This document shows positions 1-58,477 of a stretch of DNA of 58,477 bases, one piece after another. The DNA comes from Nitrosarchaeum sp. (GTDB taxonomy: Archaea > Thermoproteota > Nitrososphaeria > Nitrososphaerales > Nitrosopumilaceae): contig JAHFUX010000001.1 of assembly GCA_023264875.1 (NCBI GenBank), forward strand, positions 28,638 to 87,114, in the 5' to 3' direction. A model generated the notes under the pieces. It did not search any database. It had not been told where the DNA came from and was given only the letters and a program-made list of their open reading frames with translations. How positions within the stretch are numbered: the first letter of the stretch is position 1; the number at the start of each line of letters is the position of its first letter. The position numbers were made by a program, and so were the translations under genes.

Positions 1-2
1 GA

Positions 3-428
3 GATAGATACTCCAGAGATGATAGAAGTTCAAGATCTAACCAAGATGATTTTAGAACAAGTAAATCTAAAAGTGAAAAATTCCTAAAAAAGACAGAGAG
101 TTTCTATTCTAATGGTTCTGAAAAGTTCTATTCTTCCCTAAAAGAAAAATTATTTGAAATTCTAGGGGGTAAAACATGTTCTAGCTGTGGATTTAAAGAC
201 GAAAGAGCTTTAGGCTTTAATCATATCAACGATGAAGATGCATTTGACAGCATACGCAGGGGAGGATTTGCATCTTCATGGGGTAAGTATATCTCTGAAC
301 CAGAATTAGCCAAGAAAGATTTGAGAGTTCTTTGTTTAAATTGTAATGAGATTAGACAACCACAAGCCAAAACTGAACCCAAAAAAGCAAGAACCTTGAA
401 TAAAAAAAGCAGATACTTTCCTAGATGA
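3..428 (+). CDS. HNH-like zinc protein, 5' truncated by window edge
   Basis: An open frame runs from the first bases of the window to a TGA at 426-428, so the start lies upstream. The visible N-terminal part is rich in Arg, Ser, Asp and Lys and looks disordered. The C-terminal half carries CSSCGF, then FNHI about 15 residues later, then LCLNCN. This C-x2-C / N-H / C-x2-C layout is that of small HNH-type zinc proteins in which the second cysteine pair and the Asn-His core form a treble-clef fold. A basic tail follows. Nuclease activity is an inference from the motif only; it could also be a nucleic-acid-binding zinc protein. The RS/RD-rich extension is unusual for a plain HNH enzyme. Confidence 0.6.
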   Translation, partial: DRYSRDDRSSRSNQDDFRTSKSKSEKFLKKTESFYSNGSEKFYSSLKEKLFEILGGKTCSSCGFKDERALGFNHINDEDAFDSIRRGGFASSWGKYISEPELAKKDLRVLCLNCNEIRQPQAKTEPKKARTLNKKSRYFPR

Positions 429-492
429 TCTCTTCAAAATCATTTTTGAGAATTTATTAACACTTTAATTATAATAATTCTGTTTTAAAACT

Positions 493-576
493 ATGGATAA
501 CGACTTTAAAGCATTAGGGATTAGTCTTATTGTAATGGTCGGAATTGTTGCAATTTATACAATATTTTCAGGTTAA
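493..576 (+). CDS. 27-aa single-pass membrane peptide
   Basis: ATG at 493 opens a 27-residue frame ending in TAA at 574-576. It starts MDNDFKALGISL and then has one hydrophobic segment to the C terminus (IVMVGIVAIYTIF), so it would be a single-span peptide with an acidic outside or inside tip. It lies in the 150-bp gap between the HNH-like gene and a convergent minus-strand pair. Short one-helix proteins of this design are common in these archaea. No function is recognisable. A chance ORF is possible, but the clean acidic-head plus helix architecture argues for a real gene. Confidence 0.45.
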   Translation: MDNDFKALGISLIVMVGIVAIYTIFSG

Positions 577-578
577 TT

Positions 579-860
579 TCATACCTTTACAATTTCTACA
601 TCTTGTTCAAAAACTACAGTGGACACTATTTTGTGTTCTTTATCTATTACTGATTGAATAAAATCTACAAATATCTCCACCTGTGTTTCATCCTTTAGAA
701 GAACACTGTGAGCTGATTTGTCTTTTAATGCAACAACTAATTCATTACCAACTACGTTTAAAATTGCTGTAATGAAAGTCTCGTTTGCATCTTTGATAAA
801 AAGCAAACTAGATAACTTTTGAGCCTCATATTTATCATCGCAACTAACTCTGACTTTCAT
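579..860 (-). CDS. conserved hypothetical protein, trpS partner
   Basis: A 93-residue acidic/hydrophobic alpha-beta protein with no signal peptide or membrane segment. Its ATG overlaps the TGA of trpS in an ATGA junction, so it is translated from the same mRNA. The size, the N-terminal strand beginning MKVRVSC and the central hydrophobic strands recall the small Pcc1-like fold, but no diagnostic residues can be pointed to, so the family is left open. Co-translation with tryptophanyl-tRNA synthetase suggests a tRNA or translation role, which is inference only. Confidence 0.7.
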   Translation of the reverse strand: MKVRVSCDDKYEAQKLSSLLFIKDANETFITAILNVVGNELVVALKDKSAHSVLLKDETQVEIFVDFIQSVIDKEHKIVSTVVFEQDVEIVKV

Positions 861-1969
861 TTATTCTCAAAAAGAAATTGTTCTATCTGATCTTTTGCTT
901 TTTCTCTTTTTACCTGATGAACTGCAAGAAATTCATTTATTTTTTCAATCAAAATTGCTTTTAATTCACCAGTCAACATCTTTCCTGATTTATAATCATC
1001 ATGAATTGATTTCAATTTATTATCATCTGGTTCAAAAAATATTCTAAGATATTGATAAGACACATCAATATCTGGATTTCCGCCAAGTTTTCTATGCTGT
1101 TCAATATCTGATTGACCACCAGAAAATGCATGTTTGTTAATTTTTTTCTTAACTGTATTTGGAGAATCAGTCGTGTAAATAGTCCCATTCTCATCCGAGG
1201 CTGACATTTTTCCTCCAGGTCCAGATAGTCCTGGAATCATAATGTTATGAATTAAAGCTGGTTTTGGTTTTCCGATTTTTGGAGCAATGTCTCTTGTTAA
1301 TCTAAAATGAGGATCTTGATCAACTCCTAAAGGAATCAAAACTGGTTTATCTTCAATAAAACACGGTGCAGATTGTAATGATGTATAAAATATCATGCCA
1401 ATGTTTGTTTCATTTGTAAATCCAAATACTGCCTTTGTATTTGAAAAATTAATTTTTTTTGCTACTTGTGCCGCAATGGGATATAGAGTCTGAATATTTT
1501 TTGTATTGATAATTATTTTTGTGTTATTTGGTTTAAACCCTAATGCAATAAAATCAAGTGCATTTTCATATGCAAATTTACTTGTATCTTCTAAAGTAAG
1601 ATTCTGTTTTGAATAAAATTTTTCATCGTCTGTAAGTTGAAAGTACATATTTACGTCAAATTTGTCTTGAAGCCATTTTGAAAATACCCATGGAACTAAA
1701 TGGCCAATATGCGTATGACCTGATGGTCCTCTACCTGTATACAGGAAAAATTTTTTACCTTTTTCATAATCATCTAAAATTCTATTCATTTCTCTGTGGG
1801 AAAAGAAAATCCCCCTTCTTAACATAAAATGGTCTTCACCTGTTATTTTTCTGATTCTCTTTAGGATCTCCGATGAGATTTTTTCGGTTCCAAATTTTTT
1901 GATTAGTTTATCATAATCTATATCCCCTTCAACATGCCAAGGAGTCACAATAAAGTCGTCAGCTGACAT
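857..1969 (-). CDS. trpS: tryptophan--tRNA ligase
   Basis: Class I synthetase charging tRNA-Trp with tryptophan. The 370-residue length and order fit archaeal/eukaryotic TrpRS: a short N-terminal extension, the HIGH signature at residues 87-90 inside GPSGHTHIGH, a Rossmann core with the LGVDQDPHFRLTRD segment near 215-228, and KMSAS at about 254-258. The start is the ATG 51 bp from the divergently transcribed pheS, so the two synthetase genes share a short intergenic promoter region. The downstream 93-residue gene overlaps the stop by 4 bp. Its substrate tRNA-Trp, with two introns, lies about 8 kb away in this window. Confidence 0.97.
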   Translation of the reverse strand: MSADDFIVTPWHVEGDIDYDKLIKKFGTEKISSEILKRIRKITGEDHFMLRRGIFFSHREMNRILDDYEKGKKFFLYTGRGPSGHTHIGHLVPWVFSKWLQDKFDVNMYFQLTDDEKFYSKQNLTLEDTSKFAYENALDFIALGFKPNNTKIIINTKNIQTLYPIAAQVAKKINFSNTKAVFGFTNETNIGMIFYTSLQSAPCFIEDKPVLIPLGVDQDPHFRLTRDIAPKIGKPKPALIHNIMIPGLSGPGGKMSASDENGTIYTTDSPNTVKKKINKHAFSGGQSDIEQHRKLGGNPDIDVSYQYLRIFFEPDDNKLKSIHDDYKSGKMLTGELKAILIEKINEFLAVHQVKREKAKDQIEQFLFENK

Positions 1970-2020
1970 TCATTTTGACTTAGGTTAAGGTTTAAAAAGT
2001 CTTTTTCAGTCTTTCTGCTG

Positions 2021-3412
2021 ATGTCACAAGTCTTTCATGAAATTGAAAAAAAAATCATCACCTCATTAAAAAACAATCCAAAGCAAACTCCTGAAAATCT
2101 TGAAAAATCTACTAATCTATCCCCTGATCAAATTCGAAGAGGAATAGAGTGGCTTAAACTAAAAGAATTAGCAATTGTGAATGAATCTCAAACCATCAAC
2201 ATATCTCTTGGGAAAAATGGATTAGAATCTTTTCACAAAGGATTGCCTGAAAGAAGATTATATGATTTGCTAAAAAATGAATCAAAAAAGTTGCAAGATC
2301 TCCAAAACGAACTTGGTTCCGTTTTTGGTCCTGCTATTGGCTTGGCAAGAAAAAATAATTGGGTTGATACATCTGAAGATAAAATCTTTCTAAAAAATTA
2401 TCCTTCTGAACTTCCAGGAGAAAAGACTCTAAAACAAATTGGAGAAAATAAAATATCTAAAAGTGAACTCGACATAGATGATTTATCTAGTATTTTGAAA
2501 AGACCTGATTTTATAATCGAGGATATAATTAAGACAAAAGAAATATCATTAACAGAAAATGCCAAATCAATTGAAATAACTACTGGTTCATCAAGCGCAA
2601 TTAATGTTGAATCCAAAGTACCAGATGTATTTGTTGCCAGAACTCATCCTCTTAAAGATACAATTGATGAAATCCGTGAAATCTTTGTTACATTAGGTTT
2701 TACAGAAATTATTGGTAGTATGGCTCAACCTAGCTTTTGGAATTTTGATGCATTGTTTACTCCACAAGATCATCCTGCAAGAGAATTACAAGACACATTT
2801 TATCTTGATGGATTATCTGCAAAAAAAATTGGAACTTCAGAACAAATTAGAAAAATTTCTGAATCTCACAAAAAAAATTGGCGATATTATTGGGACATTA
2901 ATGAGGCAAGAAAAATGGTTCTTCGAACACATACAACATGTGTAACTATCAAACATCTTGCAGACAATAAACCTGATGAGGCTAGAGTATTCTCACTTGG
3001 ACGTGTATTTCGAAATGAAAAAGTAAGTTACAAACATCTTGTGGAATTTAATCAGATTGAAGGTGTTGTAGTTGGCAAAAATGCAACTCTACGTGATTTA
3101 ATGGGAATACAGCGAGAATTTTATAGAAGAATCGGAATCACAAAAATAAAATTTTGGCCAACATTTTTCCCTTACACAGAACCATCTCTCCAAACAATGG
3201 TGTATAATGATAGATTAGAAAAATGGGTAGAGCTATTTGGTATGGGAATTTTTAGACCTGAAGTCACAAAACCACTTGGAATAACTAAACCTGTTCTAGC
3301 TTGGGGCGGAGGTATTGAAAGAATTGCAATGCTAAAATATGGATTAGATGATGTTAGAGAATTTTACAACAATAATTTGAGCTGGTTAAGGAGTGCAACA
3401 AAATGCCAGTAA
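2021..3412 (+). CDS. pheS: phenylalanine--tRNA ligase subunit alpha
   Basis: Catalytic alpha subunit of the (alpha-beta)2 class II PheRS. The 463-residue protein has an N-terminal winged-helix region (about 1-90), as in archaeal/eukaryal PheS, and a C-terminal catalytic domain. Class II motif 2 is around FRNEKVSYKHLVEFNQIEG, and motif 3 is the glycine-rich AWGGGIERIAML near residue 430. The gene overlaps the start of pheT by 10 bp, so the two subunits are made from one mRNA. Nothing is missing compared with the family. Confidence 0.97.
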   Translation: MSQVFHEIEKKIITSLKNNPKQTPENLEKSTNLSPDQIRRGIEWLKLKELAIVNESQTINISLGKNGLESFHKGLPERRLYDLLKNESKKLQDLQNELGSVFGPAIGLARKNNWVDTSEDKIFLKNYPSELPGEKTLKQIGENKISKSELDIDDLSSILKRPDFIIEDIIKTKEISLTENAKSIEITTGSSSAINVESKVPDVFVARTHPLKDTIDEIREIFVTLGFTEIIGSMAQPSFWNFDALFTPQDHPARELQDTFYLDGLSAKKIGTSEQIRKISESHKKNWRYYWDINEARKMVLRTHTTCVTIKHLADNKPDEARVFSLGRVFRNEKVSYKHLVEFNQIEGVVVGKNATLRDLMGIQREFYRRIGITKIKFWPTFFPYTEPSLQTMVYNDRLEKWVELFGMGIFRPEVTKPLGITKPVLAWGGGIERIAMLKYGLDDVREFYNNNLSWLRSATKCQ

Positions 3413-5040
3413 TTGAATTATCTTACTCTAGACTTCAAAAATTACTTGGAAAAGTTTCGAAAAAACAAATTTCCGATTCTCTTCCTTTTCTTGGATTGGA
3501 TATTGAATCTGAAGACAAAGATCTAGTTAGAGTGGAGTATAGTCCCAATAGACCTGATTATTCTACTGATTTAGGAATTGCACTTGGCTTACAGGGTTTG
3601 TTTGGAATTAAAACTGGAGCCATAAAATTAAACATCAAAAAATCAAATGATTATGTAATTCATGTAGAACCATCTGTTACTAAAATCAGACCATTTGTAA
3701 CTGGAATTATTGCAAAAAATGGTAGAATTGATGATATTATAATCAAACAACTGATGGCAATGCAAGAAGACCTTCATTTTGGAATTGGCAGAAAGAGAAA
3801 AAAATCTTCTATTGGAATTCATGATTTAGATAAAATCTCTTTCCCACTGAGATACACTACCGCTAAAAGAGATCATAGATTTGTACCATTAAATTCTGAT
3901 AAGGAACTCACAATATCTGAGATTCTTGATAATACTAATGTGGGTCAAGATTATGGAGCAATTCTTGGAAATTTCCCTCAAGTTCCGCTTATTTTAGATT
4001 CAAAAAAACAAACTGTATCTTTTCCACCAATAATTAATGCTTCAGTAACTACTGTTACAACAAAAACAAAAAACCTCTTTGTTGAAGTCACTGGGATTAA
4101 CAAAGATGATGCAGAAGACATGCTTTCTGTTGTTGCAACCATACTTCAGACTGCTGGGTTTACGCTAGTCTCCACAAAAATTTCTGGTGCTAAAAACACT
4201 TCACCAAAATTAAAACCAAAGAAAATACTGATTAATTCAGTTCTAATCAATCAAATGCTTGGATTGAATCTTACTAATTCTCAGATTATTTCTTCTCTCA
4301 AAAAATCTAGACTGGATGCTACTTTAAAAGGAAAAAATATTGTTTGTAGTATTCCTTCATACCGTTTTGATATATTTGGTCCAATGGATTTAGTTGAAGA
4401 AGTTACCTTAGGTTATGGAATACAAAATTTAGAGCCTATTTTATCTTCATCTCAAACTTTAGGACAAACAAATCCAATATCCATAAAACTAAAATCACTT
4501 AGTCTGATAATGATTGGACTTGGATATACTGAAGCACTCAATTCAAGCTTGACAAGTAAAAGAGTTCTCTATGAGATGATAAACAGAGAACCAATTAATA
4601 TAATCTCAGTATTGGATTCAAAAAGTCAAGAACATACAATTTTGCGAGATTCTATTCTTCCAGGATTATTGGAAAATCTCTCCAGAAATATTCACACATC
4701 TTATCCTCAGAAATTATTTGAGACAGGGACTATTTTTTCTCAAGGAAATCCGATTGATGAAACAACTAGCTTTGCAGGAATCAGTGCACATCAGGATTCA
4801 ACTTTTACTGAAATTAAATCTATTTTACAATCTGCGTTAAAAACTGGATTTGATCTAGACATTGAAACAAAAACCTTTTCACATCCAATTTTTGAGGAAG
4901 GAAGAACAGCTTCGATTTCAGTACACGGTAAGACAATTGGAATTATGGGAGAAATTAATTCAAAAACAATTGAAAACTACAAGATACGTGTTCCTGTAGT
5001 GGGATTTGAAATTTCTCTTTCCGGATTAATATTTGACTGA
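3403..5040 (+). CDS. pheT: phenylalanine--tRNA ligase subunit beta
   Basis: Beta subunit of PheRS, carrying the editing (B3/B4) domain that hydrolyses mischarged Tyr-tRNA-Phe and the class II-like B6/B7 fold. The 545-residue length fits the shorter archaeal/eukaryal type, which lacks the bacterial EMAP-like insertion. The N-terminal VEYSPNRPDYSTDLGIA stretch (about residues 43-60) is typical of archaeal PheT. The start ATG lies inside the last codons of pheS. A T-rich run follows the stop. Confidence 0.95.
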   Translation: MPVIELSYSRLQKLLGKVSKKQISDSLPFLGLDIESEDKDLVRVEYSPNRPDYSTDLGIALGLQGLFGIKTGAIKLNIKKSNDYVIHVEPSVTKIRPFVTGIIAKNGRIDDIIIKQLMAMQEDLHFGIGRKRKKSSIGIHDLDKISFPLRYTTAKRDHRFVPLNSDKELTISEILDNTNVGQDYGAILGNFPQVPLILDSKKQTVSFPPIINASVTTVTTKTKNLFVEVTGINKDDAEDMLSVVATILQTAGFTLVSTKISGAKNTSPKLKPKKILINSVLINQMLGLNLTNSQIISSLKKSRLDATLKGKNIVCSIPSYRFDIFGPMDLVEEVTLGYGIQNLEPILSSSQTLGQTNPISIKLKSLSLIMIGLGYTEALNSSLTSKRVLYEMINREPINIISVLDSKSQEHTILRDSILPGLLENLSRNIHTSYPQKLFETGTIFSQGNPIDETTSFAGISAHQDSTFTEIKSILQSALKTGFDLDIETKTFSHPIFEEGRTASISVHGKTIGIMGEINSKTIENYKIRVPVVGFEISLSGLIFD

Positions 5041-5197
5041 GTTTTTTGATGATTTTGTATTGATCATCTCTGATTGTATCTTTTCTAGTTCTCTTTTCTA
5101 ATTATGCTCACTCCTTTAGAATTTGTGCTTAGTGACTTTGATTCTTTGAGATGTTATAGATCAATGGTTTTTAGCATAGCTAAATCTATACTTAAAC

Positions 5198-5366
5198 GCC
5201 CAAGAGCAGGCACACAGACGGATTAGGATGACGCTGATCGTATTGATACCAATGATTTCTAATTCACCCAGGTGTGCTACAAGATGGGCAACCCCGGTTA
5301 GAAAACCCAAGGAGGTTTAGGCTAAAATTACCAATGATCTTGCGCGAGTCAGAACCGGGGAACATT
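5198..5366 (+). ncRNA. unassigned structured RNA candidate
   Basis: A 370-bp non-coding gap holds a GC-rich island in AT-rich surroundings. GCCC (5198) pairs with GGGC near 5286, GCACAC near 5210 pairs with GTGTGC near 5273, and GGATTAG (5220) pairs with CTAATTC near 5259, giving an arm of about 90 nt. A second arm is closed by CCCCGG (5292) with CCGGGG (5355-5360) and contains AACC/GGTT around CAAGGA. A TATA-like CTATACTTAAA lies near 5186-5195. No ORF is convincing. I could not match it to SRP RNA (no GGAA-type helix 8 with AGCAGCC) or to RNase P (no GAGGAAAGUCC). Strand is inferred from the AT box and flanking genes. Confidence 0.5.
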
Positions 5367-5379
5367 TACAAATTTTCAA

Positions 5380-5389
5380 AAATATAAAA
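5380..5389 (+). promoter_or_regulatory. TATA box for EVE-domain gene
   Basis: AAATATAAAA is centred about 28 nt before the ATG at 5413, the archaeal TATA distance for a leaderless transcript. No Shine-Dalgarno sequence precedes that ATG, which fits. Confidence 0.55.
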
Positions 5390-5412
5390 CATCCCACATG
5401 ATATGATCTAAA

Positions 5413-5832
5413 ATGGTGAACTATTGGTTAGCCAAACAAGAACCAGACGGACCTAGAGGATATAATTTTGAAACTCTAAAAAAAGATAAAAAAACAATTT
5501 GGGATGGAGTTCATAATAATCTAGCACTAAAACATATGCGAACAATGAAAGATGGCGATCTTGTTTTGTTTTATCACACTGGTAATGAGAGACAAGCAGT
5601 TGGTATTATGGAAATAGTTTCAGAACCATATCCTAATCCAAAAGAAGACAATAAACGATTCATTGTAGTTGATGTCAAATATAAAAAATCATTAAAACGA
5701 CCAGTAACTTTAGATGAGATAAAAAAACAGAAAACATTTCAAAATTGGGAACTTGTTCGTATTTCTAGATTATCTGTAATGCCTGTTCCAAAGCATATTT
5801 GGGATACTATTATTGATATTTCTCAAAACTAA
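5413..5832 (+). CDS. EVE domain-containing protein
   Basis: A 139-residue single-domain protein of the EVE/PUA-like fold (Thy28/thymocyte nuclear protein 1 type). It begins MVNYWLAKQEPDG, the typical YWL-K-EP opening with the first strand, followed by WDGVHNNLALKHMRTMKDGD and LVLFYHTGNERQAVGI, matching the W-GVRN-A-N-R-M--GD--FFYHS family pattern. EVE domains bind modified bases in DNA or RNA; the ligand here cannot be read from sequence. The gene stands alone behind the structured RNA candidate, with its own TATA box. Confidence 0.9.
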   Translation: MVNYWLAKQEPDGPRGYNFETLKKDKKTIWDGVHNNLALKHMRTMKDGDLVLFYHTGNERQAVGIMEIVSEPYPNPKEDNKRFIVVDVKYKKSLKRPVTLDEIKKQKTFQNWELVRISRLSVMPVPKHIWDTIIDISQN

Positions 5833-5880
5833 ATTCGGCATAATCGGTTTATTGATATAGTCGATTCATTTAATGAATGC

Positions 5881-6120
5881 ATGGCAACAGCTTATGTTTT
5901 AATAAACTGTGAACTAGGTTCTGAAGAGGCTATTATACAGCAACTCAAGGGTCTAGATGGTGTGAAGGAAGTTCATGGTACTTTCGGAGCATATGATATC
6001 TTGGCCAAGATTGAGTCTGATACTGTTGAAAAACTAAGAGAAACAATTACTTGGAAAATCAGAAAAATTGAGAAGATTCGATCTACACTAACCCTCATGG
6101 GTATAGAAGGCCAATCATAA
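5881..6120 (+). CDS. Lrp/AsnC-type ligand-binding (RAM) domain protein
   Basis: At 79 residues this is a stand-alone RAM domain: beta-alpha-beta-beta-alpha-beta with the pattern YVLINCELGSEEAIIQQL, then VKEVHGTFGAYDILAKIE, the region that forms the effector pocket and oligomer interface in Lrp/AsnC proteins. The helix-turn-helix half is absent, so it does not bind DNA by itself. It probably senses an amino acid or regulates a full-length Lrp partner or an enzyme (inference). It is preceded by a 48-bp gap and followed 18 bp later by an unrelated gene. Confidence 0.88.
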   Translation: MATAYVLINCELGSEEAIIQQLKGLDGVKEVHGTFGAYDILAKIESDTVEKLRETITWKIRKIEKIRSTLTLMGIEGQS

Positions 6121-6138
6121 ACACTCTTTTTTCTTATC

Positions 6139-6702
6139 ATGATTTTACATTTTATTTTTGTTGTAAAAGAAGAGGATCGTGAAAAACGTAAACTAGAATT
6201 TGATTATGTACAACAAATGGCAAATTTTTACAAAGTTTGGATCAAAGAAAAATTTGGTAGAGACTTTGAAATTCAATGTGATGAATTAATTACAAAACCA
6301 AGAAGTCTATTTCAAAAATTAGATACATATACACTCATTAAAGATCATGAACAAAGAGGAACACAAATTTATCATTTCTATCTTTGTCATTTTAAACCGC
6401 TTTGGACTGATTGCACATGTGAAGGATATCATGCTGAAAACTTTGGTATGGTTTGGTGGCAACCTCCAAAAGATCCTTCTGACACATTGTTTCTTGCAGA
6501 AAAAAACTGCACTACTGTTTCCCATGTATTGGCACATGAGCTTTTACGAGCATCAGGACACAAAAAATTCATCGGGATTGTTCATGATATCTGGACCAAA
6601 CATTTCTACGATCAATTACATTTTGAACAATATGGAGCAAACTTTGAAAAAACAGAAGGAAAGCCAATGTTTCTTACAATCGACACATCTAATTTAAAAT
6701 AA
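6139..6702 (+). CDS. hypothetical protein with degenerate metalloprotease-like motif
   Basis: A soluble protein of 187 residues, rich in His, Trp and Cys. Around residues 131-150 it carries LAHELLRASGH followed by IVHD, which resembles a metzincin-like H-E-x-x-H-x-x-G-x-x-H zinc site except that the second histidine is Arg137. H141, H149 and D150 could supply other ligands. A cluster DCTCEGYH (about 91-98) adds two more Cys. There is no signal peptide. Peptidase activity is therefore uncertain: it may be a metal-binding protein or a derived inactive peptidase. The longest overlapping frame (6347-6697) is a shadow. Confidence 0.75.
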   Translation: MILHFIFVVKEEDREKRKLEFDYVQQMANFYKVWIKEKFGRDFEIQCDELITKPRSLFQKLDTYTLIKDHEQRGTQIYHFYLCHFKPLWTDCTCEGYHAENFGMVWWQPPKDPSDTLFLAEKNCTTVSHVLAHELLRASGHKKFIGIVHDIWTKHFYDQLHFEQYGANFEKTEGKPMFLTIDTSNLK

Positions 6703-6720
6703 ATTTTCTCTAAATTGAAA

Positions 6721-7353
6721 TTAACACTTTGTTACTGAATAAATATTATTTTCAAAATTTGCAGTCTTGAAATCAAGTTTATTTTCAGTATCATGTGTTC
6801 TGGATTTGCTCAAGTTTTCAAGCTCAACTAAAGCATCGCCTCTAAATCCTACTGAAGAACCATAAATTGCATCGCTTAACATAGTTCCATGATCTCCTTT
6901 CTTAATGTCATCAACCATCTCATAGAATCGTATGGTTTCTTTTTTGTTTACAGGGTTTCCAATTGCTTTGTTATGTGCAACTGCAATGTACATTCCATTA
7001 TTTTTAACCGCGACAGGAATTTTATGATTTGTTCCACTGGCTCCTGGAATTGCTTCATTTACTAAAACCTCACATTTATGATACATGCTAGAAACATATG
7101 CATAGAATCTATACTGTGCATATTTCCCTGCGTTATCTTCCTCACATCCAACGAATACTTTATGTAAAAGTTCTAAGGCCTCGTCATTCATACTTTGTAA
7201 TCTATCGTCTATTCTTCCTCTTTCTAGAAGATCTGATTTACATTCTTTTGAAATTAATACTAAAATGAAATCTGGCAAATTATAATTTTTTAGAGCAGCA
7301 ACATATGCCCCTGCTTGTGACATTCCAAATTTTGGAAAACCCTTATTGACCAT
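6721..7353 (-). CDS. conserved hypothetical protein
   Basis: A soluble 210-residue protein without signal peptide or membrane helix. I do not recognise the family. It contains an HKIPVAVKNNGMYIAVAHNKA segment in the middle and a DDIKKGDHGTMLSDAIYGSS segment after it, conserved-looking strand/loop stretches that might form an enzyme active site. A TATA-like element on the minus strand (TTTATAATTG, about 7393-7402) sits some 40-50 bp before the ATG. It is convergent with the preceding gene and divergent from aconitase. Confidence 0.7.
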   Translation of the reverse strand: MVNKGFPKFGMSQAGAYVAALKNYNLPDFILVLISKECKSDLLERGRIDDRLQSMNDEALELLHKVFVGCEEDNAGKYAQYRFYAYVSSMYHKCEVLVNEAIPGASGTNHKIPVAVKNNGMYIAVAHNKAIGNPVNKKETIRFYEMVDDIKKGDHGTMLSDAIYGSSVGFRGDALVELENLSKSRTHDTENKLDFKTANFENNIYSVTKC

Positions 7354-7457
7354 CTAAACACCTTAATTTAGAATATTTGTAACTCCCCAACAATCAATTA
7401 TAAAGCTGCTTTTAGTTTATAATTGTTCAGAAATTAACACGCCTATCATAATGTTTA

Positions 7458-7477
7458 TTGCAATTTTTGAATTGCAA
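7458..7477. repeat. inverted repeat upstream of aconitase
   Basis: TTGCAAT and ATTGCAA are perfect complements separated by 6 nt (TTTTTGA). The element lies 33-52 bp before the GTG start of aconitase, in the position of a TATA/BRE-proximal operator. Confidence 0.5.
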
Positions 7478-7489
7478 ATATTAAATTCC

Positions 7490-7502
7490 GGTTAAATTAA
7501 CC
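7490..7502. promoter_or_regulatory. palindromic operator candidate before aconitase
   Basis: GGTTAAATTAACC is a perfect 13-bp palindrome ending 7 bp before the GTG start. Such a position would block the initiation complex or the start of transcription. The regulator is unknown. Confidence 0.45.
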
Positions 7503-7509
7503 GAATGAT

Positions 7510-9774
7510 GTGGAAATAGGTACTACTATAGAATTAGTAACCCATGTTTACAAAAAATTACAAGAAAATATTCAAAAATATCGAAAAGTAATTGGAAGAC
7601 CATTAACACTCACTGAAAAAATACTTGCCGGACATTTTGATCAAGTTGGCGACAAAAATCTTGATGGAGGTAAAAACTATGTCTTCCTTATTCCTGATAG
7701 AGTAGCATTACAAGATGTAACTGGACAAATGGTGATGTTACAATTTATGCAAGCAGAACTTAAACAAACAGCTTTACCAACAACTGTTCATTGTGATCAT
7801 CTGATACGAGCACAAGTAGAAGGTGACACCGACATGAAAATTGCACTTGATGAGAATAGTGAAGTTTTCAAGTTCCTACAATCTGCTGCTGGTAAATATG
7901 GATGTGGTTTTTGGAAACCTGGTGCAGGAATTATTCATCAAGTTGTTCTTGAAAATTATGCATTTCCAGGTGGATTGATGATTGGTACTGATTCTCATAC
8001 TCCAAATGCAGGTGGTTTGGGAATGATTGCTGTTGGAGTAGGTGGATTAGACGCAGCAGAAACGATGGCTGGAATGCCCTGGGAATTACTTTATCCAAAA
8101 AGAATTGGTGTAAAATTAACCGGGAAACTAAACGGATGGACTGCACCAAAAGATATCATACTCAAAGTAGCTGAAGAATTGACAGTTTCAGGAGGAACAA
8201 ATTCTGTTATTGAATACTTTGGACCTGGAACAAATACTATTAGTTGTACTGGAAAAGCTACTATTACTAACATGGGCGCAGAAGTAGGCGCAACATGTTC
8301 TATATTTCCATATGATGAAAGAATGGAAACTTATCTAAAATCTACAAACAGAGAAAAGATTGCTGAACTTGCAAATCATAATAAAGAATTGCTTGTGGCA
8401 GATCCTGAAGTAGAATCTAATCCAGAAAAATTCTTTGATAAAATTATTGAAATTAATCTTTCAACATTAGAACCTCATATTGTTGGCCCTCATACACCTG
8501 ATCTCGCAAGACCGATATCTGATTTAGCTGATGATGTAAAATCTAATCAATACATTGATTCAATCTCTGTTGCACTGATTGGAAGTTGTACAAATTCATC
8601 TTATGAAGATATGTCAAGAGCAGCAAGTTTAGCTGAACAAGCAAAATTAAAAGGCATTAAATCAAAAATTCCTTTACTAATCACACCTGGTTCAGAACAG
8701 ATCAGAAGTACTATTGAAAGAGATGGACAAATGCATTCACTAAAAGAAATTGGAGCTACGGTATTGGCAAATGCATGTGGTCCATGTATTGGTCAATGGA
8801 AAAGACCTGAATTAGAAAGTGATGAAAAAAATACAATTGTAACTAGTTTTAATCGAAATTTTCCAGGTCGTAATGATGGTCAGAGAAATACTCTGAATTT
8901 TATTGGTAGTCCTGAAATGATCATTGCACTTGCTTTGGGAGGTAGACTCTCATTTAATCCTCTAAAAGATGAATTGACCGCATCAGATGGAACAAAATTT
9001 AAACTTGAACCTCCAAAACCTGCACCTGAAGTCCCAAAAAATGGATTTATGATACCTACAGGAATTTTTATTTCGCCCCCTGAAAATTCAAGCAATATTG
9101 AAGTGATAATTGATCCTAATAGTAAAAGACTACAACGTTTAGAACCATTTTCTATGTGGGATAAAAAAGACTTTGAAAATATTCCAATAATGATTAAAGC
9201 AAAAGGAAAATGCACTACAGATCATATCTCTCCTGCAGGTGCTTGGTTATCTCTTCGAGGCCATATTGATAACCTCAGTGATAATATGCTCTTGGGTGCT
9301 GTTAATGCATTTAATGATGAAATTGGTAAAGGAAAGAATCTCTTAAACGGTCAACTTGAATCTTTTTCAAAAATTGCAAGACAGTATCAAGAAAAAGGAA
9401 TGAGATGGATAATCATAGGTGATAATAATTATGGTGAGGGAAGCAGTAGAGAACACGCTGCAATGACTCCTAGATATTTGGGATGTGCAGCTGTTATTAC
9501 AAAAAGTCTTGCCAGAATACATGAAACAAACTTGAAAAAACAAGGAATTCTAGCATTGACTTTTAGTAATCCTGATGATTACAATAAGATCCAAGAAGAT
9601 GACCGAATTAGTCTTATTGATTTGAATAATCTAGAGCCACAAAAACCAGTTAGGTGTATCATTAAACACAAAGATGGAACAAAGGATGAACTTTCTCTTA
9701 ACCATTCTTATAATAAATCTCAAATAGAGTGGTTCAAAGCTGGTTCTGCACTAAATGTTTTGAGAAATAAATAA
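7510..9774 (+). CDS. acn: aconitate hydratase
   Basis: Interconverts citrate and isocitrate with a [4Fe-4S] cluster in the TCA-type pathway that supplies 2-oxoglutarate. The 754-residue length fits mitochondrial-type aconitase. Landmarks are DSHTPNAGGLGMIAVGVGG (about 160-180), the cluster cysteine in SCTNSS (about 358-363), the other two in ACGPCIGQW (about 423-431), and the swivelling C-terminal domain with DHISPAGAW and GDNNYGEGSSREHAA, where the catalytic Ser and Arg lie. Translation starts at GTG 7510; no ATG lies in frame nearby. Two inverted repeats just upstream suggest control by a DNA-binding repressor or activator. Confidence 0.96.
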   Translation: MEIGTTIELVTHVYKKLQENIQKYRKVIGRPLTLTEKILAGHFDQVGDKNLDGGKNYVFLIPDRVALQDVTGQMVMLQFMQAELKQTALPTTVHCDHLIRAQVEGDTDMKIALDENSEVFKFLQSAAGKYGCGFWKPGAGIIHQVVLENYAFPGGLMIGTDSHTPNAGGLGMIAVGVGGLDAAETMAGMPWELLYPKRIGVKLTGKLNGWTAPKDIILKVAEELTVSGGTNSVIEYFGPGTNTISCTGKATITNMGAEVGATCSIFPYDERMETYLKSTNREKIAELANHNKELLVADPEVESNPEKFFDKIIEINLSTLEPHIVGPHTPDLARPISDLADDVKSNQYIDSISVALIGSCTNSSYEDMSRAASLAEQAKLKGIKSKIPLLITPGSEQIRSTIERDGQMHSLKEIGATVLANACGPCIGQWKRPELESDEKNTIVTSFNRNFPGRNDGQRNTLNFIGSPEMIIALALGGRLSFNPLKDELTASDGTKFKLEPPKPAPEVPKNGFMIPTGIFISPPENSSNIEVIIDPNSKRLQRLEPFSMWDKKDFENIPIMIKAKGKCTTDHISPAGAWLSLRGHIDNLSDNMLLGAVNAFNDEIGKGKNLLNGQLESFSKIARQYQEKGMRWIIIGDNNYGEGSSREHAAMTPRYLGCAAVITKSLARIHETNLKKQGILALTFSNPDDYNKIQEDDRISLIDLNNLEPQKPVRCIIKHKDGTKDELSLNHSYNKSQIEWFKAGSALNVLRNK

Positions 9775-9820
9775 TATTCTAACGTGGGGCCGACCGGAAT
9801 CGAACCGGCGACCTACGGGT

Positions 9821-9873
9821 CACTACAGCTCCAAACTTACATCATCCGTGAGTCAGTTTAGCTTAGTTTACCT
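9821..9873 (-). other. canonical tRNA-Trp intron (37/38)
   Basis: This 53-nt intron has cuts at AA^A and TG^A, each the middle of a 3-nt bulge either side of a CTCC/GTAG central helix (one C-T mismatch). This is the bulge-helix-bulge recognised by archaeal tRNA splicing endonuclease. Inside, CTCCAAA and TTTGGAG can also pair. Confidence 0.85.
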
Positions 9874-9882
9874 TTGGAGCCC

Positions 9883-9907
9883 TTAGCGGTGATCTATCGT
9901 ATACACT
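9883..9907 (-). other. non-canonical tRNA-Trp intron (28/29)
   Basis: This 25-nt intron in the anticodon stem has cuts at AC^A and AA^G, either side of a four-pair helix GGCG/CGCT and an intron helix GTG/CAC. Only its removal restores the ACGGG strand. It is a relaxed bulge-helix-bulge of the kind that needs a broad-specificity endonuclease. Confidence 0.85.
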
Positions 9908-9961
9908 GTCGCCCTACCAGGCTAGGCTACGACCCCACGAACAAGAATGAATCAGACTAGA

Positions 9962-9971
9962 ATTTTAAGTT
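9962..9971 (-). promoter_or_regulatory. TATA-like box for tRNA-Trp
   Basis: On the minus strand an ACTTAAAATT-type element lies about 26-35 nt upstream of the mature 5' end at 9936, the usual archaeal tRNA promoter distance. Confidence 0.4.
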
Positions 9972-10027
9972 ATTTTAACCAAGATTTATTTGCGATTAAC
10001 CTTGTTCTACAACCATCAAGGTAAATC

Positions 10028-10561
10028 ATGGTAAAACCAATTATTTTAGTAATAGCAGCAATTCCTGCTATCATTGCAATTTTAATTGCTGTTTCATTAA
10101 TCACAAAATCCGATATTCCATATTCTGCAGCTAATCCAAATGATATAGTTGAAATTGAATACACAAAACACCAATTGAAAAAAATATCTTATGGTGTAAC
10201 AGAAAGAATTGGAGCGCAAAAAACTGAAATTCTATTAATACACAATAATGGAGAAATAAAATATACTGTGACTGAAAATGGTTATCCAAAACCAGATGTT
10301 AAATCAAATCTGGATGATCAAACACTTCGTAAGTTAAAAGCACTGATTAAAGAAACTGGATTTATCTCAATTCCTTCTGAATTATTTCCTGTACGTGATA
10401 ATGTAACTGATTTTCAAAAATCAAATATCAAAATTACTCTAAATGGAAGAGTTAATCAAATTAGCTGGCCAGAACAAAATGCAACTGATAAATTTATACC
10501 TCCAATAATCTCTATGGTGGAATCTCAACTTGATAAAATCACAGAACAAATTAGTGAATAG
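10028..10561 (+). CDS. membrane-anchored hypothetical protein
   Basis: A 177-residue protein with one N-terminal hydrophobic helix (about residues 4-25) acting as anchor or uncleaved signal, then a soluble domain of about 150 residues. That domain has repeated beta-strand/turn segments (TEILLIHNNGEIKYTVTENG, then SNIKITLNGRVNQISWPE) and a helical LKALIKETGF stretch. The helix-between-strands plan resembles small extracytoplasmic proteins of these archaea. I do not recognise a family. It lies 30 bp before pdxS but is probably a separate unit. Confidence 0.75.
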   Translation: MVKPIILVIAAIPAIIAILIAVSLITKSDIPYSAANPNDIVEIEYTKHQLKKISYGVTERIGAQKTEILLIHNNGEIKYTVTENGYPKPDVKSNLDDQTLRKLKALIKETGFISIPSELFPVRDNVTDFQKSNIKITLNGRVNQISWPEQNATDKFIPPIISMVESQLDKITEQISE

Positions 10562-10591
10562 ATACAAATAGGCTCTGATAAAACTCTAAAC

Positions 10592-11560
10592 ATGCTTCCA
10601 CTTTCGGGCGAAAGAACTGATGCAAAAGGAATAATTAAAGACAAATCTGATTCTGGTAATATTTTACGTGGAACATCTACTTTGAAACGTGGTTTTGCTC
10701 ATATGCTAAAAAATGGTGTAGTGATGGATGTTACTACAGTAGAACAAGCTCAAATTGCAGAAGACGCAGGAGCTGTTTCTGTTATGGTTTTAGATAAACT
10801 ACCATCTGATGTAAGAAAAGCAGGTGGAGTTGCACGAACTGCAAGTATTAGAATTATTGAAGATATTATGGATTCAGTAACAATACCAGTAATGGCAAAA
10901 TGTAGAATTGGTCATGTCTATGAAGCAAAAGTTCTTGAAGAAACTAATGTAGATATGATAGATGAATCAGAAGTTTTGACACCAGCTGATGAAAACCATC
11001 ACATTTGGAAGTGGGATTTTACAACTCCTTTTGTTAACGGAGCACGATCATTATCTGAAGCATTACGAAGAATTGAAGAAGGAGCTGCAATGATCAGAAC
11101 TAAAGGAGAACCTGGTACAGGAAATGTTGCAGAGGCAATCACTCATATCAAAAAAGTAAATGATGAATTAAGATCAATAAAGGCAATTTATGATTCTGGT
11201 GATAACCAGGATCTAGTTAGAATGGCAAGAGAGTTCAAAGTATCTTATGATATAGTTGAAGAAACTGCAAAACTTGGAAGATTACCTGTTGTTAATTTTG
11301 CAGCAGGAGGAATTGCAACTCCTGCTGATGCTGCATATTTGATGTCTCTTGGATGTGATGGAATATTTGTAGGATCTGGAATTTTTAATGCAAACGATGC
11401 CAAAGAAAGAGCAAGAGCTATTGTATTGGCAACTACTTTCTGGAATGAATCAGAAAAAGTAAAAGAAGCACAAAAAATGATTGATGAAAGACAATCTATG
11501 TTGGGATTAGATGTTAAGACTCTAGAATTAAGAATGCAAGAGCGTGGAAGTTCAGCATGA
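10592..11560 (+). CDS. pdxS: pyridoxal 5'-phosphate synthase, lyase subunit
   Basis: PdxS builds pyridoxal 5'-phosphate from ribose 5-phosphate, glyceraldehyde 3-phosphate and ammonia delivered by PdxT. The 322-residue TIM barrel shows the family's hallmarks: [15 protein letters not shown] near the N terminus, the catalytic lysine in [11 protein letters not shown] and a second one in [16 protein letters not shown] for phosphate binding, and [15 protein letters not shown] followed by [12 protein letters not shown]. Its TGA overlaps the pdxT ATG by 4 bp, so the two partners are translationally coupled. Confidence 0.97.
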
Positions 11561-12174
11561 GTCTTACTATTGGAGTTTTAGCAATTCAGGGCGATGTACA
11601 TGAAAATATTACCTCTACTAAGACTGCCTTAAAAGAATTAGGCGTAGAAGGAACTGTTGTAGGTGTTAAAACTGCTGAAGATATTTCCAAACTTGATGGT
11701 CTAATTATTCCCGGTGGTGAAAGTACTACAATCGGTCAACTTTCTCTTGTAAACAGCTCTCTTAAGATAATAAAAGAAAAAATTGAACGTGGAATACCTG
11801 TATTAGGAATATGTGCCGGCATGATCATGCTCTCAAAGACAGCTAATGATCGTGTTGTTGGAAAAACAGATCAACCTCTTTTAGATTTACTTGACATTAA
11901 ACTAGAAAGAAATTCTTTTGGAAGACAAAAAGAATCATTTGAAGCAGATATTTCTATGAATTCTATTAATATTCCAAAGTTTAATGGTGTTTTTATCAGA
12001 GCCCCATCTGTTTCTGATGTTGGTTCTGGAGTAGAAGTTTTAGCAAAATTTAATGAAAAAATAGTTGCTGTAAAAAAAGGCAATATTATAGGTGTTGCAT
12101 TTCATCCCGAATTAACAGAAGATGTTTCTTTACACAAATATTTTGTAAATTTGATTAAGAAATTAAAAAACTAG
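11557..12174 (+). CDS. pdxT: pyridoxal 5'-phosphate synthase, glutaminase subunit
   Basis: Glutamine amidotransferase subunit that passes NH3 to PdxS. The 205-residue class I (triad) glutaminase has [10 protein letters not shown] at the start, [10 protein letters not shown] (oxyanion region), the nucleophile in GICAGMIML (about residue 86) and the catalytic His-x-Glu in AFHPELTED near 187. It overlaps pdxS by 4 bp. Length and motifs are complete. Confidence 0.97.
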
Positions 12175-12235
12175 CCAAATATGAATACAAGTTATCAGCA
12201 ATTCTTTTTAACTCCATTTTGGACGATTTTTTAAA

Positions 12236-13306
12236 ATGAAATCAAATTTTGTAATAGTTAGTATCTTGATGACTATTTTGATTGGTGGTACTTTTGGATT
12301 ATTTCTTATTGATGATGCCTTTGCTCAAAATCTCTATGTAAGTAGTGATGATTCTGAAGCTTATAAAAAACAAAAAGAACTAGAGCAGAAAAAAGCTGAC
12401 CAAGAAGCAAAATCAGAAGAAAAACAAAAAGAACTAGAGCAGAAAAAAGCTGACCAAGAAGCAAAATCAGAAGAAAAACAAAAAGAACTAGAGCAGAAAA
12501 AAGCTGAACTTGAAACTCATAGAAAAAACCTTGAAGCAAAACAATTAAAAAAATTAAAAGGATATGAAGAAAAATTAAAAGAAATTAAAGAAAAATCTCA
12601 AAAGAAAATTGAAAAAAATATAACTGATGATCAAGAAAATTTTTCTCAAAAATCTAAACAGATTGAAGAAAATTCAATTAAAAAATCTGAAGAAATTCAA
12701 AAAAAACTCATGACAAAATCTGATAAATTAGATTCAAGAACCAAAAATATTCTTGATAAAATCAATAATGGAACATACATGGGAGAAAAAACTACCACTT
12801 TTACTTATGTTGAAACATATGAATTAGTTTTTGATTTCGTAAATGCTTCTATGATAAATGATAAATCACAAACATCTTCAATGACTGGAAAAATGAATTT
12901 TACCACATATGATAAAAGTAAATCTAATCTCAAATTAGAATTAGATGAATGTGAAATTACTGTTGACGAAATTACCTATAATTGTGGATTTGGGAAAGCC
13001 AGAACCGTATCTTCTGGAGAATCTGGTGCCAAAGACTCTCTTGTCATTGTAGCATTTTTAGAAAATAATGTATTAGAAGAAGTTCATACTACACTAAAGA
13101 TTTTTCTAAATGCTGATATTCCTATTAACAAAATTGAACAATCACGAGTTTCAATTATTGGTCCCCAAAGTAAGATTTCTGATTCGTGGTTTCTTAGTGG
13201 AACTGCAACTCTAAGTAAAATAGTTTCAACTTCAGAAAAAACTATCACTGGAAATAACTCTACCGTTATACTTGAAGATGGAATTTCAACTAGTGATAAA
13301 CGATGA
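12236..13306 (+). CDS. secreted coiled-coil protein with tandem repeats
   Basis: A 356-residue protein with an N-terminal signal/anchor (about 1-30, ending FAQN). Residues about 43-170 form a long, very charged coiled coil rich in Lys, Glu and Gln that contains two and a half 18-residue repeats beginning KQKELEQKKADQEAKSEE. The C-terminal 170 residues look like a beta-rich domain with several Thr/Ser stretches and three Cys. The stop overlaps the start of the next secreted protein by 4 bp, so the two are probably made together for the cell surface. Function unknown. Confidence 0.8.
   Translation: MKSNFVIVSILMTILIGGTFGLFLIDDAFAQNLYVSSDDSEAYKKQKELEQKKADQEAKSEEKQKELEQKKADQEAKSEEKQKELEQKKAELETHRKNLEAKQLKKLKGYEEKLKEIKEKSQKKIEKNITDDQENFSQKSKQIEENSIKKSEEIQKKLMTKSDKLDSRTKNILDKINNGTYMGEKTTTFTYVETYELVFDFVNASMINDKSQTSSMTGKMNFTTYDKSKSNLKLELDECEITVDEITYNCGFGKARTVSSGESGAKDSLVIVAFLENNVLEEVHTTLKIFLNADIPINKIEQSRVSIIGPQSKISDSWFLSGTATLSKIVSTSEKTITGNNSTVILEDGISTSDKR
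12368..12505 (+). repeat. 54-bp in-frame tandem repeat
   Basis: Two full 54-bp copies (12368-12421, 12422-12475) and a 30-bp partial third are nearly identical at the DNA level, including synonymous positions, which points to recent expansion by slippage or recombination. Each encodes 18 coiled-coil residues. Confidence 0.9.
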
Positions 13307-13998
13307 AAAACAACAACTCTCTTTTTCTGTTTAGTTTCATCTTTTCTCTTATCTTAATTTCTTCATCTATTCAATATTCACTTGCCTATACTGGTGTTGT
13401 TTCTATAGATTCACATGATGTCAAATATGACATTAGTAATGCTAAAATTGAATCCATTTTTCTAGACCCTGATTTTTTTGAATTAATTATTACTATGACT
13501 ACTCAAGATGATGGAACTGTAGAAATTACGATTCCTAGAGATCTTTTGGACGCAAAATTTGAATTGTCTGATGATATGTTTTTCGTTTTAGTAGATGGGT
13601 TTGAAACTGATTACGTTGAATCTGAATCTGATTTAAATTCTAGAACTTTAATGATTCCATTTTTTAGTGGAGATTCTGTAATTGAAATTATTGGAACACA
13701 TGCACTAAATCCATTCATCTCAAATACTGAAATAAAAATTCCAGATTGGGTAAAAAATAATGCTGGATGGTGGTCCACTGATCTTATAGAAGACACCGAA
13801 TTTGTATCTGGAATTCAATATTTGATCAAAGAGAGAATAATGACTATTCCTCAAACTCAATCAGGACAGTCTACACACCAAGATATTCCGTCTTGGGTAA
13901 AAAATAATGCTGGATGGTGGGCAGATGGGTTAATCGAAGACACCGAATTTGTATCTGGAATTCAATATCTCATTACAAATGGGATTATACATGTGTGA
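13303..13998 (+). CDS. secreted protein with two WVKNNAGWW repeats
   Basis: A 231-residue protein with a signal peptide (about 1-28, ending SLAYTG). A beta-sandwich-like region follows (about 30-140), then two copies of a 37-residue module. Each module starts IP-x-WVKNNAGWW, continues with IEDTEFVSGIQYLI and ends in an I-x-x-P or I-x-V tail (about 146-183 and 195-231). This module recurs in many secreted thaumarchaeal proteins and probably binds another surface component. The gene overlaps its upstream neighbour by 4 bp. Confidence 0.85.
   Translation: MKNNNSLFLFSFIFSLILISSSIQYSLAYTGVVSIDSHDVKYDISNAKIESIFLDPDFFELIITMTTQDDGTVEITIPRDLLDAKFELSDDMFFVLVDGFETDYVESESDLNSRTLMIPFFSGDSVIEIIGTHALNPFISNTEIKIPDWVKNNAGWWSTDLIEDTEFVSGIQYLIKERIMTIPQTQSGQSTHQDIPSWVKNNAGWWADGLIEDTEFVSGIQYLITNGIIHV
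13738..13995 (+). repeat. duplicated WVKNNAGWW module at DNA level
   Basis: The two modules (from 13738 and from 13885) share long identical DNA runs, such as TGGGTAAAAAATAATGCTGG and GAAGACACCGAATTTGTATC, including third codon positions. The duplication is recent or kept uniform by gene conversion. Confidence 0.8.
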
Positions 13999-14005
13999 TT
14001 TAGGC

Positions 14006-16327
14006 TCAATTATCAGCTAAATTATGCATAGATTTCAAATCCTTTTTGAAAGATTCTAGACTTTCTGGAATTGTTATTGTGATTGAATCCTTTAATGAAA
14101 GATTTTTTGTCTTTTTTTCATTCCATACTCTGGAATTAAATTCTGTTATTTCTTTTGTAATTTTATTTTGATTGTATTTTGATTCTGATTCTACTTGATG
14201 TTGTTTATGAATACTCTCTGTTGAATACAAAGTTTTCCAAAGATATTCAGTGATAAATGGTGTAATTGGTGCTAATAATTTTAAAATGGTTGATAATGTT
14301 TTATGTAATGTATGTATTGCACCATCTCTTTCTTCATCTGAAAAACCAATTCCATATGCTCTTGCTTTAACCATTTCAATATAATGTGCAGCAAAAAGAT
14401 TCCAAGTGAATTCTCTAATTGCAATTGCAGGAATAAAGAAATTATATTCATCATATCCTTTTTTACATTCTTTGATTAAATCATCTAATTCAGATAATAT
14501 CCATTTGTCAGTGGTTGTCAGAGTTCCTGATTCAATTACAGGAAAGCTAGACAAAAATCTAGAAACATTCCACAGTTTACTGAGAAATTTTTTTGTTGAT
14601 TCAATTTTTTGTTCATTACATCTAAAATCATATCCATGATTAATCTCACTTGCACTCCAAAATCTAAAAGTGTCTGCACCAAACTGTTCAATTACTGGTA
14701 AAGGATCAATTGCATTTCCTTTACTCTTACTCATCTTCATTCCTTTTTCATCAAGACCATATCCCATAATCCATGCTTCTGACCATGGTTTCTTTCCAGT
14801 AAGTTGTTCGCATCTTAGAAGTGTATAGTATAACCATGTTCTTACAATATCTTTTGCTTGAGGACGAATTGTAGTAGGATACACTTTATTGAAAAATTCT
14901 TGATCTTTGTTAAATTTACTGATAAAAAGAGGCGAAACACTAGAATCCATCCATGTATCAAATGTTCTCTCTTCACCTACAAATTCAGTAGTTTTACACT
15001 TAGAACACTGATTGATTGGGCATTTTTCCATCCATGGCTTGTAGTATTTTCCAGGCTCAGGTACATGAGGTTCAGAACAATTTTTGCAATACCAAATAGG
15101 AATTTCAGTACCATAGTATCTTCTTCTTGATATTGGCCAATCAATATTGATGGATTCTAGCCAATTCATCAGAATCTGCTTATGCATTGCAGGATAAAAT
15201 GTAATTTCCTGTCCTAATTTTTTCATTTTTTCAATTGATTCTTTTTGTTTTAGATAATATTCTTCCATTGGAATTATCTCAATTGGATTTTTACTTCGTT
15301 CCGATACTGGAGTTCTATGAATTATATCTTCAATTTTTTCTACCAGCCCTTTATTTTCTAAATCCTCAATAATTTTTGCCCGTGCTTGTTTTGGTTTTAA
15401 TCCAACATAATTCCCTGCAGCTTCTGTCATTTTTCCATCTAATCCTATTGCAACAATTTCTTCCAGTTCTAGTTCTCTAAATAATGCTACATCGTTTTGA
15501 TCACCGTAACTACATACCATAACGGCACCAGAACCAAATTCTTGATGAGCTGAATGATGTGTTTTTAGTTCAACCTCTACATTAGTAATTGGCACGATCA
15601 CTTTTTTTCCAATATATTTTGTATATCTTTCATCTTCTGGATTTACAATTATGGTTTTACATGCACAAAGAAGTTCTGGTCTTGTACTTGCAATGATTAT
15701 CTCCTTATCTGTATCTTTAATCTGAAATTTCATATAAACTAGTTTAGTTGGTAAGTCTTCATATGTAATTTCTGCATCTGCAATAGTTGTACCTGAAACC
15801 CAATCATAATTATTTGGTCTATTTGCAAGATACACTTGTCCTTTTTTCCACAGTTCAATAAATGTAGATTGTGTTAGTGTCCTGTATTCTTCAGAATCTG
15901 TTCTATAATAATTGGAGAAATCTCCACTGATTCCTAAATTTTTCATGATTAATATCATTTCATCTTCTAAATCATCTAATGCAGATCTGCATAATTTTAG
16001 AAATTCACCTCTTTCAGTTTCACGCATTCTGATGTTGTGTTTTTTCTCTGTGTAAATTTCTACAGGAAGACCATTTCTATCAATACCTATTGGAAAATAT
16101 ACATTCTTTCCAGCCATCCTTGCAGTACGTGCTATCATATCAATTTGAGAATAATGTGCTGCTGCACCTATGTGCCATGGTCTACCTGATGGATAGGGTG
16201 GCGGTGTATCTATTGTAAAATTATCTTCTCTTGGTACAAATTCATAAATTTTTTCATTTGCCCACTGTTTGAGAATTTCTTTTTCTAACTCTGGGTTCCA
16301 AGCTTTTTCCTCAATTTTTGGTTCCAT
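14006..16327 (-). CDS. valS: valine--tRNA ligase
   Basis: Class I synthetase charging tRNA-Val. In the 773 residues the PPPYPSGRPWHIG signature lies at about 42-54, GIDRNGLPVE in the ValRS form follows near 80, the CP1 editing domain carries IASTRPELL, DWPISRRRYYGTEIPIWYC lies near 396-414, and KMSKSKGN near 540. The zinc-knuckle cysteine pairs C-x2-C follow the GTEIP element. The anticodon-binding domain is somewhat shortened at the C terminus compared with bacterial ValRS, and the coiled-coil arm is missing, as in several archaea. It lies 7 bp after the PTPS-like gene. Confidence 0.95.
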   Translation of the reverse strand: MEPKIEEKAWNPELEKEILKQWANEKIYEFVPREDNFTIDTPPPYPSGRPWHIGAAAHYSQIDMIARTARMAGKNVYFPIGIDRNGLPVEIYTEKKHNIRMRETERGEFLKLCRSALDDLEDEMILIMKNLGISGDFSNYYRTDSEEYRTLTQSTFIELWKKGQVYLANRPNNYDWVSGTTIADAEITYEDLPTKLVYMKFQIKDTDKEIIIASTRPELLCACKTIIVNPEDERYTKYIGKKVIVPITNVEVELKTHHSAHQEFGSGAVMVCSYGDQNDVALFRELELEEIVAIGLDGKMTEAAGNYVGLKPKQARAKIIEDLENKGLVEKIEDIIHRTPVSERSKNPIEIIPMEEYYLKQKESIEKMKKLGQEITFYPAMHKQILMNWLESINIDWPISRRRYYGTEIPIWYCKNCSEPHVPEPGKYYKPWMEKCPINQCSKCKTTEFVGEERTFDTWMDSSVSPLFISKFNKDQEFFNKVYPTTIRPQAKDIVRTWLYYTLLRCEQLTGKKPWSEAWIMGYGLDEKGMKMSKSKGNAIDPLPVIEQFGADTFRFWSASEINHGYDFRCNEQKIESTKKFLSKLWNVSRFLSSFPVIESGTLTTTDKWILSELDDLIKECKKGYDEYNFFIPAIAIREFTWNLFAAHYIEMVKARAYGIGFSDEERDGAIHTLHKTLSTILKLLAPITPFITEYLWKTLYSTESIHKQHQVESESKYNQNKITKEITEFNSRVWNEKKTKNLSLKDSITITIPESLESFKKDLKSMHNLADN

Positions 16328-16334
16328 TTCTTAA

Positions 16335-17150
16335 TTATCTTGAAATGTTTGAAATAATATGCGAACCTTTGTTATATCCTTCGTAAATGTAAACTCCAAC
16401 AGCTTCTACATTTTGAGGTAATTTTGGAGCAAGCAGTTTGATAATTTCACTTGAAAGATTTTCAACAGTAGCTTCTCCTTCTAAGAGATATGCTGTATTT
16501 TTTGGAACTTGAATATCAAACATCCCTTTTGGTCCATCAAATTGAATCTGATAGTGAGAATCATCTTCTTTTTTTAGATATTTTCTATTAATGAAAAATT
16601 TATGATCAAACACTGTAACAACTTCTTTTATGATTTTTTTTGCTATTCCAAAATCTACCAGTAGATTATCTTTCATTTGTCCAACTAGTTCAACCATTAC
16701 TGAAGATGTATGTCCATGTAGAATGGAACATTTCTCTACTAGAGGAAGAATATGTGCATAATCAAATGAAAATGATGGGTCTTCTAGAAATATTGATCCT
16801 GTTTGAGGTGTTTTATCATAGAATACCATGTCTTGTAATTCTTTAATTTGTGCAGCATATTTTGGATGTCCTATGGCCATCACTTTTTCTTCTGGTAGAT
16901 TTTCTTTGATTTCATTATATTTTTTTATATCTTCTTCATTATCAATTACTTCAATCAAACCTTTCTTTGTCTTAAAATCAACAGTTACAGAACTTCCATT
17001 TTTTAATGATAATTTATAATCATACTCATAATCTTCATCAAGAAATGAGAGCATTTGTGCTATTGTCAATTCAGTTCGTGTTCTCATTAGATTACCTTTT
17101 TTGTCAATATATCTAAAATCTGAATCTAGAATTGTGGGACTTGAAGCCAT
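16335..17150 (-). CDS. PD-(D/E)XK-like domain fused to 6-pyruvoyl-tetrahydropterin synthase/QueD-like domain
   Basis: The C-terminal half (about 125-271) is a T-fold PTPS/QueD enzyme: FSFDYAH with H133, the zinc pair HGH (145-147), LLVDFG (164-168) and FDHKFF with H183, the family's zinc and catalytic residues. The N-terminal 115 residues have the order R-x-R-x-E27, VDF (D58) and IEV (E67), like archaeal PD-(D/E)XK nuclease folds, but the position of the catalytic Lys holds Ile, so activity is doubtful. PTPS enzymes act on 7,8-dihydroneopterin triphosphate. The pterin dehydratase next door supports a pterin role rather than queuosine/archaeosine synthesis. Confidence 0.85.
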   Translation of the reverse strand: MASSPTILDSDFRYIDKKGNLMRTRTELTIAQMLSFLDEDYEYDYKLSLKNGSSVTVDFKTKKGLIEVIDNEEDIKKYNEIKENLPEEKVMAIGHPKYAAQIKELQDMVFYDKTPQTGSIFLEDPSFSFDYAHILPLVEKCSILHGHTSSVMVELVGQMKDNLLVDFGIAKKIIKEVVTVFDHKFFINRKYLKKEDDSHYQIQFDGPKGMFDIQVPKNTAYLLEGEATVENLSSEIIKLLAPKLPQNVEAVGVYIYEGYNKGSHIISNISR

Positions 17151-17230
17151 GTGAAGTCAACTGGCTTAGCTCTGTATATAAATTCTGTAATACATAAAAC
17201 TGAAAAATTATTTTATTCAGTAATTTGAAA

Positions 17231-17509
17231 TTATTCTAGTGAATTTAGAATTTTAGCCAGATTGATATCATTTTGGGTGATTCCTCCCGCATCATGAGTT
17301 GTTAAATCTACTATTATCTTATTGTAAACGTTAAACCATTCAGGATGATGATTCATTTTTTCTATATGCATTGCAGCCCTTGTCATGAATCCAAATGCCT
17401 GATTAAAGTCATCAAATTGAAATTCTCTGTGTATTTTATTATTTACAATCGTCCATCCCTTCAGGTTTTTTAATTCATGATCTATGGATTCTGATGATAA
17501 TCTTATCAT
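17231..17509 (-). CDS. 4a-hydroxytetrahydrobiopterin dehydratase
   Basis: This 92-residue PCD/DCoH family protein dehydrates pterin-4a-carbinolamine formed by aromatic amino acid hydroxylases. The pattern LKGWTIVNNKIHREFQF, then FGFMTRAAMHIEKMNHHPEW with the active-site H-H-P and VYNKIIVDLTTHDAGGIT, is complete. It sits 80 bp upstream of the PTPS-fusion gene on the same strand, so both may belong to a pterin pathway. No hydroxylase is seen in this window. Confidence 0.95.
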   Translation of the reverse strand: MIRLSSESIDHELKNLKGWTIVNNKIHREFQFDDFNQAFGFMTRAAMHIEKMNHHPEWFNVYNKIIVDLTTHDAGGITQNDINLAKILNSLE

Positions 17510-17593
17510 GATTTTATATTTACAATACTAAATTAATAGTTAGATGATAAGATTAATCGTGGTTGTTTTGTATTCCAAATGACTTGATAATTA

Positions 17594-18349
17594 GTGAAAA
17601 AAATGAAAAAAGAATTACTTGATAAAATTAAAAATTCTATTAAAGAAAACATAGTGGAAAAGAAAATAGGCATTGCGTTTTCTGGAGGTGTTGACAGTAC
17701 CCTAATCTCTAAAATCTGTTCAGATCTAGGATATGATGTAACCTTACTGACCATTGGTTTTCCAGAATCTCATGATGTATTATTTGCAAAAGAAGTTAAT
17801 CAACAGTTGAAATTAATTCATCATATTTTAGAAATTGACTCTCATACTTTTCAAGACATAGCCGCCAAAATCAAACAAACAATACAGACAGATAATCTCT
17901 CTTGGAATGAAAATTGTATTGCATTTTACTATGTATCAAAACTAGCACAAAGTTTAGGAATTAATATTGTTGTAACTGCAAATGGAATAGATGAACTATT
18001 CTGTGGATACAATGCATATAGAGTAGCTATCTCTGAAGGAGAATCAAAGATTCTTGAAGTTATGAATTCAAAACTAGATAATGAAATTAAAATGATGAAA
18101 GCAGTCAATCAAATTGCATCTGAATTCGGTGTTAGAATTGTTCAACCTTTATTGTCTTCTAATTTTATAGAATTTGCTAAAACTATTCCTATATCTGAAA
18201 AAATTTATGATTCTGAAGATCTATTGCGGAAACACATTATACGAAAATTAGCAAGTGATGTAGGAGTTCCTGAAATTTCATATACAAAAAGAAAAAAAGC
18301 TTTACAATATGGTTCAAAAATCCACAAAGCACTGTTAAAATCTAAATAA
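17594..18349 (+). CDS. asparagine synthase-like ATP pyrophosphatase
   Basis: A 251-residue stand-alone synthetase domain. IAFSGGVDSTLIS (about 27-39) is the PP-loop that binds ATP, and ANGIDELFCGYNAYR (about 131-145) matches the D-E-(L/x)-F-G-G-Y region of AsnB, where the amino-acyl adenylate forms. The N-terminal glutaminase domain of AsnB is missing, so ammonia must come from elsewhere or the substrate differs. Start: GTG at 17594, or ATG at 17603. It is convergent with purB, overlapping by 8 bp. Confidence 0.8.
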   Translation: MKKMKKELLDKIKNSIKENIVEKKIGIAFSGGVDSTLISKICSDLGYDVTLLTIGFPESHDVLFAKEVNQQLKLIHHILEIDSHTFQDIAAKIKQTIQTDNLSWNENCIAFYYVSKLAQSLGINIVVTANGIDELFCGYNAYRVAISEGESKILEVMNSKLDNEIKMMKAVNQIASEFGVRIVQPLLSSNFIEFAKTIPISEKIYDSEDLLRKHIIRKLASDVGVPEISYTKRKKALQYGSKIHKALLKSK

Positions 18350-19703
18350 ATTTTTTGACAGTTTCTTGAACTAATTTGTTAACATTGCTTATAATTAATG
18401 GAGATGCTCCAAGATGTTTTTCTGGAGAAAATATTGAATCAATTTCTTTTTTTGTAAGTTTTGTTGAAAATGCTTTATCATTTTTAATTGCATCAATATA
18501 TTGAATTTCTTTATCTTTTGCCTCAAATGCAACTCGTTGCACGTCTCTGTACGCAATAAATCTTGGAACTCCTTTTTTAATTAATGCCTCTAAAACAAAT
18601 TCTGCAAATATTTGTCCCTTTGTAATATCCAAATTATCTACAATTCTTTTCTCATTTATCATTAGACTTGAAATTACTTTAATCATGGTTTCTAACATTT
18701 CATCTACTAGGATGGCTGCTGTAGGAAGTACAAATCTCTCATTTGCTGAATTTGAAAGATCTCGTTCATGCCATAATGGAATATTTTCAAAAGTTATTGC
18801 TATTTGGCTACGTAATATTTTAGATAAAGATGAAACTCTTTCGCTTTTAGTGGGATTTCTCTTTACTGGAACTGCACTGCTTCCCATTTGACCTTTCTTG
18901 AATTGTTCAGCAACTTCACCGATTTCAGTTCTTTGTAAATTTCTAATTTCAACTGCAATTTTTTCCAAAGTTGCACCGATCAGTGCTAATTCAAATACGT
19001 ATTCCGCATATCTTTCTCTGGGAACTATTTGCGTAGTTACATCTGCTGGGAAAAGGTTTAGCCGTTTTGCAACTCGCTTTTGAACTTCAAGTGATTTTAT
19101 ACCCATCAATGATCCTGTCCCAACAACTCCAAGTGTTTTGCAAATCAAAATTCTTTTCTTTATTTCTTCAATTCTTTCTACATGTTTTGCCATCTCTGCT
19201 GCCCAATTTGCAAATTTTAATCCAAATGATATTATGCTAGCATGTTGACCATGAGTTCTACCTACTGCTGGAATTTTACCATGCTGAACTGCTCTTTTTG
19301 CTAACAGTAATGCTATTTTTGCAACTTTGGATTCAATAATTCGTAATGCATCTCTCATCTGCATAGAATTACTAGTATCTACCAAATCGTTACTTGTTAA
19401 TCCATAATGAATCCATGGTCTTACATTTTTTGTACATTTTTCACTTAATGATTCAACTAGTGCAGCTGTATCGTGATCACTTTTTGCTTCTAATTCTTTG
19501 ATTCTTTTTACAGTAATTTTTCCTGACATTGCAGCATTGTGAATTATTTTACCAGCTGTTTTTGGAATAATTCCAATCTCACTTTGTGATATTGCAGCTA
19601 TCCCTTCAATTTCTAATTGATAATTTACTTTTTTTTGCTCACTAAAAATATCCAGCATTTCTTTAGTACCGTAACGTCCGCTATCTATCGGTAAAATTGC
19701 CAA
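18342..19703 (-). CDS. purB: adenylosuccinate lyase
   Basis: Cleaves adenylosuccinate and SAICAR in purine synthesis. The 453-residue protein of the fumarase/aspartase superfamily opens MAILPIDSGRYGTKEM. It has the substrate-site stretch GLTSNDLVDT (about 122-131), GRTHGQHA (about 156-163) with the catalytic His, and the flexible signature loop GSSAVPVKRNP (about 271-281). It is divergent from rtcB with a 77-bp promoter gap. purA, its pathway partner, is about 16 kb away. Confidence 0.96.
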   Translation of the reverse strand: MAILPIDSGRYGTKEMLDIFSEQKKVNYQLEIEGIAAISQSEIGIIPKTAGKIIHNAAMSGKITVKRIKELEAKSDHDTAALVESLSEKCTKNVRPWIHYGLTSNDLVDTSNSMQMRDALRIIESKVAKIALLLAKRAVQHGKIPAVGRTHGQHASIISFGLKFANWAAEMAKHVERIEEIKKRILICKTLGVVGTGSLMGIKSLEVQKRVAKRLNLFPADVTTQIVPRERYAEYVFELALIGATLEKIAVEIRNLQRTEIGEVAEQFKKGQMGSSAVPVKRNPTKSERVSSLSKILRSQIAITFENIPLWHERDLSNSANERFVLPTAAILVDEMLETMIKVISSLMINEKRIVDNLDITKGQIFAEFVLEALIKKGVPRFIAYRDVQRVAFEAKDKEIQYIDAIKNDKAFSTKLTKKEIDSIFSPEKHLGASPLIISNVNKLVQETVKKFI

Positions 19704-19780
19704 TGATTACTCTCTTAAAACATCAAAAATAAATCTACTTATGATTTAAATTGGCTTGGGGTAAAATTTTACCATTCCTT

Positions 19781-21229
19781 ATGTCTACTGTAACTCCTAA
19801 AAAAATTGGAGAAAATGAGTATCTTATCGAGGCAGACTCGAATATTGGAATGAAAGTTCCAGTAAAGATCTATGCGGATGCAGAATTACTGCAAAAAATG
19901 CTATCAGATAGAACTATTATGCAGGCAAAAAATGTTGCAACTATACCTGGAATTGTGGGTCATAGTGTAGTCTTACCTGATGGTCATGAAGGATATGGAT
20001 TTCCTGTAGGTGGTGTAGCAGCTATGGATGCTGAAGAAGGTATGATTAGCCCTGGCGGTGTAGGTTATGATATCAACTGCGGCGTTAGACTACTTCGTTC
20101 AAATTTAACTGAAAAAGATGTTCGTGCAAAACTAAAAGAACTTGTAACTGATCTTTTTAGTTCAATTCCATCTGGTGTTGGCTCAAAAGGAGCAGTCAAG
20201 CTAAGTCCCTCTCAGCTCGATGAAGTTCTTGTACGAGGTGTAGACTGGGCAATTGACAATGGATATGGTTCATCATATGATGCAGATGTTTGTGAGGAAA
20301 ATGGGCAAATAAAAAATGCCGATCCAAATAAAGTTTCAGACAAAGCAAGACAAAGAGGTGCACCTCAACTGGGAAGTCTGGGTTCAGGAAATCATTTTCT
20401 TGAAGTGCAAAAAGTATCTGAAATTCATGATGAAGAAGCAGCAAAAAGAATGGGTATCAAAGAAGGAACTATTACAATTTTAATTCATTGTGGATCTCGT
20501 GGTTTTGGTCATCAAGTATGTAGTGATTATTTGAGAATATCAGAACAATCTATGGAAAAATATGACATTCATTTAGCAGACAGGGAACTTGCATGTGTTC
20601 CAAATACATCTGAGGAGGGTGAATCATATCGAAAAGCAATGTTTGCAGCATTAAATTTTGCATGGAGTAATAGACAAATGATTACTCATTGGACAAGAAA
20701 ATCTTTTGAACGAGTTTTCAATCAAACAGAGTCTGATCTTGATATGAGTTTAGTTTATGATGTTGCTCATAATATTGCTAAAGTTGAAAAACACAAGGTT
20801 GACGGCAAGGAAAGAAAAGTTGTGGTTCATAGAAAAGGTGCAACGCGTGCATTTCCTGCAGATCGGGATGAAGTTCCATTAAAATACAGAGATCTTGGAC
20901 AGCCTGTTTTGGTTCCAGGTTCAATGGGAACTGCTAGCTGGATATTACTTGGACAACCAAATTCTATGAATTTGAGCTTTGGTTCTACTGCTCATGGTGC
21001 TGGTAGAACAATGTCTAGATCAAAAGCAAGAAGAGATTTCACAGAAGACAATGTTAGAAAATCACTTAGTGATAAGGGCATATTTATCAAGGCATTAACA
21101 CGTGATGGAGTTGTGGAAGAAACTCCTCAAGCATACAAGGATGTTGATGCAGTAGTCAATGTTTCTCATAATCTAGGAATAGCCACTAAAGTAGCAAAAT
21201 TGCTACCTATAGGTGTGATAAAAGGTTGA
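19781..21229 (+). CDS. rtcB: RNA-splicing ligase RtcB
   Basis: GTP/Mn-dependent ligase joining 2',3'-cyclic phosphate and 5'-OH RNA ends; in archaea it seals tRNA exons after intron excision. Landmarks are DGHEGYGFPVGGVAA, the metal-binding Cys in YDINCGVRLLR, LGSLGSGNHF, HCGSRGFGHQVCSDY, GSMGTASW, and the guanylated His in the STAHGAGR segment. The frame is open from a TTG at 19751, but ATG 19781 matches the family's N terminus and the AT-rich box around 19740-19748. The 482-residue length is normal. The PDCD5-like gene starts in a TTGA overlap. Confidence 0.96.
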   Translation: MSTVTPKKIGENEYLIEADSNIGMKVPVKIYADAELLQKMLSDRTIMQAKNVATIPGIVGHSVVLPDGHEGYGFPVGGVAAMDAEEGMISPGGVGYDINCGVRLLRSNLTEKDVRAKLKELVTDLFSSIPSGVGSKGAVKLSPSQLDEVLVRGVDWAIDNGYGSSYDADVCEENGQIKNADPNKVSDKARQRGAPQLGSLGSGNHFLEVQKVSEIHDEEAAKRMGIKEGTITILIHCGSRGFGHQVCSDYLRISEQSMEKYDIHLADRELACVPNTSEEGESYRKAMFAALNFAWSNRQMITHWTRKSFERVFNQTESDLDMSLVYDVAHNIAKVEKHKVDGKERKVVVHRKGATRAFPADRDEVPLKYRDLGQPVLVPGSMGTASWILLGQPNSMNLSFGSTAHGAGRTMSRSKARRDFTEDNVRKSLSDKGIFIKALTRDGVVEETPQAYKDVDAVVNVSHNLGIATKVAKLLPIGVIKG

Positions 21230-21639
21230 GTGACGAAGACTCTGAGCTTGAAAGATTAAAGGCAAAAAGACTTGCAGAAATGCAACAAAATATTTCTACT
21301 AGACAACAAATAGAAGAATCTACTAGTAATTCACAACCAAAAGAAATAAAAAATCCTAGGGACATCCTCGTTGAACATCTTGGATTTAGAGGTCTAGAAG
21401 TTTTAAACAATGCAGAATTCCAATTTCCAAATGATACCAAAACGGTTGTAGAAAAATTATCTGAGCTAATCACATCTGGAGATATTACTGAAATTATTGA
21501 CGGTGGAAAATTGTTGATGTTATTTAGATCAATAGGTCTTAACATAAGGATGGAAACTAAGATCAACGTTGAACAAGATGGAAAGTTTGTGTCTCTGTCT
21601 GATAAATTAAGTAGTCATTCATCAAATGATGATGAATAA
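21226..21639 (+). CDS. PDCD5-like DNA-binding protein
   Basis: A 137-residue protein starting at a TTG that overlaps the rtcB stop (TTGA). A charged N-terminal helix, SELERLKAKRLAEMQQ, is followed by a helical core from about 44 to 95 (RDILVEHLGFRGLEVLNN...LITSGDITEIIDG). This matches the PDCD5 three-helix-bundle plan, in which basic helices contact DNA. The last 35 residues form an acidic, Ser-rich tail longer than usual. Family assignment is probable rather than certain because the core is divergent. Confidence 0.65.
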   Translation: MSDEDSELERLKAKRLAEMQQNISTRQQIEESTSNSQPKEIKNPRDILVEHLGFRGLEVLNNAEFQFPNDTKTVVEKLSELITSGDITEIIDGGKLLMLFRSIGLNIRMETKINVEQDGKFVSLSDKLSSHSSNDDE

Positions 21640-21950
21640 TGGATACTGTTTTTGAAATAAGCACAAAAAATTATAGTGATGATTTACTGCTTATAAAAAA
21701 AATACTATCTCATATGGAAACTCTGGTTGGTAGTTCTAATGGTTATGCTCTTAGTGAATCATCTTCGAAATTTGGATGGACCTTTTTCAAATTATCTTTT
21801 AAACCTAATCTGCAAAACGGAATTGAAGAAAAATTTGCAGATATGTTAAACAAATATAGATTGAACAACCAATCTCAAAAATTTACCAAATTTATGACCG
21901 ATTATTTTCAAGCCAAAGGTTGTAGCATTAGAATTAAAATGCTGGACTAG
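21639..21950 (+). CDS. conserved hypothetical protein
   Basis: A 103-residue soluble protein beginning at an ATG that shares one base with the preceding stop (TAATG), so it is translated with the PDCD5-like and rtcB genes. It is rich in Ser and Lys with a basic C-terminal half ([21 protein letters not shown]). No recognised domain. It is convergent with rps11, overlapping by 4 bp. Confidence 0.65.
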
Positions 21951-22432
21951 ACTCTTCTTCCTCTTTTTCCACCCTTCTTTCTGGTGGTGTCATGAGGAAT
22001 TGGTGTTACATCATCTATTCTTCCAATTTTAAATCCGCCTCTTGCCAAAGCTCTGATTGCAGCTTGTGCACCTGGCCCTGGTACTCTAGAGCCTACTCCT
22101 CCAACAGCTCGTACTCTGATGTGAAATCCTGTAAATCCTTTTGTATGTGCAACTTCTACAACTGCATTTGCAGCTTTCATTGCAGCAAAAGGTGAGGATT
22201 CGTATCTATCTGCATTAACATGAACTCCGCCTGAGCTAATGGAAACAGTTTCTGCTCCGGTGAGATCCGTCATGTGAATAATTGTATTGTTATAACTACT
22301 GTAAATATGAGCAATTCCCCATTTGTCAGGACCTTCTGTCTTTGTTTCTGGTCTGGATTTTGTTTGAACCTCCTCATGTTCACTCTCTTCAACTATGGAT
22401 TCTACTTCAATCTCAGCTTCGATTTCTGACAA
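21947..22432 (-). CDS. rps11: 30S ribosomal protein S11
   Basis: Small-subunit platform protein binding 16S rRNA at the decoding-site side. The core (about 35-161) contains [30 protein letters not shown] and the C-terminal [19 protein letters not shown] tail, all typical of archaeal uS11. The N-terminal 33 residues are an extra acidic extension (several Glu pairs), not present in most archaeal S11. It is transcribed away from the following membrane-protein gene. Confidence 0.96.
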
Positions 22433-22544
22433 TGTCTACACACATCTTAAAGGGTTTAAAAAACATTGATTTTTTGATTCTGCCTTTTTTGCTCACTTGA
22501 TATCCCAATTATTTGCTCAAATACTATGTTTTATTCGCTCTTGT

Positions 22545-22865
22545 ATGATGTCAATCCTTTGGCTTGCAGTAGGTATTGCAATTGTCTCTGCATTATTAGG
22601 TTCCTTGATTTTCGAATTTCTAACACCTGGCAACATTTCTCCGGTAATTGCATTAGAAGAAAAATGTGAAAAAATTGCTAAAGAGGGATTCCAAATACAT
22701 ATTTCATATCCTAATTCTCAACCAGATCAACTTCCTACAGCCGATATGAACAGATTGACGTATCTTGATGAAATGTGGATTAAAGATTGTGTTTCTGGAT
22801 TGCCTGCTGAATCAATTTTTAATATAGTTCAAAAAGTAGAACGTGATTTTTACTCTGGCGAATGA
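22545..22865 (+). CDS. small membrane-anchored hypothetical protein
   Basis: Starting at ATG 22545 (or 22548), the protein has about 107 residues: one hydrophobic helix (ILWLAVGIAIVSALLGSLIF) then an alpha-helical soluble part with two Cys (EEKCEKIAKEGF, KDCVSG). The frame is open from a TTG at 22497, which would add 16 residues and could be a leaderless start behind the AT box near 22456-22466. No family is recognised. It ends 1 bp before the thiL stop on the other strand. Confidence 0.65.
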   Translation: MMSILWLAVGIAIVSALLGSLIFEFLTPGNISPVIALEEKCEKIAKEGFQIHISYPNSQPDQLPTADMNRLTYLDEMWIKDCVSGLPAESIFNIVQKVERDFYSGE

Positions 22866-22866
22866 T

Positions 22867-23820
22867 TTATTTTTTAAAGTGATGCCAACCCAAATCTTTC
22901 AAAGGAACAAATTTTTCTTGTTTTTCAAGAAATACTCCTTTACCTTTAGCCACATGACCAATTTCAATTATAGGTGTTTTTAATATTGACGCATTTTTTT
23001 TAATTAATGATTTATGTTTTTTTGAAGCAGTAAACACAAATTCATATTCTTCTCCACCATGAAATACTAAATCATCTGAATCTATGTTGCGTGATTTAGC
23101 AAATTCTAATAGATCTTTTCCAGTTGGAATGTTATTTATTATAAATTTACATTTACTCTGATTTGCCATTTCATTTAATGTAGTGGACAGACCATCACTA
23201 GAATCCATTGATGATGTGAAATACTTTTTACTTTTTACTCCAAAATCTAATTTTGGATTTGGGTTAACAATTGCTTTGATTGCCTTTTTAACAAAATGTT
23301 TCTTGCCTTTCTTTTTTCCAAGTAATATCTTAAGACCTGATGCCGTATACCCAAATGGACCTGTTACAAATATTATGTCTCCTATTTTTGCTCCTTTTCT
23401 TTTGACTATCTTATCTGTTGTTCCAAATATGGACACATTGATTACAATTTCTTTTCCTTCGTTTGTATCTCCCCCTAAAATTTTAATGTCAAATTCATTG
23501 GATGCGTGTTTGAATCCTTTTGCCATTTCATTGATTTTTGCACGTGAGATCATCTTTGGCAAATTTAGTGAAATAATTCCGTATTGAGGCTTAACTCCTT
23601 TTGCAGCAAAATCACTAATACATGCTACGATGCTTTTCCTTGCAGCATCATGCATTCTCATTTTTGAAGGCATATCTGTACTCTGAACAAATGTATCAAC
23701 TTTTGATACGATTTTTGTTTTACCAATTTTGAAAACCTCTACATCTTCTGAAATGAATTTTTTATTTCTTAATTTTTTTTGAAAAATTTTGATTATTGTT
23801 GTTTCATCTAATATGGTCAT
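22867..23820 (-). CDS. thiL: thiamine-monophosphate kinase
   Basis: Phosphorylates thiamine monophosphate to thiamine diphosphate. The 317-residue AIR-synthase-related fold shows IVSKVDTFVQSTDMP (metal/ATP region), AARKSIVACISDFAAKGVKP, ILGGDTNEGKEIVI, FVTGPFGYTASGL and SSMDSSDGLS. The N terminus is shorter than in bacterial ThiL but the ligand residues are present. It overlaps the end of the phosphohexomutase gene by 17 bp and is probably co-transcribed with it. Confidence 0.93.
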   Translation of the reverse strand: MTILDETTIIKIFQKKLRNKKFISEDVEVFKIGKTKIVSKVDTFVQSTDMPSKMRMHDAARKSIVACISDFAAKGVKPQYGIISLNLPKMISRAKINEMAKGFKHASNEFDIKILGGDTNEGKEIVINVSIFGTTDKIVKRKGAKIGDIIFVTGPFGYTASGLKILLGKKKGKKHFVKKAIKAIVNPNPKLDFGVKSKKYFTSSMDSSDGLSTTLNEMANQSKCKFIINNIPTGKDLLEFAKSRNIDSDDLVFHGGEEYEFVFTASKKHKSLIKKNASILKTPIIEIGHVAKGKGVFLEKQEKFVPLKDLGWHHFKK

Positions 23821-25102
23821 AACATTGTTTCACTAATTCTAATGTATTTTTCACAATTTTCTTACATTTATCTACATTGTTTGATTCTGCAGAAACTCTT
23901 ATGATGTCTTCTGTATTTGATTTTCTAATCAAAACCCAACTGTCTTCATCTATTATTCCTTTAATCCCATCTTGAGTGATAACTTCAGAATACTCTTTTG
24001 CAAATCTACTTGAGACCTCTTCTATGACTTTATCATGAAAAACAGAATCTACTTCAATTTTCTCTCTTTGTTGATCATAACTTTCCATAAAATCTAATAT
24101 CTCATTGAACTTTGAATTTCCCAACATTGAAGCTATAAGACCACTCGTCAGAATTCCTTCTCTACAATAATTAAATTCTGGTAAAATAAAACCACCACTG
24201 CTTCCTTCCCCACCTGCTTGAGCGTTTGTTTTTAACATTAAATCTATCACATTTGCTTCTCCAACTTTTGATCTCTGAACAGTTCCTCCCTTTTCTTTGA
24301 TAAATTTTTCAACTGAAATACTTGTATCAATACTTAATACAAATTGTTTATATCCTAACTCCAAAGCTTTTGCAACTCCCAAACCTAATGTTACATCTGG
24401 AGTTTGTTTTTTTCTTTTTCTTACAACTACTAAACGATCTCCGTCTAAATCAAAAGCAAATCCAATTCCTTTTTCAGATGTTGTAGCAATTAGATCTGAT
24501 AAACTATCTGTAGTTGGATCAGGACCTCTAGTGCAATTGCTTATATTTTCATTAATTACTTTTACTTTACATCCTAACTGTCTTAACAAATTTGGAGCAA
24601 ATTCCTTTGCAGCTCCTCCTCCTATATCGATAACAATTTCTGGTTGATTTTCTATATTTCCTATAAGTTTTTTTGCATCTTCTAAATATGATGAGGTGAT
24701 TTGTTCTTCAGTTCCTATTTTTGTTTTTAAAATTTCTTGGTTTTCAATGATATTTGGTAATTCTTTTTCATTAATCCCTCTTCCATTTATGATAAATTTT
24801 ATTCCATTCCATTCTAATGGATTATGCGACGAAGTGATTACTAATCCTGCTCCGTATTTCCTTGATTCACGAAAAACTACTGGAGTTGGTACTGTCTCTA
24901 AATTGTATACGTTTATTCCGTTTTTCATTAATGTTGCCGATGCAGTTTCTTTGATCATTGTTCCTGATGGTCTTGTATCTTTACCTATCACACACTTCTT
25001 TGATTCAATTAACGATGAAAAATTATTACAAAACTGTAATGTATCTTTTAGATTAAAATCATTCCCAAATATCCCTCTAATTCCAGAAATTGTTTTCTTC
25101 AT
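23804..25102 (-). CDS. glmM: phosphoglucosamine mutase / phosphomannomutase family
   Basis: Alpha-D-phosphohexomutase. TISGIRGIFG near the start, the phosphoserine loop VITSSHNPLEWNG, the Mg site FDLDGDRLVVV and the sugar-binding GEGSSGGFILP loop are all present. GlmM, ManB and Pgm cannot be separated with certainty from this sequence; GlmM-like is the best guess for archaea. ATG 25102 fits the family start (MKKTISGIRG) and lies 26 nt from an AT box. A frame opening at 25144 adds 14 residues and is disfavoured. Confidence 0.88.
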   Translation of the reverse strand: MKKTISGIRGIFGNDFNLKDTLQFCNNFSSLIESKKCVIGKDTRPSGTMIKETASATLMKNGINVYNLETVPTPVVFRESRKYGAGLVITSSHNPLEWNGIKFIINGRGINEKELPNIIENQEILKTKIGTEEQITSSYLEDAKKLIGNIENQPEIVIDIGGGAAKEFAPNLLRQLGCKVKVINENISNCTRGPDPTTDSLSDLIATTSEKGIGFAFDLDGDRLVVVRKRKKQTPDVTLGLGVAKALELGYKQFVLSIDTSISVEKFIKEKGGTVQRSKVGEANVIDLMLKTNAQAGGEGSSGGFILPEFNYCREGILTSGLIASMLGNSKFNEILDFMESYDQQREKIEVDSVFHDKVIEEVSSRFAKEYSEVITQDGIKGIIDEDSWVLIRKSNTEDIIRVSAESNNVDKCKKIVKNTLELVKQCYDHIR

Positions 25103-25122
25103 TTGATCCAACTCGGAAAGAC

Positions 25123-25132
25123 TTTTTATTAA
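25123..25132. promoter_or_regulatory. shared AT box between two divergent start sites
   Basis: TTTTTATTAA (plus) reads TTAATAAAAA on the minus strand. Its centre is about 26 nt from the minus-strand ATG at 25102 and about 29 nt from the 5' end of tRNA-Thr at 25156, so one AT element may serve both divergent transcripts. Confidence 0.5.
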
Positions 25133-25155
25133 CTCTGATGGCATAACCGAAAAGT

Positions 25156-25229
25156 GCCTTGGTAGCTCAGCCTGGTAGAGCGAACGCCTCGTAAGCGTTA
25201 GGTCGTGGGGTCAGAGCCCACCCGAGGCT
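25156..25229 (+). tRNA. tRNA-Thr(CGT)
   Basis: The cloverleaf is complete: acceptor GCCTTGG/CCGAGGC, D arm GCTC/GAGC, anticodon stem AACGC/GCGTT with loop CTCGTAA (anticodon CGT, Thr), variable AGGTC, T arm GTGGG-GTCAGAG-CCCAC, and discriminator T at 25229, as expected for archaeal tRNA-Thr. No intron and no encoded CCA. It is transcribed away from the phosphohexomutase gene. Confidence 0.95.
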
Positions 25230-25256
25230 TATCTTATAACAATTTTTAAAATCATC

Positions 25257-25276
25257 TAGTTTTTTTAAATATTTTT
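25257..25276 (+). terminator. T-rich terminator candidate after tRNA-Thr
   Basis: A seven-T run follows CTAG about 30 bp after the tRNA, and a further AT-rich stretch comes after it. Archaeal termination commonly uses such T runs. Confidence 0.35.
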
Positions 25277-25352
25277 AATCATCAAAGGTTTCAATGTCTG
25301 TCTCTAATTCTTTTCCTAAACCTTCCCACCATTGTTTCGTTTCGGTTACCAT
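25275..25352 (-). CDS. 25-aa acidic peptide or 3' remnant of a broken gene
   Basis: ATG 25352 to TAA 25275 encodes 25 residues: MVTETKQWWEGLGK then an acidic C terminus ending FDD. The composition looks coding. A second minus-strand frame overlaps it. That frame is open from 25446 to 25291, in the same reading frame as the 58-residue gene upstream and immediately after its stop, and it reads naturally (for example DQYLINRQIYKGEFKVITRE) before meeting this ORF one frame off. The stretch may therefore be a decayed gene with one stop and one frameshift, or an independent micropeptide. Confidence 0.35.
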   Translation of the reverse strand: MVTETKQWWEGLGKELETDIETFDD

Positions 25353-25446
25353 CTTCTCTAGTAATTACCTTAAATTCTCCTTTATAGATCTGTCGATTGA
25401 TCAAATATTGATCAACATTATCTAAAATTCTAAATTTGAATATGTC

Positions 25447-25623
25447 TTAAACTCGATTGCTTTCTTTTTGTCTTATCTTTTTACGATAAATTATAATTGC
25501 CAGTGTTCCAGCTGCACAACCAAAAAATACAGGCCAACGTAATTCATTTCCTATCATTCCTAAATAAGAATAAACTGTACCGCCAATCAACACAAATCCG
25601 ATCAATTCAAGAATCTTAATCAT
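25447..25623 (-). CDS. 58-aa two-helix membrane protein
   Basis: ATG 25623 to TAA 25447. Two hydrophobic segments (KILELIGFVLIGGTVYSYLG and FFGCAAGTLAIIIY) flank a short loop, and the C terminus is basic (RKKIRQKESNRV). It is divergent, with a 62-bp gap, from another 70-residue two-helix protein with the same plan and basic tail. No known family is recognisable, but the plan and codon usage support a real gene. Confidence 0.6.
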   Translation of the reverse strand: MIKILELIGFVLIGGTVYSYLGMIGNELRWPVFFGCAAGTLAIIIYRKKIRQKESNRV

Positions 25624-25685
25624 AATTTTTCTATTATTCCACAGTTAAATCAAAAAGATATATGGTTTTGTAAATACTACAAGTT

Positions 25686-25898
25686 ATGGATAAATATCTT
25701 CTAGTCGTCATGATTTTTCTCATTGTTACAATACCGATAGCATTCATATCCCCTGCTACAGGCGAAATTCGAGAACAACCGTTTATTTTATTATTTTATG
25801 CCTCTATTGCAGGCATATCTGTAATTATTCTTTATAGCTCATATAAGGAAAGAAAGCAAAGACAAAAAGATAACATAAAAAGAAGATCTAAAAAATAA
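25686..25898 (+). CDS. 70-aa two-helix membrane protein
   Basis: Two predicted membrane helices (LLVVMIFLIVTIPIAFI and FILLFYASIAGISVIILYSS) separated by an acidic loop, followed by a strongly basic tail (ERKQRQKDNIKRRSKK) that would sit in the cytoplasm. It ends 3 bp before the convergent winged-helix gene. It is the divergent partner of the 58-residue gene and similar in design. Function unknown. Confidence 0.7.
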   Translation: MDKYLLVVMIFLIVTIPIAFISPATGEIREQPFILLFYASIAGISVIILYSSYKERKQRQKDNIKRRSKK

Positions 25899-25901
25899 AT
25901 C

Positions 25902-26183
25902 TTAAAGTTCTAATCCAAAGGATTCTGCAATACCTGCAAATTTTGCGTAAGATTCCAAATACTGTCTTCCTTTTTCAGTTATTACAAATGTATTTTTATT
26001 ATCAAATTCTATTTTATTGATTAATCCAGAACCTGTTAAATTTTCCAAAAATCTTGATAATCTGGAATGTGATAGATTTGCCTTTGTTAGTAATGATGTT
26101 GTTTTGATACCCTGTTGACCTGACTGTTCAGTGACAGTCAAAAGATCTGCAACAATTTGCATACTTGTTCTATAGGAAACCAT
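25902..26183 (-). CDS. winged helix-turn-helix transcriptional regulator
   Basis: A 93-residue archaeal winged-helix protein (PF14947-like). MVSYRTSMQIVADLL is the first helix, ANLSHSRLSRFLENLTGSGLI the recognition helix-turn-helix (about 35-55), and NTFVITEKGRQYLESY the wing and last helix. It is a paralogue of the regulator at 33081-33368, which shares the YRT-MQI/MKI, ANLSHSR and KGR-YL/SGREFL pattern. It may act as a homodimer on nearby genes. Confidence 0.9.
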   Translation of the reverse strand: MVSYRTSMQIVADLLTVTEQSGQQGIKTTSLLTKANLSHSRLSRFLENLTGSGLINKIEFDNKNTFVITEKGRQYLESYAKFAGIAESFGLEL

Positions 26184-26236
26184 ATGGTAGCAAGTATAAA
26201 ACCGAGATATAAGGGTATTACCACCAATTCAGATCA

Positions 26237-26246
26237 GATAAATACG
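26237..26246 (+). promoter_or_regulatory. TATA-like box for the 26269 gene
   Basis: GATAAATACG is centred about 28 nt before the TTG at 26269, supporting a leaderless TTG start for that gene. Confidence 0.45.
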
Positions 26247-26268
26247 CACTAATCTGATTTTTGTTATA

Positions 26269-26850
26269 TTGGCATCCCAATCTGTCCCATGGTTTGATAA
26301 TTTTATAGGTGTAGCATATCGTTACTATGATCTTAGAATGAATGTTGTACCTCTATTTACTGATCGAAAAGAGGCTTCAACTATTTGGCATGATACAATA
26401 CATTGGTGGCTAGATCCGTCAATAAAGATCAGATTTGTTGAGATTGATGATGAATACTGGTTCATAATAGGTTCTGATTCTCAGCGCCCCGAATCTAATT
26501 TCTCTTTTTTTAAGATTTTACAAAAGTCAGAAAATTATGAACGATTCAAGACAGGACATGGTGGTGAAGCATATCTGCGATTAGGTATTTATACAAAAAA
26601 ATCACGCAAGGATGTAAAAAATGATGCATTATGTGATTGTGGACATGCAGCAGAGGATCATGATGAAGGTGACGATGATGTATGTTTATACAAAGAATGT
26701 AATTGTAAAAAATTTTCTAGTTTTCAGGTGACTTTACTAAAAAGAAAAAAAACAATTACTGATATTGTATTTCTTGAAGAAAAAAATGTAAAAGAAGATG
26801 TACTTGCATGGAATTGTCTTTATATTAACAAATATTCGAAATCTGACTAA
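26269..26850 (+). CDS. hypothetical protein with CxCGH/CxC zinc-type motif
   Basis: A 193-residue protein starting at TTG 26269, about 28 nt downstream of a TATA-like element; an ATG at 26338 would drop the first 23 residues. It is rich in aromatic residues, with a mixed alpha/beta N-terminal half (TIWHDTIHWWLDPSIKIRFV). At about 125-155 it carries CDCGHAAEDH, an acidic stretch, then CLYKECNCKKF, a plausible zinc knuckle. This cysteine pattern is recurrent in archaeal proteins, but I do not recognise the rest. No signal peptide. Confidence 0.7.
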   Translation: MASQSVPWFDNFIGVAYRYYDLRMNVVPLFTDRKEASTIWHDTIHWWLDPSIKIRFVEIDDEYWFIIGSDSQRPESNFSFFKILQKSENYERFKTGHGGEAYLRLGIYTKKSRKDVKNDALCDCGHAAEDHDEGDDDVCLYKECNCKKFSSFQVTLLKRKKTITDIVFLEEKNVKEDVLAWNCLYINKYSKSD

Positions 26851-26852
26851 TT

Positions 26853-27017
26853 TTATTCTTCTTTGTTTACTCTAACGTGATCTCCTGGATAGTGTTTATC
26901 TATTTTTTTTGAATAACATTTTCCACAAAGTGGACCCTTAATTCCCCATTCTTCCATAGGATTGAAATGTAAAGATATTTTGTCACTACAAATTGTACAT
27001 TTTTCTTTAGATCCCAA
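26853..27017 (-). CDS. 54-aa zinc-ribbon protein
   Basis: TTG 27017 to TAA 26853 encodes CTICSD, then HFNPMEEWGIKGPLCGKCY and a basic tail ending KEE. The CxxC...CxxC pair is a zinc ribbon. The TTG lies about 27 nt from a TATATAAA-type element on the minus strand, which fits a leaderless start. It is convergent with the preceding gene with a 2-bp gap. Confidence 0.65.
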   Translation of the reverse strand: MGSKEKCTICSDKISLHFNPMEEWGIKGPLCGKCYSKKIDKHYPGDHVRVNKEE

Positions 27018-27038
27018 AGTAATTCTGCTCTCTTTGAT

Positions 27039-27050
27039 CTATATAAAAAA
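27039..27050 (-). promoter_or_regulatory. TATA box for 54-aa zinc-ribbon gene
   Basis: TTTTTTATATAG on the minus strand is centred about 27 nt upstream of the TTG at 27017. Confidence 0.5.
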
Positions 27051-27111
27051 GATTCTGGATCGAGGAGCATTTTGAAAAATCATGTTAAATAATACAGGTT
27101 TATAGGAATTC

Positions 27112-27173
27112 TAGGTAGCAGTCTGACCAATGTAAACCTTCTGCAAATTTTTACTTGGTTAGGCTTCTACCTA
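27112..27173. repeat. long imperfect hairpin
   Basis: The arm 27112-27136 (TAGGTAG, then AGTCTGACCAATGTAAA) pairs with 27150-27173 (TTTACTTGGTTAGGCTT, then CTACCTA). It has 7 perfect outer pairs, one mismatch, a run with two wobble pairs, ACCAA/TTGGT, a one-base bulge and GTAAA/TTTAC, giving about 23 pairs with a 13-nt loop. It lies 10 bp after the stop of the AIPR-family gene. It could be an RNA structure, terminator or remnant of a small mobile element. Confidence 0.6.
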
Positions 27174-27182
27174 TTTTAAAAT

Positions 27183-28934
27183 CTAAAACAAGTTGTTTGC
27201 AAGTTTTTTCAAGGCTGAAATCTCTTCTTCTTCTTGTCTTATTTTTTTATCTATGACTCTAAGCATTGAATCATTCCATACATGTTGTGAGAAGAAATTA
27301 TGTTTTGTATTTGCCAATTCTATTTCATCACCTACTATAGTGTCTTCTAAAAATTTAGTCACTATGACATCTGCAATTTTTAAAATTCTAGCATTTAGTT
27401 TAAAACTACGAAATATTGGTTCCATTTTTCTTACATCATTTTTAAAATCTCCTTTGGTTTCTATGATTTCTTTATGTAAAATTCTAAAGTAAACTCCAAC
27501 ATAAAACAAAGTTGCATATCTTTTTGTTTTATGTCCACCTTGTTTTCCATATTTCAATGTCTTTTTTGCATACTCTTTGACAAGATATGGATAAAGTAAA
27601 ATTCTGTAATCGTCTTTTAGATTGTCATTGAATATGTCATCATATTTGCTTCCTCTTGGAAGGAATTGAGCTGGAGAACTATATGCTTCTGTAGGTCTTT
27701 GTTCAATTCCAGCTACAAGAGCCTGAATTGCATCTTTTGCTACAATTACTTTTTTGTGATTATCTGGAAGATACTCATTGTATATGGAATCTCCTTCGTA
27801 TTCTGATTGTCTTGATTTTGATTTTGTATCAAACGATCCTGCTTGAATCTCATAAAAATATCCACAATTTTTTAGTTGTGATTTAATGGATTTATGAAAA
27901 TCCATTAATGAAACAAGATCTTTTCCTCTAACTGAATTTTGTGAGTTTCTGTATTTTGTAATGTTATTTTGTTCTTGTTCATCATCTGCTTTGATTATAG
28001 TTACTGTCATAGAACCATCCATGTTTTTAGTTCGTTTTGAATGATCAAGGATTGAATTAGATGTTTGTGCACCGTTTACAATTTGTGGTGCATAGAGTTC
28101 AATCATATTATCTCCTAATTCTTCAAAATCACTAACTACAATTGTAATTCCATTGTTATAATAGAAAAATTTTCCTGGATTACTCTGAAGCGTTTCTCGT
28201 AGTCCTTTGTTTACCGTTGTTTTAAATTGCATCCACTGTCTGATATTTGATTCAAAAACATAATCCTTATTCTTGTTGACAAATTCGGTTAGTTCTCTTA
28301 ATTTCAAAATGCCAAGAATTGTATTATCATGTCTAAGCATTCTTTCTAATTTTATTGATGATCTTTTTCCAGCAGCAGGTTTCTTTATTCGCTCCCATAA
28401 TTTTTGAATGATCTTGTCAATGTCTATGATTTCAATTAGATCGTCTTGATACTCCACTTTTTGATCTGTCACATAGCAGCATTTTATTTTTAGATTCTTT
28501 TCCTTGATTTTTGTAACAAGATGTGCTAATTCAGGCCTCATCTTTGTTACGTCTTTTCCAAGCAAACGCTTTGCATCTTCTTTGAATTTGGCAATCGCTT
28601 CAAATGAATGAGATGTTCCATATTTTGATTGAAATAGACGAATAGTATTATCTGAGAAATCTACTGGAAGGTATGCATCAATACCAAGATCATTTGCACC
28701 ATCAACAATTGCATCTGCTGCATCATCTTCTGTAGCCTCAAAAACTCGCGTGAGAACCCATTGAAGAAAATTATTGCCTTTTTCTACCTCACTTTTTGAA
28801 TTTTCAGCATATTCTTGTATGCTTCCTATGACATTTTCTGAAAATCCTTCTAAAGGTATACTCGAATTTTTTTGAGTTAATAGAGCATGTGAACCTGGAA
28901 TGTACTCTAATAATCCACTACCGTTTTGAGCCAA
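27183..28934 (-). CDS. AIPR family protein (abortive infection phage resistance)
   Basis: A 583-residue protein. The first part (about residues 70-130) contains DGANDLGIDAYL followed by LFQSKYG, a restriction-endonuclease-like D...QxK core. The AIPR domain includes KFFYYNNGITIVV (about 260-272), APQIVNGAQTSNSIL (about 289-303) and ITKYRNSQNSVRGKDL, its most conserved stretches. AIPR proteins occur in phage-defence loci, often with restriction modules; here it stands alone. The start is the ATG behind an AT-rich gap shared with the cupredoxin gene. Defence is inferred from the family, not shown. Confidence 0.88.
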   Translation of the reverse strand: MAQNGSGLLEYIPGSHALLTQKNSSIPLEGFSENVIGSIQEYAENSKSEVEKGNNFLQWVLTRVFEATEDDAADAIVDGANDLGIDAYLPVDFSDNTIRLFQSKYGTSHSFEAIAKFKEDAKRLLGKDVTKMRPELAHLVTKIKEKNLKIKCCYVTDQKVEYQDDLIEIIDIDKIIQKLWERIKKPAAGKRSSIKLERMLRHDNTILGILKLRELTEFVNKNKDYVFESNIRQWMQFKTTVNKGLRETLQSNPGKFFYYNNGITIVVSDFEELGDNMIELYAPQIVNGAQTSNSILDHSKRTKNMDGSMTVTIIKADDEQEQNNITKYRNSQNSVRGKDLVSLMDFHKSIKSQLKNCGYFYEIQAGSFDTKSKSRQSEYEGDSIYNEYLPDNHKKVIVAKDAIQALVAGIEQRPTEAYSSPAQFLPRGSKYDDIFNDNLKDDYRILLYPYLVKEYAKKTLKYGKQGGHKTKRYATLFYVGVYFRILHKEIIETKGDFKNDVRKMEPIFRSFKLNARILKIADVIVTKFLEDTIVGDEIELANTKHNFFSQHVWNDSMLRVIDKKIRQEEEEISALKKLANNLF

Positions 28935-29010
28935 AGTGATTTTTCTAATATGTTATATATTTAGAGAATTTGGTAATTACATAATAACTCAGTTCTATAT
29001 GTGATGTAAT

Positions 29011-29433
29011 TTGGAGAAAAAAAGAATAATAATAATCTCAATTATTGCATTGATCATAGGAATACCATTAGGAATTGTGTTCTTATCTCAAAATACTGTT
29101 GTTCAAGATGTTGATGACCAAAAAACAATTCTCAAAGGAGATGTTATTATGTCAACAAAAGTTTCACGTCCAGGATGTGAAAAAACTGATTCGTGTTACA
29201 CTCCATCAAAAATTGTAATAAAACAAGGTGATTCAGTTACTTGGGTAAATGAAGATGTTGCATTTCATAGTGTGACCTCTGGTTATTATGATGAACCAAG
29301 TGAAATTTTTGATAGCGACTATTTGGATCCTGAGGAATCATTTACATTTATTTTTGAAAATGTTGGAACCTATGATTATTTTTGTACATTACATCCTTGG
29401 ATGAAAGGACAAGTAATTGTTGAATTGTCTTAA
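29011..29433 (+). CDS. membrane-anchored cupredoxin (plastocyanin-like)
   Basis: A blue copper protein of 140 residues. An N-terminal anchor (about 5-26) is followed by a cupredoxin domain with copper ligands His86 (AFHSV), Cys125, His128 and Met131 (FCTLHPWM), the type 1 pattern. Two extra Cys (56 and 62) may form a disulfide. Such small copper proteins are numerous in ammonia-oxidising archaea, where they replace cytochromes as electron carriers at the outer membrane face. The start is TTG 29011; no ATG is close in frame. Confidence 0.93.
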   Translation: MEKKRIIIISIIALIIGIPLGIVFLSQNTVVQDVDDQKTILKGDVIMSTKVSRPGCEKTDSCYTPSKIVIKQGDSVTWVNEDVAFHSVTSGYYDEPSEIFDSDYLDPEESFTFIFENVGTYDYFCTLHPWMKGQVIVELS

Positions 29434-29442
29434 AATGCTGAA

Positions 29443-29514
29443 AGGTGAGGAAGGGAGTCGAACCCCTTTGTATAAGCTTTGCAGGCTCACGCATAACCGT
29501 TCTGCCACCGCACC
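29443..29514 (-). tRNA. tRNA-Cys(GCA)
   Basis: On the minus strand, acceptor GGTGCGG pairs with CCTCACC (one C5:T68 mismatch). The D arm is GCAG...ATGC, the anticodon stem TGAGC/GCTTA with loop CTGCAAA (anticodon GCA, Cys), and the T arm AGGGG-TTCGACT-CCCTT; discriminator T73. The length is 72 nt with no intron. The acceptor mismatch is unusual for a functional tRNA but all other stems pair. Confidence 0.9.
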
Positions 29515-29559
29515 ATTTTGAAAAATATGAAATGAATAATTAAACCCTTTAGATTAAAA

Positions 29560-29775
29560 TTAAATAAATGGTTTTGAAGCAAGTTTGATATCTTCTGCTT
29601 TTATCGTTTTTCTTCCTGCATGAGAGGCCATGTCTACTGCACTTTTTGCAATATTGTTAGCCAATTCTTCAATTATTCCTCTTAGCTCTTCTGCTGATTC
29701 ATCACTAACTCTTTCAGCGCCTGCTTTTTTTAAAATTCTATACATCGCTGAAATGCCAAGTTCTGATGATTTCAT
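29560..29775 (-). CDS. archaeal histone
   Basis: At 71 residues this is one histone fold: alpha1 ([11 protein letters not shown]), loop, alpha2 ([25 protein letters not shown]), then [20 protein letters not shown] with the typical R-K-T loop and KAEDIKLA alpha3. It lacks tails and forms homodimers that wrap DNA as chain-like hypernucleosomes. It lies upstream of tRNA-Cys on the same strand and is divergent from tatD. Confidence 0.97.
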
Positions 29776-29836
29776 TGTTTTCTCTTTTCTTTTTTCCGAT
29801 AAAAGATTGTGAGTAAAAAAATATTACTAAGAAATC

Positions 29837-29846
29837 GATTTATACA
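29837..29846 (+). promoter_or_regulatory. TATA box for tatD-like gene
   Basis: GATTTATACA is centred about 27 nt before ATG 29869. It supports that ATG over the more upstream GTG at 29809. Confidence 0.55.
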
Positions 29847-29868
29847 GACTATTTTGAAAGTTAAAGCA

Positions 29869-30624
29869 ATGACTTGGTTATATGATTCTCATATTCATTT
29901 GTCCGATCCAGACTATCAATATGATTTGAATCATACAATCAAAGGAATGGAAAATATGAAAATCAAAGCATGTTGTGTATCGATGGATAATATGACCTCT
30001 AAAAGAACTTTGGAGCTTGGAAGAAAGAGCAAACTTATCTTGCCTTTTATTGGAATTCATCCTGAACGTGCAAATGATGATCTAGAACTGATGATAAATC
30101 TAATTAGTGAAAATCAACAACATATTTCTGGTATTGGAGAGATTGGATTAGATCCTACGTATGTAAAATCTAACGAAGATAACAAAAGGCAAATACATCT
30201 TTTTGAATCTCTTCTCTCTCTTGCAGAAAAAATCCAAAAACCTATTTCAATTCATTCACGGAAAAGTCTTGATGATATATTTTCTATAATGACTTCTTAT
30301 GACACTAAGCATGCGTTACTACACTGGTTTGATGGAAGCAAAAAACAACTTCAAAAAGCAATGGACATGGATTTTTTTGTTTCCTATGGCCCTGTTATGA
30401 TTTATGCAAATGACAAACAAATACTATTATCTGAAACATCTGAGGCAAAAATTCTTGTTGAAACAGATGGCCCTGTAAAATTCTCAAAGTGCTTTGAAAT
30501 GAAATCTGGGCAAATTAGTTTTATTCCAAGTGTTGTGTTTTGTGCCTCAAAAATACTAGGTAAGTCATATGATGAAATGACTTCATTATTAGAAGAAAAT
30601 TCAAAGACATTCCTTCGAATATAG
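29869..30624 (+). CDS. TatD family metal-dependent hydrolase
   Basis: TIM-barrel amidohydrolase-fold nuclease. The metal-binding DSHIHLSD opens the domain, IGIHPER and GIGEIGLDP follow, IHSRKS supplies another ligand, and the barrel ends with ILVETDGPV. From ATG 29869 it has 251 residues. The frame is open to a GTG at 29809, but the additional 20 residues precede the typical start and lie across the TATA box. Family members act as DNA exonucleases in repair; the exact substrate here is unknown. Confidence 0.9.
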   Translation: MTWLYDSHIHLSDPDYQYDLNHTIKGMENMKIKACCVSMDNMTSKRTLELGRKSKLILPFIGIHPERANDDLELMINLISENQQHISGIGEIGLDPTYVKSNEDNKRQIHLFESLLSLAEKIQKPISIHSRKSLDDIFSIMTSYDTKHALLHWFDGSKKQLQKAMDMDFFVSYGPVMIYANDKQILLSETSEAKILVETDGPVKFSKCFEMKSGQISFIPSVVFCASKILGKSYDEMTSLLEENSKTFLRI

Positions 30625-30655
30625 GTATAAAAAACCCTAGTTCATTACACGAGGA

Positions 30656-30976
30656 GTGGATAGAATTAAGCGTCTTTCTTATGAAGTACTAGATGGACAC
30701 AAGCCAAAATTTGGAGAAGATTTTGTTGATAATAAGAAAGTATTAGATCAAATAGCTATAATTCGTTCAAAAGGGCTAAAAAATGAAATTGCAGGCTATA
30801 TTACTAAATTTATTAAAAAAGAAAATCGTGAAGAAAAAGCAAAACAATCTCAAATAGAATCTTCTAGAATTGAAAATTATACTTTGGAAGAGAAAATTTC
30901 TGAGGATGATACCATTGAAGAGGAAGTCATTGCAATAACATCTAACACAGAAACAAGTGAAGATACAGAAGAATAA
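30656..30976 (+). CDS. rps17e: 30S ribosomal protein S17e
   Basis: Archaeal/eukaryal small-subunit protein. The core (1-60) contains MDRIKRLSYEVLDGH, FGEDFVDNKKVLDQ and KGLKNEIAGYITKFIKK, matching eS17. A C-terminal extension of about 45 residues, very rich in Glu, Asp, Ser and Thr, is absent from most archaeal S17e. The GTG start at 30656 follows GAGGA, and a GTATAAAAA box lies about 25-30 bp upstream. Confidence 0.9.
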   Translation: MDRIKRLSYEVLDGHKPKFGEDFVDNKKVLDQIAIIRSKGLKNEIAGYITKFIKKENREEKAKQSQIESSRIENYTLEEKISEDDTIEEEVIAITSNTETSEDTEE

Positions 30977-31027
30977 ACCGCATAATAAGACAAAAAATTA
31001 ATTTTCAACATTCTTGATGATCCATAT

Positions 31028-31801
31028 ATGATAATGATTAAACTTGTAGGGGGAGCAAAAAAGTCATTTTCTACTGATACACTAAAAATTGATAAATCTG
31101 ATATACACATTCACGATCTTATTGATTTACTATTGGAACTAAAACCTGTTAGTACTCCTAACCTAGACATTGAAAATATATTGATCGCGATTAATGGTGT
31201 TGATTCTTCTGCTCTAGAAGGAAAAATGACTAAAATAAAGAATGGCGATGTAGTAAGTATAATTCCTGTTATTCATGGAGGCTCACCTAAAAGACTAATT
31301 TTCAATGTTTCCAACAAATTAGTTCAGGTAATTGAAATTCAAGGTCAAAAACAAATTGACATTACTTATCTTGATACACTCAGAAAGCAATTTCCTGGAA
31401 TTATACTTCAGGCCATATCTAGTAATTTTATTTTAAATAATTATCATCTGAAAAAAATTATTTCTTTATCTGTTTCTTCTGATAAAAATGACATTTTACT
31501 TTCAAACAAATTTGAAATGGATATTTTAATGCGCTTTGCTATTTCTTCCCAAATTTCTTCTGCAATTAATTCTGCTGGAATCAAACCAAACCAAAACTTT
31601 GTATTGATTGCTTTTGGCAATAAAAAAATATTGGATGCACTTTACAAAGAATTGAGTTTTATGTCTGTTAAAATATTCTCAAAAGATAATACTTCATTCA
31701 TAAAAAAATATTTTCAAATAACAGATAAACAACTTGATGTAGTTTTATCAGAAAATCCTCTTGAAGATATACTAATAGAAAAGGCTGCTATTTTACTCTG
31801 A
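31028..31801 (+). CDS. ubiquitin-like (MoaD/ThiS) domain fused to Cgi121-like KEOPS subunit
   Basis: The N-terminal 86 residues are a beta-grasp ubiquitin-like domain: a first strand IMIKLVGGAKKSF, ILIAINGVDSSALEG, then NGDVVSIIPVIHGGS, ending in GG (84-85) followed by more protein rather than a free C terminus. Residues about 95-257 resemble Cgi121, the KEOPS subunit that binds tRNA for N6-threonylcarbamoyladenosine (ISSNFILNNYHLKKIISL, KFEMDILMRFAISSQISSAI, AGIKPNQNFVLIAFG). The Sua5 gene for the first t6A step is on the opposite strand 500 bp away, so a t6A role is well supported by context. The reason for the fusion is unknown. Confidence 0.8.
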   Translation: MIMIKLVGGAKKSFSTDTLKIDKSDIHIHDLIDLLLELKPVSTPNLDIENILIAINGVDSSALEGKMTKIKNGDVVSIIPVIHGGSPKRLIFNVSNKLVQVIEIQGQKQIDITYLDTLRKQFPGIILQAISSNFILNNYHLKKIISLSVSSDKNDILLSNKFEMDILMRFAISSQISSAINSAGIKPNQNFVLIAFGNKKILDALYKELSFMSVKIFSKDNTSFIKKYFQITDKQLDVVLSENPLEDILIEKAAILL

Positions 31802-32314
31802 TATACTTCTCTTAGTTTTTTCTACGCTCAAAACATCACCTTTTTTGACAATTGCAATTCCTGTTTGATTTCCCAACACTTCAATTAATATAATTTTATC
31901 AGGGAATTCTAATGATACTTTATTTTTAATTTTTTTTGCTATTCTAGAAATTAATTCTTGACTTGAAATGTTAGAATTTCTTTTCTCAATTGATATTCTA
32001 TATGACTCTTCATTAGAAATCAATTTAATTAAGTCTGAAATTCCATCTTCAATGCTCTCAATCTTAGTTTCTGTAATTTTTTGAATAGGGATTATTCTAA
32101 GACAATATCTAATACACCATGGCTCATCCAGTAACATTTCTTTGATTTTTTTTATAACCCCAATTGATTCCAATTTTGTTTCAGCAGTCAAAATTCCAGA
32201 CATGTTTGTGATAGTTATTTCAGGTTCCGAGTCTCCTATTTTTTCTAAAATATCTAATAATTCTTGTCTGGTTTCTGATTCTAAATGTCTGGCACATGTA
32301 ATTATTAGATTCAA
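31793..32314 (-). CDS. THUMP domain protein, TAN1-like
   Basis: A 173-residue protein starting MNLIITCARHLESETRQEL and ending with the RNA-binding THUMP region (SYRISIEKRNSNISSQELIS, KVSLEFPDKIILIEVLG, TGIAIVKKGDVLSV). TAN1/THUMPD1-type proteins work with Kre33/NAT10 acetyltransferases to make N4-acetylcytidine in tRNA; an acetyltransferase is not in this window. It overlaps sua5 by 4 bp, so the two tRNA-modifying genes are translated together. The end is convergent with the ubiquitin-like/Cgi121 gene, overlapping by 9 bp. Confidence 0.88.
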   Translation of the reverse strand: MNLIITCARHLESETRQELLDILEKIGDSEPEITITNMSGILTAETKLESIGVIKKIKEMLLDEPWCIRYCLRIIPIQKITETKIESIEDGISDLIKLISNEESYRISIEKRNSNISSQELISRIAKKIKNKVSLEFPDKIILIEVLGNQTGIAIVKKGDVLSVEKTKRSISE

Positions 32315-32910
32315 AGTATTTTCAAGATCTCATTTCGTGTTAAAACTCCTTCTCTGTGAATTTTCAATTTTCCTTCTTCAAATTCAATTATTGTTGATTC
32401 TCCCTCACTTGTTATTGTTCCACCATCCAAAAAAAGATCAAAATCATGAATATTCTGATAACACTCTTGTGGGTTTGTAAATGGACCAGTTCCAGAAATA
32501 TTTGCGCTTGTTCCAATAACAAAATCACATTTTTTTAAAAGTTCTAATGTACATTGATGTTTTGGAACTCTAATTGCAATTTTATTTACCCCATTTAGTG
32601 ATGCTTTAAGTTTTCCGTCTATTAATTTTAAAATTAAAGTTAGAGGTCCTGGCCACATTTTCTGTGCAATCTTTTCTGAATCTTTGTCAAACTCTACAAT
32701 TTTTGCTGCAACATCTTTTGAAAAAGCTAAAATTGGAAGTGATTTTGAGATTTCTCTTGATTTAATTTTGTAAATTTTTTTAATTGCTTCATTATTGTAT
32801 GGATTACAACCAATTCCATACACCGTATCTGTTGGAAAAACAACAATACCGCCATTTTTGATTATTTCACTTGCTTTTACAATATTTTCTTTATTACACT
32901 TTAATTTCAA
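32311..32910 (-). CDS. L-threonylcarbamoyladenylate synthase (Sua5/TsaC)
   Basis: Makes threonylcarbamoyl-AMP, the donor for tRNA t6A37. The 199-residue YrdC fold starts with NGGIVVFPTDTVYGIGC, has the substrate-contacting KSREISKSLPIL motif, KMWPGPLTLILK, and IAIRVPKHQCTLELL with TSANISGTGPF. It lacks the C-terminal Sua5 domain, so it is the short TsaC/YrdC type. The TAN1-like gene overlaps its end. A KEOPS Cgi121-type subunit is encoded opposite. Confidence 0.94.
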   Translation of the reverse strand: MKLKCNKENIVKASEIIKNGGIVVFPTDTVYGIGCNPYNNEAIKKIYKIKSREISKSLPILAFSKDVAAKIVEFDKDSEKIAQKMWPGPLTLILKLIDGKLKASLNGVNKIAIRVPKHQCTLELLKKCDFVIGTSANISGTGPFTNPQECYQNIHDFDLFLDGGTITSEGESTIIEFEEGKLKIHREGVLTRNEILKIL

Positions 32911-32994
32911 TTACCTTATTCGTATTCTTTTCTTTAATTATTCATTTACATTTGAATAAGTTTTTTAACGAACAAAAATTTCCAATCGTAGAAC

Positions 32995-33084
32995 ATGTCT
33001 ACACCATCATCTGAGTATGAAGATACAGATTTTCAAGATGATTTTGATGATAATTTAGATGAATTTGATGAAGCAGAAGACTAG
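32995..33084 (+). CDS. 29-aa highly acidic peptide
   Basis: ATG 32995 to TAG 33084 encodes MSTPSSEYEDTDFQDDFDDN followed by more Asp/Glu and no Lys or Arg. It lies in the gap between sua5 and the winged-helix gene, and its end overlaps the regulator's stop by 4 bp. It may be a small DNA-mimic or a chance ORF; the total absence of basic residues in 29 codons is notable. Confidence 0.45.
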   Translation: MSTPSSEYEDTDFQDDFDDNLDEFDEAED

Positions 33085-33368
33085 ATCGTTAGACCAAAAT
33101 TATCTGCAAATGTTGTGAATGTGTAATATGCTTGAAGAAATTCTCGTCCTGATTGACTAATTCTATATTTGTTTGAACCTTGCGCATCTACTTGTTCTAA
33201 TAATCCTTGAGATACCAGTGTCTTCAAAATTCTAGAAATTCTAGAATGTGAAATGTTAGCTTTTCTAATCAGATAAGTTACTGTAGCACCTTCCTCATCT
33301 TGAAGGTCATCACGCGTAGTAGACAATATGTCTCCAATAATTTTCATATGTGTTCTATATTCAACCAT
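33081..33368 (-). CDS. winged helix-turn-helix transcriptional regulator
   Basis: A 95-residue paralogue of the regulator at 25902-26183. MVEYRTHMKIIGDIL, YLIRKANISHSRISRILKTLVSQGLL (recognition helix, about 29-54) and KYRISQSGREFLQAYYTF (wing and last helix) are aligned positions. No additional domain, so it would bind DNA as a dimer and sense by interaction or modification. It follows an AT-rich promoter gap of about 125 bp shared with the membrane-protein gene. Confidence 0.9.
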   Translation of the reverse strand: MVEYRTHMKIIGDILSTTRDDLQDEEGATVTYLIRKANISHSRISRILKTLVSQGLLEQVDAQGSNKYRISQSGREFLQAYYTFTTFADNFGLTI

Positions 33369-33494
33369 GTTTATTCCCTGTATACGTTAATTTCACAATT
33401 TCTATGAGAGTGAGTTGATATTTTGCAATATACTAAAAAGATAAAAGAATTTGACAAATTTAGATTTTGTAATTAATTTGAGCCTAGCAACTAA

Positions 33495-34136
33495 TTACTC
33501 TAAATCATCATCAAATTTTATCTTCGTTAAAGGAATTTTACTTACTGGAATAAACAATGCAATCAAACCTCCAATTTTGATAGACATAGAAACTGAATAT
33601 AATATAGATTCTGGAAACACAAATGAATACCATCCTAAAAATTCTCCAAGTGCCAATAATGCCAATCCGACTGCTACGGATATAGCTCCTTTGTTTTTAT
33701 TTTCAAAATATGATAATATTGTTTCAATTGCTCCATAAGCTAATAAAATAAATGAAACAGATCTAAAGATGTGTTCTATTTGTACAGAAGACACTAAGAA
33801 TAACGGAAAAATTCCAATTGTTCTGAAATACCTTGATCTTGGAAAAAATGATTTGATGCTATGTGAAAATGCTATGAAGAAATATCCTATTGTTTGGATG
33901 ACAATTCCTAATGTTTGAATCCATCTCTCTATGTTGCCAGATTTTATTACAAAATCTTCTATCATGTATCCTGCCCATATTACAAAAAACCCTATACTGA
34001 TTGAAAAAAATGCAACTGTTAATCTAAATAGTGTGGGGCTGCCTGTATTTCTAAATCCCCTCATTGACATTATTCCTATTGCAAGTCCTACCAAAAATCC
34101 AACCAAATTTAGTATGTTTTCTAATAGAAATTCCAA
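33495..34136 (-). CDS. multi-pass membrane protein
   Basis: A 213-residue protein with about six or seven hydrophobic helices (for example LVGLAIGIMSMRGF, FSISIGFFVIWAGYM, TLGIVIQTIGYFFIAFS, FILLAYGAIETILSYF and AISVAVGLALLALGEFLGW) and short basic or acidic loops. The C-terminal tail is acidic (KFDDDLE). No transporter or enzyme motif is visible. It lies between two regulatory/zinc proteins on the minus strand. Function unknown. Confidence 0.75.
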   Translation of the reverse strand: MEFLLENILNLVGFLVGLAIGIMSMRGFRNTGSPTLFRLTVAFFSISIGFFVIWAGYMIEDFVIKSGNIERWIQTLGIVIQTIGYFFIAFSHSIKSFFPRSRYFRTIGIFPLFLVSSVQIEHIFRSVSFILLAYGAIETILSYFENKNKGAISVAVGLALLALGEFLGWYSFVFPESILYSVSMSIKIGGLIALFIPVSKIPLTKIKFDDDLE

Positions 34137-34196
34137 TGATGTTTAACAATTCCTCAATCTAATTATTTTAATCTGCTGAATGATTTTACAATGTTG

Positions 34197-34406
34197 TTAA
34201 TCCCATTCATCTAATGACCCTGCAGACTGACCTTCAGTACTACCCGTATAATCTCCAAGAATATCTGAGTATGTTGTTTCATTATGTGCAATGAATTTAA
34301 CATATTCTCCATAACTCATATCTAAATCACAGTTTTCACATTTTACAAAAGAAAAGTCCATTGATAATTCCGCAGTTTTCTTACATTTTGGACATTTTAT
34401 CTTCAC
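34197..34406 (-). CDS. zinc-ribbon protein
   Basis: A 69-residue acidic protein with CPKCKK near the N terminus and CENCDL about 25 residues later, making a four-Cys zinc ribbon. The rest is an acidic, Tyr/Ser-rich tail ending in DEWD. It is divergent from the YggX-like gene, which also has two CxxC pairs. Function unknown; an adaptor or transcription-linked role is possible. Confidence 0.75.
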   Translation of the reverse strand: MKIKCPKCKKTAELSMDFSFVKCENCDLDMSYGEYVKFIAHNETTYSDILGDYTGSTEGQSAGSLDEWD

Positions 34407-34483
34407 AATTGATTTTGCATTTGTTAACTATTATTACTTCTCATTCAATAAAAGATAAAAGGAGTTCATTCTTGCTATCCTCT

Positions 34484-34765
34484 ATGAGTCGAATTTGTAC
34501 AAAATGTAAAAACTCTATCCTTGATAATGAGGAACTTGACATGGTTGCTGAGAAATACCCAGTTTGTAACAAGTGCTGGACTGAATGGAAAGAATATCGT
34601 GTAATGGTGATGAATGAAATGAGACTTGATATGTCTATGGCAGATCATAGAAAATTATTGAAAAAACATGAAAAAATCTTTGCAGGCGTACTTTCTCCTG
34701 AAGGAGAAATAGTCGACTATACTAATGAAGACAATAGAAAACCCGATAAACTTCCAGACGCCTAG
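34484..34765 (+). CDS. YggX-like Fe(II)-trafficking protein with zinc finger
   Basis: From ATG 34484 the protein has 93 residues. Cys5/Cys8 and Cys28/Cys31 form a zinc-finger-like knuckle. The second part (W32-x2-W35, NEMRL at 44-48, then DHRKLLKKHEKIF) resembles YggX, which has W-x2-W...NE-RL...R-L-M--F and links iron or oxidative stress to Fe-S clusters. Fusion of a CxxC finger to that helix pair is unusual. A frame open from 34361 adds 41 hydrophobic residues without family match and is rejected. The last 4 bp overlap the convergent gene. Confidence 0.65.
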   Translation: MSRICTKCKNSILDNEELDMVAEKYPVCNKCWTEWKEYRVMVMNEMRLDMSMADHRKLLKKHEKIFAGVLSPEGEIVDYTNEDNRKPDKLPDA

Positions 34766-35223
34766 AACTTCAAGTATTTTTTTGCATTATCTGGTATAAC
34801 TATCATTAATTTTCTTTTTTGCTCTACATCAAGTTCAATAACTATTTTCTTGATTGTTTGTGAAAGAATGTCTTTTTTTCCTTCATCTAATGTTAAGAAA
34901 ATCTCTAATATTCCATCTAAATTAAATGCAATTAATTTTTGTGGAGATTCAGAAATCTCATTAATGTAGCCAGCAAATAACCCATTTCGCTGTTCTTCTG
35001 ATAGTGTAGTTAAGATCTCTAACCATGTTTTGAAAAGTTTTGCAAAATTTGGAAAAGGAATTGTAGGTCCAGCTTCCAGAGCATTATTGATGATTTCTTT
35101 TCTCTCTACTTCTGTCATTGAGAAAAATTCCATCATTCTTTTTTTCAAAACAGGTATTCTAAGAAAATCTGGAAGATTTGCCAATATTACTATAATATTT
35201 CCTGCATAATTTGGTTCTGCCAA
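34762..35223 (-). CDS. conserved hypothetical protein
   Basis: A 153-residue all-helical, soluble protein with repeated Leu/Ile heptads and charged surfaces (IVILANLPDFLRIPVLKKRM, KIVIELDVEQKRKLMIVIPDN). No cofactor or catalytic motif is evident. It might be a scaffold or regulator. It is divergent from purA with an 80-bp promoter gap. Confidence 0.7.
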   Translation of the reverse strand: MAEPNYAGNIIVILANLPDFLRIPVLKKRMMEFFSMTEVERKEIINNALEAGPTIPFPNFAKLFKTWLEILTTLSEEQRNGLFAGYINEISESPQKLIAFNLDGILEIFLTLDEGKKDILSQTIKKIVIELDVEQKRKLMIVIPDNAKKYLKF

Positions 35224-35303
35224 CGATCAATTCTATTTCTAATTGAATATTAAATCATCTGACAACACGTCAGCTTAAATAAACGGAATTCAAATTCGAG
35301 AAT

Positions 35304-36305
35304 ATGACTTCAACTGTTGTTGTTGGTGGATTTTTTGGAGATGAAGGCAAAGGAAAGATAATCTCATATTTAGCAATGAAAGATAATCCAAAAATTATTG
35401 TTCGTGGTGGTGCTGGTCCAAATGCAGGTCATACCATTAGAGATGGTGATAAAATATACAAAGTCAGAATGCTGCCAAGCGGATTTTTGAATAAAAATGC
35501 AAAAGTGATGATTGGTCCTGGAGTTGTCATTAACCCTGCTGTTTTATTAAAAGAAATACAAGATTTTGATGCATCTGGGCGTTCATTTATTGATAAACAT
35601 TGTGGAATTATTGAAGAAAGTCATCTCACCAGAGACTCTAAGGGCGAATTAAAAGAAAAGATTGGCAGTACTGGTTCTGGTACTGGTCCTGCAAATGCAG
35701 ATAGAGCAATGAGAGTTTTAAAATTAGCAAAAGACATCGATTCTTTATCTTCATTGATTGTAGATGTTCCTGCTGAAATAAACTCCGCACTTTCTCTAAA
35801 TCAAAATGTACTAGTTGAAGGAACTCAGGGCACATTTTTATCTTTATGGCATGGAACATATCCTTTTGTAACTTCAAAAGATGTCACTGCTTCTGGAATT
35901 TGTGCTGATGTTGGACTCGGACCCAAAAAAGTCGATGAGGTAATTGTTGTCTTCAAATCATACGTTACACGTGTTGGCACTGGGCCATTAGCAAACGAAC
36001 TTACGCTTGCAGAAGCTGAAAGCAAAGGTTGGTCTGAATTTGGAACTGTAACTGGTAGACAGAGACGCGCAGCTGATTTTGATTTTGATTTAGCTAGGCG
36101 TGCAATCATGCTCAACAGCGCAACTCAAATTTCTATAACAAAATTAGATGTGATATTTCCAGATTGTGCAGGCAAAACATCTTTTGAAGAACTTTCTAAA
36201 GATGCACAATCATTCATAAATAATATTGAAGATAAATTAAACACGCCTGTAACAATAATTGGAACAGGACCTGCTGTCAATGAAATTATTGATAGAAGAA
36301 AATAG
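35304..36305 (+). CDS. purA: adenylosuccinate synthetase
   Basis: Joins IMP and aspartate with GTP. At 333 residues it is the compact archaeal form, well below the roughly 430 of bacterial enzymes. GGFFGDEGKGKIISYL is the IMP/GTP P-loop with the catalytic Asp and Lys, NAGHTI the catalytic His, GSTGSGTGPA the IMP loop, EGTQGTFLSLWHGTYPFVTS the switch region, and GTVTGRQRRAADFD the aspartate/IMP-binding Arg segment. It acts before purB in AMP synthesis. Confidence 0.95.
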   Translation: MTSTVVVGGFFGDEGKGKIISYLAMKDNPKIIVRGGAGPNAGHTIRDGDKIYKVRMLPSGFLNKNAKVMIGPGVVINPAVLLKEIQDFDASGRSFIDKHCGIIEESHLTRDSKGELKEKIGSTGSGTGPANADRAMRVLKLAKDIDSLSSLIVDVPAEINSALSLNQNVLVEGTQGTFLSLWHGTYPFVTSKDVTASGICADVGLGPKKVDEVIVVFKSYVTRVGTGPLANELTLAEAESKGWSEFGTVTGRQRRAADFDFDLARRAIMLNSATQISITKLDVIFPDCAGKTSFEELSKDAQSFINNIEDKLNTPVTIIGTGPAVNEIIDRRK

Positions 36306-36354
36306 CCTGGAAAATTTTGGGTAAGTTTAATTTAGTATTGTACAAAAAATAATC

Positions 36355-37017
36355 GTGGATAAATTACCTCGTTACATTCAAGTCTCTTCCACGCTGGAAT
36401 TTTCTAGATTAGTATGTGCTCTTGAACGTGCACCACGTGTATCATTTCTTCATGAACATAATGGTCAGAAAGTTTTATCCGTTCAAATGGATGTATTAAA
36501 AGAAAAACCAATTGTGTATTATACCCCATTTGAACACAATGGTCATTACATTTGTTATGGCTTAAAAGGTGGAAAAGAAGAATCTGATATTGTAAATTCT
36601 ACATCCGATGCAAGTAAACTATATTCACCTATTGTAAGAATAAAGTCTCTTCCAGATGCATTGAAACCTGGAAATGGAACTGCTGACAGATATCTACCTA
36701 TTGAGCTTGAAGATTTATCTAGTCTTGCAAAACTTACTTGGGGTTTTGAAGAAGCACCGTTTCCGTTATTTTTATTTCCGCATAGTGATAAATGGCTTGT
36801 TGGAGTTTTTATGAATTTTAATGAAGAAGGAACCTCTTATTTCTGTCATGTAGTACTTGATTCTGATCCTGAAAAACCATTCTTAAAATTCACAACTAAT
36901 AATGATGCTGAACCTTCGTTTGTAGAAAATCCATCAGAACATGGCTATTCATATGTCAAAATTATAAAACTAAAAGAAACACATCCTCTAGTTGATTATG
37001 GCCACCTTCAAAACTAG
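36355..37017 (+). CDS. conserved hypothetical protein
   Basis: A 220-residue soluble alpha/beta protein with no membrane segment or signal. Start: GTG 36355. Segments such as EHNGQKVLSVQMDVLKEKP and FFPHSDKWLVGVFMNFNEEG-type strands suggest repeated beta-hairpins, perhaps two related halves. It overlaps the start region of pyrF by about 20 bp, so it is probably co-translated with it. I recognise no family. Confidence 0.7.
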   Translation: MDKLPRYIQVSSTLEFSRLVCALERAPRVSFLHEHNGQKVLSVQMDVLKEKPIVYYTPFEHNGHYICYGLKGGKEESDIVNSTSDASKLYSPIVRIKSLPDALKPGNGTADRYLPIELEDLSSLAKLTWGFEEAPFPLFLFPHSDKWLVGVFMNFNEEGTSYFCHVVLDSDPEKPFLKFTTNNDAEPSFVENPSEHGYSYVKIIKLKETHPLVDYGHLQN

Positions 37018-37738
37018 AATTTCTCAGATTTCAAAAAAGAATGGCAAAATTATTCTTGCTAATGACTATGATTCATCCGTGAATAATTTAGAAACAAAAA
37101 CCATACAGAACATCAAAACATTGCATCCATATCTATGTGGAATTAAACTAAATTTTCATTTATTGTTACCTCTGAGTTTCAAAGAAATTTCTAAAATCAA
37201 TAAGACTGCTCATAATTATGGGTTACAGACAATTGCTGATATTAAATTAAATGATATTGGAAATACAAACAAAGTTACTACGGAATATCTTTGGAATTTA
37301 GGTTTTGATGCAGTAATCGCCAATCCAATTATGGGATTAGATAGCCTAAAACAATTAGTGAAATCTTCTCACAAGGAAAACAAAGGTGTTATCACATTGT
37401 GTCATATGAGTGCCCCTGAAGCCAAGTTATCCTATGATATGGAAATTAAAATGGGTAAAAAACAGCAACTTTATCAATTGTTCTTGGATTGGGCTATTGC
37501 CTCTAAAGTTGATGGAATTGTAGTTGGCGCAACATTTCCAGAAATTATTCGATACTGTAATAAAAAAGCAGGTACAAAATTAGATATATTTTCACCCGGC
37601 ATTGGTACCCAAGGAGGAAGTGTTAAAGAGGCCATCTCCGTTGGTACTGACTATCTAATTGTAGGTAGAACAATACTTAATGCTAAAAATCCTGTAACTA
37701 TTTTAAAAGAATTGCAACTACAAAGTTTTGCTAAGTAA
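36998..37738 (+). CDS. pyrF: orotidine 5'-phosphate decarboxylase
   Basis: Decarboxylates OMP to UMP, the last step of de novo UMP synthesis. In the 246-residue barrel, IILANDYDSS opens the first strand, and ADIKLNDIGNTN is the DxKxxD catalytic tetrad region (D-x-K-x-N-D-I, close to the usual D-x-K-x-x-D-I). SPGIGTQGGSVKEA and DYLIVGRTIL bind phosphate at the C terminus. ATG 36998 is preferred to the TTG at 36992. It overlaps the convergent Nudix gene by about 20 bp. Confidence 0.88.
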   Translation: MATFKTRISQISKKNGKIILANDYDSSVNNLETKTIQNIKTLHPYLCGIKLNFHLLLPLSFKEISKINKTAHNYGLQTIADIKLNDIGNTNKVTTEYLWNLGFDAVIANPIMGLDSLKQLVKSSHKENKGVITLCHMSAPEAKLSYDMEIKMGKKQQLYQLFLDWAIASKVDGIVVGATFPEIIRYCNKKAGTKLDIFSPGIGTQGGSVKEAISVGTDYLIVGRTILNAKNPVTILKELQLQSFAK

Positions 37739-38137
37739 TGATTTTGATTTAGATAAAATTAATCTTGCATTATCGAATGTTGTTTTCTCCATAGCTGTTT
37801 GATAATCCATCCAAGTATAATCCAGATGTTCGTGTGAAATTAAAACTTCTTTAGTTTTTGTCTCTGCTAAGAAAAAAACAACTCTCTTATGAACTAGTTC
37901 TCCCTGAAATTGAAAATTGTATTCTATCCATTCCTCAAAATCATCTACAAATACAATGTCTGTGATTCCTGTTTCTTCTAGTGTTTCTCTTATAGCTGTT
38001 TGATGAGTTGTTTCATCTTCTTCCATTTTACCTTTAACGAAATCCCAATGCCCTGATGGATAATGTAATAATAAAAATAAAATTTTTGAATTCTCTTTTC
38101 TAAACAACACTATGCCCGCAGATGTTTCTTCTATCAT
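37718..38137 (-). CDS. Nudix hydrolase, diadenosine tetraphosphatase-like
   Basis: This 139-residue protein has a complete Nudix box (about residues 35-57): G-K-M-E-E-D-E, then the metal-binding R-E-x-x-E-E-x-G as RETLEETGI. ETSAGIVLFRKE opens and the box follows GHWDFVKG. Asymmetrical Ap4A hydrolases have this form; it may remove Ap4A or other nucleotide alarmones. It is followed 18 bp upstream by uppS on the same strand and convergent with pyrF. Confidence 0.92.
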   Translation of the reverse strand: MIEETSAGIVLFRKENSKILFLLLHYPSGHWDFVKGKMEEDETTHQTAIRETLEETGITDIVFVDDFEEWIEYNFQFQGELVHKRVVFFLAETKTKEVLISHEHLDYTWMDYQTAMEKTTFDNARLILSKSKSLLSKTL

Positions 38138-38154
38138 TTCTATATCCGTCCTAA

Positions 38155-38952
38155 TTATTTTCCTAATCTTCTTTTTCTTTCTTGGAATGTTCTAATAGCC
38201 CTCATCAAATCGATTTTTCTGAATTCTGGCCAAAATATATCCATAAAGATCAATTCACTATATGCACTTTGCCACATGAGAAATCCACTTAATCTTTTTT
38301 CACCGGATGTTCTTAAAATCATATCTGGTGATGATTGTGGTAAATGCGACGTGTATAAATTTGATTCAATTTCTTTTTTACTTATATCATTAACATTAAG
38401 AGATCCATCTTTGATCTTCTCAGCTATTTTTTTTACAGCATCCACCAATTCATTTTGTCCTCCATATGCTAGTGCAATATTGAGAAAGTGATTATCATAA
38501 TTTTTTGTTGTATCATCTAATCGTTTTAGAACTTCTTTAATTGAATCAGGTAATAGTTCTATTCTGCCGATTCCTTTAACTCTCATTTTATTTTTATGAA
38601 TTCTGGGATCATGATACAGTTTTTCTAATCTAATACGAATCAGTTCATAAAGATGTTCTAATTCCTCATCATCTCTATCTAGATTCTCTGCTGAAAGCGC
38701 ATACAATGTAATTATTTTAATGTCAAATTCTTCGCACCAATCAAGAAGGTTTTCTACTGTATCCGCACCCTTCCAGTGCCCCGTTTTTGGAATAGCAAGA
38801 TGTCTTTTTGCCCATCTCCGGTTTCCATCTAAAATCAATGCAAGATGATTTGGAATATCCCCACCGCGTATTTCACTTTCAAGTCTTTTTGAATAAATTC
38901 TGTATAATCCAGATAATTGAAATACTATATCCTTTATCTTGCTAATATCCAA
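38155..38952 (-). CDS. uppS: polyprenyl diphosphate synthase (cis type)
   Basis: Cis-prenyltransferase of 265 residues making the long-chain polyprenyl diphosphate used as lipid carrier for archaeal N-glycosylation. HLALILDGNRRWAKRH supplies the catalytic Asp and phosphate-binding Arg, followed by GHWKGADTVENLLDWCEEF, LYALSAENL, IALAYGGQNELVDAVKKI and the C-terminal DMILRTSGEKRLSGFLMWQSAYSE region. All family regions are present. It belongs to a minus-strand block with the Nudix gene. Confidence 0.96.
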   Translation of the reverse strand: MDISKIKDIVFQLSGLYRIYSKRLESEIRGGDIPNHLALILDGNRRWAKRHLAIPKTGHWKGADTVENLLDWCEEFDIKIITLYALSAENLDRDDEELEHLYELIRIRLEKLYHDPRIHKNKMRVKGIGRIELLPDSIKEVLKRLDDTTKNYDNHFLNIALAYGGQNELVDAVKKIAEKIKDGSLNVNDISKKEIESNLYTSHLPQSSPDMILRTSGEKRLSGFLMWQSAYSELIFMDIFWPEFRKIDLMRAIRTFQERKRRLGK

Positions 38953-39033
38953 TCACCACTGATAATTGGTACATGCTAGATGATATCAGTGTTTTTCAGG
39001 AATAAAGTTATTGCAAAGGAATTTTTGCTTATT

Positions 39034-40182
39034 TTAGTCTGAAATCATCTCTTGACGTTTATGTTTTCTATATTTTTTAAAGAGAATAGTGGCCGAAATT
39101 AAGGTAGCAGCAAGACCTGCTAACAAAGGTGGCACTAACGTAGTTGAATCAACATCATCATTCATCATAATAATAATAAATTGAGATGTTATAGGATATA
39201 ATGCACCAAGAACTACGATTCTTAAAACATCGCTAATTTGTCTTGGGACACCACCTATCCAATTACTAAGCAGTATTCCTGCAAAAATTGCACCCAAACC
39301 CATCCATAAAATTGGTAATGCTCCTGTGACAAATTGACCAATTATTATTTTATCTGTGAATATTGTAAATAGATCTGAATCTTTTTCTACCAATTTCTGA
39401 TCAACTGAGTTAATTCCAGCTGGAACTGATGATAGAATCAACAAAATACCTGCAACCATTGTAAATATCCTGATAAATCCCATCGGTGTAGGTTTTGTCA
39501 AATTAGACCATGCTCTATCTATATCAAAAGCTCTAATCAAAAATGCTGCACCTAAAATGCTTACTAGCACTGCAAATATTTCTGCAGTGTATCCAAAAAT
39601 TGTTGCAATTCCACCAATCAACAAAAGTATTCCTGGAACTCCCAAGAAAAATTTAGAATATTTTGAATCATATGCTAACATTTTTAGATATTTTCCAAAA
39701 ACTGCATAAGAATATTCAACACTTCTACTTACTTTCATTACCACTCTTTGCACAGAAACAACTGGTAATACATTTTGAATAACTGGAATTACACTTTCAT
39801 CATCTTCTCCATCTGATACAATTACCGCACCATTTGCAGAAAACACCTCTAAAATTTTTTTTATTTCAATTAGAATTTTTTCATCTGCTTGTACTCCCCT
39901 TTCTTTAATTCCAGCTACAATTACTACTTCAACTTGATATCCCTTACTTATCAGATCTTCATATGTTTTAATTGCAGAAAACATTGAATTAGAATCTGCA
40001 TCTTCTGGGTCTTCTAATGCTAATCTCTGCGCTGCATCAATACAGGCATCTCTTCCAATAACTGGTGTGATGATACCTGCTTTTTCACCTATGTCATTAT
40101 CTCTGTCAACACAAATTACTAGTAATTTGTTAGCTGTGGATGCATTGACATCTTTTTCTACCTTGTCAGATCTCTGAGACAT
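39034..40182 (-). CDS. DUF373 family membrane protein
   Basis: A 382-residue protein. The cytoplasmic N-terminal half opens LLVICVDRDNDIGEKAG and has a Rossmann-like EVVIVAGIKE strand/loop; the C-terminal half has about six to seven membrane helices (LLIGGIATIFGYTAEIFAVLV, FTMVAGILLILSSVPAGI, LGAIFAGILLSNWIGG, LGALYPITSQFIIIMMND and others). This is the archaeal DUF373 layout. No biochemical function is established by the sequence. Confidence 0.85.
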   Translation of the reverse strand: MSQRSDKVEKDVNASTANKLLVICVDRDNDIGEKAGIITPVIGRDACIDAAQRLALEDPEDADSNSMFSAIKTYEDLISKGYQVEVVIVAGIKERGVQADEKILIEIKKILEVFSANGAVIVSDGEDDESVIPVIQNVLPVVSVQRVVMKVSRSVEYSYAVFGKYLKMLAYDSKYSKFFLGVPGILLLIGGIATIFGYTAEIFAVLVSILGAAFLIRAFDIDRAWSNLTKPTPMGFIRIFTMVAGILLILSSVPAGINSVDQKLVEKDSDLFTIFTDKIIIGQFVTGALPILWMGLGAIFAGILLSNWIGGVPRQISDVLRIVVLGALYPITSQFIIIMMNDDVDSTTLVPPLLAGLAATLISATILFKKYRKHKRQEMISD

Positions 40183-40257
40183 TCTTTTTCTAACTGTCGA
40201 ATTGCTTTTTAATGATTTCCAACTTCTAAAAATATTATGATTAGGTTTTGAGCCTAA

Positions 40258-40746
40258 CTAGGGTCTTAACTCATTTGATTTATTAATTAATTCTTGTGAT
40301 TCTGTTCTTAATGATTCTATTTTTTGCATAATTTTAGTATCAATCTGACCTTCTTTTAACATATTTGCTGCGATTTTGGTTTCTACGATATACGCATTGA
40401 ATTTTTTTAGAGCCTCCATGTAACTAATGTAACTATCTTGCCATTCTTTTGGCGGTTTAGATGTTATAAATTCACTAATTTGAGCAGTAACTTGTGATGA
40501 TGTTACTTCTGTTATTGTAATATATTCATCAGGAGATGTTTTTTCATTCAAAAGATTCTGAAATTCTGTTTCAATAGATTCTTGTAAAACCTCATGAATT
40601 TTCTTTACTCCATCAAGATAATTCTCATAATCTGATACAACCAAAGTAGATGGATTCTCTTGAGGTATTGCCCAAAAGAGAAAACTGGCAGCTGTAATTG
40701 CTACTAAAATAATCACTGTGACTGTAATTCCTTTTTTAGATGCCAT
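40258..40746 (-). CDS. membrane-anchored hypothetical protein
   Basis: A 162-residue protein with one N-terminal helix (VTVIILVAITAASFLFWAI) and a helical, Gln/Glu/Lys-rich remainder with long heptads (KFNAYIVETKIAANMLKEGQ). It would be tethered to the membrane with most of the protein outside. No recognised family. Confidence 0.75.
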   Translation of the reverse strand: MASKKGITVTVIILVAITAASFLFWAIPQENPSTLVVSDYENYLDGVKKIHEVLQESIETEFQNLLNEKTSPDEYITITEVTSSQVTAQISEFITSKPPKEWQDSYISYMEALKKFNAYIVETKIAANMLKEGQIDTKIMQKIESLRTESQELINKSNELRP

Positions 40747-40997
40747 TTTGTTAGCTTAGAATTAGGGTGTTTATAACTGGTAAACCTTTCAAAATATAGC
40801 CTCTTATTGAATAAATATTAAAAAAAATCAATACAAATACAATTCTTATTAAAAATATTAAAAAAATCACAATATTCGTTGAAATTTTTTATAATACTTC
40901 ATTTTTGATACATTAAAAAATTTACACACATCTAGTCTATAGTTAAATAATTTTCACAGGCTCTTCCTAAATACCACCAAGTACGACATTTTCTAGA
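40747..40997. other. AT-rich intergenic region, no gene seen
   Basis: About 250 bp of very AT-rich DNA separates the minus-strand membrane protein from the plus-strand DUF5679 gene. Short A and T runs abound (for example around 40820-40920). A CTAAATAC element near 40966 lies about 28 bp before the ATG at 40998. No stem of note, ORF or RNA gene is visible. Confidence 0.6.
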
Positions 40998-41141
40998 ATG
41001 GTAGAAGCATATTGCGTAAAATGCAGAGCTAAAAGGGAAGTCAAAGATCCCAAAGAAACTAAACTAAAGAACGGACGTCCTGCTGTAAAAGGCACATGTC
41101 CTAAATGTGGAACTAATGTCTTCCGAATAGGAAAGATGTAG
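40998..41141 (+). CDS. DUF5679-type 47-aa zinc protein
   Basis: ATG 40998 to TAG 41141 encodes 47 residues: MVEAYCVKCRAKREV, then NGRPAVKGTCPKCGTNVFRI and a short end. The C-x2-C / C-x2-C spacing is a zinc ribbon of the DUF5679 family common in archaea, often near translation genes. It lies before aIF2-beta and is basic, consistent with RNA or ribosome binding (inference). Confidence 0.85.
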   Translation: MVEAYCVKCRAKREVKDPKETKLKNGRPAVKGTCPKCGTNVFRIGKM

Positions 41142-41209
41142 GTCAACAAAATCCACACGATTTCTCTTTTTCAAAAACCAATATAGGGTACAGTATACAC
41201 AATTTTTCA

Positions 41210-41632
41210 GTGACCAAATCTGATTATGAACATCTACTTAAGAGAATTCAGGATAAGTTAGGTGATACTAAAAAAGCATCTACTGCTAGATTTGAACTCC
41301 CAGTGGTTGATGTGATGTGGGAAGGTCAAAAAACTTTTCTGCGTAATTTCTCAGAGTTTCCAAAAGTGCTTCGTCGAGATCCTGATAAAGTTCTACAATA
41401 CCTCTCTAAAGAATTTGCAGTTCCAGCTGAGCGCTTAGGTGATAAGGCAATGTTTGTTGGAAGAAGAGCACCTGATGACTTTACTCGTCTTTTCCAAATT
41501 TATGTTAAAGACTATGTAGAGTGTCATACTTGTAAAAGTCCTGATACAAAGATTTTAAAAGAAAATCGAATTTCTTTTTTGATTTGTGAAGCCTGCGGTG
41601 CCAAGTCTACTCTAAAAGGTAAATATGCATAA
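41210..41632 (+). CDS. translation initiation factor aIF2 subunit beta
   Basis: A 140-residue subunit of the heterotrimeric aIF2, which carries Met-tRNAi to the small ribosomal subunit. The N-terminal helix is followed by the alpha/beta domain (VDVMWEGQKTFLRNFSEF, LQYLSKEFAVPAERLGDKA) and a C-terminal zinc ribbon (YVECHTCKSPDTKI...LICEACGAKST). Start: GTG 41210. The DUF424 gene overlaps its stop by one base. Confidence 0.96.
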   Translation: MTKSDYEHLLKRIQDKLGDTKKASTARFELPVVDVMWEGQKTFLRNFSEFPKVLRRDPDKVLQYLSKEFAVPAERLGDKAMFVGRRAPDDFTRLFQIYVKDYVECHTCKSPDTKILKENRISFLICEACGAKSTLKGKYA

Positions 41633-41928
41633 TGCAATTCTCAGTTAAAATTACTGAATACCAAAAAAATTTAATGCTAAATATCTGTGATGCAGATCTT
41701 CTTGGAAAAGCTATATCTCAAAATGAATTAACTGTGACAATAAGTAAAAGCTATTATGGTGATCAAATAATTGAAAAAGATGAAGCTGAAAAATTACTTA
41801 AAAATTCGTCGATAATTAATATGGTTGGAAAAAATACAATATCTCTTTCATTAGAACTTGGAATCGGTTCTGAAAATGGAGTAAAAAAAATTTCTGGAGT
41901 GCCATTTTTGATTGTTTTTAAAATGTAA
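41632..41928 (+). CDS. DUF424 family protein
   Basis: A 98-residue protein. The family pattern is clear: KITEYQKNLMLNICDADLLGK, then YYGDQIIEKDEAEKLLKNSS and NMVGKNTISLSLELGI. DUF424 genes are regularly adjacent to aIF2-beta in archaea and the one-base overlap here (TAATG) implies co-translation. Its role in initiation or RNA metabolism is not known. Confidence 0.9.
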   Translation: MQFSVKITEYQKNLMLNICDADLLGKAISQNELTVTISKSYYGDQIIEKDEAEKLLKNSSIINMVGKNTISLSLELGIGSENGVKKISGVPFLIVFKM

Positions 41929-42037
41929 TGTGTTTAAATTGCAAATAAAGAAATTATTATGTTGATTGTGTAAAAATATCATTTTCTAACAATGCAATAA
42001 AGGAAATCTCTTTTATCTAGTATCTACAATAATACTC

Positions 42038-42847
42038 ATGTCCGATGATATAATGTCCGATGATTTGTTGTATGATGATTTAAGTAGAAAGTTAGAATCA
42101 AAAGTTGACAATAAATTAATTTTTAAATCTAAAAGAGGAGGTCTGGAAGATGGATTCAAAAAAGGTAAGGTGATCAATGAAGTTTTAGACAAACCTACTG
42201 TAATGACACTTTACAAGATGATCACTGATCATATCATTGCATATGTTAACGGTCCTGTAAGTGCAGGAAAAGAATCTGTTCTTTTCTGGGCTGTTGATGA
42301 AAAAAATACTGATGTAGCATTAAAAATTTACTTGATAAGCACTTCAAATTTTAAAAAACGAGAGCAATACATAACAGGAGATCCACGATTTTCAAAATTG
42401 AAAAAGGGAACAAAAAATCTTATTTATCTATGGGCAAAAAAAGAGTATAGAAATTTATCGCAATGCTATAAGTGTGGAATTCCAGTTCCAAGACCTCTTT
42501 ATCTAACAAATAATGTGCTTGCCTTAGACTTTATTGGTGAAAATGGCTCACCTGCAAAGATTTTGCTTGAATCCGAAGTTGATGAAAATGACTATACTCA
42601 AGCAATCTCAATAATTACACGACTCTATCAAAAAGCTAAGTTGGTTCATGGGGATTATTCTGAATATAATATTTTTAAAACTCCTAAAGGATTGGTTCTT
42701 TTTGATCTTGGTTCTGCAGTTGATCTTAGACACCCTAATGCTCAAGAATTTCTCAAAAGAGACATTAATAATATAACTAGATTCTTTTCTAAAAGGGGAA
42801 TTTCTGTTGAAGATCCAACTAAAATATTTGAGGATATTGTAAATTGA
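42038..42847 (+). CDS. rio1: RIO1-type atypical serine protein kinase
   Basis: A 269-residue RIO kinase involved in small-subunit ribosome maturation. GPVSAGKESVLFWA is the RIO version of the nucleotide loop, VALKIY provides the ATP-binding Lys, HGDYSEYNIF the catalytic loop (D and N), and LFDLGSAVDL the metal-binding loop. The neighbouring Pno1 gene starts in the stop of this gene (TTGA), and Pno1 also works in 40S/30S assembly. A TATA-like CTTTTATCTAG lies about 25 bp before the ATG. Confidence 0.93.
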   Translation: MSDDIMSDDLLYDDLSRKLESKVDNKLIFKSKRGGLEDGFKKGKVINEVLDKPTVMTLYKMITDHIIAYVNGPVSAGKESVLFWAVDEKNTDVALKIYLISTSNFKKREQYITGDPRFSKLKKGTKNLIYLWAKKEYRNLSQCYKCGIPVPRPLYLTNNVLALDFIGENGSPAKILLESEVDENDYTQAISIITRLYQKAKLVHGDYSEYNIFKTPKGLVLFDLGSAVDLRHPNAQEFLKRDINNITRFFSKRGISVEDPTKIFEDIVN

Positions 42848-43416
42848 GTTTTGAAAAAATACTTCGAATCCCAAATGAACGAATAGCTGTACTAATTGGT
42901 AAATCTGGAAGTGTAAAATCTAAGATTGAACAACTCTGTTATGTTACTTTAGATATAGATGGCGAAACTGGTGAAGTTTTTATTAAATCTAATGGTGATG
43001 TTGAAAATATTCAACCTTTCAAAGCTATGGAGATTGTTACCGCAATAGGTAGAGGATTTTCTCCTGAAAATGCAATGAGTTTACTAAAGGGTGAAAATGC
43101 ATTACACGTGATAGATTTGAGAGAGTTTGCAGGAAAATCAAATGCAAATATTGAAAGGATAAAAGGGAGAATTATAGGAGAAGGTGGTAAGGCAAGAAAA
43201 AATATGGAAAATTTAACTGGAACTCACATTTCTGTTTATGGGAAGACTGTTTCAATAATTGGTGATACTAGTAAACTAAGGTTAGTTGTTGATGCAATAT
43301 CATCTATATCAAATGGTAGCATACATGGTGCAGTTTACAACAAATTAGAAGTAGCAAACAGAAAAAGTAAACAAGAAAAAATGCAATTATGGGAAAACCA
43401 AGATGTCTTCTATTAA
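42844..43416 (+). CDS. KH-domain ribosome assembly factor (Pno1/Dim2-like)
   Basis: A 190-residue protein with two KH-type domains: IPNERIAVLIGKSGSVKSKIE (first) and RIKGRIIGEGGKARKNMENLT (second), each with the GxxG loop. Pno1/Dim2 binds the 3' end of small-subunit rRNA during maturation. TTG at 42844 overlaps the rio1 TGA, so the pair is translationally coupled. The tail is basic. It overlaps top6B by 14 bp. Confidence 0.93.
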   Translation: MSFEKILRIPNERIAVLIGKSGSVKSKIEQLCYVTLDIDGETGEVFIKSNGDVENIQPFKAMEIVTAIGRGFSPENAMSLLKGENALHVIDLREFAGKSNANIERIKGRIIGEGGKARKNMENLTGTHISVYGKTVSIIGDTSKLRLVVDAISSISNGSIHGAVYNKLEVANRKSKQEKMQLWENQDVFY

Positions 43417-45247
43417 AGAAAAATTTAATCAAATCTCACCAAGTGAGTTTTTTTATAGAAATAGGGATTTAGCTGGTTTTAGCAATCCTACTAGATCACT
43501 ATATACAGCAGTAAGAGAATTTGTAGAAAACTCTTTAGATGCATGTGATCAGAAAGGAATCTTTCCAGATGTTCATATGTCAATAAAGGCGGTTGATCCA
43601 GAAAAACCAGATCCAAAGCCATACATTCTAACAGTCAAAGATAATGGGCCTGGAATAGAGTCAAAACATGTTCCGTTGGCATTTGGAACTGTACTTTATG
43701 GCTCCAAATTTGGATTAAAACAGGCACGAGGTATGTTTGGCTTGGGGGCAACCATGGCAATTCTATATGGTCAGATTACAACAAACAAACCTGTTTTAGT
43801 CAAAAGTTCAACTGACGGAAAAATTCAAGACGAATTTGAATTGTTATTAGATATTCAAAAAAATAAACCCGTGATTCTCAAACATACTACCAAAGAAGTA
43901 ACAAAACAAGGTCTTTCCGTCAGTATTTGTCTAGAGGGTGATTATGCAAAAGCAGGTTCAAAAATTAAAGATTATGTTTACGAAACATCCTTGATTACTC
44001 CATACGCAACAATAACTTTTGATGATCCTAAGGGAGAAAAATTCCATTATTCTAAAATTGTAAATGAAATGCCACCTGCGCCCACAATAATTAGACCTCA
44101 TGCACATGGTATTGATGTTGAAACAATTAGACGAATGATGGTTGAATCTCAATTTGAAATTCCCAACATTGATGATGTCATGGTTGAAAAAGTTAGAAAA
44201 GATTTAGGATTGGCAAAAAATAATCTTGCATTCACTGGAATAATGGATAAAGCAAAAAAACGTTGGAAAACTCTTTCTAGACCTGTAAGAGTTGTAATCT
44301 CTTTGATGTCTTTTCTTAAAATGGATTTTGACAAATTAAATAAAATTCGAATTGATGATATTGATGTACCAAATAAAAAATTGTATTTTTGGGATTTTGG
44401 TGATTCACAATCTAAATCTGTAGATATGGATCCTGAAAGTCAATACTATAAACAATTGACTGGTACTGTCCAAGGAGAAACACTAACTACATTTTTGACA
44501 AAAAGATTCCAAAGAATAGGACCGTCAACCGCTGTCAAATTTGCAGAATTTGCAGGTTTCAAACCAGAAAAACGAATGGGATCTATGACTAATGAAGAAT
44601 TAGTAAAACTAAGCGATTCACTACAAAAATTTGAAGGTTTTCTTTCACCAGATCCAAGTTGTCTAGCACCACTAGGAGAAGCACCGCTTAAAAAAGGAAT
44701 AAACAAATTCTTTACACCTGATTTCTGTGAGGTTATTCAACGCCCAGCTTCCGCTTATTCTGGGTTTCCCTTTATTGTAGAGATGGGTATTGCATATGGT
44801 GGAGCAATACGTCCAGGTGGTCCACATGTTTATCGATATGCTAATAGAATTCCATTACTTTATGATGAGGGAAGTGATGTAGTTCTCAAAGTAGTAAATG
44901 ATACTGATTGGAGTAGGTATAAAGTCAAAGGTGATCCACCATTTGTTTTAGTCACTCATATCTGTTCTACTAGAATACCTTACAAGACAGTTGGAAAAGA
45001 AAATGTGGCAGATAGACAAGAAATAGAACGTGAATTAAGATTAGGACTCCAGTTTTTGTCTAGAAAACTTGCAGCGTACATGTCTAAGCGAGGTCAAGCT
45101 GAGATGGCAAAAAAGAGAGCAAATCTATATGCAAAATATCTTCCATTAATTGCACAGTTTTGTACAGAGGTTGCTGGAAAAACAAAAGAACCAAATTATA
45201 AGAAATTGTTAGAAGAGGAGATAATAGTTGACGACAAACAAAGCTAA
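43403..45247 (+). CDS. top6B: DNA topoisomerase VI subunit B
   Basis: ATPase subunit of the archaeal type IIB enzyme. In 614 residues: the GHKL Bergerat ATP site with VREFVENSLDACDQKG (N box), VKDNGPGIE (G1) and GSKFGLKQARGMFGLGATMA (lid/G2), an H2TH region in the middle, and the transducer domain with a conserved Lys. Subunit A overlaps its end by 20 bp, so the holoenzyme A2B2 is produced from one mRNA together with pno1 and rio1. Confidence 0.97.
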   Translation: MSSIKEKFNQISPSEFFYRNRDLAGFSNPTRSLYTAVREFVENSLDACDQKGIFPDVHMSIKAVDPEKPDPKPYILTVKDNGPGIESKHVPLAFGTVLYGSKFGLKQARGMFGLGATMAILYGQITTNKPVLVKSSTDGKIQDEFELLLDIQKNKPVILKHTTKEVTKQGLSVSICLEGDYAKAGSKIKDYVYETSLITPYATITFDDPKGEKFHYSKIVNEMPPAPTIIRPHAHGIDVETIRRMMVESQFEIPNIDDVMVEKVRKDLGLAKNNLAFTGIMDKAKKRWKTLSRPVRVVISLMSFLKMDFDKLNKIRIDDIDVPNKKLYFWDFGDSQSKSVDMDPESQYYKQLTGTVQGETLTTFLTKRFQRIGPSTAVKFAEFAGFKPEKRMGSMTNEELVKLSDSLQKFEGFLSPDPSCLAPLGEAPLKKGINKFFTPDFCEVIQRPASAYSGFPFIVEMGIAYGGAIRPGGPHVYRYANRIPLLYDEGSDVVLKVVNDTDWSRYKVKGDPPFVLVTHICSTRIPYKTVGKENVADRQEIERELRLGLQFLSRKLAAYMSKRGQAEMAKKRANLYAKYLPLIAQFCTEVAGKTKEPNYKKLLEEEIIVDDKQS

Positions 45248-46334
45248 GGATCGTAAGCAAAAAACAATTGAAAAACAGCAGAATATAATAGATGCACTAA
45301 AAGATCATGGTGCTAAAGTATACGGCGATTTAGATAGTGGACAATTTCCCAAATTTTCAATTCCTAGTAGATCTGTTAGTAATATCGTCTATGACAAAAA
45401 ACTTCGACAATATATTTTAGGAAACTCTGCTGCACTTAGAAGTTCAAGAAATTCTTCTCAATTAAGATCATTTACACAATTAATGTGGTTAGCATTTTTT
45501 GCCAATAGATTAACACATGAAAAAAAATCATCTACATTAAGAGATGTCTATTATTCATCCCAAGCATTCGCAATTGAATTTGAAGACCAATCTGAGTCTG
45601 ATAATATCATCGTTGATTTGGAAGCTGTATTATCAAAACCACGTGAAGATTTTCATATATTCCCAGAAGAGCGAAGTTCAATTTTTGGAGATTTGAACAT
45701 AGAGTATACAATTCCTGGATATGAAGGTAAAAGGATGAATCTTTCTAATCATCCTGATGGGTATGCAATAGGTCCTAGCTTGACTACTGCAGAATTAGTA
45801 GACACAAGTGCTGAAATTGTAATTGCTATTGAAAAAGGTGGTCTATTTACAAGATTTGTAGAAGAACAAGTTGATAAAAAATTCAAATCTATTATTATTA
45901 ATACTGGAGGACAGGCTCCTCGTTCCACTAGAACTCTTTTAAAAAGACTGCATGATGAAATGGGATTGCCTGTAATTGTTCTTACAGATGGTGATGTGTA
46001 TGGCGAACATATTGCAATGGTAATAAAATCTGGGTCTGCAAATGCTGCACATCTAAGAGAACTTACAGTTCCTGATGCAAAATGGGTAGGTGTATGGGCT
46101 ACTGACATTGAAAAATTTAAGCTTCCAACAATTCCTATGACTGAATCTGACATTAAACGATGTTACGATCTACAAAGTGATCCTAGATATCAAGAAGGTA
46201 TATGGAAAAAAGAATTAGATGTATTTCTTAAAATAAAAAGAAAAGCTGAATTAGAAGCATTTTCAAAATATGGGTTGACAAATATTACTGATAAATATCT
46301 TCCACAAAAATTAGAACTTGCAAAAAGTCTATAA
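45228..46334 (+). CDS. top6A: DNA topoisomerase VI subunit A
   Basis: Cleavage subunit, homologous to Spo11. Of 368 residues, the catalytic Tyr is in TLRDVYYSSQ within the CAP domain, and the TOPRIM domain contains IVIAIEKGG (acidic residue) and VLTDGDVYGEHIAM (D-x-D). It starts at a TTG (45228) inside the last codons of subunit B. The 3' end meets the Hsp20-like gene with no spacer. Confidence 0.96.
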   Translation: MTTNKAKDRKQKTIEKQQNIIDALKDHGAKVYGDLDSGQFPKFSIPSRSVSNIVYDKKLRQYILGNSAALRSSRNSSQLRSFTQLMWLAFFANRLTHEKKSSTLRDVYYSSQAFAIEFEDQSESDNIIVDLEAVLSKPREDFHIFPEERSSIFGDLNIEYTIPGYEGKRMNLSNHPDGYAIGPSLTTAELVDTSAEIVIAIEKGGLFTRFVEEQVDKKFKSIIINTGGQAPRSTRTLLKRLHDEMGLPVIVLTDGDVYGEHIAMVIKSGSANAAHLRELTVPDAKWVGVWATDIEKFKLPTIPMTESDIKRCYDLQSDPRYQEGIWKKELDVFLKIKRKAELEAFSKYGLTNITDKYLPQKLELAKSL

Positions 46335-46859
46335 TTATTTTATTCTTAGTGTAAGTACACCGTTTCTATATTTAAAATCAACAATTTTCATTTCATTTGA
46401 ACCTTCTATTGGAACTTCTTTTGAAAAACCTACAGAACCGCGAATATACAAAACACCGTCAATTAATCTGACTGCTATCTTGTCTTCTGGTCCTGGAACT
46501 TCAGCTACAAAGACAAAATCTCCTTCTCCTTTGATAAGATCATAAACCCAATTTTTTGTCTCTTGCTCTCTTGCATTATACACTGGTTTTTGTTCTTTAG
46601 TCATTTTCTTTAGAACATGAACCCAATAAAACATTGTAATTGCAGCAGCTCCAATTAGAATAAAACTGACAAATCCTGAACCTGATCTTTGAGTCATTAT
46701 GTAAATAATCCCAAGAAATAAAATTACCATAATCGGAATTACAAAGTTTAATGACTGTTCATTTGAATATGTTCCTTTATAACTTGCCAAGTAGTTCAAT
46801 TTGACTTTGACCAAATATAAAGTATCTTTGGTTTTTATTACCATTTTTTTGAAATTCAT
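46335..46859 (-). CDS. membrane-anchored Hsp20/alpha-crystallin-like protein
   Basis: A 174-residue protein. Residues about 35-85 form two membrane helices (FVIPIMVILFLGIIYIMT and FILIGAAAITMFYWVHVL). The C-terminal part (about 110-174) resembles a small heat-shock alpha-crystallin domain (DFVFVAEVPGPEDKIAVRLI, VLYIRG, FSKEVPI, DFKYRNGVLTLRIK). The last short strand with Leu/Ile-x-Ile form recalls Hsp20. Anchoring such a domain in the membrane is unusual. The family match is moderate, and a general beta-sandwich is the alternative. Confidence 0.7.
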   Translation of the reverse strand: MNFKKMVIKTKDTLYLVKVKLNYLASYKGTYSNEQSLNFVIPIMVILFLGIIYIMTQRSGSGFVSFILIGAAAITMFYWVHVLKKMTKEQKPVYNAREQETKNWVYDLIKGEGDFVFVAEVPGPEDKIAVRLIDGVLYIRGSVGFSKEVPIEGSNEMKIVDFKYRNGVLTLRIK

Positions 46860-46862
46860 CTA

Positions 46863-47090
46863 ATGACTAGTGATAATAAAACTGGTAAATTGACGATGAG
46901 CGATATTGTTTTGAAAGGTTCAATTATTGCAGTGATTGTAACTGTTCCATCTATTGTGTCTTTTATGGTCATTTGGATGATTCTTGATGATTTGATACAG
47001 GCTGCAATCATCGGCGCTGTAGTTCACTTTATTGCAATGGGGTTTTCACTAAAAATATCAAAGAAATTCTTGGTGAAAAGAGATTCATAA
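46863..47090 (+). CDS. 75-aa two-helix membrane protein
   Basis: A small membrane protein. After a hydrophilic N terminus it has two hydrophobic segments (KGSIIAVIVTVPSIVSFMVIW and QAAIIGAVVHFIAMGFSL) and a basic C-terminal tail. It is divergent by 3 bp from the Hsp20-like gene, so it could be a related membrane partner. No recognised family. Confidence 0.65.
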   Translation: MTSDNKTGKLTMSDIVLKGSIIAVIVTVPSIVSFMVIWMILDDLIQAAIIGAVVHFIAMGFSLKISKKFLVKRDS

Positions 47091-47120
47091 TCCTTTATTT
47101 GACTAGATTTTATTTTAAAA

Positions 47121-47477
47121 ATGATGGATATTTCAAGAGTTGAAAAAGATCTAATTTCGGAAATAAAATTAGAGCCATTACAAGCAAGAGTCTTTCTTTT
47201 AATTACATGTCATGGGAAAATGTCTCCTCTTACAATTGCAGAAAAATTAAAGATTTCAACTGATGATGCTTTGAATACTGCCAAGGCACTTATGACATTG
47301 GGTGCTTTCATAGATATTTCTGCAACTGAGTTTGAGGCAATGCATCCTAGATTTACTGCTGTAAACATGTATAGAAAATTATGTGAGCGCGAAAATATTG
47401 AATTTAAACGAAATAAAATTGTCGACAATATAGGAGTAATTCTAGAAAAATCATATGATGATGCAAGAACTAAATAA
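47121..47477 (+). CDS. winged-helix protein (TrmB-like)
   Basis: A 118-residue protein with a winged-helix DNA-binding fold: LEPLQARVFLLITCHGKMSP, then LTIAEKLKISTDDALNTAKALMTLGAF (helix-turn-helix) and a short wing. It resembles the DNA-binding half of TrmB regulators but lacks the sugar-binding domain. It might be a general transcription or chromatin-linked factor. Start: ATG 47121 (a second ATG follows directly). Confidence 0.75.
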   Translation: MMDISRVEKDLISEIKLEPLQARVFLLITCHGKMSPLTIAEKLKISTDDALNTAKALMTLGAFIDISATEFEAMHPRFTAVNMYRKLCERENIEFKRNKIVDNIGVILEKSYDDARTK

Positions 47478-47499
47478 TCCTAATGTTTGGTGAACAACA

Positions 47500-47898
47500 T
47501 TGAATACTGATACCGAATCATGCAAACATCAACCTGTGTATTTTGGGGTAGTCAACATCAACATAGGTGAGAGAACTATAGGGTCAGTTGATATCTGGCG
47601 ATGTGGTGCCTGTAAAAAACGATTTTGTGAGGAAAAACAACTAGGAATAGAAGAGTTGGCAGATTTGGTAGGAATGCCAAAAATTGATCCAGATGCAAAA
47701 TGGGGTGTTACTGTGTGTAAATTACAACAAGGAAAATACAAATGGAAATTAGTTAGACTGAAAGAAAATTCTGAAATTAAACATGAGTGTGTAGATGAAC
47801 ACATTGTTTCTCTTAAAGTAAAAAATTTCAAAGTTGAAGATGATCAGCATTGGAGCTTTTTGATAGATGATAATGTTAACAAGGCTGTAGAAATTTAA
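47500..47898 (+). CDS. hypothetical protein with Cys/His cluster
   Basis: A 132-residue protein starting at TTG 47500 with CKHQPVYFG and WRCGACKKRFCEE in the first third, a metal-binding-like arrangement (Cys, His, CxxC and a further Cys). The remainder is acidic with an ordered WGVTVCKLQQGKYKWKLV strand pair. No family is recognised. The next gene follows after 5 bp, suggesting an operon of small unknown proteins. Confidence 0.65.
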   Translation: MNTDTESCKHQPVYFGVVNINIGERTIGSVDIWRCGACKKRFCEEKQLGIEELADLVGMPKIDPDAKWGVTVCKLQQGKYKWKLVRLKENSEIKHECVDEHIVSLKVKNFKVEDDQHWSFLIDDNVNKAVEI

Positions 47899-47903
47899 CT
47901 TAA

Positions 47904-48188
47904 ATGAATCTCAAAGTTCACATTAATAATGTTCATGGAAGTCAGATGGCAGCAAAAATTACTGGTACTTTTACCATTGATGCTCACTCTTTTAGATTTA
48001 ATGCAATTGCATTTGGACGAATTGGTGGTCAAAATATAGGTGCAAAAATTTCCAAAATTACAGAAAAAGAGCTAGAGAAATTAGGCTATAATATTGATGA
48101 AGTGATAATTTCATTACAGTCTAATCTTCTTCAAGGTGATCTTACTTTGCCTGAAGGACTTAAAAGAGAATCTTTTGTTGACGATTAG
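47904..48188 (+). CDS. conserved hypothetical protein
   Basis: A 94-residue soluble protein: [19 protein letters not shown], then [22 protein letters not shown] and an acidic end. The sequence is beta-rich and compact. Function unknown. It is convergent with the adenine salvage operon, overlapping mtnP by 4 bp. Confidence 0.65.
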
Positions 48189-48976
48189 AATTCAGCTTCT
48201 TCTAAAGCCTTTGCACACGAACAACTTCTTGTTTTTGGAATTTGACTAATTAAATCTGTAAGAATTTTCTTAGTTCTTTCTACATTTTTTGATAATGTCT
48301 CTAGAACTTCTTTGGCAGTAACTGGTTTTTCTGCCCATACATCGTAATCCGTTACTGTTGAAATTGATGCATAACACATTTGAGCCTCTCTTGCAAGTTG
48401 ACATTCTGGAACTAGCGTCATTCCAATAATACTTGCCCCTGTGGTTCTGTAAAATTTTGATTCCGCTTTGGTAGAAAATCTTGGACCTTCAATGCAAACA
48501 TATGTACAATCTTTATGAATATGGATATTTTGTTGCTTTGCAACTTTTAGAATTGACGATTGCAGTTCAGGACAAAATGGGTCTGCTACAGAAATATGAA
48601 TAACTCTACCATTATCTGAAAATGAGCCGTTTCTTGATTTGGTGAAATCTAAAAACTGTGTTGGTAATGCAAAATGTCCAGGTTCTATCTCTTCTTTCAA
48701 ACTTCCAACCGCAGACGGCGCAATTATTCTTGTGATACCTAATTCTTTGAATGCCCAAATATTGGCTTTGTAATTTATCAAGTGTGGTGGAATTGTATGT
48801 TTTTTACCATGTCTTGGTAAAAATGCAATTTTTCTTCCTTTGAAAACTCCAACAGTGATTGCATCTGATGGTTTTCCAAACGGTGTATCTATTGTAATTT
48901 CTTTGGGATTTTCAAGTATTCCTGAATCATAAATGCCAGTTCCGCCGAAAATTCCAATTTCTACATCTTTTTCCAT
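48185..48976 (-). CDS. mtnP: S-methyl-5'-thioadenosine phosphorylase
   Basis: A 263-residue nucleoside phosphorylase that splits methylthioadenosine to adenine and methylthioribose 1-phosphate. [10 protein letters not shown] carries the phosphate loop, [20 protein letters not shown] is the MTAP-specific segment, and [15 protein letters not shown] and [20 protein letters not shown] complete the active site. It follows apt with a one-base overlap, so adenine released by MTAP is recycled by APRT made from the same mRNA. Confidence 0.96.
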
Positions 48977-49488
48977 TAGTATTTGACCAATGATTTACAG
49001 TTGTATTGACTGATTCCCTTCATTCCATTTAGTTCAGTTAATTCTATTATAAATGCAAATCCTGTAATTTTTCCGCCTACTTTTTCTATTAATTTTGCAG
49101 ATGCTTTTGCTGTTCCTCCTGTCGCAAGTAAATCATCACAAATTAGAATTTTCTGTCCTTTACTGATTATGTCTTTTTGAATTTCAATCGTATCTTGGCC
49201 ATATTCAATTTTATATGATAGTTTGGTAGTCTTACCTGGTAATTTTCCTGATTTTCTAATCATGATCATTCCTTTATTGTATCTAGTAGCTAGTATACAA
49301 GCCAGTAAAAATCCTCTAGATTCTATGCCTGCAAATAAATCTACATCTTTTGGATGAAAGTATTTTGTAAATTCATCTGCAATAAATGACAATGCAGATG
49401 GATCTTTCAGTATGGGGCTGAAATCTCGAAATAATATTCCCTTTTTAGGAAAATTTGGAAATTCTGATATTTTTTCTTTAAGATTCAT
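48976..49488 (-). CDS. apt: adenine phosphoribosyltransferase
   Basis: A 170-residue PRTase that converts adenine and PRPP to [21 protein letters not shown] opens the protein, [14 protein letters not shown] binds the base side, [21 protein letters not shown] is the hood region, and [16 protein letters not shown] is the PRPP motif with the acidic pair. Its stop and the mtnP start overlap by one base. Both genes form an adenine salvage operon. Confidence 0.97.
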
Positions 49489-49527
49489 ATTTTGAATTTA
49501 AAATAGGTGGCATAAAATTGTTTGAAG

Positions 49528-51702
49528 TTATTTTATATCAAAAGTTGTTTCAGCAGTATTTTGTGCATCTTTTACTTTGATAGTATATGTTCCTGCAGCT
49601 GTATCTTTTGGAATAAACCACGGTTGTTTGATTTCTCCTTTACTAGAAGAAGGAAATGATAATGTCTCTATTATATCACCATTTGATGCTATGATTTCAA
49701 TTTGTACTGTTTGAATCGCATTTGTCACTTTAATGTTGATGCTTTTTCCAAATCCTGGAATTTCTGTGCCCTGATTCACAGTAACCACAAGTCCTTCTTC
49801 TATGGATGTTATTACCTCGATTTCAATCTTATCGAAATTTGAACCACTTTTTGCATTAATTGTCCATATGCCTGGCTTTGCTTTAGACGGTATTCTTAGA
49901 TCTCCCTCTGCAATTTTTCCATTTTTATCTGAAAATGTTTCCTTTGTTTTCCATACATTTTCATCAGGATCTATCAATGTAACTGTGAGAAGTGTATTCG
50001 GATTTGCTTCTCCTAAAATTAAAATTGATTCTCCAGGTAGATATTCTAATTTCGTGCTGCTTATTTTAATTTCACCAGAGCCTGTTTGTAATCCAACTGT
50101 AAATATTTCAGAACTTTTAGCAGATCCTTTATTGACAACAGCCGTGTATACTCCAGATGAATATCCATTTAGATCTAAATTGTATGTTTTTCTTCCATCT
50201 GGTTGTAGTGTGATTGGAATTACATTGTTACCATCTGAAAATATTTTTGGTTTATCTGATGGATCAACAATTAACATGCTTAGTTTGTCTGAGGGTTTTC
50301 CCGTTAATGATATGATTGCGGTTTCTATAGGTTTATAATTTAATTTATCAAATTCCATGTTTATTGGTATTGTAGGAGTCTCTCCTAATCCCGTAAAAAT
50401 AAATTCTTTCTTTCCCTCTTGCGTAGCTATTAATGTCCATGTGCCCTCTTTGTCTACATTTGCTATTGTAGGATATTCAAATTCAACAATTCCTGATTCA
50501 TCAACTTGAATGATATCTGAAAATTTTTCATCTCCAAGTGGATCTTCTAAAATTATCTCTAGTACTTTGTTTGGTAGTGCAGTACCATTAAATTTTATTG
50601 TCTCTCCAGGATTAAATATCAAAGCAGTTGGTGTTAAGATAATAACTTTAGATGATTCTAAGATCCAAGATGCTGAAATTTCATCTTTGCCATCGGAAAT
50701 CACAGCATTATATCTTCCAAATGGTGCATCTACAGGTACTATAATTGGCTCTGCTATTTTCCAATCTCCTTTAGAATCTACTTTTGCAGTTCTTGTGTTG
50801 ATAATTTTTCCATTTACGTCTTTAATTGATGCAGTGATACCGCTGTTAGGTTGAGCTGTACCTGAAACTTCTAAAAAGTCTCCTCTATGCAATATCTCTG
50901 GAACTCCTTTGATTGTAAGTTTTATATTTTCAGTAGCTGGTTTTCTAGTTTCTGCTTCTCCTATTCTTAGACTTATTTTCTTTTCGTTTCCTGCTTTGTC
51001 TTTAACAGACAAATCCACTCTTTCAGCATTTTGATCTTTTGGAATTGTTACAGTACTGATAAAACTACCATCTTCATTTGTCTTAAAAGTTCCAATTTTG
51101 TCTGTGTTTATGTAAAAACTAAATTGTTGTAACGCTCCAAAATTATCTCCCATAATTCTAATTGTTGATCCTGCACTGGGTTTATCTGGAATTATTCTAA
51201 ATATTGAATCAGATAAAATTCCATCACCTGAATTTTCTTCTGTTAGTTTTTCATTAGTTATGGGCTTTGGTAATTCTCTTGGGTTAGTTGTTCCTGTTTC
51301 TATTAGTTTTTCATTTTTATCTAGTGCTTTCCAATTTATTTCTGGATTTGTTTTATCTGTCTTGACTCCAATTTTTATAGATTCACCTGGTTTGACAGAT
51401 TCTGAAGATGTGAACATTATTACTCCTTGAGGTGTCTTCTCACCAATCCACCCACTTTCTGTTTTAAATGATTTAAAATTAATATCGCTGCCTAACCAAA
51501 TTCTAAATGAATTTACATCTTCATTTCCACTATTTGTAAATTCAATAATGGTAGTTTCTTCAAATGAAAAACTTGTCGCATCAATTGTTTCTGCTGCATA
51601 TGCATTGATTGGAATAATTATTGCTACTGTTAAACATAACAAGGCTAAGGACAGGAAAATTCCTCCGGTAGAGGCCTTGTTCATATGTTCAAGTTGCTTC
51701 AT
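49528..51702 (-). CDS. large secreted protein with Ig-like domains
   Basis: With ATG 51702 it has about 724 residues (ATG 51684 gives 718 and lies about 26 nt after a TTTAATTTA box; a frame open to 51771 adds an unlikely N terminus). A signal peptide (FLSLALLCLTVAIIIPINAYAA) is followed by a row of beta-sandwich, Ig-like domains with repeated signatures (PSAGSTIRIMGDNFG, FLEVSGTAQPNSGITASI, FNPGETIKFNGTALPNKVLEI and LPGESILILGEANPNTLLTV). No C-terminal anchor is evident. It probably belongs to the cell envelope. Ligand unknown. Confidence 0.85.
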   Translation of the reverse strand: MKQLEHMNKASTGGIFLSLALLCLTVAIIIPINAYAAETIDATSFSFEETTIIEFTNSGNEDVNSFRIWLGSDINFKSFKTESGWIGEKTPQGVIMFTSSESVKPGESIKIGVKTDKTNPEINWKALDKNEKLIETGTTNPRELPKPITNEKLTEENSGDGILSDSIFRIIPDKPSAGSTIRIMGDNFGALQQFSFYINTDKIGTFKTNEDGSFISTVTIPKDQNAERVDLSVKDKAGNEKKISLRIGEAETRKPATENIKLTIKGVPEILHRGDFLEVSGTAQPNSGITASIKDVNGKIINTRTAKVDSKGDWKIAEPIIVPVDAPFGRYNAVISDGKDEISASWILESSKVIILTPTALIFNPGETIKFNGTALPNKVLEIILEDPLGDEKFSDIIQVDESGIVEFEYPTIANVDKEGTWTLIATQEGKKEFIFTGLGETPTIPINMEFDKLNYKPIETAIISLTGKPSDKLSMLIVDPSDKPKIFSDGNNVIPITLQPDGRKTYNLDLNGYSSGVYTAVVNKGSAKSSEIFTVGLQTGSGEIKISSTKLEYLPGESILILGEANPNTLLTVTLIDPDENVWKTKETFSDKNGKIAEGDLRIPSKAKPGIWTINAKSGSNFDKIEIEVITSIEEGLVVTVNQGTEIPGFGKSINIKVTNAIQTVQIEIIASNGDIIETLSFPSSSKGEIKQPWFIPKDTAAGTYTIKVKDAQNTAETTFDIK

Positions 51703-51783
51703 CTCTAAATTAAACCTTAAAGGATATTTTACTGCTTTTGTATTTGTTATTAGAGTATTTTTCATTAGCAAACTTCTTTAATC

Positions 51784-53877
51784 TTAAACTCTAGCCCTTT
51801 GAAATTTAGCCAAATCTGACTTTGTCATTACATTTTGATATTGTCGTATTCTTTCAGCAATTAATCTGTATAATGATCTAAATTGATCTTTGGTTTTGTC
51901 TGATAAGAAATCCGTCTCTTCTAAGGTGATTTTTTCACAAATATACCGAGTAATTTCTTCATTATCGAATTGACCCCAATCATAATCTCTATGATCTTCC
52001 CAAATCTTTCTCAAATTGTCTAAAACTCCTTTCTTTTCCTTTAAAGTGACCTCTCTAGATGTGAGATTTGAATAGCCTTCTTTTCTTAATCTAATCTCAT
52101 ATGTCTGATTAACTGCATGAAGGTAATCTTCTAGAATAATATAGTCCTCAATTGATTCTAAATTCTTTCCATCTCTCTCAAAAAATATTGTTTGAATTGG
52201 TGAGAATTCATTTGATACTAACTGAGCTGAAATTTGTTTAGATTCATCTGAATTATCTAATAAAATAAATGTTTTATATCCATGATTTCTGTAAAAAATT
52301 GCTAGAGGTAATACAGAATTTTTATTGTATGCTGCTACAACATTTAGTGGGTTCATTGAAATATTTGGATCCTGTAAAAATTTATCAAAAGCATTTAGAT
52401 ACATTGCATCTGACATTGTTTCTACAATAATCACTGGTCTAGAGTTAGTTCCAACTTCTCTATCTACAATCGACTCAACTAATCCTCTTGATAAACCGTA
52501 TAGTATCGGTGTCAGTGTTTTATCATCTGCATTCCAGTAATCATAAAAAATTTTACTGAGATGTTTTCTTTTATCTAATTCTACTACTAGTAAGTTTCCA
52601 GGTGTATAATCAAAAATCATGAATGGTGAATGAGTAGCATACAAAACCTGATTTGAACCTGCCAAACTCTTCAATAAATCTGAAATTCCTCTTTGCTGTG
52701 TAGGGTGAAGATTTCTTGCAGGTTCATCTAGAAGTAATATTGCTTCTTTTAATTCGGCTCTTTGTGTTTCTGCTGCAAAGTTTACAATAAAAGAAAATGT
52801 CCATTTGAAACCCTCAGCTCTTCTATTTAGCAAGCCTGTATTGGTTACTGTTCCATCACGATGTACATCAGAAATTACCACACTCATGATGTTTCCTGGA
52901 TTGTATCTCAAATCAACATGGATTGGGTCCCCTTTCCATGCAGGATTTAATTTCTTAGTTAGTCTATTACTTGCAGTATTGAGTATTTTGATGCATTTTG
53001 ATGGAGTTCCTTTAACTTCATCTAATGCTTTAATGTCTAGTTCTGCTAAATAGAAAAGATTTCTTACCGTTTCAGCCTTGTCGAATTCTTCAACAAATTC
53101 TATCGAGCTCACTTGTTCTCCTTTTTCCTCTCGAAGATATTCATTTAGATTGATGTTGCCGTAGATTTTTTTGTAATCTGAAAAATATACAAAACGAGGA
53201 TGTAATTCCGCTGCAATAAAATTCTCCAAAGCTGATTTTTCACTCTCTCCACTAAGAAGTTTAGAGAACTGATTTTCAGGGCTCTCATAGATTTTTTCCC
53301 ACTCTTCGATAACTTTCGGCTCTTGTACAGCTATTACGTGAAATTGATTACTAAATTCAGCCATTCCACTATCGAACACTTCCTGATTTTTAGGAGGAGG
53401 ACCTTCAAATAATTTTGTATCTATCTGAATTCTAAGATGATTTGGTATGGTGTCTAAAAAACTCAATATTTGATTTGCAAAATTCTCCCAAGAGTTTAGT
53501 TCCTTATTTCTCTCTTCGCTAATTTGAATATCTTCAAATTCATATTGCACTTTTGGTTTTTTATTTGTTCTAAATAATTTTATTTTCCGCATTTCAGGTA
53601 AACCTGGAAACGATTGTTTGAGTAATCTGATTTCATCTGAATTTAATTCAAATTCTCCTTCAGCTAGTTTGATTTCTCCTTTAAGTTCTTCTGATAATTC
53701 ATCACAAAGATCTAATTCTGAAACTCTTTCATCTCTATTCAATAAAGTTAGTGCTTGTAGAATTGTTGTTTTTCCACTTTCATTTCTTCCAACAAAAGCT
53801 GCCAAATCCCCAACTGTAATCTCACCGGAATCATGAATGCAACGATATGCTCTAACTCTAAATTTTCTAAGTCGCAT
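51784..53877 (-). CDS. OLD-family AAA ATPase/TOPRIM nuclease
   Basis: A 697-residue protein. An ABC/SMC-type ATPase: Walker A GRNESGKTT (30-38), a helical middle, the signature and LLLDEPARNLHPTQ (Walker B, about 376-389), and YATHSPFMI (switch His). A C-terminal TOPRIM-like domain has VETMSDAMYL (acidic) and ILLDNSDE (D...D), as in OLD nucleases, which cut DNA and are used for phage exclusion. No UvrD-like Gajira partner (GajB) is nearby, so it is a class 1-like stand-alone. It is separated by 23 kb from the AIPR gene. Confidence 0.85.
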   Translation of the reverse strand: MRLRKFRVRAYRCIHDSGEITVGDLAAFVGRNESGKTTILQALTLLNRDERVSELDLCDELSEELKGEIKLAEGEFELNSDEIRLLKQSFPGLPEMRKIKLFRTNKKPKVQYEFEDIQISEERNKELNSWENFANQILSFLDTIPNHLRIQIDTKLFEGPPPKNQEVFDSGMAEFSNQFHVIAVQEPKVIEEWEKIYESPENQFSKLLSGESEKSALENFIAAELHPRFVYFSDYKKIYGNINLNEYLREEKGEQVSSIEFVEEFDKAETVRNLFYLAELDIKALDEVKGTPSKCIKILNTASNRLTKKLNPAWKGDPIHVDLRYNPGNIMSVVISDVHRDGTVTNTGLLNRRAEGFKWTFSFIVNFAAETQRAELKEAILLLDEPARNLHPTQQRGISDLLKSLAGSNQVLYATHSPFMIFDYTPGNLLVVELDKRKHLSKIFYDYWNADDKTLTPILYGLSRGLVESIVDREVGTNSRPVIIVETMSDAMYLNAFDKFLQDPNISMNPLNVVAAYNKNSVLPLAIFYRNHGYKTFILLDNSDESKQISAQLVSNEFSPIQTIFFERDGKNLESIEDYIILEDYLHAVNQTYEIRLRKEGYSNLTSREVTLKEKKGVLDNLRKIWEDHRDYDWGQFDNEEITRYICEKITLEETDFLSDKTKDQFRSLYRLIAERIRQYQNVMTKSDLAKFQRARV

Positions 53878-53981
53878 CTAGCAATATTTAATCGGCTCCG
53901 ATTTAACTCATTCGTCAAATTCATCATAAGTGTTAAAATTTTGCTAAATAGATATAAGGGAATTACAGGTGTAAAAACGAA

Positions 53982-54434
53982 ATGGCAACTAGATTGGTAT
54001 ATGTTGTATTTATTTTGCCTATTGTACTTTCAATTGCTTTTGGTTCTATAGTTATGGCAGATGTTCTTCAATCATCTGACCGAGAACTTAACATGTGGCG
54101 TGTTGGCCCAACAAACAATGATAAATATATTCAGATAATTGGGTTGGAAAAACAATATCTCGTTTCCACTCCAATTGAAATACAAGTAAATGTTGATGAT
54201 CCCTTTTTTGATTGTGGAGATCTTTATGTCACAATTTACTCTGGAAAAAACACTGTAATCACACAAAGTGGATTTTTTAAACAATGTTTTGATGAAAATA
54301 ATGTCCTTTTACCTATAGATGATGAGTTTTCTGAAATAATAGATACACCTGGTCAATATGAGTTAGTCGTGAAAATGAACGATCAGAATCAAAAGAGTAG
54401 TATAACAGCAAGTGAAAAATTTACTATTAAATAG
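53982..54434 (+). CDS. secreted hypothetical protein
   Basis: A 150-residue protein with a signal peptide (about 1-25: LVYVVFILPIVLSIAFGSIVM) and a compact beta-sandwich-like domain with two Cys (FFDCGDLYV, FKQCFDEN) that may form a disulfide. The later segment (TPGQYELVVKMNDQNQKSSI) is typical of Ig-like folds. It precedes the TFE-beta-like gene with a 50-bp gap. Function unknown. Confidence 0.7.
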   Translation: MATRLVYVVFILPIVLSIAFGSIVMADVLQSSDRELNMWRVGPTNNDKYIQIIGLEKQYLVSTPIEIQVNVDDPFFDCGDLYVTIYSGKNTVITQSGFFKQCFDENNVLLPIDDEFSEIIDTPGQYELVVKMNDQNQKSSITASEKFTIK

Positions 54435-54484
54435 GAATGAAATCATGTATGGTTAGGAGTTATATTAAAAATTAAGGTGATTTG

Positions 54485-55168
54485 ATGGCAAAGAACAAAG
54501 ATAAACTGTCTATAGGTACAGCAAAAAAAGAAGTACCTTCTAAAGAAAAGAAATCAGCAAAAAAAGAAGTACCTTCTAAAGAAAAGAAATCAGCAAAAAA
54601 AGTACCTTCTAAAGAAAAGAAATCAGCAAAAAAAGAAGTACCTTCTAAAGAAAAGAAATCAGCAAAAAAAGTATTGCCTAAAGAAAAGAAACTAACTAAG
54701 AAAGAACTAGAAGAAATTAAAAAAGAAGCTGAAAAAACATTAGAAGAAGAGTTAGAAGAACAACTAACAGATGAAGAGATTGAAAATTTTCAAATTGAAA
54801 AAGTTGACATGGAAAGACTCACAAATAAAATCTGTGATGTTTTGGCTGAACGCGAATCTGAGGGAATGTTTCAAATTGAATTATGGAAAAAACTTAAACT
54901 TACAAGTAGAGATGGTTCTAGACTTGCATTAAAATTAGAAAGAATGGGAACTATTTACAGAGAAAAAATTCTAGATAAAGGTCGTTGGACGTATAAATTA
55001 ATTCTAAAGAAAACACCCATTAGCACTCTGTCAATTGAGAATGCCCCTTGTCTTGTTTGTCCTGTAGAGCAAAAATGTTCACTAGAAGGAGAAATCAGTC
55101 CTCGTAATTGTCAATTTATTGAAGACTGGGTACTTGCTGACATGAAAAAACCTGCGAAAGTCAAATGA
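54485..55168 (+). CDS. TFE-beta-like (RPC39-type) winged-helix Fe-S protein with Lys-rich tail
   Basis: The C-terminal part (about 110-227) has a winged helix (MFQIELWKKLKLTSRDGSRLALKLE) and a cysteine cluster CLVCPVEQKC...C, as in archaeal TFE-beta, the homologue of the Pol III subunit RPC39 that helps open the promoter and carries a 4Fe-4S cluster. The N-terminal 90 residues consist of Lys-Glu-Lys-Lys-Ser repeats (AKKEVPSKEKKS). Such a histone H1-like tail is not in the usual factor. ATG 54485 follows an AAGGTGA Shine-Dalgarno-like sequence; TTG 54482 is disfavoured. It overlaps rlmE by 4 bp. Confidence 0.82.
   Translation: MAKNKDKLSIGTAKKEVPSKEKKSAKKEVPSKEKKSAKKVPSKEKKSAKKEVPSKEKKSAKKVLPKEKKLTKKELEEIKKEAEKTLEEELEEQLTDEEIENFQIEKVDMERLTNKICDVLAERESEGMFQIELWKKLKLTSRDGSRLALKLERMGTIYREKILDKGRWTYKLILKKTPISTLSIENAPCLVCPVEQKCSLEGEISPRNCQFIEDWVLADMKKPAKVK
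54521..54691 (+). repeat. 36-bp in-frame tandem repeat
   Basis: Four copies (54521-54556, 54557-54592, 54593-54625, 54626-54661) and a degenerate fifth encode AKKEVPSKEKKS. The third copy lacks one GAA codon (33 bp). Copies are otherwise identical, pointing to slippage-type expansion in a basic tail. Confidence 0.9.
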
Positions 55169-55758
55169 AGCTCATAGATGCACGACGAGATCAATATAGA
55201 AAATTAGCTCATGAACAAGGATTTCGGAGTAGGGCTGCATACAAACTCAAACAATTAAATCAATCTTATCGTATTATTGGCCCTGGATTTTATGTTCTTG
55301 ATTTAGGATGTGCACCTGGAGGTTGGACTCAAATGGCAGTCAAATTGGTTGGTAACAAAGGTAAGGTCATGGGTATTGATACATCATATGTGGAGGAAAT
55401 TCCTGGCGCTCATATCATTAGAGAAAATATTGAAAACGAATTTGTAGTTGATGAAATTTTATCTTATTTTGAAAGAAAAGTCAATGCTGTAATATGTGAT
55501 CTTTCACCGCAAGTTACTGGAAACTGGTCTGTTGATCATGCAATACAAGTTTCATTGAATTATGAATGTGCAAAAATAATGGACAAAGTTTTAATGCATA
55601 AAGGAAATGCAATTTTCAAAGTTTTTGATGGAGAATACTCTATGGAGTTTAAGGACTATATTAAAAAGAAATTCTCAAGAATAAATCTCACAAAACCTGA
55701 AGCAAGTAGAAAACAAAGCAGTGAATTATACTATGTCTGTTTGGGATTTATCGGCTGA
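55165..55758 (+). CDS. rlmE: 23S rRNA 2'-O-methyltransferase (RlmE/FtsJ family)
   Basis: A 197-residue FtsJ-like SAM-dependent methyltransferase. RSRAAYKLKQL is the N-terminal RNA-recognition stretch with the catalytic Lys, VLDLGCAPGGWTQMA is the SAM loop, VNAVICDLSPQVTG the catalytic Asp, and GNAIFKVFDGEY the second Lys. The tetrad K-D-K-E is present (R/K start, D, K and E/S near KQSSELYYV). It overlaps the TFE-beta-like gene by 4 bp and runs convergently into trm1, overlapping by 28 bp. Confidence 0.94.
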   Translation: MKLIDARRDQYRKLAHEQGFRSRAAYKLKQLNQSYRIIGPGFYVLDLGCAPGGWTQMAVKLVGNKGKVMGIDTSYVEEIPGAHIIRENIENEFVVDEILSYFERKVNAVICDLSPQVTGNWSVDHAIQVSLNYECAKIMDKVLMHKGNAIFKVFDGEYSMEFKDYIKKKFSRINLTKPEASRKQSSELYYVCLGFIG

Positions 55759-56897
55759 TCTGAGAATACACTGATTATTTCATTTATGTTGGCATTTGTT
55801 CTAAAACCTGTAGGACAAAATGATGTAGGGCTAGCCAAATAACCGTTTTTTTGTAAATTTTTTATTGCATCTTCTAATTTTGGTGGAGATGATTTCATTT
55901 TTGATGCAATTTCGTCTAGTGTAAAGTAAATTCCAGGCATTTCAGACTCTGCAAGACATTTTTGTAATGTTTTTTCACAAACTTTATCTACTGATAACTC
56001 TGGTATTTTTAAAATCATACTTTCTACAAATTCTTTATCAAAAATTTTACCAATCCATAATGGTCCTCCAATACTTATTTTTGATTTACATAATTCACAT
56101 TCATTATTTTGTTCAAGTACTATTTTTCTATGACCACAGTTTTTACAATGTAAGATGTATCCTATGTTTTCTTTTTGATCCTGTCTAATGAGAACTCGCA
56201 CATATGTTCTGTAATAGTGCATATTGCTTTCTGCAAATAGTGGAACAATCTCCACACCTATTCTTCCTGCAACCATTCTGAGACATCCTAAAATTAATCG
56301 AATTGCAATCTCATTACCGTATTCTACCCTTATTGGAACTCCGCCATACTTTCTCTGGCATGCATTTTGATAAAGCCCATTTAGCACTTGAAGATCAGTG
56401 GCAGTTGTAGAGAGCATTCCACCGTGCATAACAGCCCTTATCCCACAATCAAAAAATTGCGATGATGAGCCAAACGGATCTATATCTACAATTGAGCCTC
56501 TTTCTCCTTTGGTGGAATATTTACTAAGAAATCTACATACTTCCATTTCAGAATATTCTATATTTTTTAAATTGTTTAGATGTGCTGAATATTCTGCTAA
56601 TTTTAATGCCGTTGGATTTAGATCATTAATTACTACCTTGTCTATTTGCAATTCATTTGCAACTCGTAATCCTCGTATACCAACACCTGATAATCCTTCC
56701 AAAAATATTTTTGGTCCTGCAAAATTTTTTAGAAAAGATCCATACGCAATTATTGAGTAATCTCTATTCAATCTCGCTTTTGGATTAAAAAATGCTGGTT
56801 CTTTTGGTGGAACTTTATCTGTGATTGATTTTTTTGGAACCAATATTTTTGTCTGCCCTTCTATAATTTCCTCAAATGTTTCATCTGGAATTTGCAA
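55731..56897 (-). CDS. trm1: tRNA (guanine-N2)-dimethyltransferase Trm1
   Basis: Makes N2,N2-dimethylguanosine at tRNA G26. In 388 residues, MQIPDETFEEIIEGQTKILVPKK opens, FLEGLSGVGIRGLRVANEL is the SAM loop, VVINDLNPTALKLAEYSAHLN follows, and SIVDIDPFGSSSQFFDCGIR contains the catalytic DPFG. Zinc-like Cys pairs (HCKNCG, CELCKS) lie near 250-275. Winged-helix C terminus. tRNA-Trp and tRNA-Thr in this window have G26. Confidence 0.96.
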   Translation of the reverse strand: MQIPDETFEEIIEGQTKILVPKKSITDKVPPKEPAFFNPKARLNRDYSIIAYGSFLKNFAGPKIFLEGLSGVGIRGLRVANELQIDKVVINDLNPTALKLAEYSAHLNNLKNIEYSEMEVCRFLSKYSTKGERGSIVDIDPFGSSSQFFDCGIRAVMHGGMLSTTATDLQVLNGLYQNACQRKYGGVPIRVEYGNEIAIRLILGCLRMVAGRIGVEIVPLFAESNMHYYRTYVRVLIRQDQKENIGYILHCKNCGHRKIVLEQNNECELCKSKISIGGPLWIGKIFDKEFVESMILKIPELSVDKVCEKTLQKCLAESEMPGIYFTLDEIASKMKSSPPKLEDAIKNLQKNGYLASPTSFCPTGFRTNANINEIISVFSDQPINPKQT

Positions 56898-56937
56898 TTA
56901 TTATTCTATATTTGCTTGACCTATAATGGTTTAATAC

Positions 56938-57585
56938 GTGTGTTCTAAGATAGAATCCGTGCAAATTTGTGGAGTGGATGATGCTGGACGTGGTTCCATG
57001 TTGGGGCCTCTTGTAATTGCTGGAATATCTTTGAACAAAACTAATATTTCTAAACTGTCATTGTTGGGTGTAAAAGACTCAAAGCAATTAACTCCAAAAT
57101 CACGAGAGGAACTTTATAAAAAAATAATTGCGTTAGTAGATGATTACTATGTTGCGAAAATTTCTCCAAAATCCATTGATTCCAGTGTTAAAAAACACGG
57201 TCTTAATCATCTCGAAGCTAAATACATGGCCAAAGTTATCGTAAAATTAAATCCTGATACATCGTATGTTGATTCATGTGATGTTAACCCACAAAGATTT
57301 GGAAAAGAAATTGCAAAATTGTCAAATAACAAAAAGATACGATCATATCATCACGCAGATAGTAGATTTGTTGTAGTTTCGGCTGCATCAATAATTGCCA
57401 AAGTTACTAGGGATAGAGCAATAGACAAACTCAGAAAAAACCACGATTTAGGAAGTGGATATCCATCTGACTCTAAAACTATTAATTTTGTTAAATCCTA
57501 TTATGATGCCCACCATATCCTACCGGTTTTTGTGCGTAAAAGTTGGAAGCCGACCCAAAAAATATTGAACAAAAAATCAATTTAG
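56938..57585 (+). CDS. rnhB: ribonuclease HII
   Basis: Removes RNA from RNA-DNA hybrids and misincorporated ribonucleotides. In 215 residues, CGVDDAGRGSMLGPLVIAG is the first active-site segment (Asp, then Asp in place of the usual Glu), YVDSCDVNP near 115 supplies the third acidic residue, and HHADSRFVVVSAASIIAKVTRD the fourth, completing a D-(D/E)-D-D set. Start: GTG 56938. The Glu to Asp change in GVDD-AGRG is worth noting. It overlaps the convergent fibrillarin gene by 9 bp. Confidence 0.94.
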   Translation: MCSKIESVQICGVDDAGRGSMLGPLVIAGISLNKTNISKLSLLGVKDSKQLTPKSREELYKKIIALVDDYYVAKISPKSIDSSVKKHGLNHLEAKYMAKVIVKLNPDTSYVDSCDVNPQRFGKEIAKLSNNKKIRSYHHADSRFVVVSAASIIAKVTRDRAIDKLRKNHDLGSGYPSDSKTINFVKSYYDAHHILPVFVRKSWKPTQKILNKKSI

Positions 57586-58251
57586 AAACTTTGCAATTAC
57601 CATTGCATGATCTTTATCATATGGATGAAGATCTATTACTTGCAGAATTTCAAAATGTACTTTTATCTTTTCTATTTCCTCTTCTATGATTCTTTTTGGT
57701 GATTTTGTAACATCAATACTTCTTGTTTTTATTACTAAAAAGAAATACCCATCTTTTTTGAGATACATTTTACAGTTTTCTATTGCAATATTTGTTTGAT
57801 CAGGTTGTGCTATGTCTACATATACTACATCTACTTTGCCAAATACTGAAAAATACTCTTTTGGTTTTCTTGCATCTTGTAAAATTGGCATTATGTTTGA
57901 TCTATGTGATGCAACTCTATCCAAAAAATCTCTGGCTACTCTACTTGCATGCTCCACTCCAAAAATTACTCCTGTTGGTCCAACAATATCTGAAATATGA
58001 CTAACAGTTGTGCCAGTTGATACGCCTAGATACAATACAGTTGATTTATTTTTAAATGGAAATATTTCTAATCCGTTCATTATTGCTGCAGCTAATTTAC
58101 TCCTAAATGGATCCCATAATCTGTATTCTACACCTTTTTTTGTAATTAGTTTTTCTTTGTATACTTGATTTCCTACAACCAAATTTTCAGTGGCTAGCTT
58201 TTTTTCACCATCTGAATTTATCCAAAAAAATTCATGACTATCTTCTTTCAA
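57577..58251 (-). CDS. flpA: fibrillarin-like rRNA/tRNA 2'-O-methyltransferase
   Basis: The 224-residue methyltransferase subunit of C/D box sRNPs. VLYLGVSTGTTVSHISDIVGP is the SAM-binding start, VFGVEHASRVARDFL and VDVVYVDIAQPDQTNIA form the catalytic pocket, and KTRSID the conserved Lys. It is the archaeal partner of Nop5 and L7Ae. The gene starts 25 bp after the end of the upstream gene on the same strand, which is probably nop5. Confidence 0.96.
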   Translation of the reverse strand: MKEDSHEFFWINSDGEKKLATENLVVGNQVYKEKLITKKGVEYRLWDPFRSKLAAAIMNGLEIFPFKNKSTVLYLGVSTGTTVSHISDIVGPTGVIFGVEHASRVARDFLDRVASHRSNIMPILQDARKPKEYFSVFGKVDVVYVDIAQPDQTNIAIENCKMYLKKDGYFFLVIKTRSIDVTKSPKRIIEEEIEKIKVHFEILQVIDLHPYDKDHAMVIAKFLN

Positions 58252-58275
58252 ACTTTGTTCTCTTTTTGTTTTTAT

Positions 58276-58477
58276 TTACTTTAGAATCTGTTCTTTCTCT
58301 GTAGTTTTTGTTCTCTCTTTTAGGTTTTCCACCTTCTCTTCTAGAATCACTGCCTTCTCTTCTTCTGAAATCTCCACCTTCTCTTCTAGAATCACTGCCT
58401 TCTCTTCTTCTGAAATCTCCACCTTCTCTTCTAGAATCACTGCCTTCTCTTCTTCTGAAATCTCCACCTTCTCTTCT
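58276..58477 (-). CDS. nop5: 3' end of probable nop5 (Nop56/58-like), with tandem repeats, 5' part beyond window
   Basis: The minus-strand frame is open from the right edge to TAA 58276, so the gene is cut by the window. The visible part has three copies of the 15-residue unit VEISEEEKAVILEEK and then VENLKERTKTTEKEQILK, a charged helical tail. Its place directly upstream of flpA is that of nop5 in archaeal nop5-flpA operons; Nop5 often ends in a charged tail. No Nop-domain motif is visible, so the identification rests on context. Confidence 0.5.
   Translation of the reverse strand, partial: EEKVEISEEEKAVILEEKVEISEEEKAVILEEKVEISEEEKAVILEEKVENLKERTKTTEKEQILK
58332..58477 (-). repeat. 45-bp tandem repeat
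   Basis: Three nearly identical 45-bp units run to the window edge, each encoding a Glu/Lys-rich 15-residue coil. Copies are the same at synonymous sites. The array may continue beyond the window. Confidence 0.9.

Follow-up and report, generated by a model that had tools for sequence, protein, structure and literature searches.

A Urm1-type ubiquitin-like domain fused to the KEOPS subunit Cgi121 in Nitrosopumilaceae: a probable precursor with an invariant internal diglycine

Organization of the locus and of the fusion protein

The window (the whole stretch of 58,477 nucleotides of Nitrosarchaeum sp. DNA that was analysed, from the genome referred to here as G000) contains a gene whose product joins a ubiquitin-like (Ubl) domain of the Urm1/ThiS type to a Cgi121 domain (Table 1). 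The Pfam ThiS model matches residues 18-85 (E-value 1.1e-6) and the CGI-121 model residues 128-254 (E-value 1.1e-5), both above their curated cut-offs, with the Urm1 model slightly under its cut-off (E-value 8e-4), and the match to the NCBIfam KEOPS Cgi121 model NF011465 is strong (E-value 1.6e-50). A profile built from 34 fused relatives is similar to the Cgi121 structures of M. jannaschii and P. furiosus and to human TPRKB, and also to Urm1/MoaD structures. The AlphaFold2 model has two well-folded domains (mean pLDDT 93, pTM 0.67), its weakest stretch being the junction block of residues 81-90 that contains HGG|S (mean pLDDT 70), and Foldseek places the first domain with Urm1, SAMP1 and MoaD and the second with Cgi121 and TPRKB (E-values to 3.5e-9). 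An earlier note, made from the letters alone, had seen a beta-grasp domain and a Cgi121-like domain in this one ORF and had named structure prediction as a check; domain models, profiles and predicted folds all concur with it, and both folds are found where it had placed them. By its beta-grasp fold and HGG diglycine the first domain belongs to the Urm1/ThiS type. The diglycine, at residues 84-85 (31277-31282) as the same note had it, is internal and followed by Cgi121, and so the translated protein does not itself end in a free diglycine.

Table 1. Features of the fusion gene and its surroundings (positions are those of the window)
Feature	Position	Strand	Evidence or remark
TatD-family hydrolase, kept neighbour upstream of S17e	29809..30624	+	Pfam TatD_DNase 1.2e-47; synteny
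Ribosomal protein S17e, kept upstream neighbour, 51 bp gap to fusion gene	30656..30976	+	Pfam Ribosomal_S17e 1.7e-18; synteny
Ubl-Cgi121 fusion gene	31028-31801	+	Single intact ORF, 257 aa, ATG start
Urm1/ThiS-type beta-grasp (ubiquitin-like) domain, residues 1-85, end IPVIHGG	31028..31282	+	Pfam, profile and fold matches, AlphaFold2
HGG codons CAT GGA GGC, residues 83-85	31274..31282	+	68/68 fusions; third-position steps
Predicted cleavage Gly85|Ser86	between 31282 and 31283	+	Cut inferred
KEOPS Cgi121 domain, residues 86-257 and stop	31283..31801	+	Pfam, NF011465, PDB profile alignment, Foldseek, invariant columns
THUMP-domain protein, convergent, 3′ end overlaps fusion gene by 9 bp	31793..32314	-	Pfam THUMP 6.2e-8
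Sua5/TsaC-type L-threonylcarbamoyladenylate synthase, short form of 199 aa, overlaps THUMP gene by 4 bp	32311..32910	-	TIGR00057, Pfam

The tRNA CCA contacts of M. jannaschii Cgi121 include Gln71, Ile72 and Gly80, and in a profile alignment with the PDB structure these correspond to Gln175, Ile176 and Gly184 of the fusion; Met60 is likewise kept (Met164), Lys56 is replaced by Asn160 and Phe21 lies outside the alignment. Archaeal Cgi121 proteins (MJ0187, PF0523) thus have the fold and these CCA-contact residues in common with the fusion, but have no N-terminal Ubl, and the lysine at position 56 of MJ0187 is not shared. Since the three contact residues are kept, the Cgi121 half appears from its sequence to be functional.

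The neighbours identified in the earlier note as Sua5 and THUMP genes hold up under model searches, the former with E-values of 1.1e-47 (TIGR00057) and 4.4e-50 (Pfam Sua5_yciO_yrdC). A scan for consensus promoters and terminators of the bacterial type gave nothing above chance. Elsewhere in the window, near histone and cupredoxin genes, an AIPR-domain protein, of a family whose name refers to abortive infection, is encoded at 27183-28934 on the minus strand (Pfam PF10592, E-value 5.7e-59), and a 153-aa ORF on the same strand (34762-35223), between a DUF7521-like gene region and adenylosuccinate synthetase, has no Pfam match at an E-value of 0.001.

Fused and split genes within the class

The Ubl-Cgi121 fusion is itself already known: Makarova and Koonin (2010; PMC2948915) found it, with S17 as a neighbour, in every thaumarchaeon sequenced by that time, and proposed regulation by SAMPylation or a link with tRNA modification. 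The fusion described here agrees with theirs in class of domain order, lineage and S17 neighbour; split genes in other families, precursor processing, the invariance of the GG and the absence of a free Ubl are added here. In a literature search for Cgi121 with Urm1 or Ubl fusions in archaea, which left subscription papers mostly uncovered, no later study of the function of the fusion was found.

The protein is matched in 229 of 250 genomes of the class, whose families are designated here by code, f1 being the Nitrosopumilaceae-like family of the window, to which Nitrosarchaeum and Nitrosopumilus are the closest named relatives. With few exceptions the f1 matches are full-length fusions, so that nearly all relatives within the family are fused. 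Mostly, the other families have Ubl and Cgi121 as adjoining genes in a TatD-S17e-Ubl-Cgi121 block that is convergent with THUMP and Sua5 genes, and this split arrangement within the same block, seen in several families, is new here. Of the split Ubls, 21 have HGG as their very end and 14 continue for 1-9 residues beyond it. Families other than f1 also contain fusions, namely f17, f19 and, within f3, part of genus g26. The state changes about seven times on a tree built from Ubl and Cgi121, an approximate figure since the tree is quick and has many weak branches, and two of the changes, in single f1 genomes, are possibly sequencing artefacts; the fused state seems to have more than one origin. 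In one of these cases (G106) natural fission is doubtful, as a single additional A in a stretch of five would account for the change of frame. Genome G028 has an in-frame TGA right behind HGGA and is retained as a possible fission, represented by a single genome. Five loci of genus g22 in f3 (L059-L063) have a Cgi121 gene with no adjoining Ubl, and these genomes carry a ThiS-family gene elsewhere.

The earlier note had proposed a search for other fusions, and had allowed that the two parts might always be separate genes joined here by a sequencing error. Several other families do have them apart, but 68 relatives share the fused state, which is real and conserved; neither chance nor an assembly error can therefore account for it, and an error joining two genes is ruled out.

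The diglycine and the enzymes that could act on it

The HGG motif is kept in all 68 fusions, and the residue after it is free to vary (serine in 38, alanine in 16, threonine in 4, and others), a pattern that is new here. The glycine codons are themselves diverse, with GGA 23 times, GGC 21, GGT 16 and GGG 8 at the first glycine and GGT and GGC 26 times each, GGA 12 and GGG 4 at the second. By parsimony on the tree there are no amino-acid steps at the H, G and G positions, and the third positions of the two glycine codons have 29 and 26 silent steps. The four residues behind HGG have 18, 32, 28 and 25 amino-acid steps, and the range over nearby downstream positions is 18-35. Only 10 of 254 well-filled columns have no amino-acid steps, the median being 16. 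Selection thus ends sharply past the second glycine, given the absence of steps at HGG and the many at the next residues. A further 74 fusions from contigs of relatives all have HGG and were left out of these counts because one of the scan patterns contained HGG. The invariance of the GG could instead mark another use of the loop.

These figures bear on two alternatives. It is very improbable, in our estimation, that the fusion merely reflects neutral read-through between neighbouring genes, with no special coupling and the GG kept by chance or because of a recent origin: where they are split, the two genes lie side by side in the same orientation, so that loss of a stop would be easy, but the fusion is old (relatives extend down to about 38 % identity), its HGG is unchanged and none of the 68 fusions has a decayed motif. 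That the fusion stays uncut, its Ubl being a permanent adaptor, regulator or stabiliser of KEOPS and the GG a mere flexible hinge, would fit its long persistence across nearly the whole family, the good folding of both domains side by side with a short junction in the AlphaFold2 model and the CCA-binding residues retained in the Cgi121 half. We nevertheless regard this as unlikely, since a hinge need not be an exact HGG, unreplaced over many silent changes beside a freely changing residue, and free archaeal Urm1, such as that of Saccharolobus islandicus, likewise ends in HGG, as do many of the Ubls encoded by split genes. An internal start that yields free Cgi121 is unlikely as a rule, a methionine being present within 20 residues behind the GG in only 13 of the 68 fusions.

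Complete f1 genomes for which all matches were listed have two places matching Pfam ThiS, the Ubl-Cgi121 fusion and the N-terminal Ubl of E1, and since these account for both matches no free-standing Ubl gene is seen by Pfam in these genomes, although a divergent one might escape the model. Complete f1 genomes of this kind have no free-standing Ubl by Pfam and no MoaE, yet keep E1, JAMM and usually NcsA, a combination that is also new here. The E1 proteins of f1 are about 450 aa long and their N-terminal Ubl, at the loci read (L116-L119, L090 and L091), ends AVAGG directly before the E1 core, so that this second Ubl is embedded too. An E1 gene lies directly downstream of Ubl-Cgi121 in genome G032 (L086), which belongs to a distant family within the class. 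In G000 (61 contigs, about 97 % complete) neither E1 nor NcsA was found; both are present in complete genomes of the same genus. Of 30 genomes, 28 have an NcsA-type thiolase; the NcsA model TIGR00269 has no match in G044 (one contig, 99 % complete), which does have E1, JAMM and the fusion and whose NcsA has either been lost or diverged. MoaE was found in none of the 15 f1 genomes searched, so that the Ubl does not serve the usual enzyme of molybdopterin synthesis, and a molybdopterin synthase (MoaD-MoaE) role is rejected. Of the KEOPS partners, G000 has Kae1 and two genes of the Pcc1 type.

Two JAMM metalloprotease genes with intact E/HSHP/PSxxD motifs, JAMM-A and JAMM-B, are present in G000 and also in most of its relatives. 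JAMM-A is similar to the haloarchaeal desampylase model NF041370 (E-value 4.9e-16, below the model cut-off). A JAMM gene adjoins S17e-Ubl-Cgi121 at one locus of the class (L070), and in genome G246 (L230) a JAMM of a different subtype adjoins a ThiS-family gene. JAMM-A was recognised from its sequence in some genomes and from its score rank in the others. On that basis 45 of 46 genomes whose Ubl is fused or tailed have it, against 12 of 20 whose Ubl ends exactly; the comparison has too few informative independent pairs once relatedness is corrected for, and we do not accept the correlation as proof.

The fusion as a candidate precursor

Activation of a Ubl by E1 requires a free C-terminal glycine, and the internal GG therefore cannot serve E1 activation uncut. 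Processing past Gly85 is the simplest reading, because no other Ubl was found, E1, NcsA and JAMM are kept and HGG does not change. We accordingly consider it fairly probable, on sequence evidence and by analogy, that the product is a bifunctional precursor, cut after the GG by a desampylase-like JAMM to release a Urm1-type carrier or modifier and Cgi121. The cut, the identity of the protease and the use of the freed Ubl are what we infer here. The earlier note had offered an adaptor, a conjugation link or a stabilising module with no choice among them and had mentioned cleavage at the GG just as something to check, and the comparison favours the GG-processed precursor. One gene would encode the Urm1-type Ubl and then Cgi121 with no stop between them, and JAMM-A is the putative protease that would cut directly behind the invariant HGG. 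The freed Ubl, its diglycine now exposed, would be activated by E1 and would act as a sulphur carrier, probably in NcsA-type thiolation of the tRNA wobble uridine, as a protein modifier (urmylation), or as both, and the freed Cgi121 would join Kae1-Bud32-Pcc1 in making t6A37. The fusion would in this way couple the supply of two anticodon-loop modification factors, much as ubiquitin-ribosomal protein fusions do. Those eukaryotic fusions also have an N-terminal Ubl, an internal GG and a translation-related partner, and yield free Ubl by processing. They differ from the present one in that here the Ubl is of the Urm1/ThiS type, the partner is a KEOPS subunit and the predicted protease is a JAMM enzyme, and as fusions the two are not homologous.

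Comparable proteins are known to be cut. MoaX, the MoaD-MoaE fusion of Mycobacterium tuberculosis, is cut at Gly82|Ser83, and the cut is required for activity (PMC4326299); HvJAMM1 cuts SAMP1-MoaE exactly past the GG, both in vitro and in vivo (PMC4443979); and SAMP precursors of Caldiarchaeum are substrates of CsJAMM (PMC6043591). MoaX and SAMP1-MoaE resemble the fusion described here in having an N-terminal Ubl and an internal GG before the partner, and most of the fusions here have GG|S as at the MoaX cut site, the cut here being predicted; the partner in those proteins is MoaE, the gene missing from the f1 genomes searched, and here it is Cgi121. The same systems lend something to the idea of partial cleavage as a regulated switch, with an uncut pool in KEOPS and a cut pool in E1 chemistry: MoaX leaves residual uncut protein, which has been read as slow or regulated cleavage (PMC4326299), and in Haloferax the attachment of SAMP1 switches MoaE off reversibly (PMC4443979). 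The linker of the fusion has no conserved residues that would hint at such tuning, and we think a switch of this kind unlikely, slightly more so than a permanently uncut protein.

As regards the fate of the Ubl if the precursor is processed, the Urm1 of the Sulfolobales is a ThiS-family Ubl with an HGG C-terminus as here, but is a free mature protein, and Makarova and Koonin gave an S17 neighbour for it too (PMC2948915). When S. acidocaldarius Urm1 was placed in yeast it was conjugated, but did not support tRNA thiolation, and because of this failure the modifier role of the freed Ubl may be the main one.

For the Nitrosopumilaceae as a whole, we put at about even the chance that every Ubl exists only in embedded form (Ubl-Cgi121 and Ubl-E1). 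JAMM cutting would then be needed for all Ubl chemistry, and the carrier for tRNA thiolation or protein tagging would be stoichiometrically tied to a KEOPS subunit, in an archaeal parallel to the ubiquitin-ribosomal protein fusions. The comparison yields a sharp question, namely whether the fusion is cut at Gly85. If it is not, these archaea would have a variant of KEOPS with a built-in ubiquitin-like domain. If it is, the supply of a Urm1-type carrier would be tied to KEOPS, two pathways of anticodon-loop modification would be joined, and the logic of ubiquitin precursors would be present in a globally abundant archaeal group, the ammonia oxidisers.
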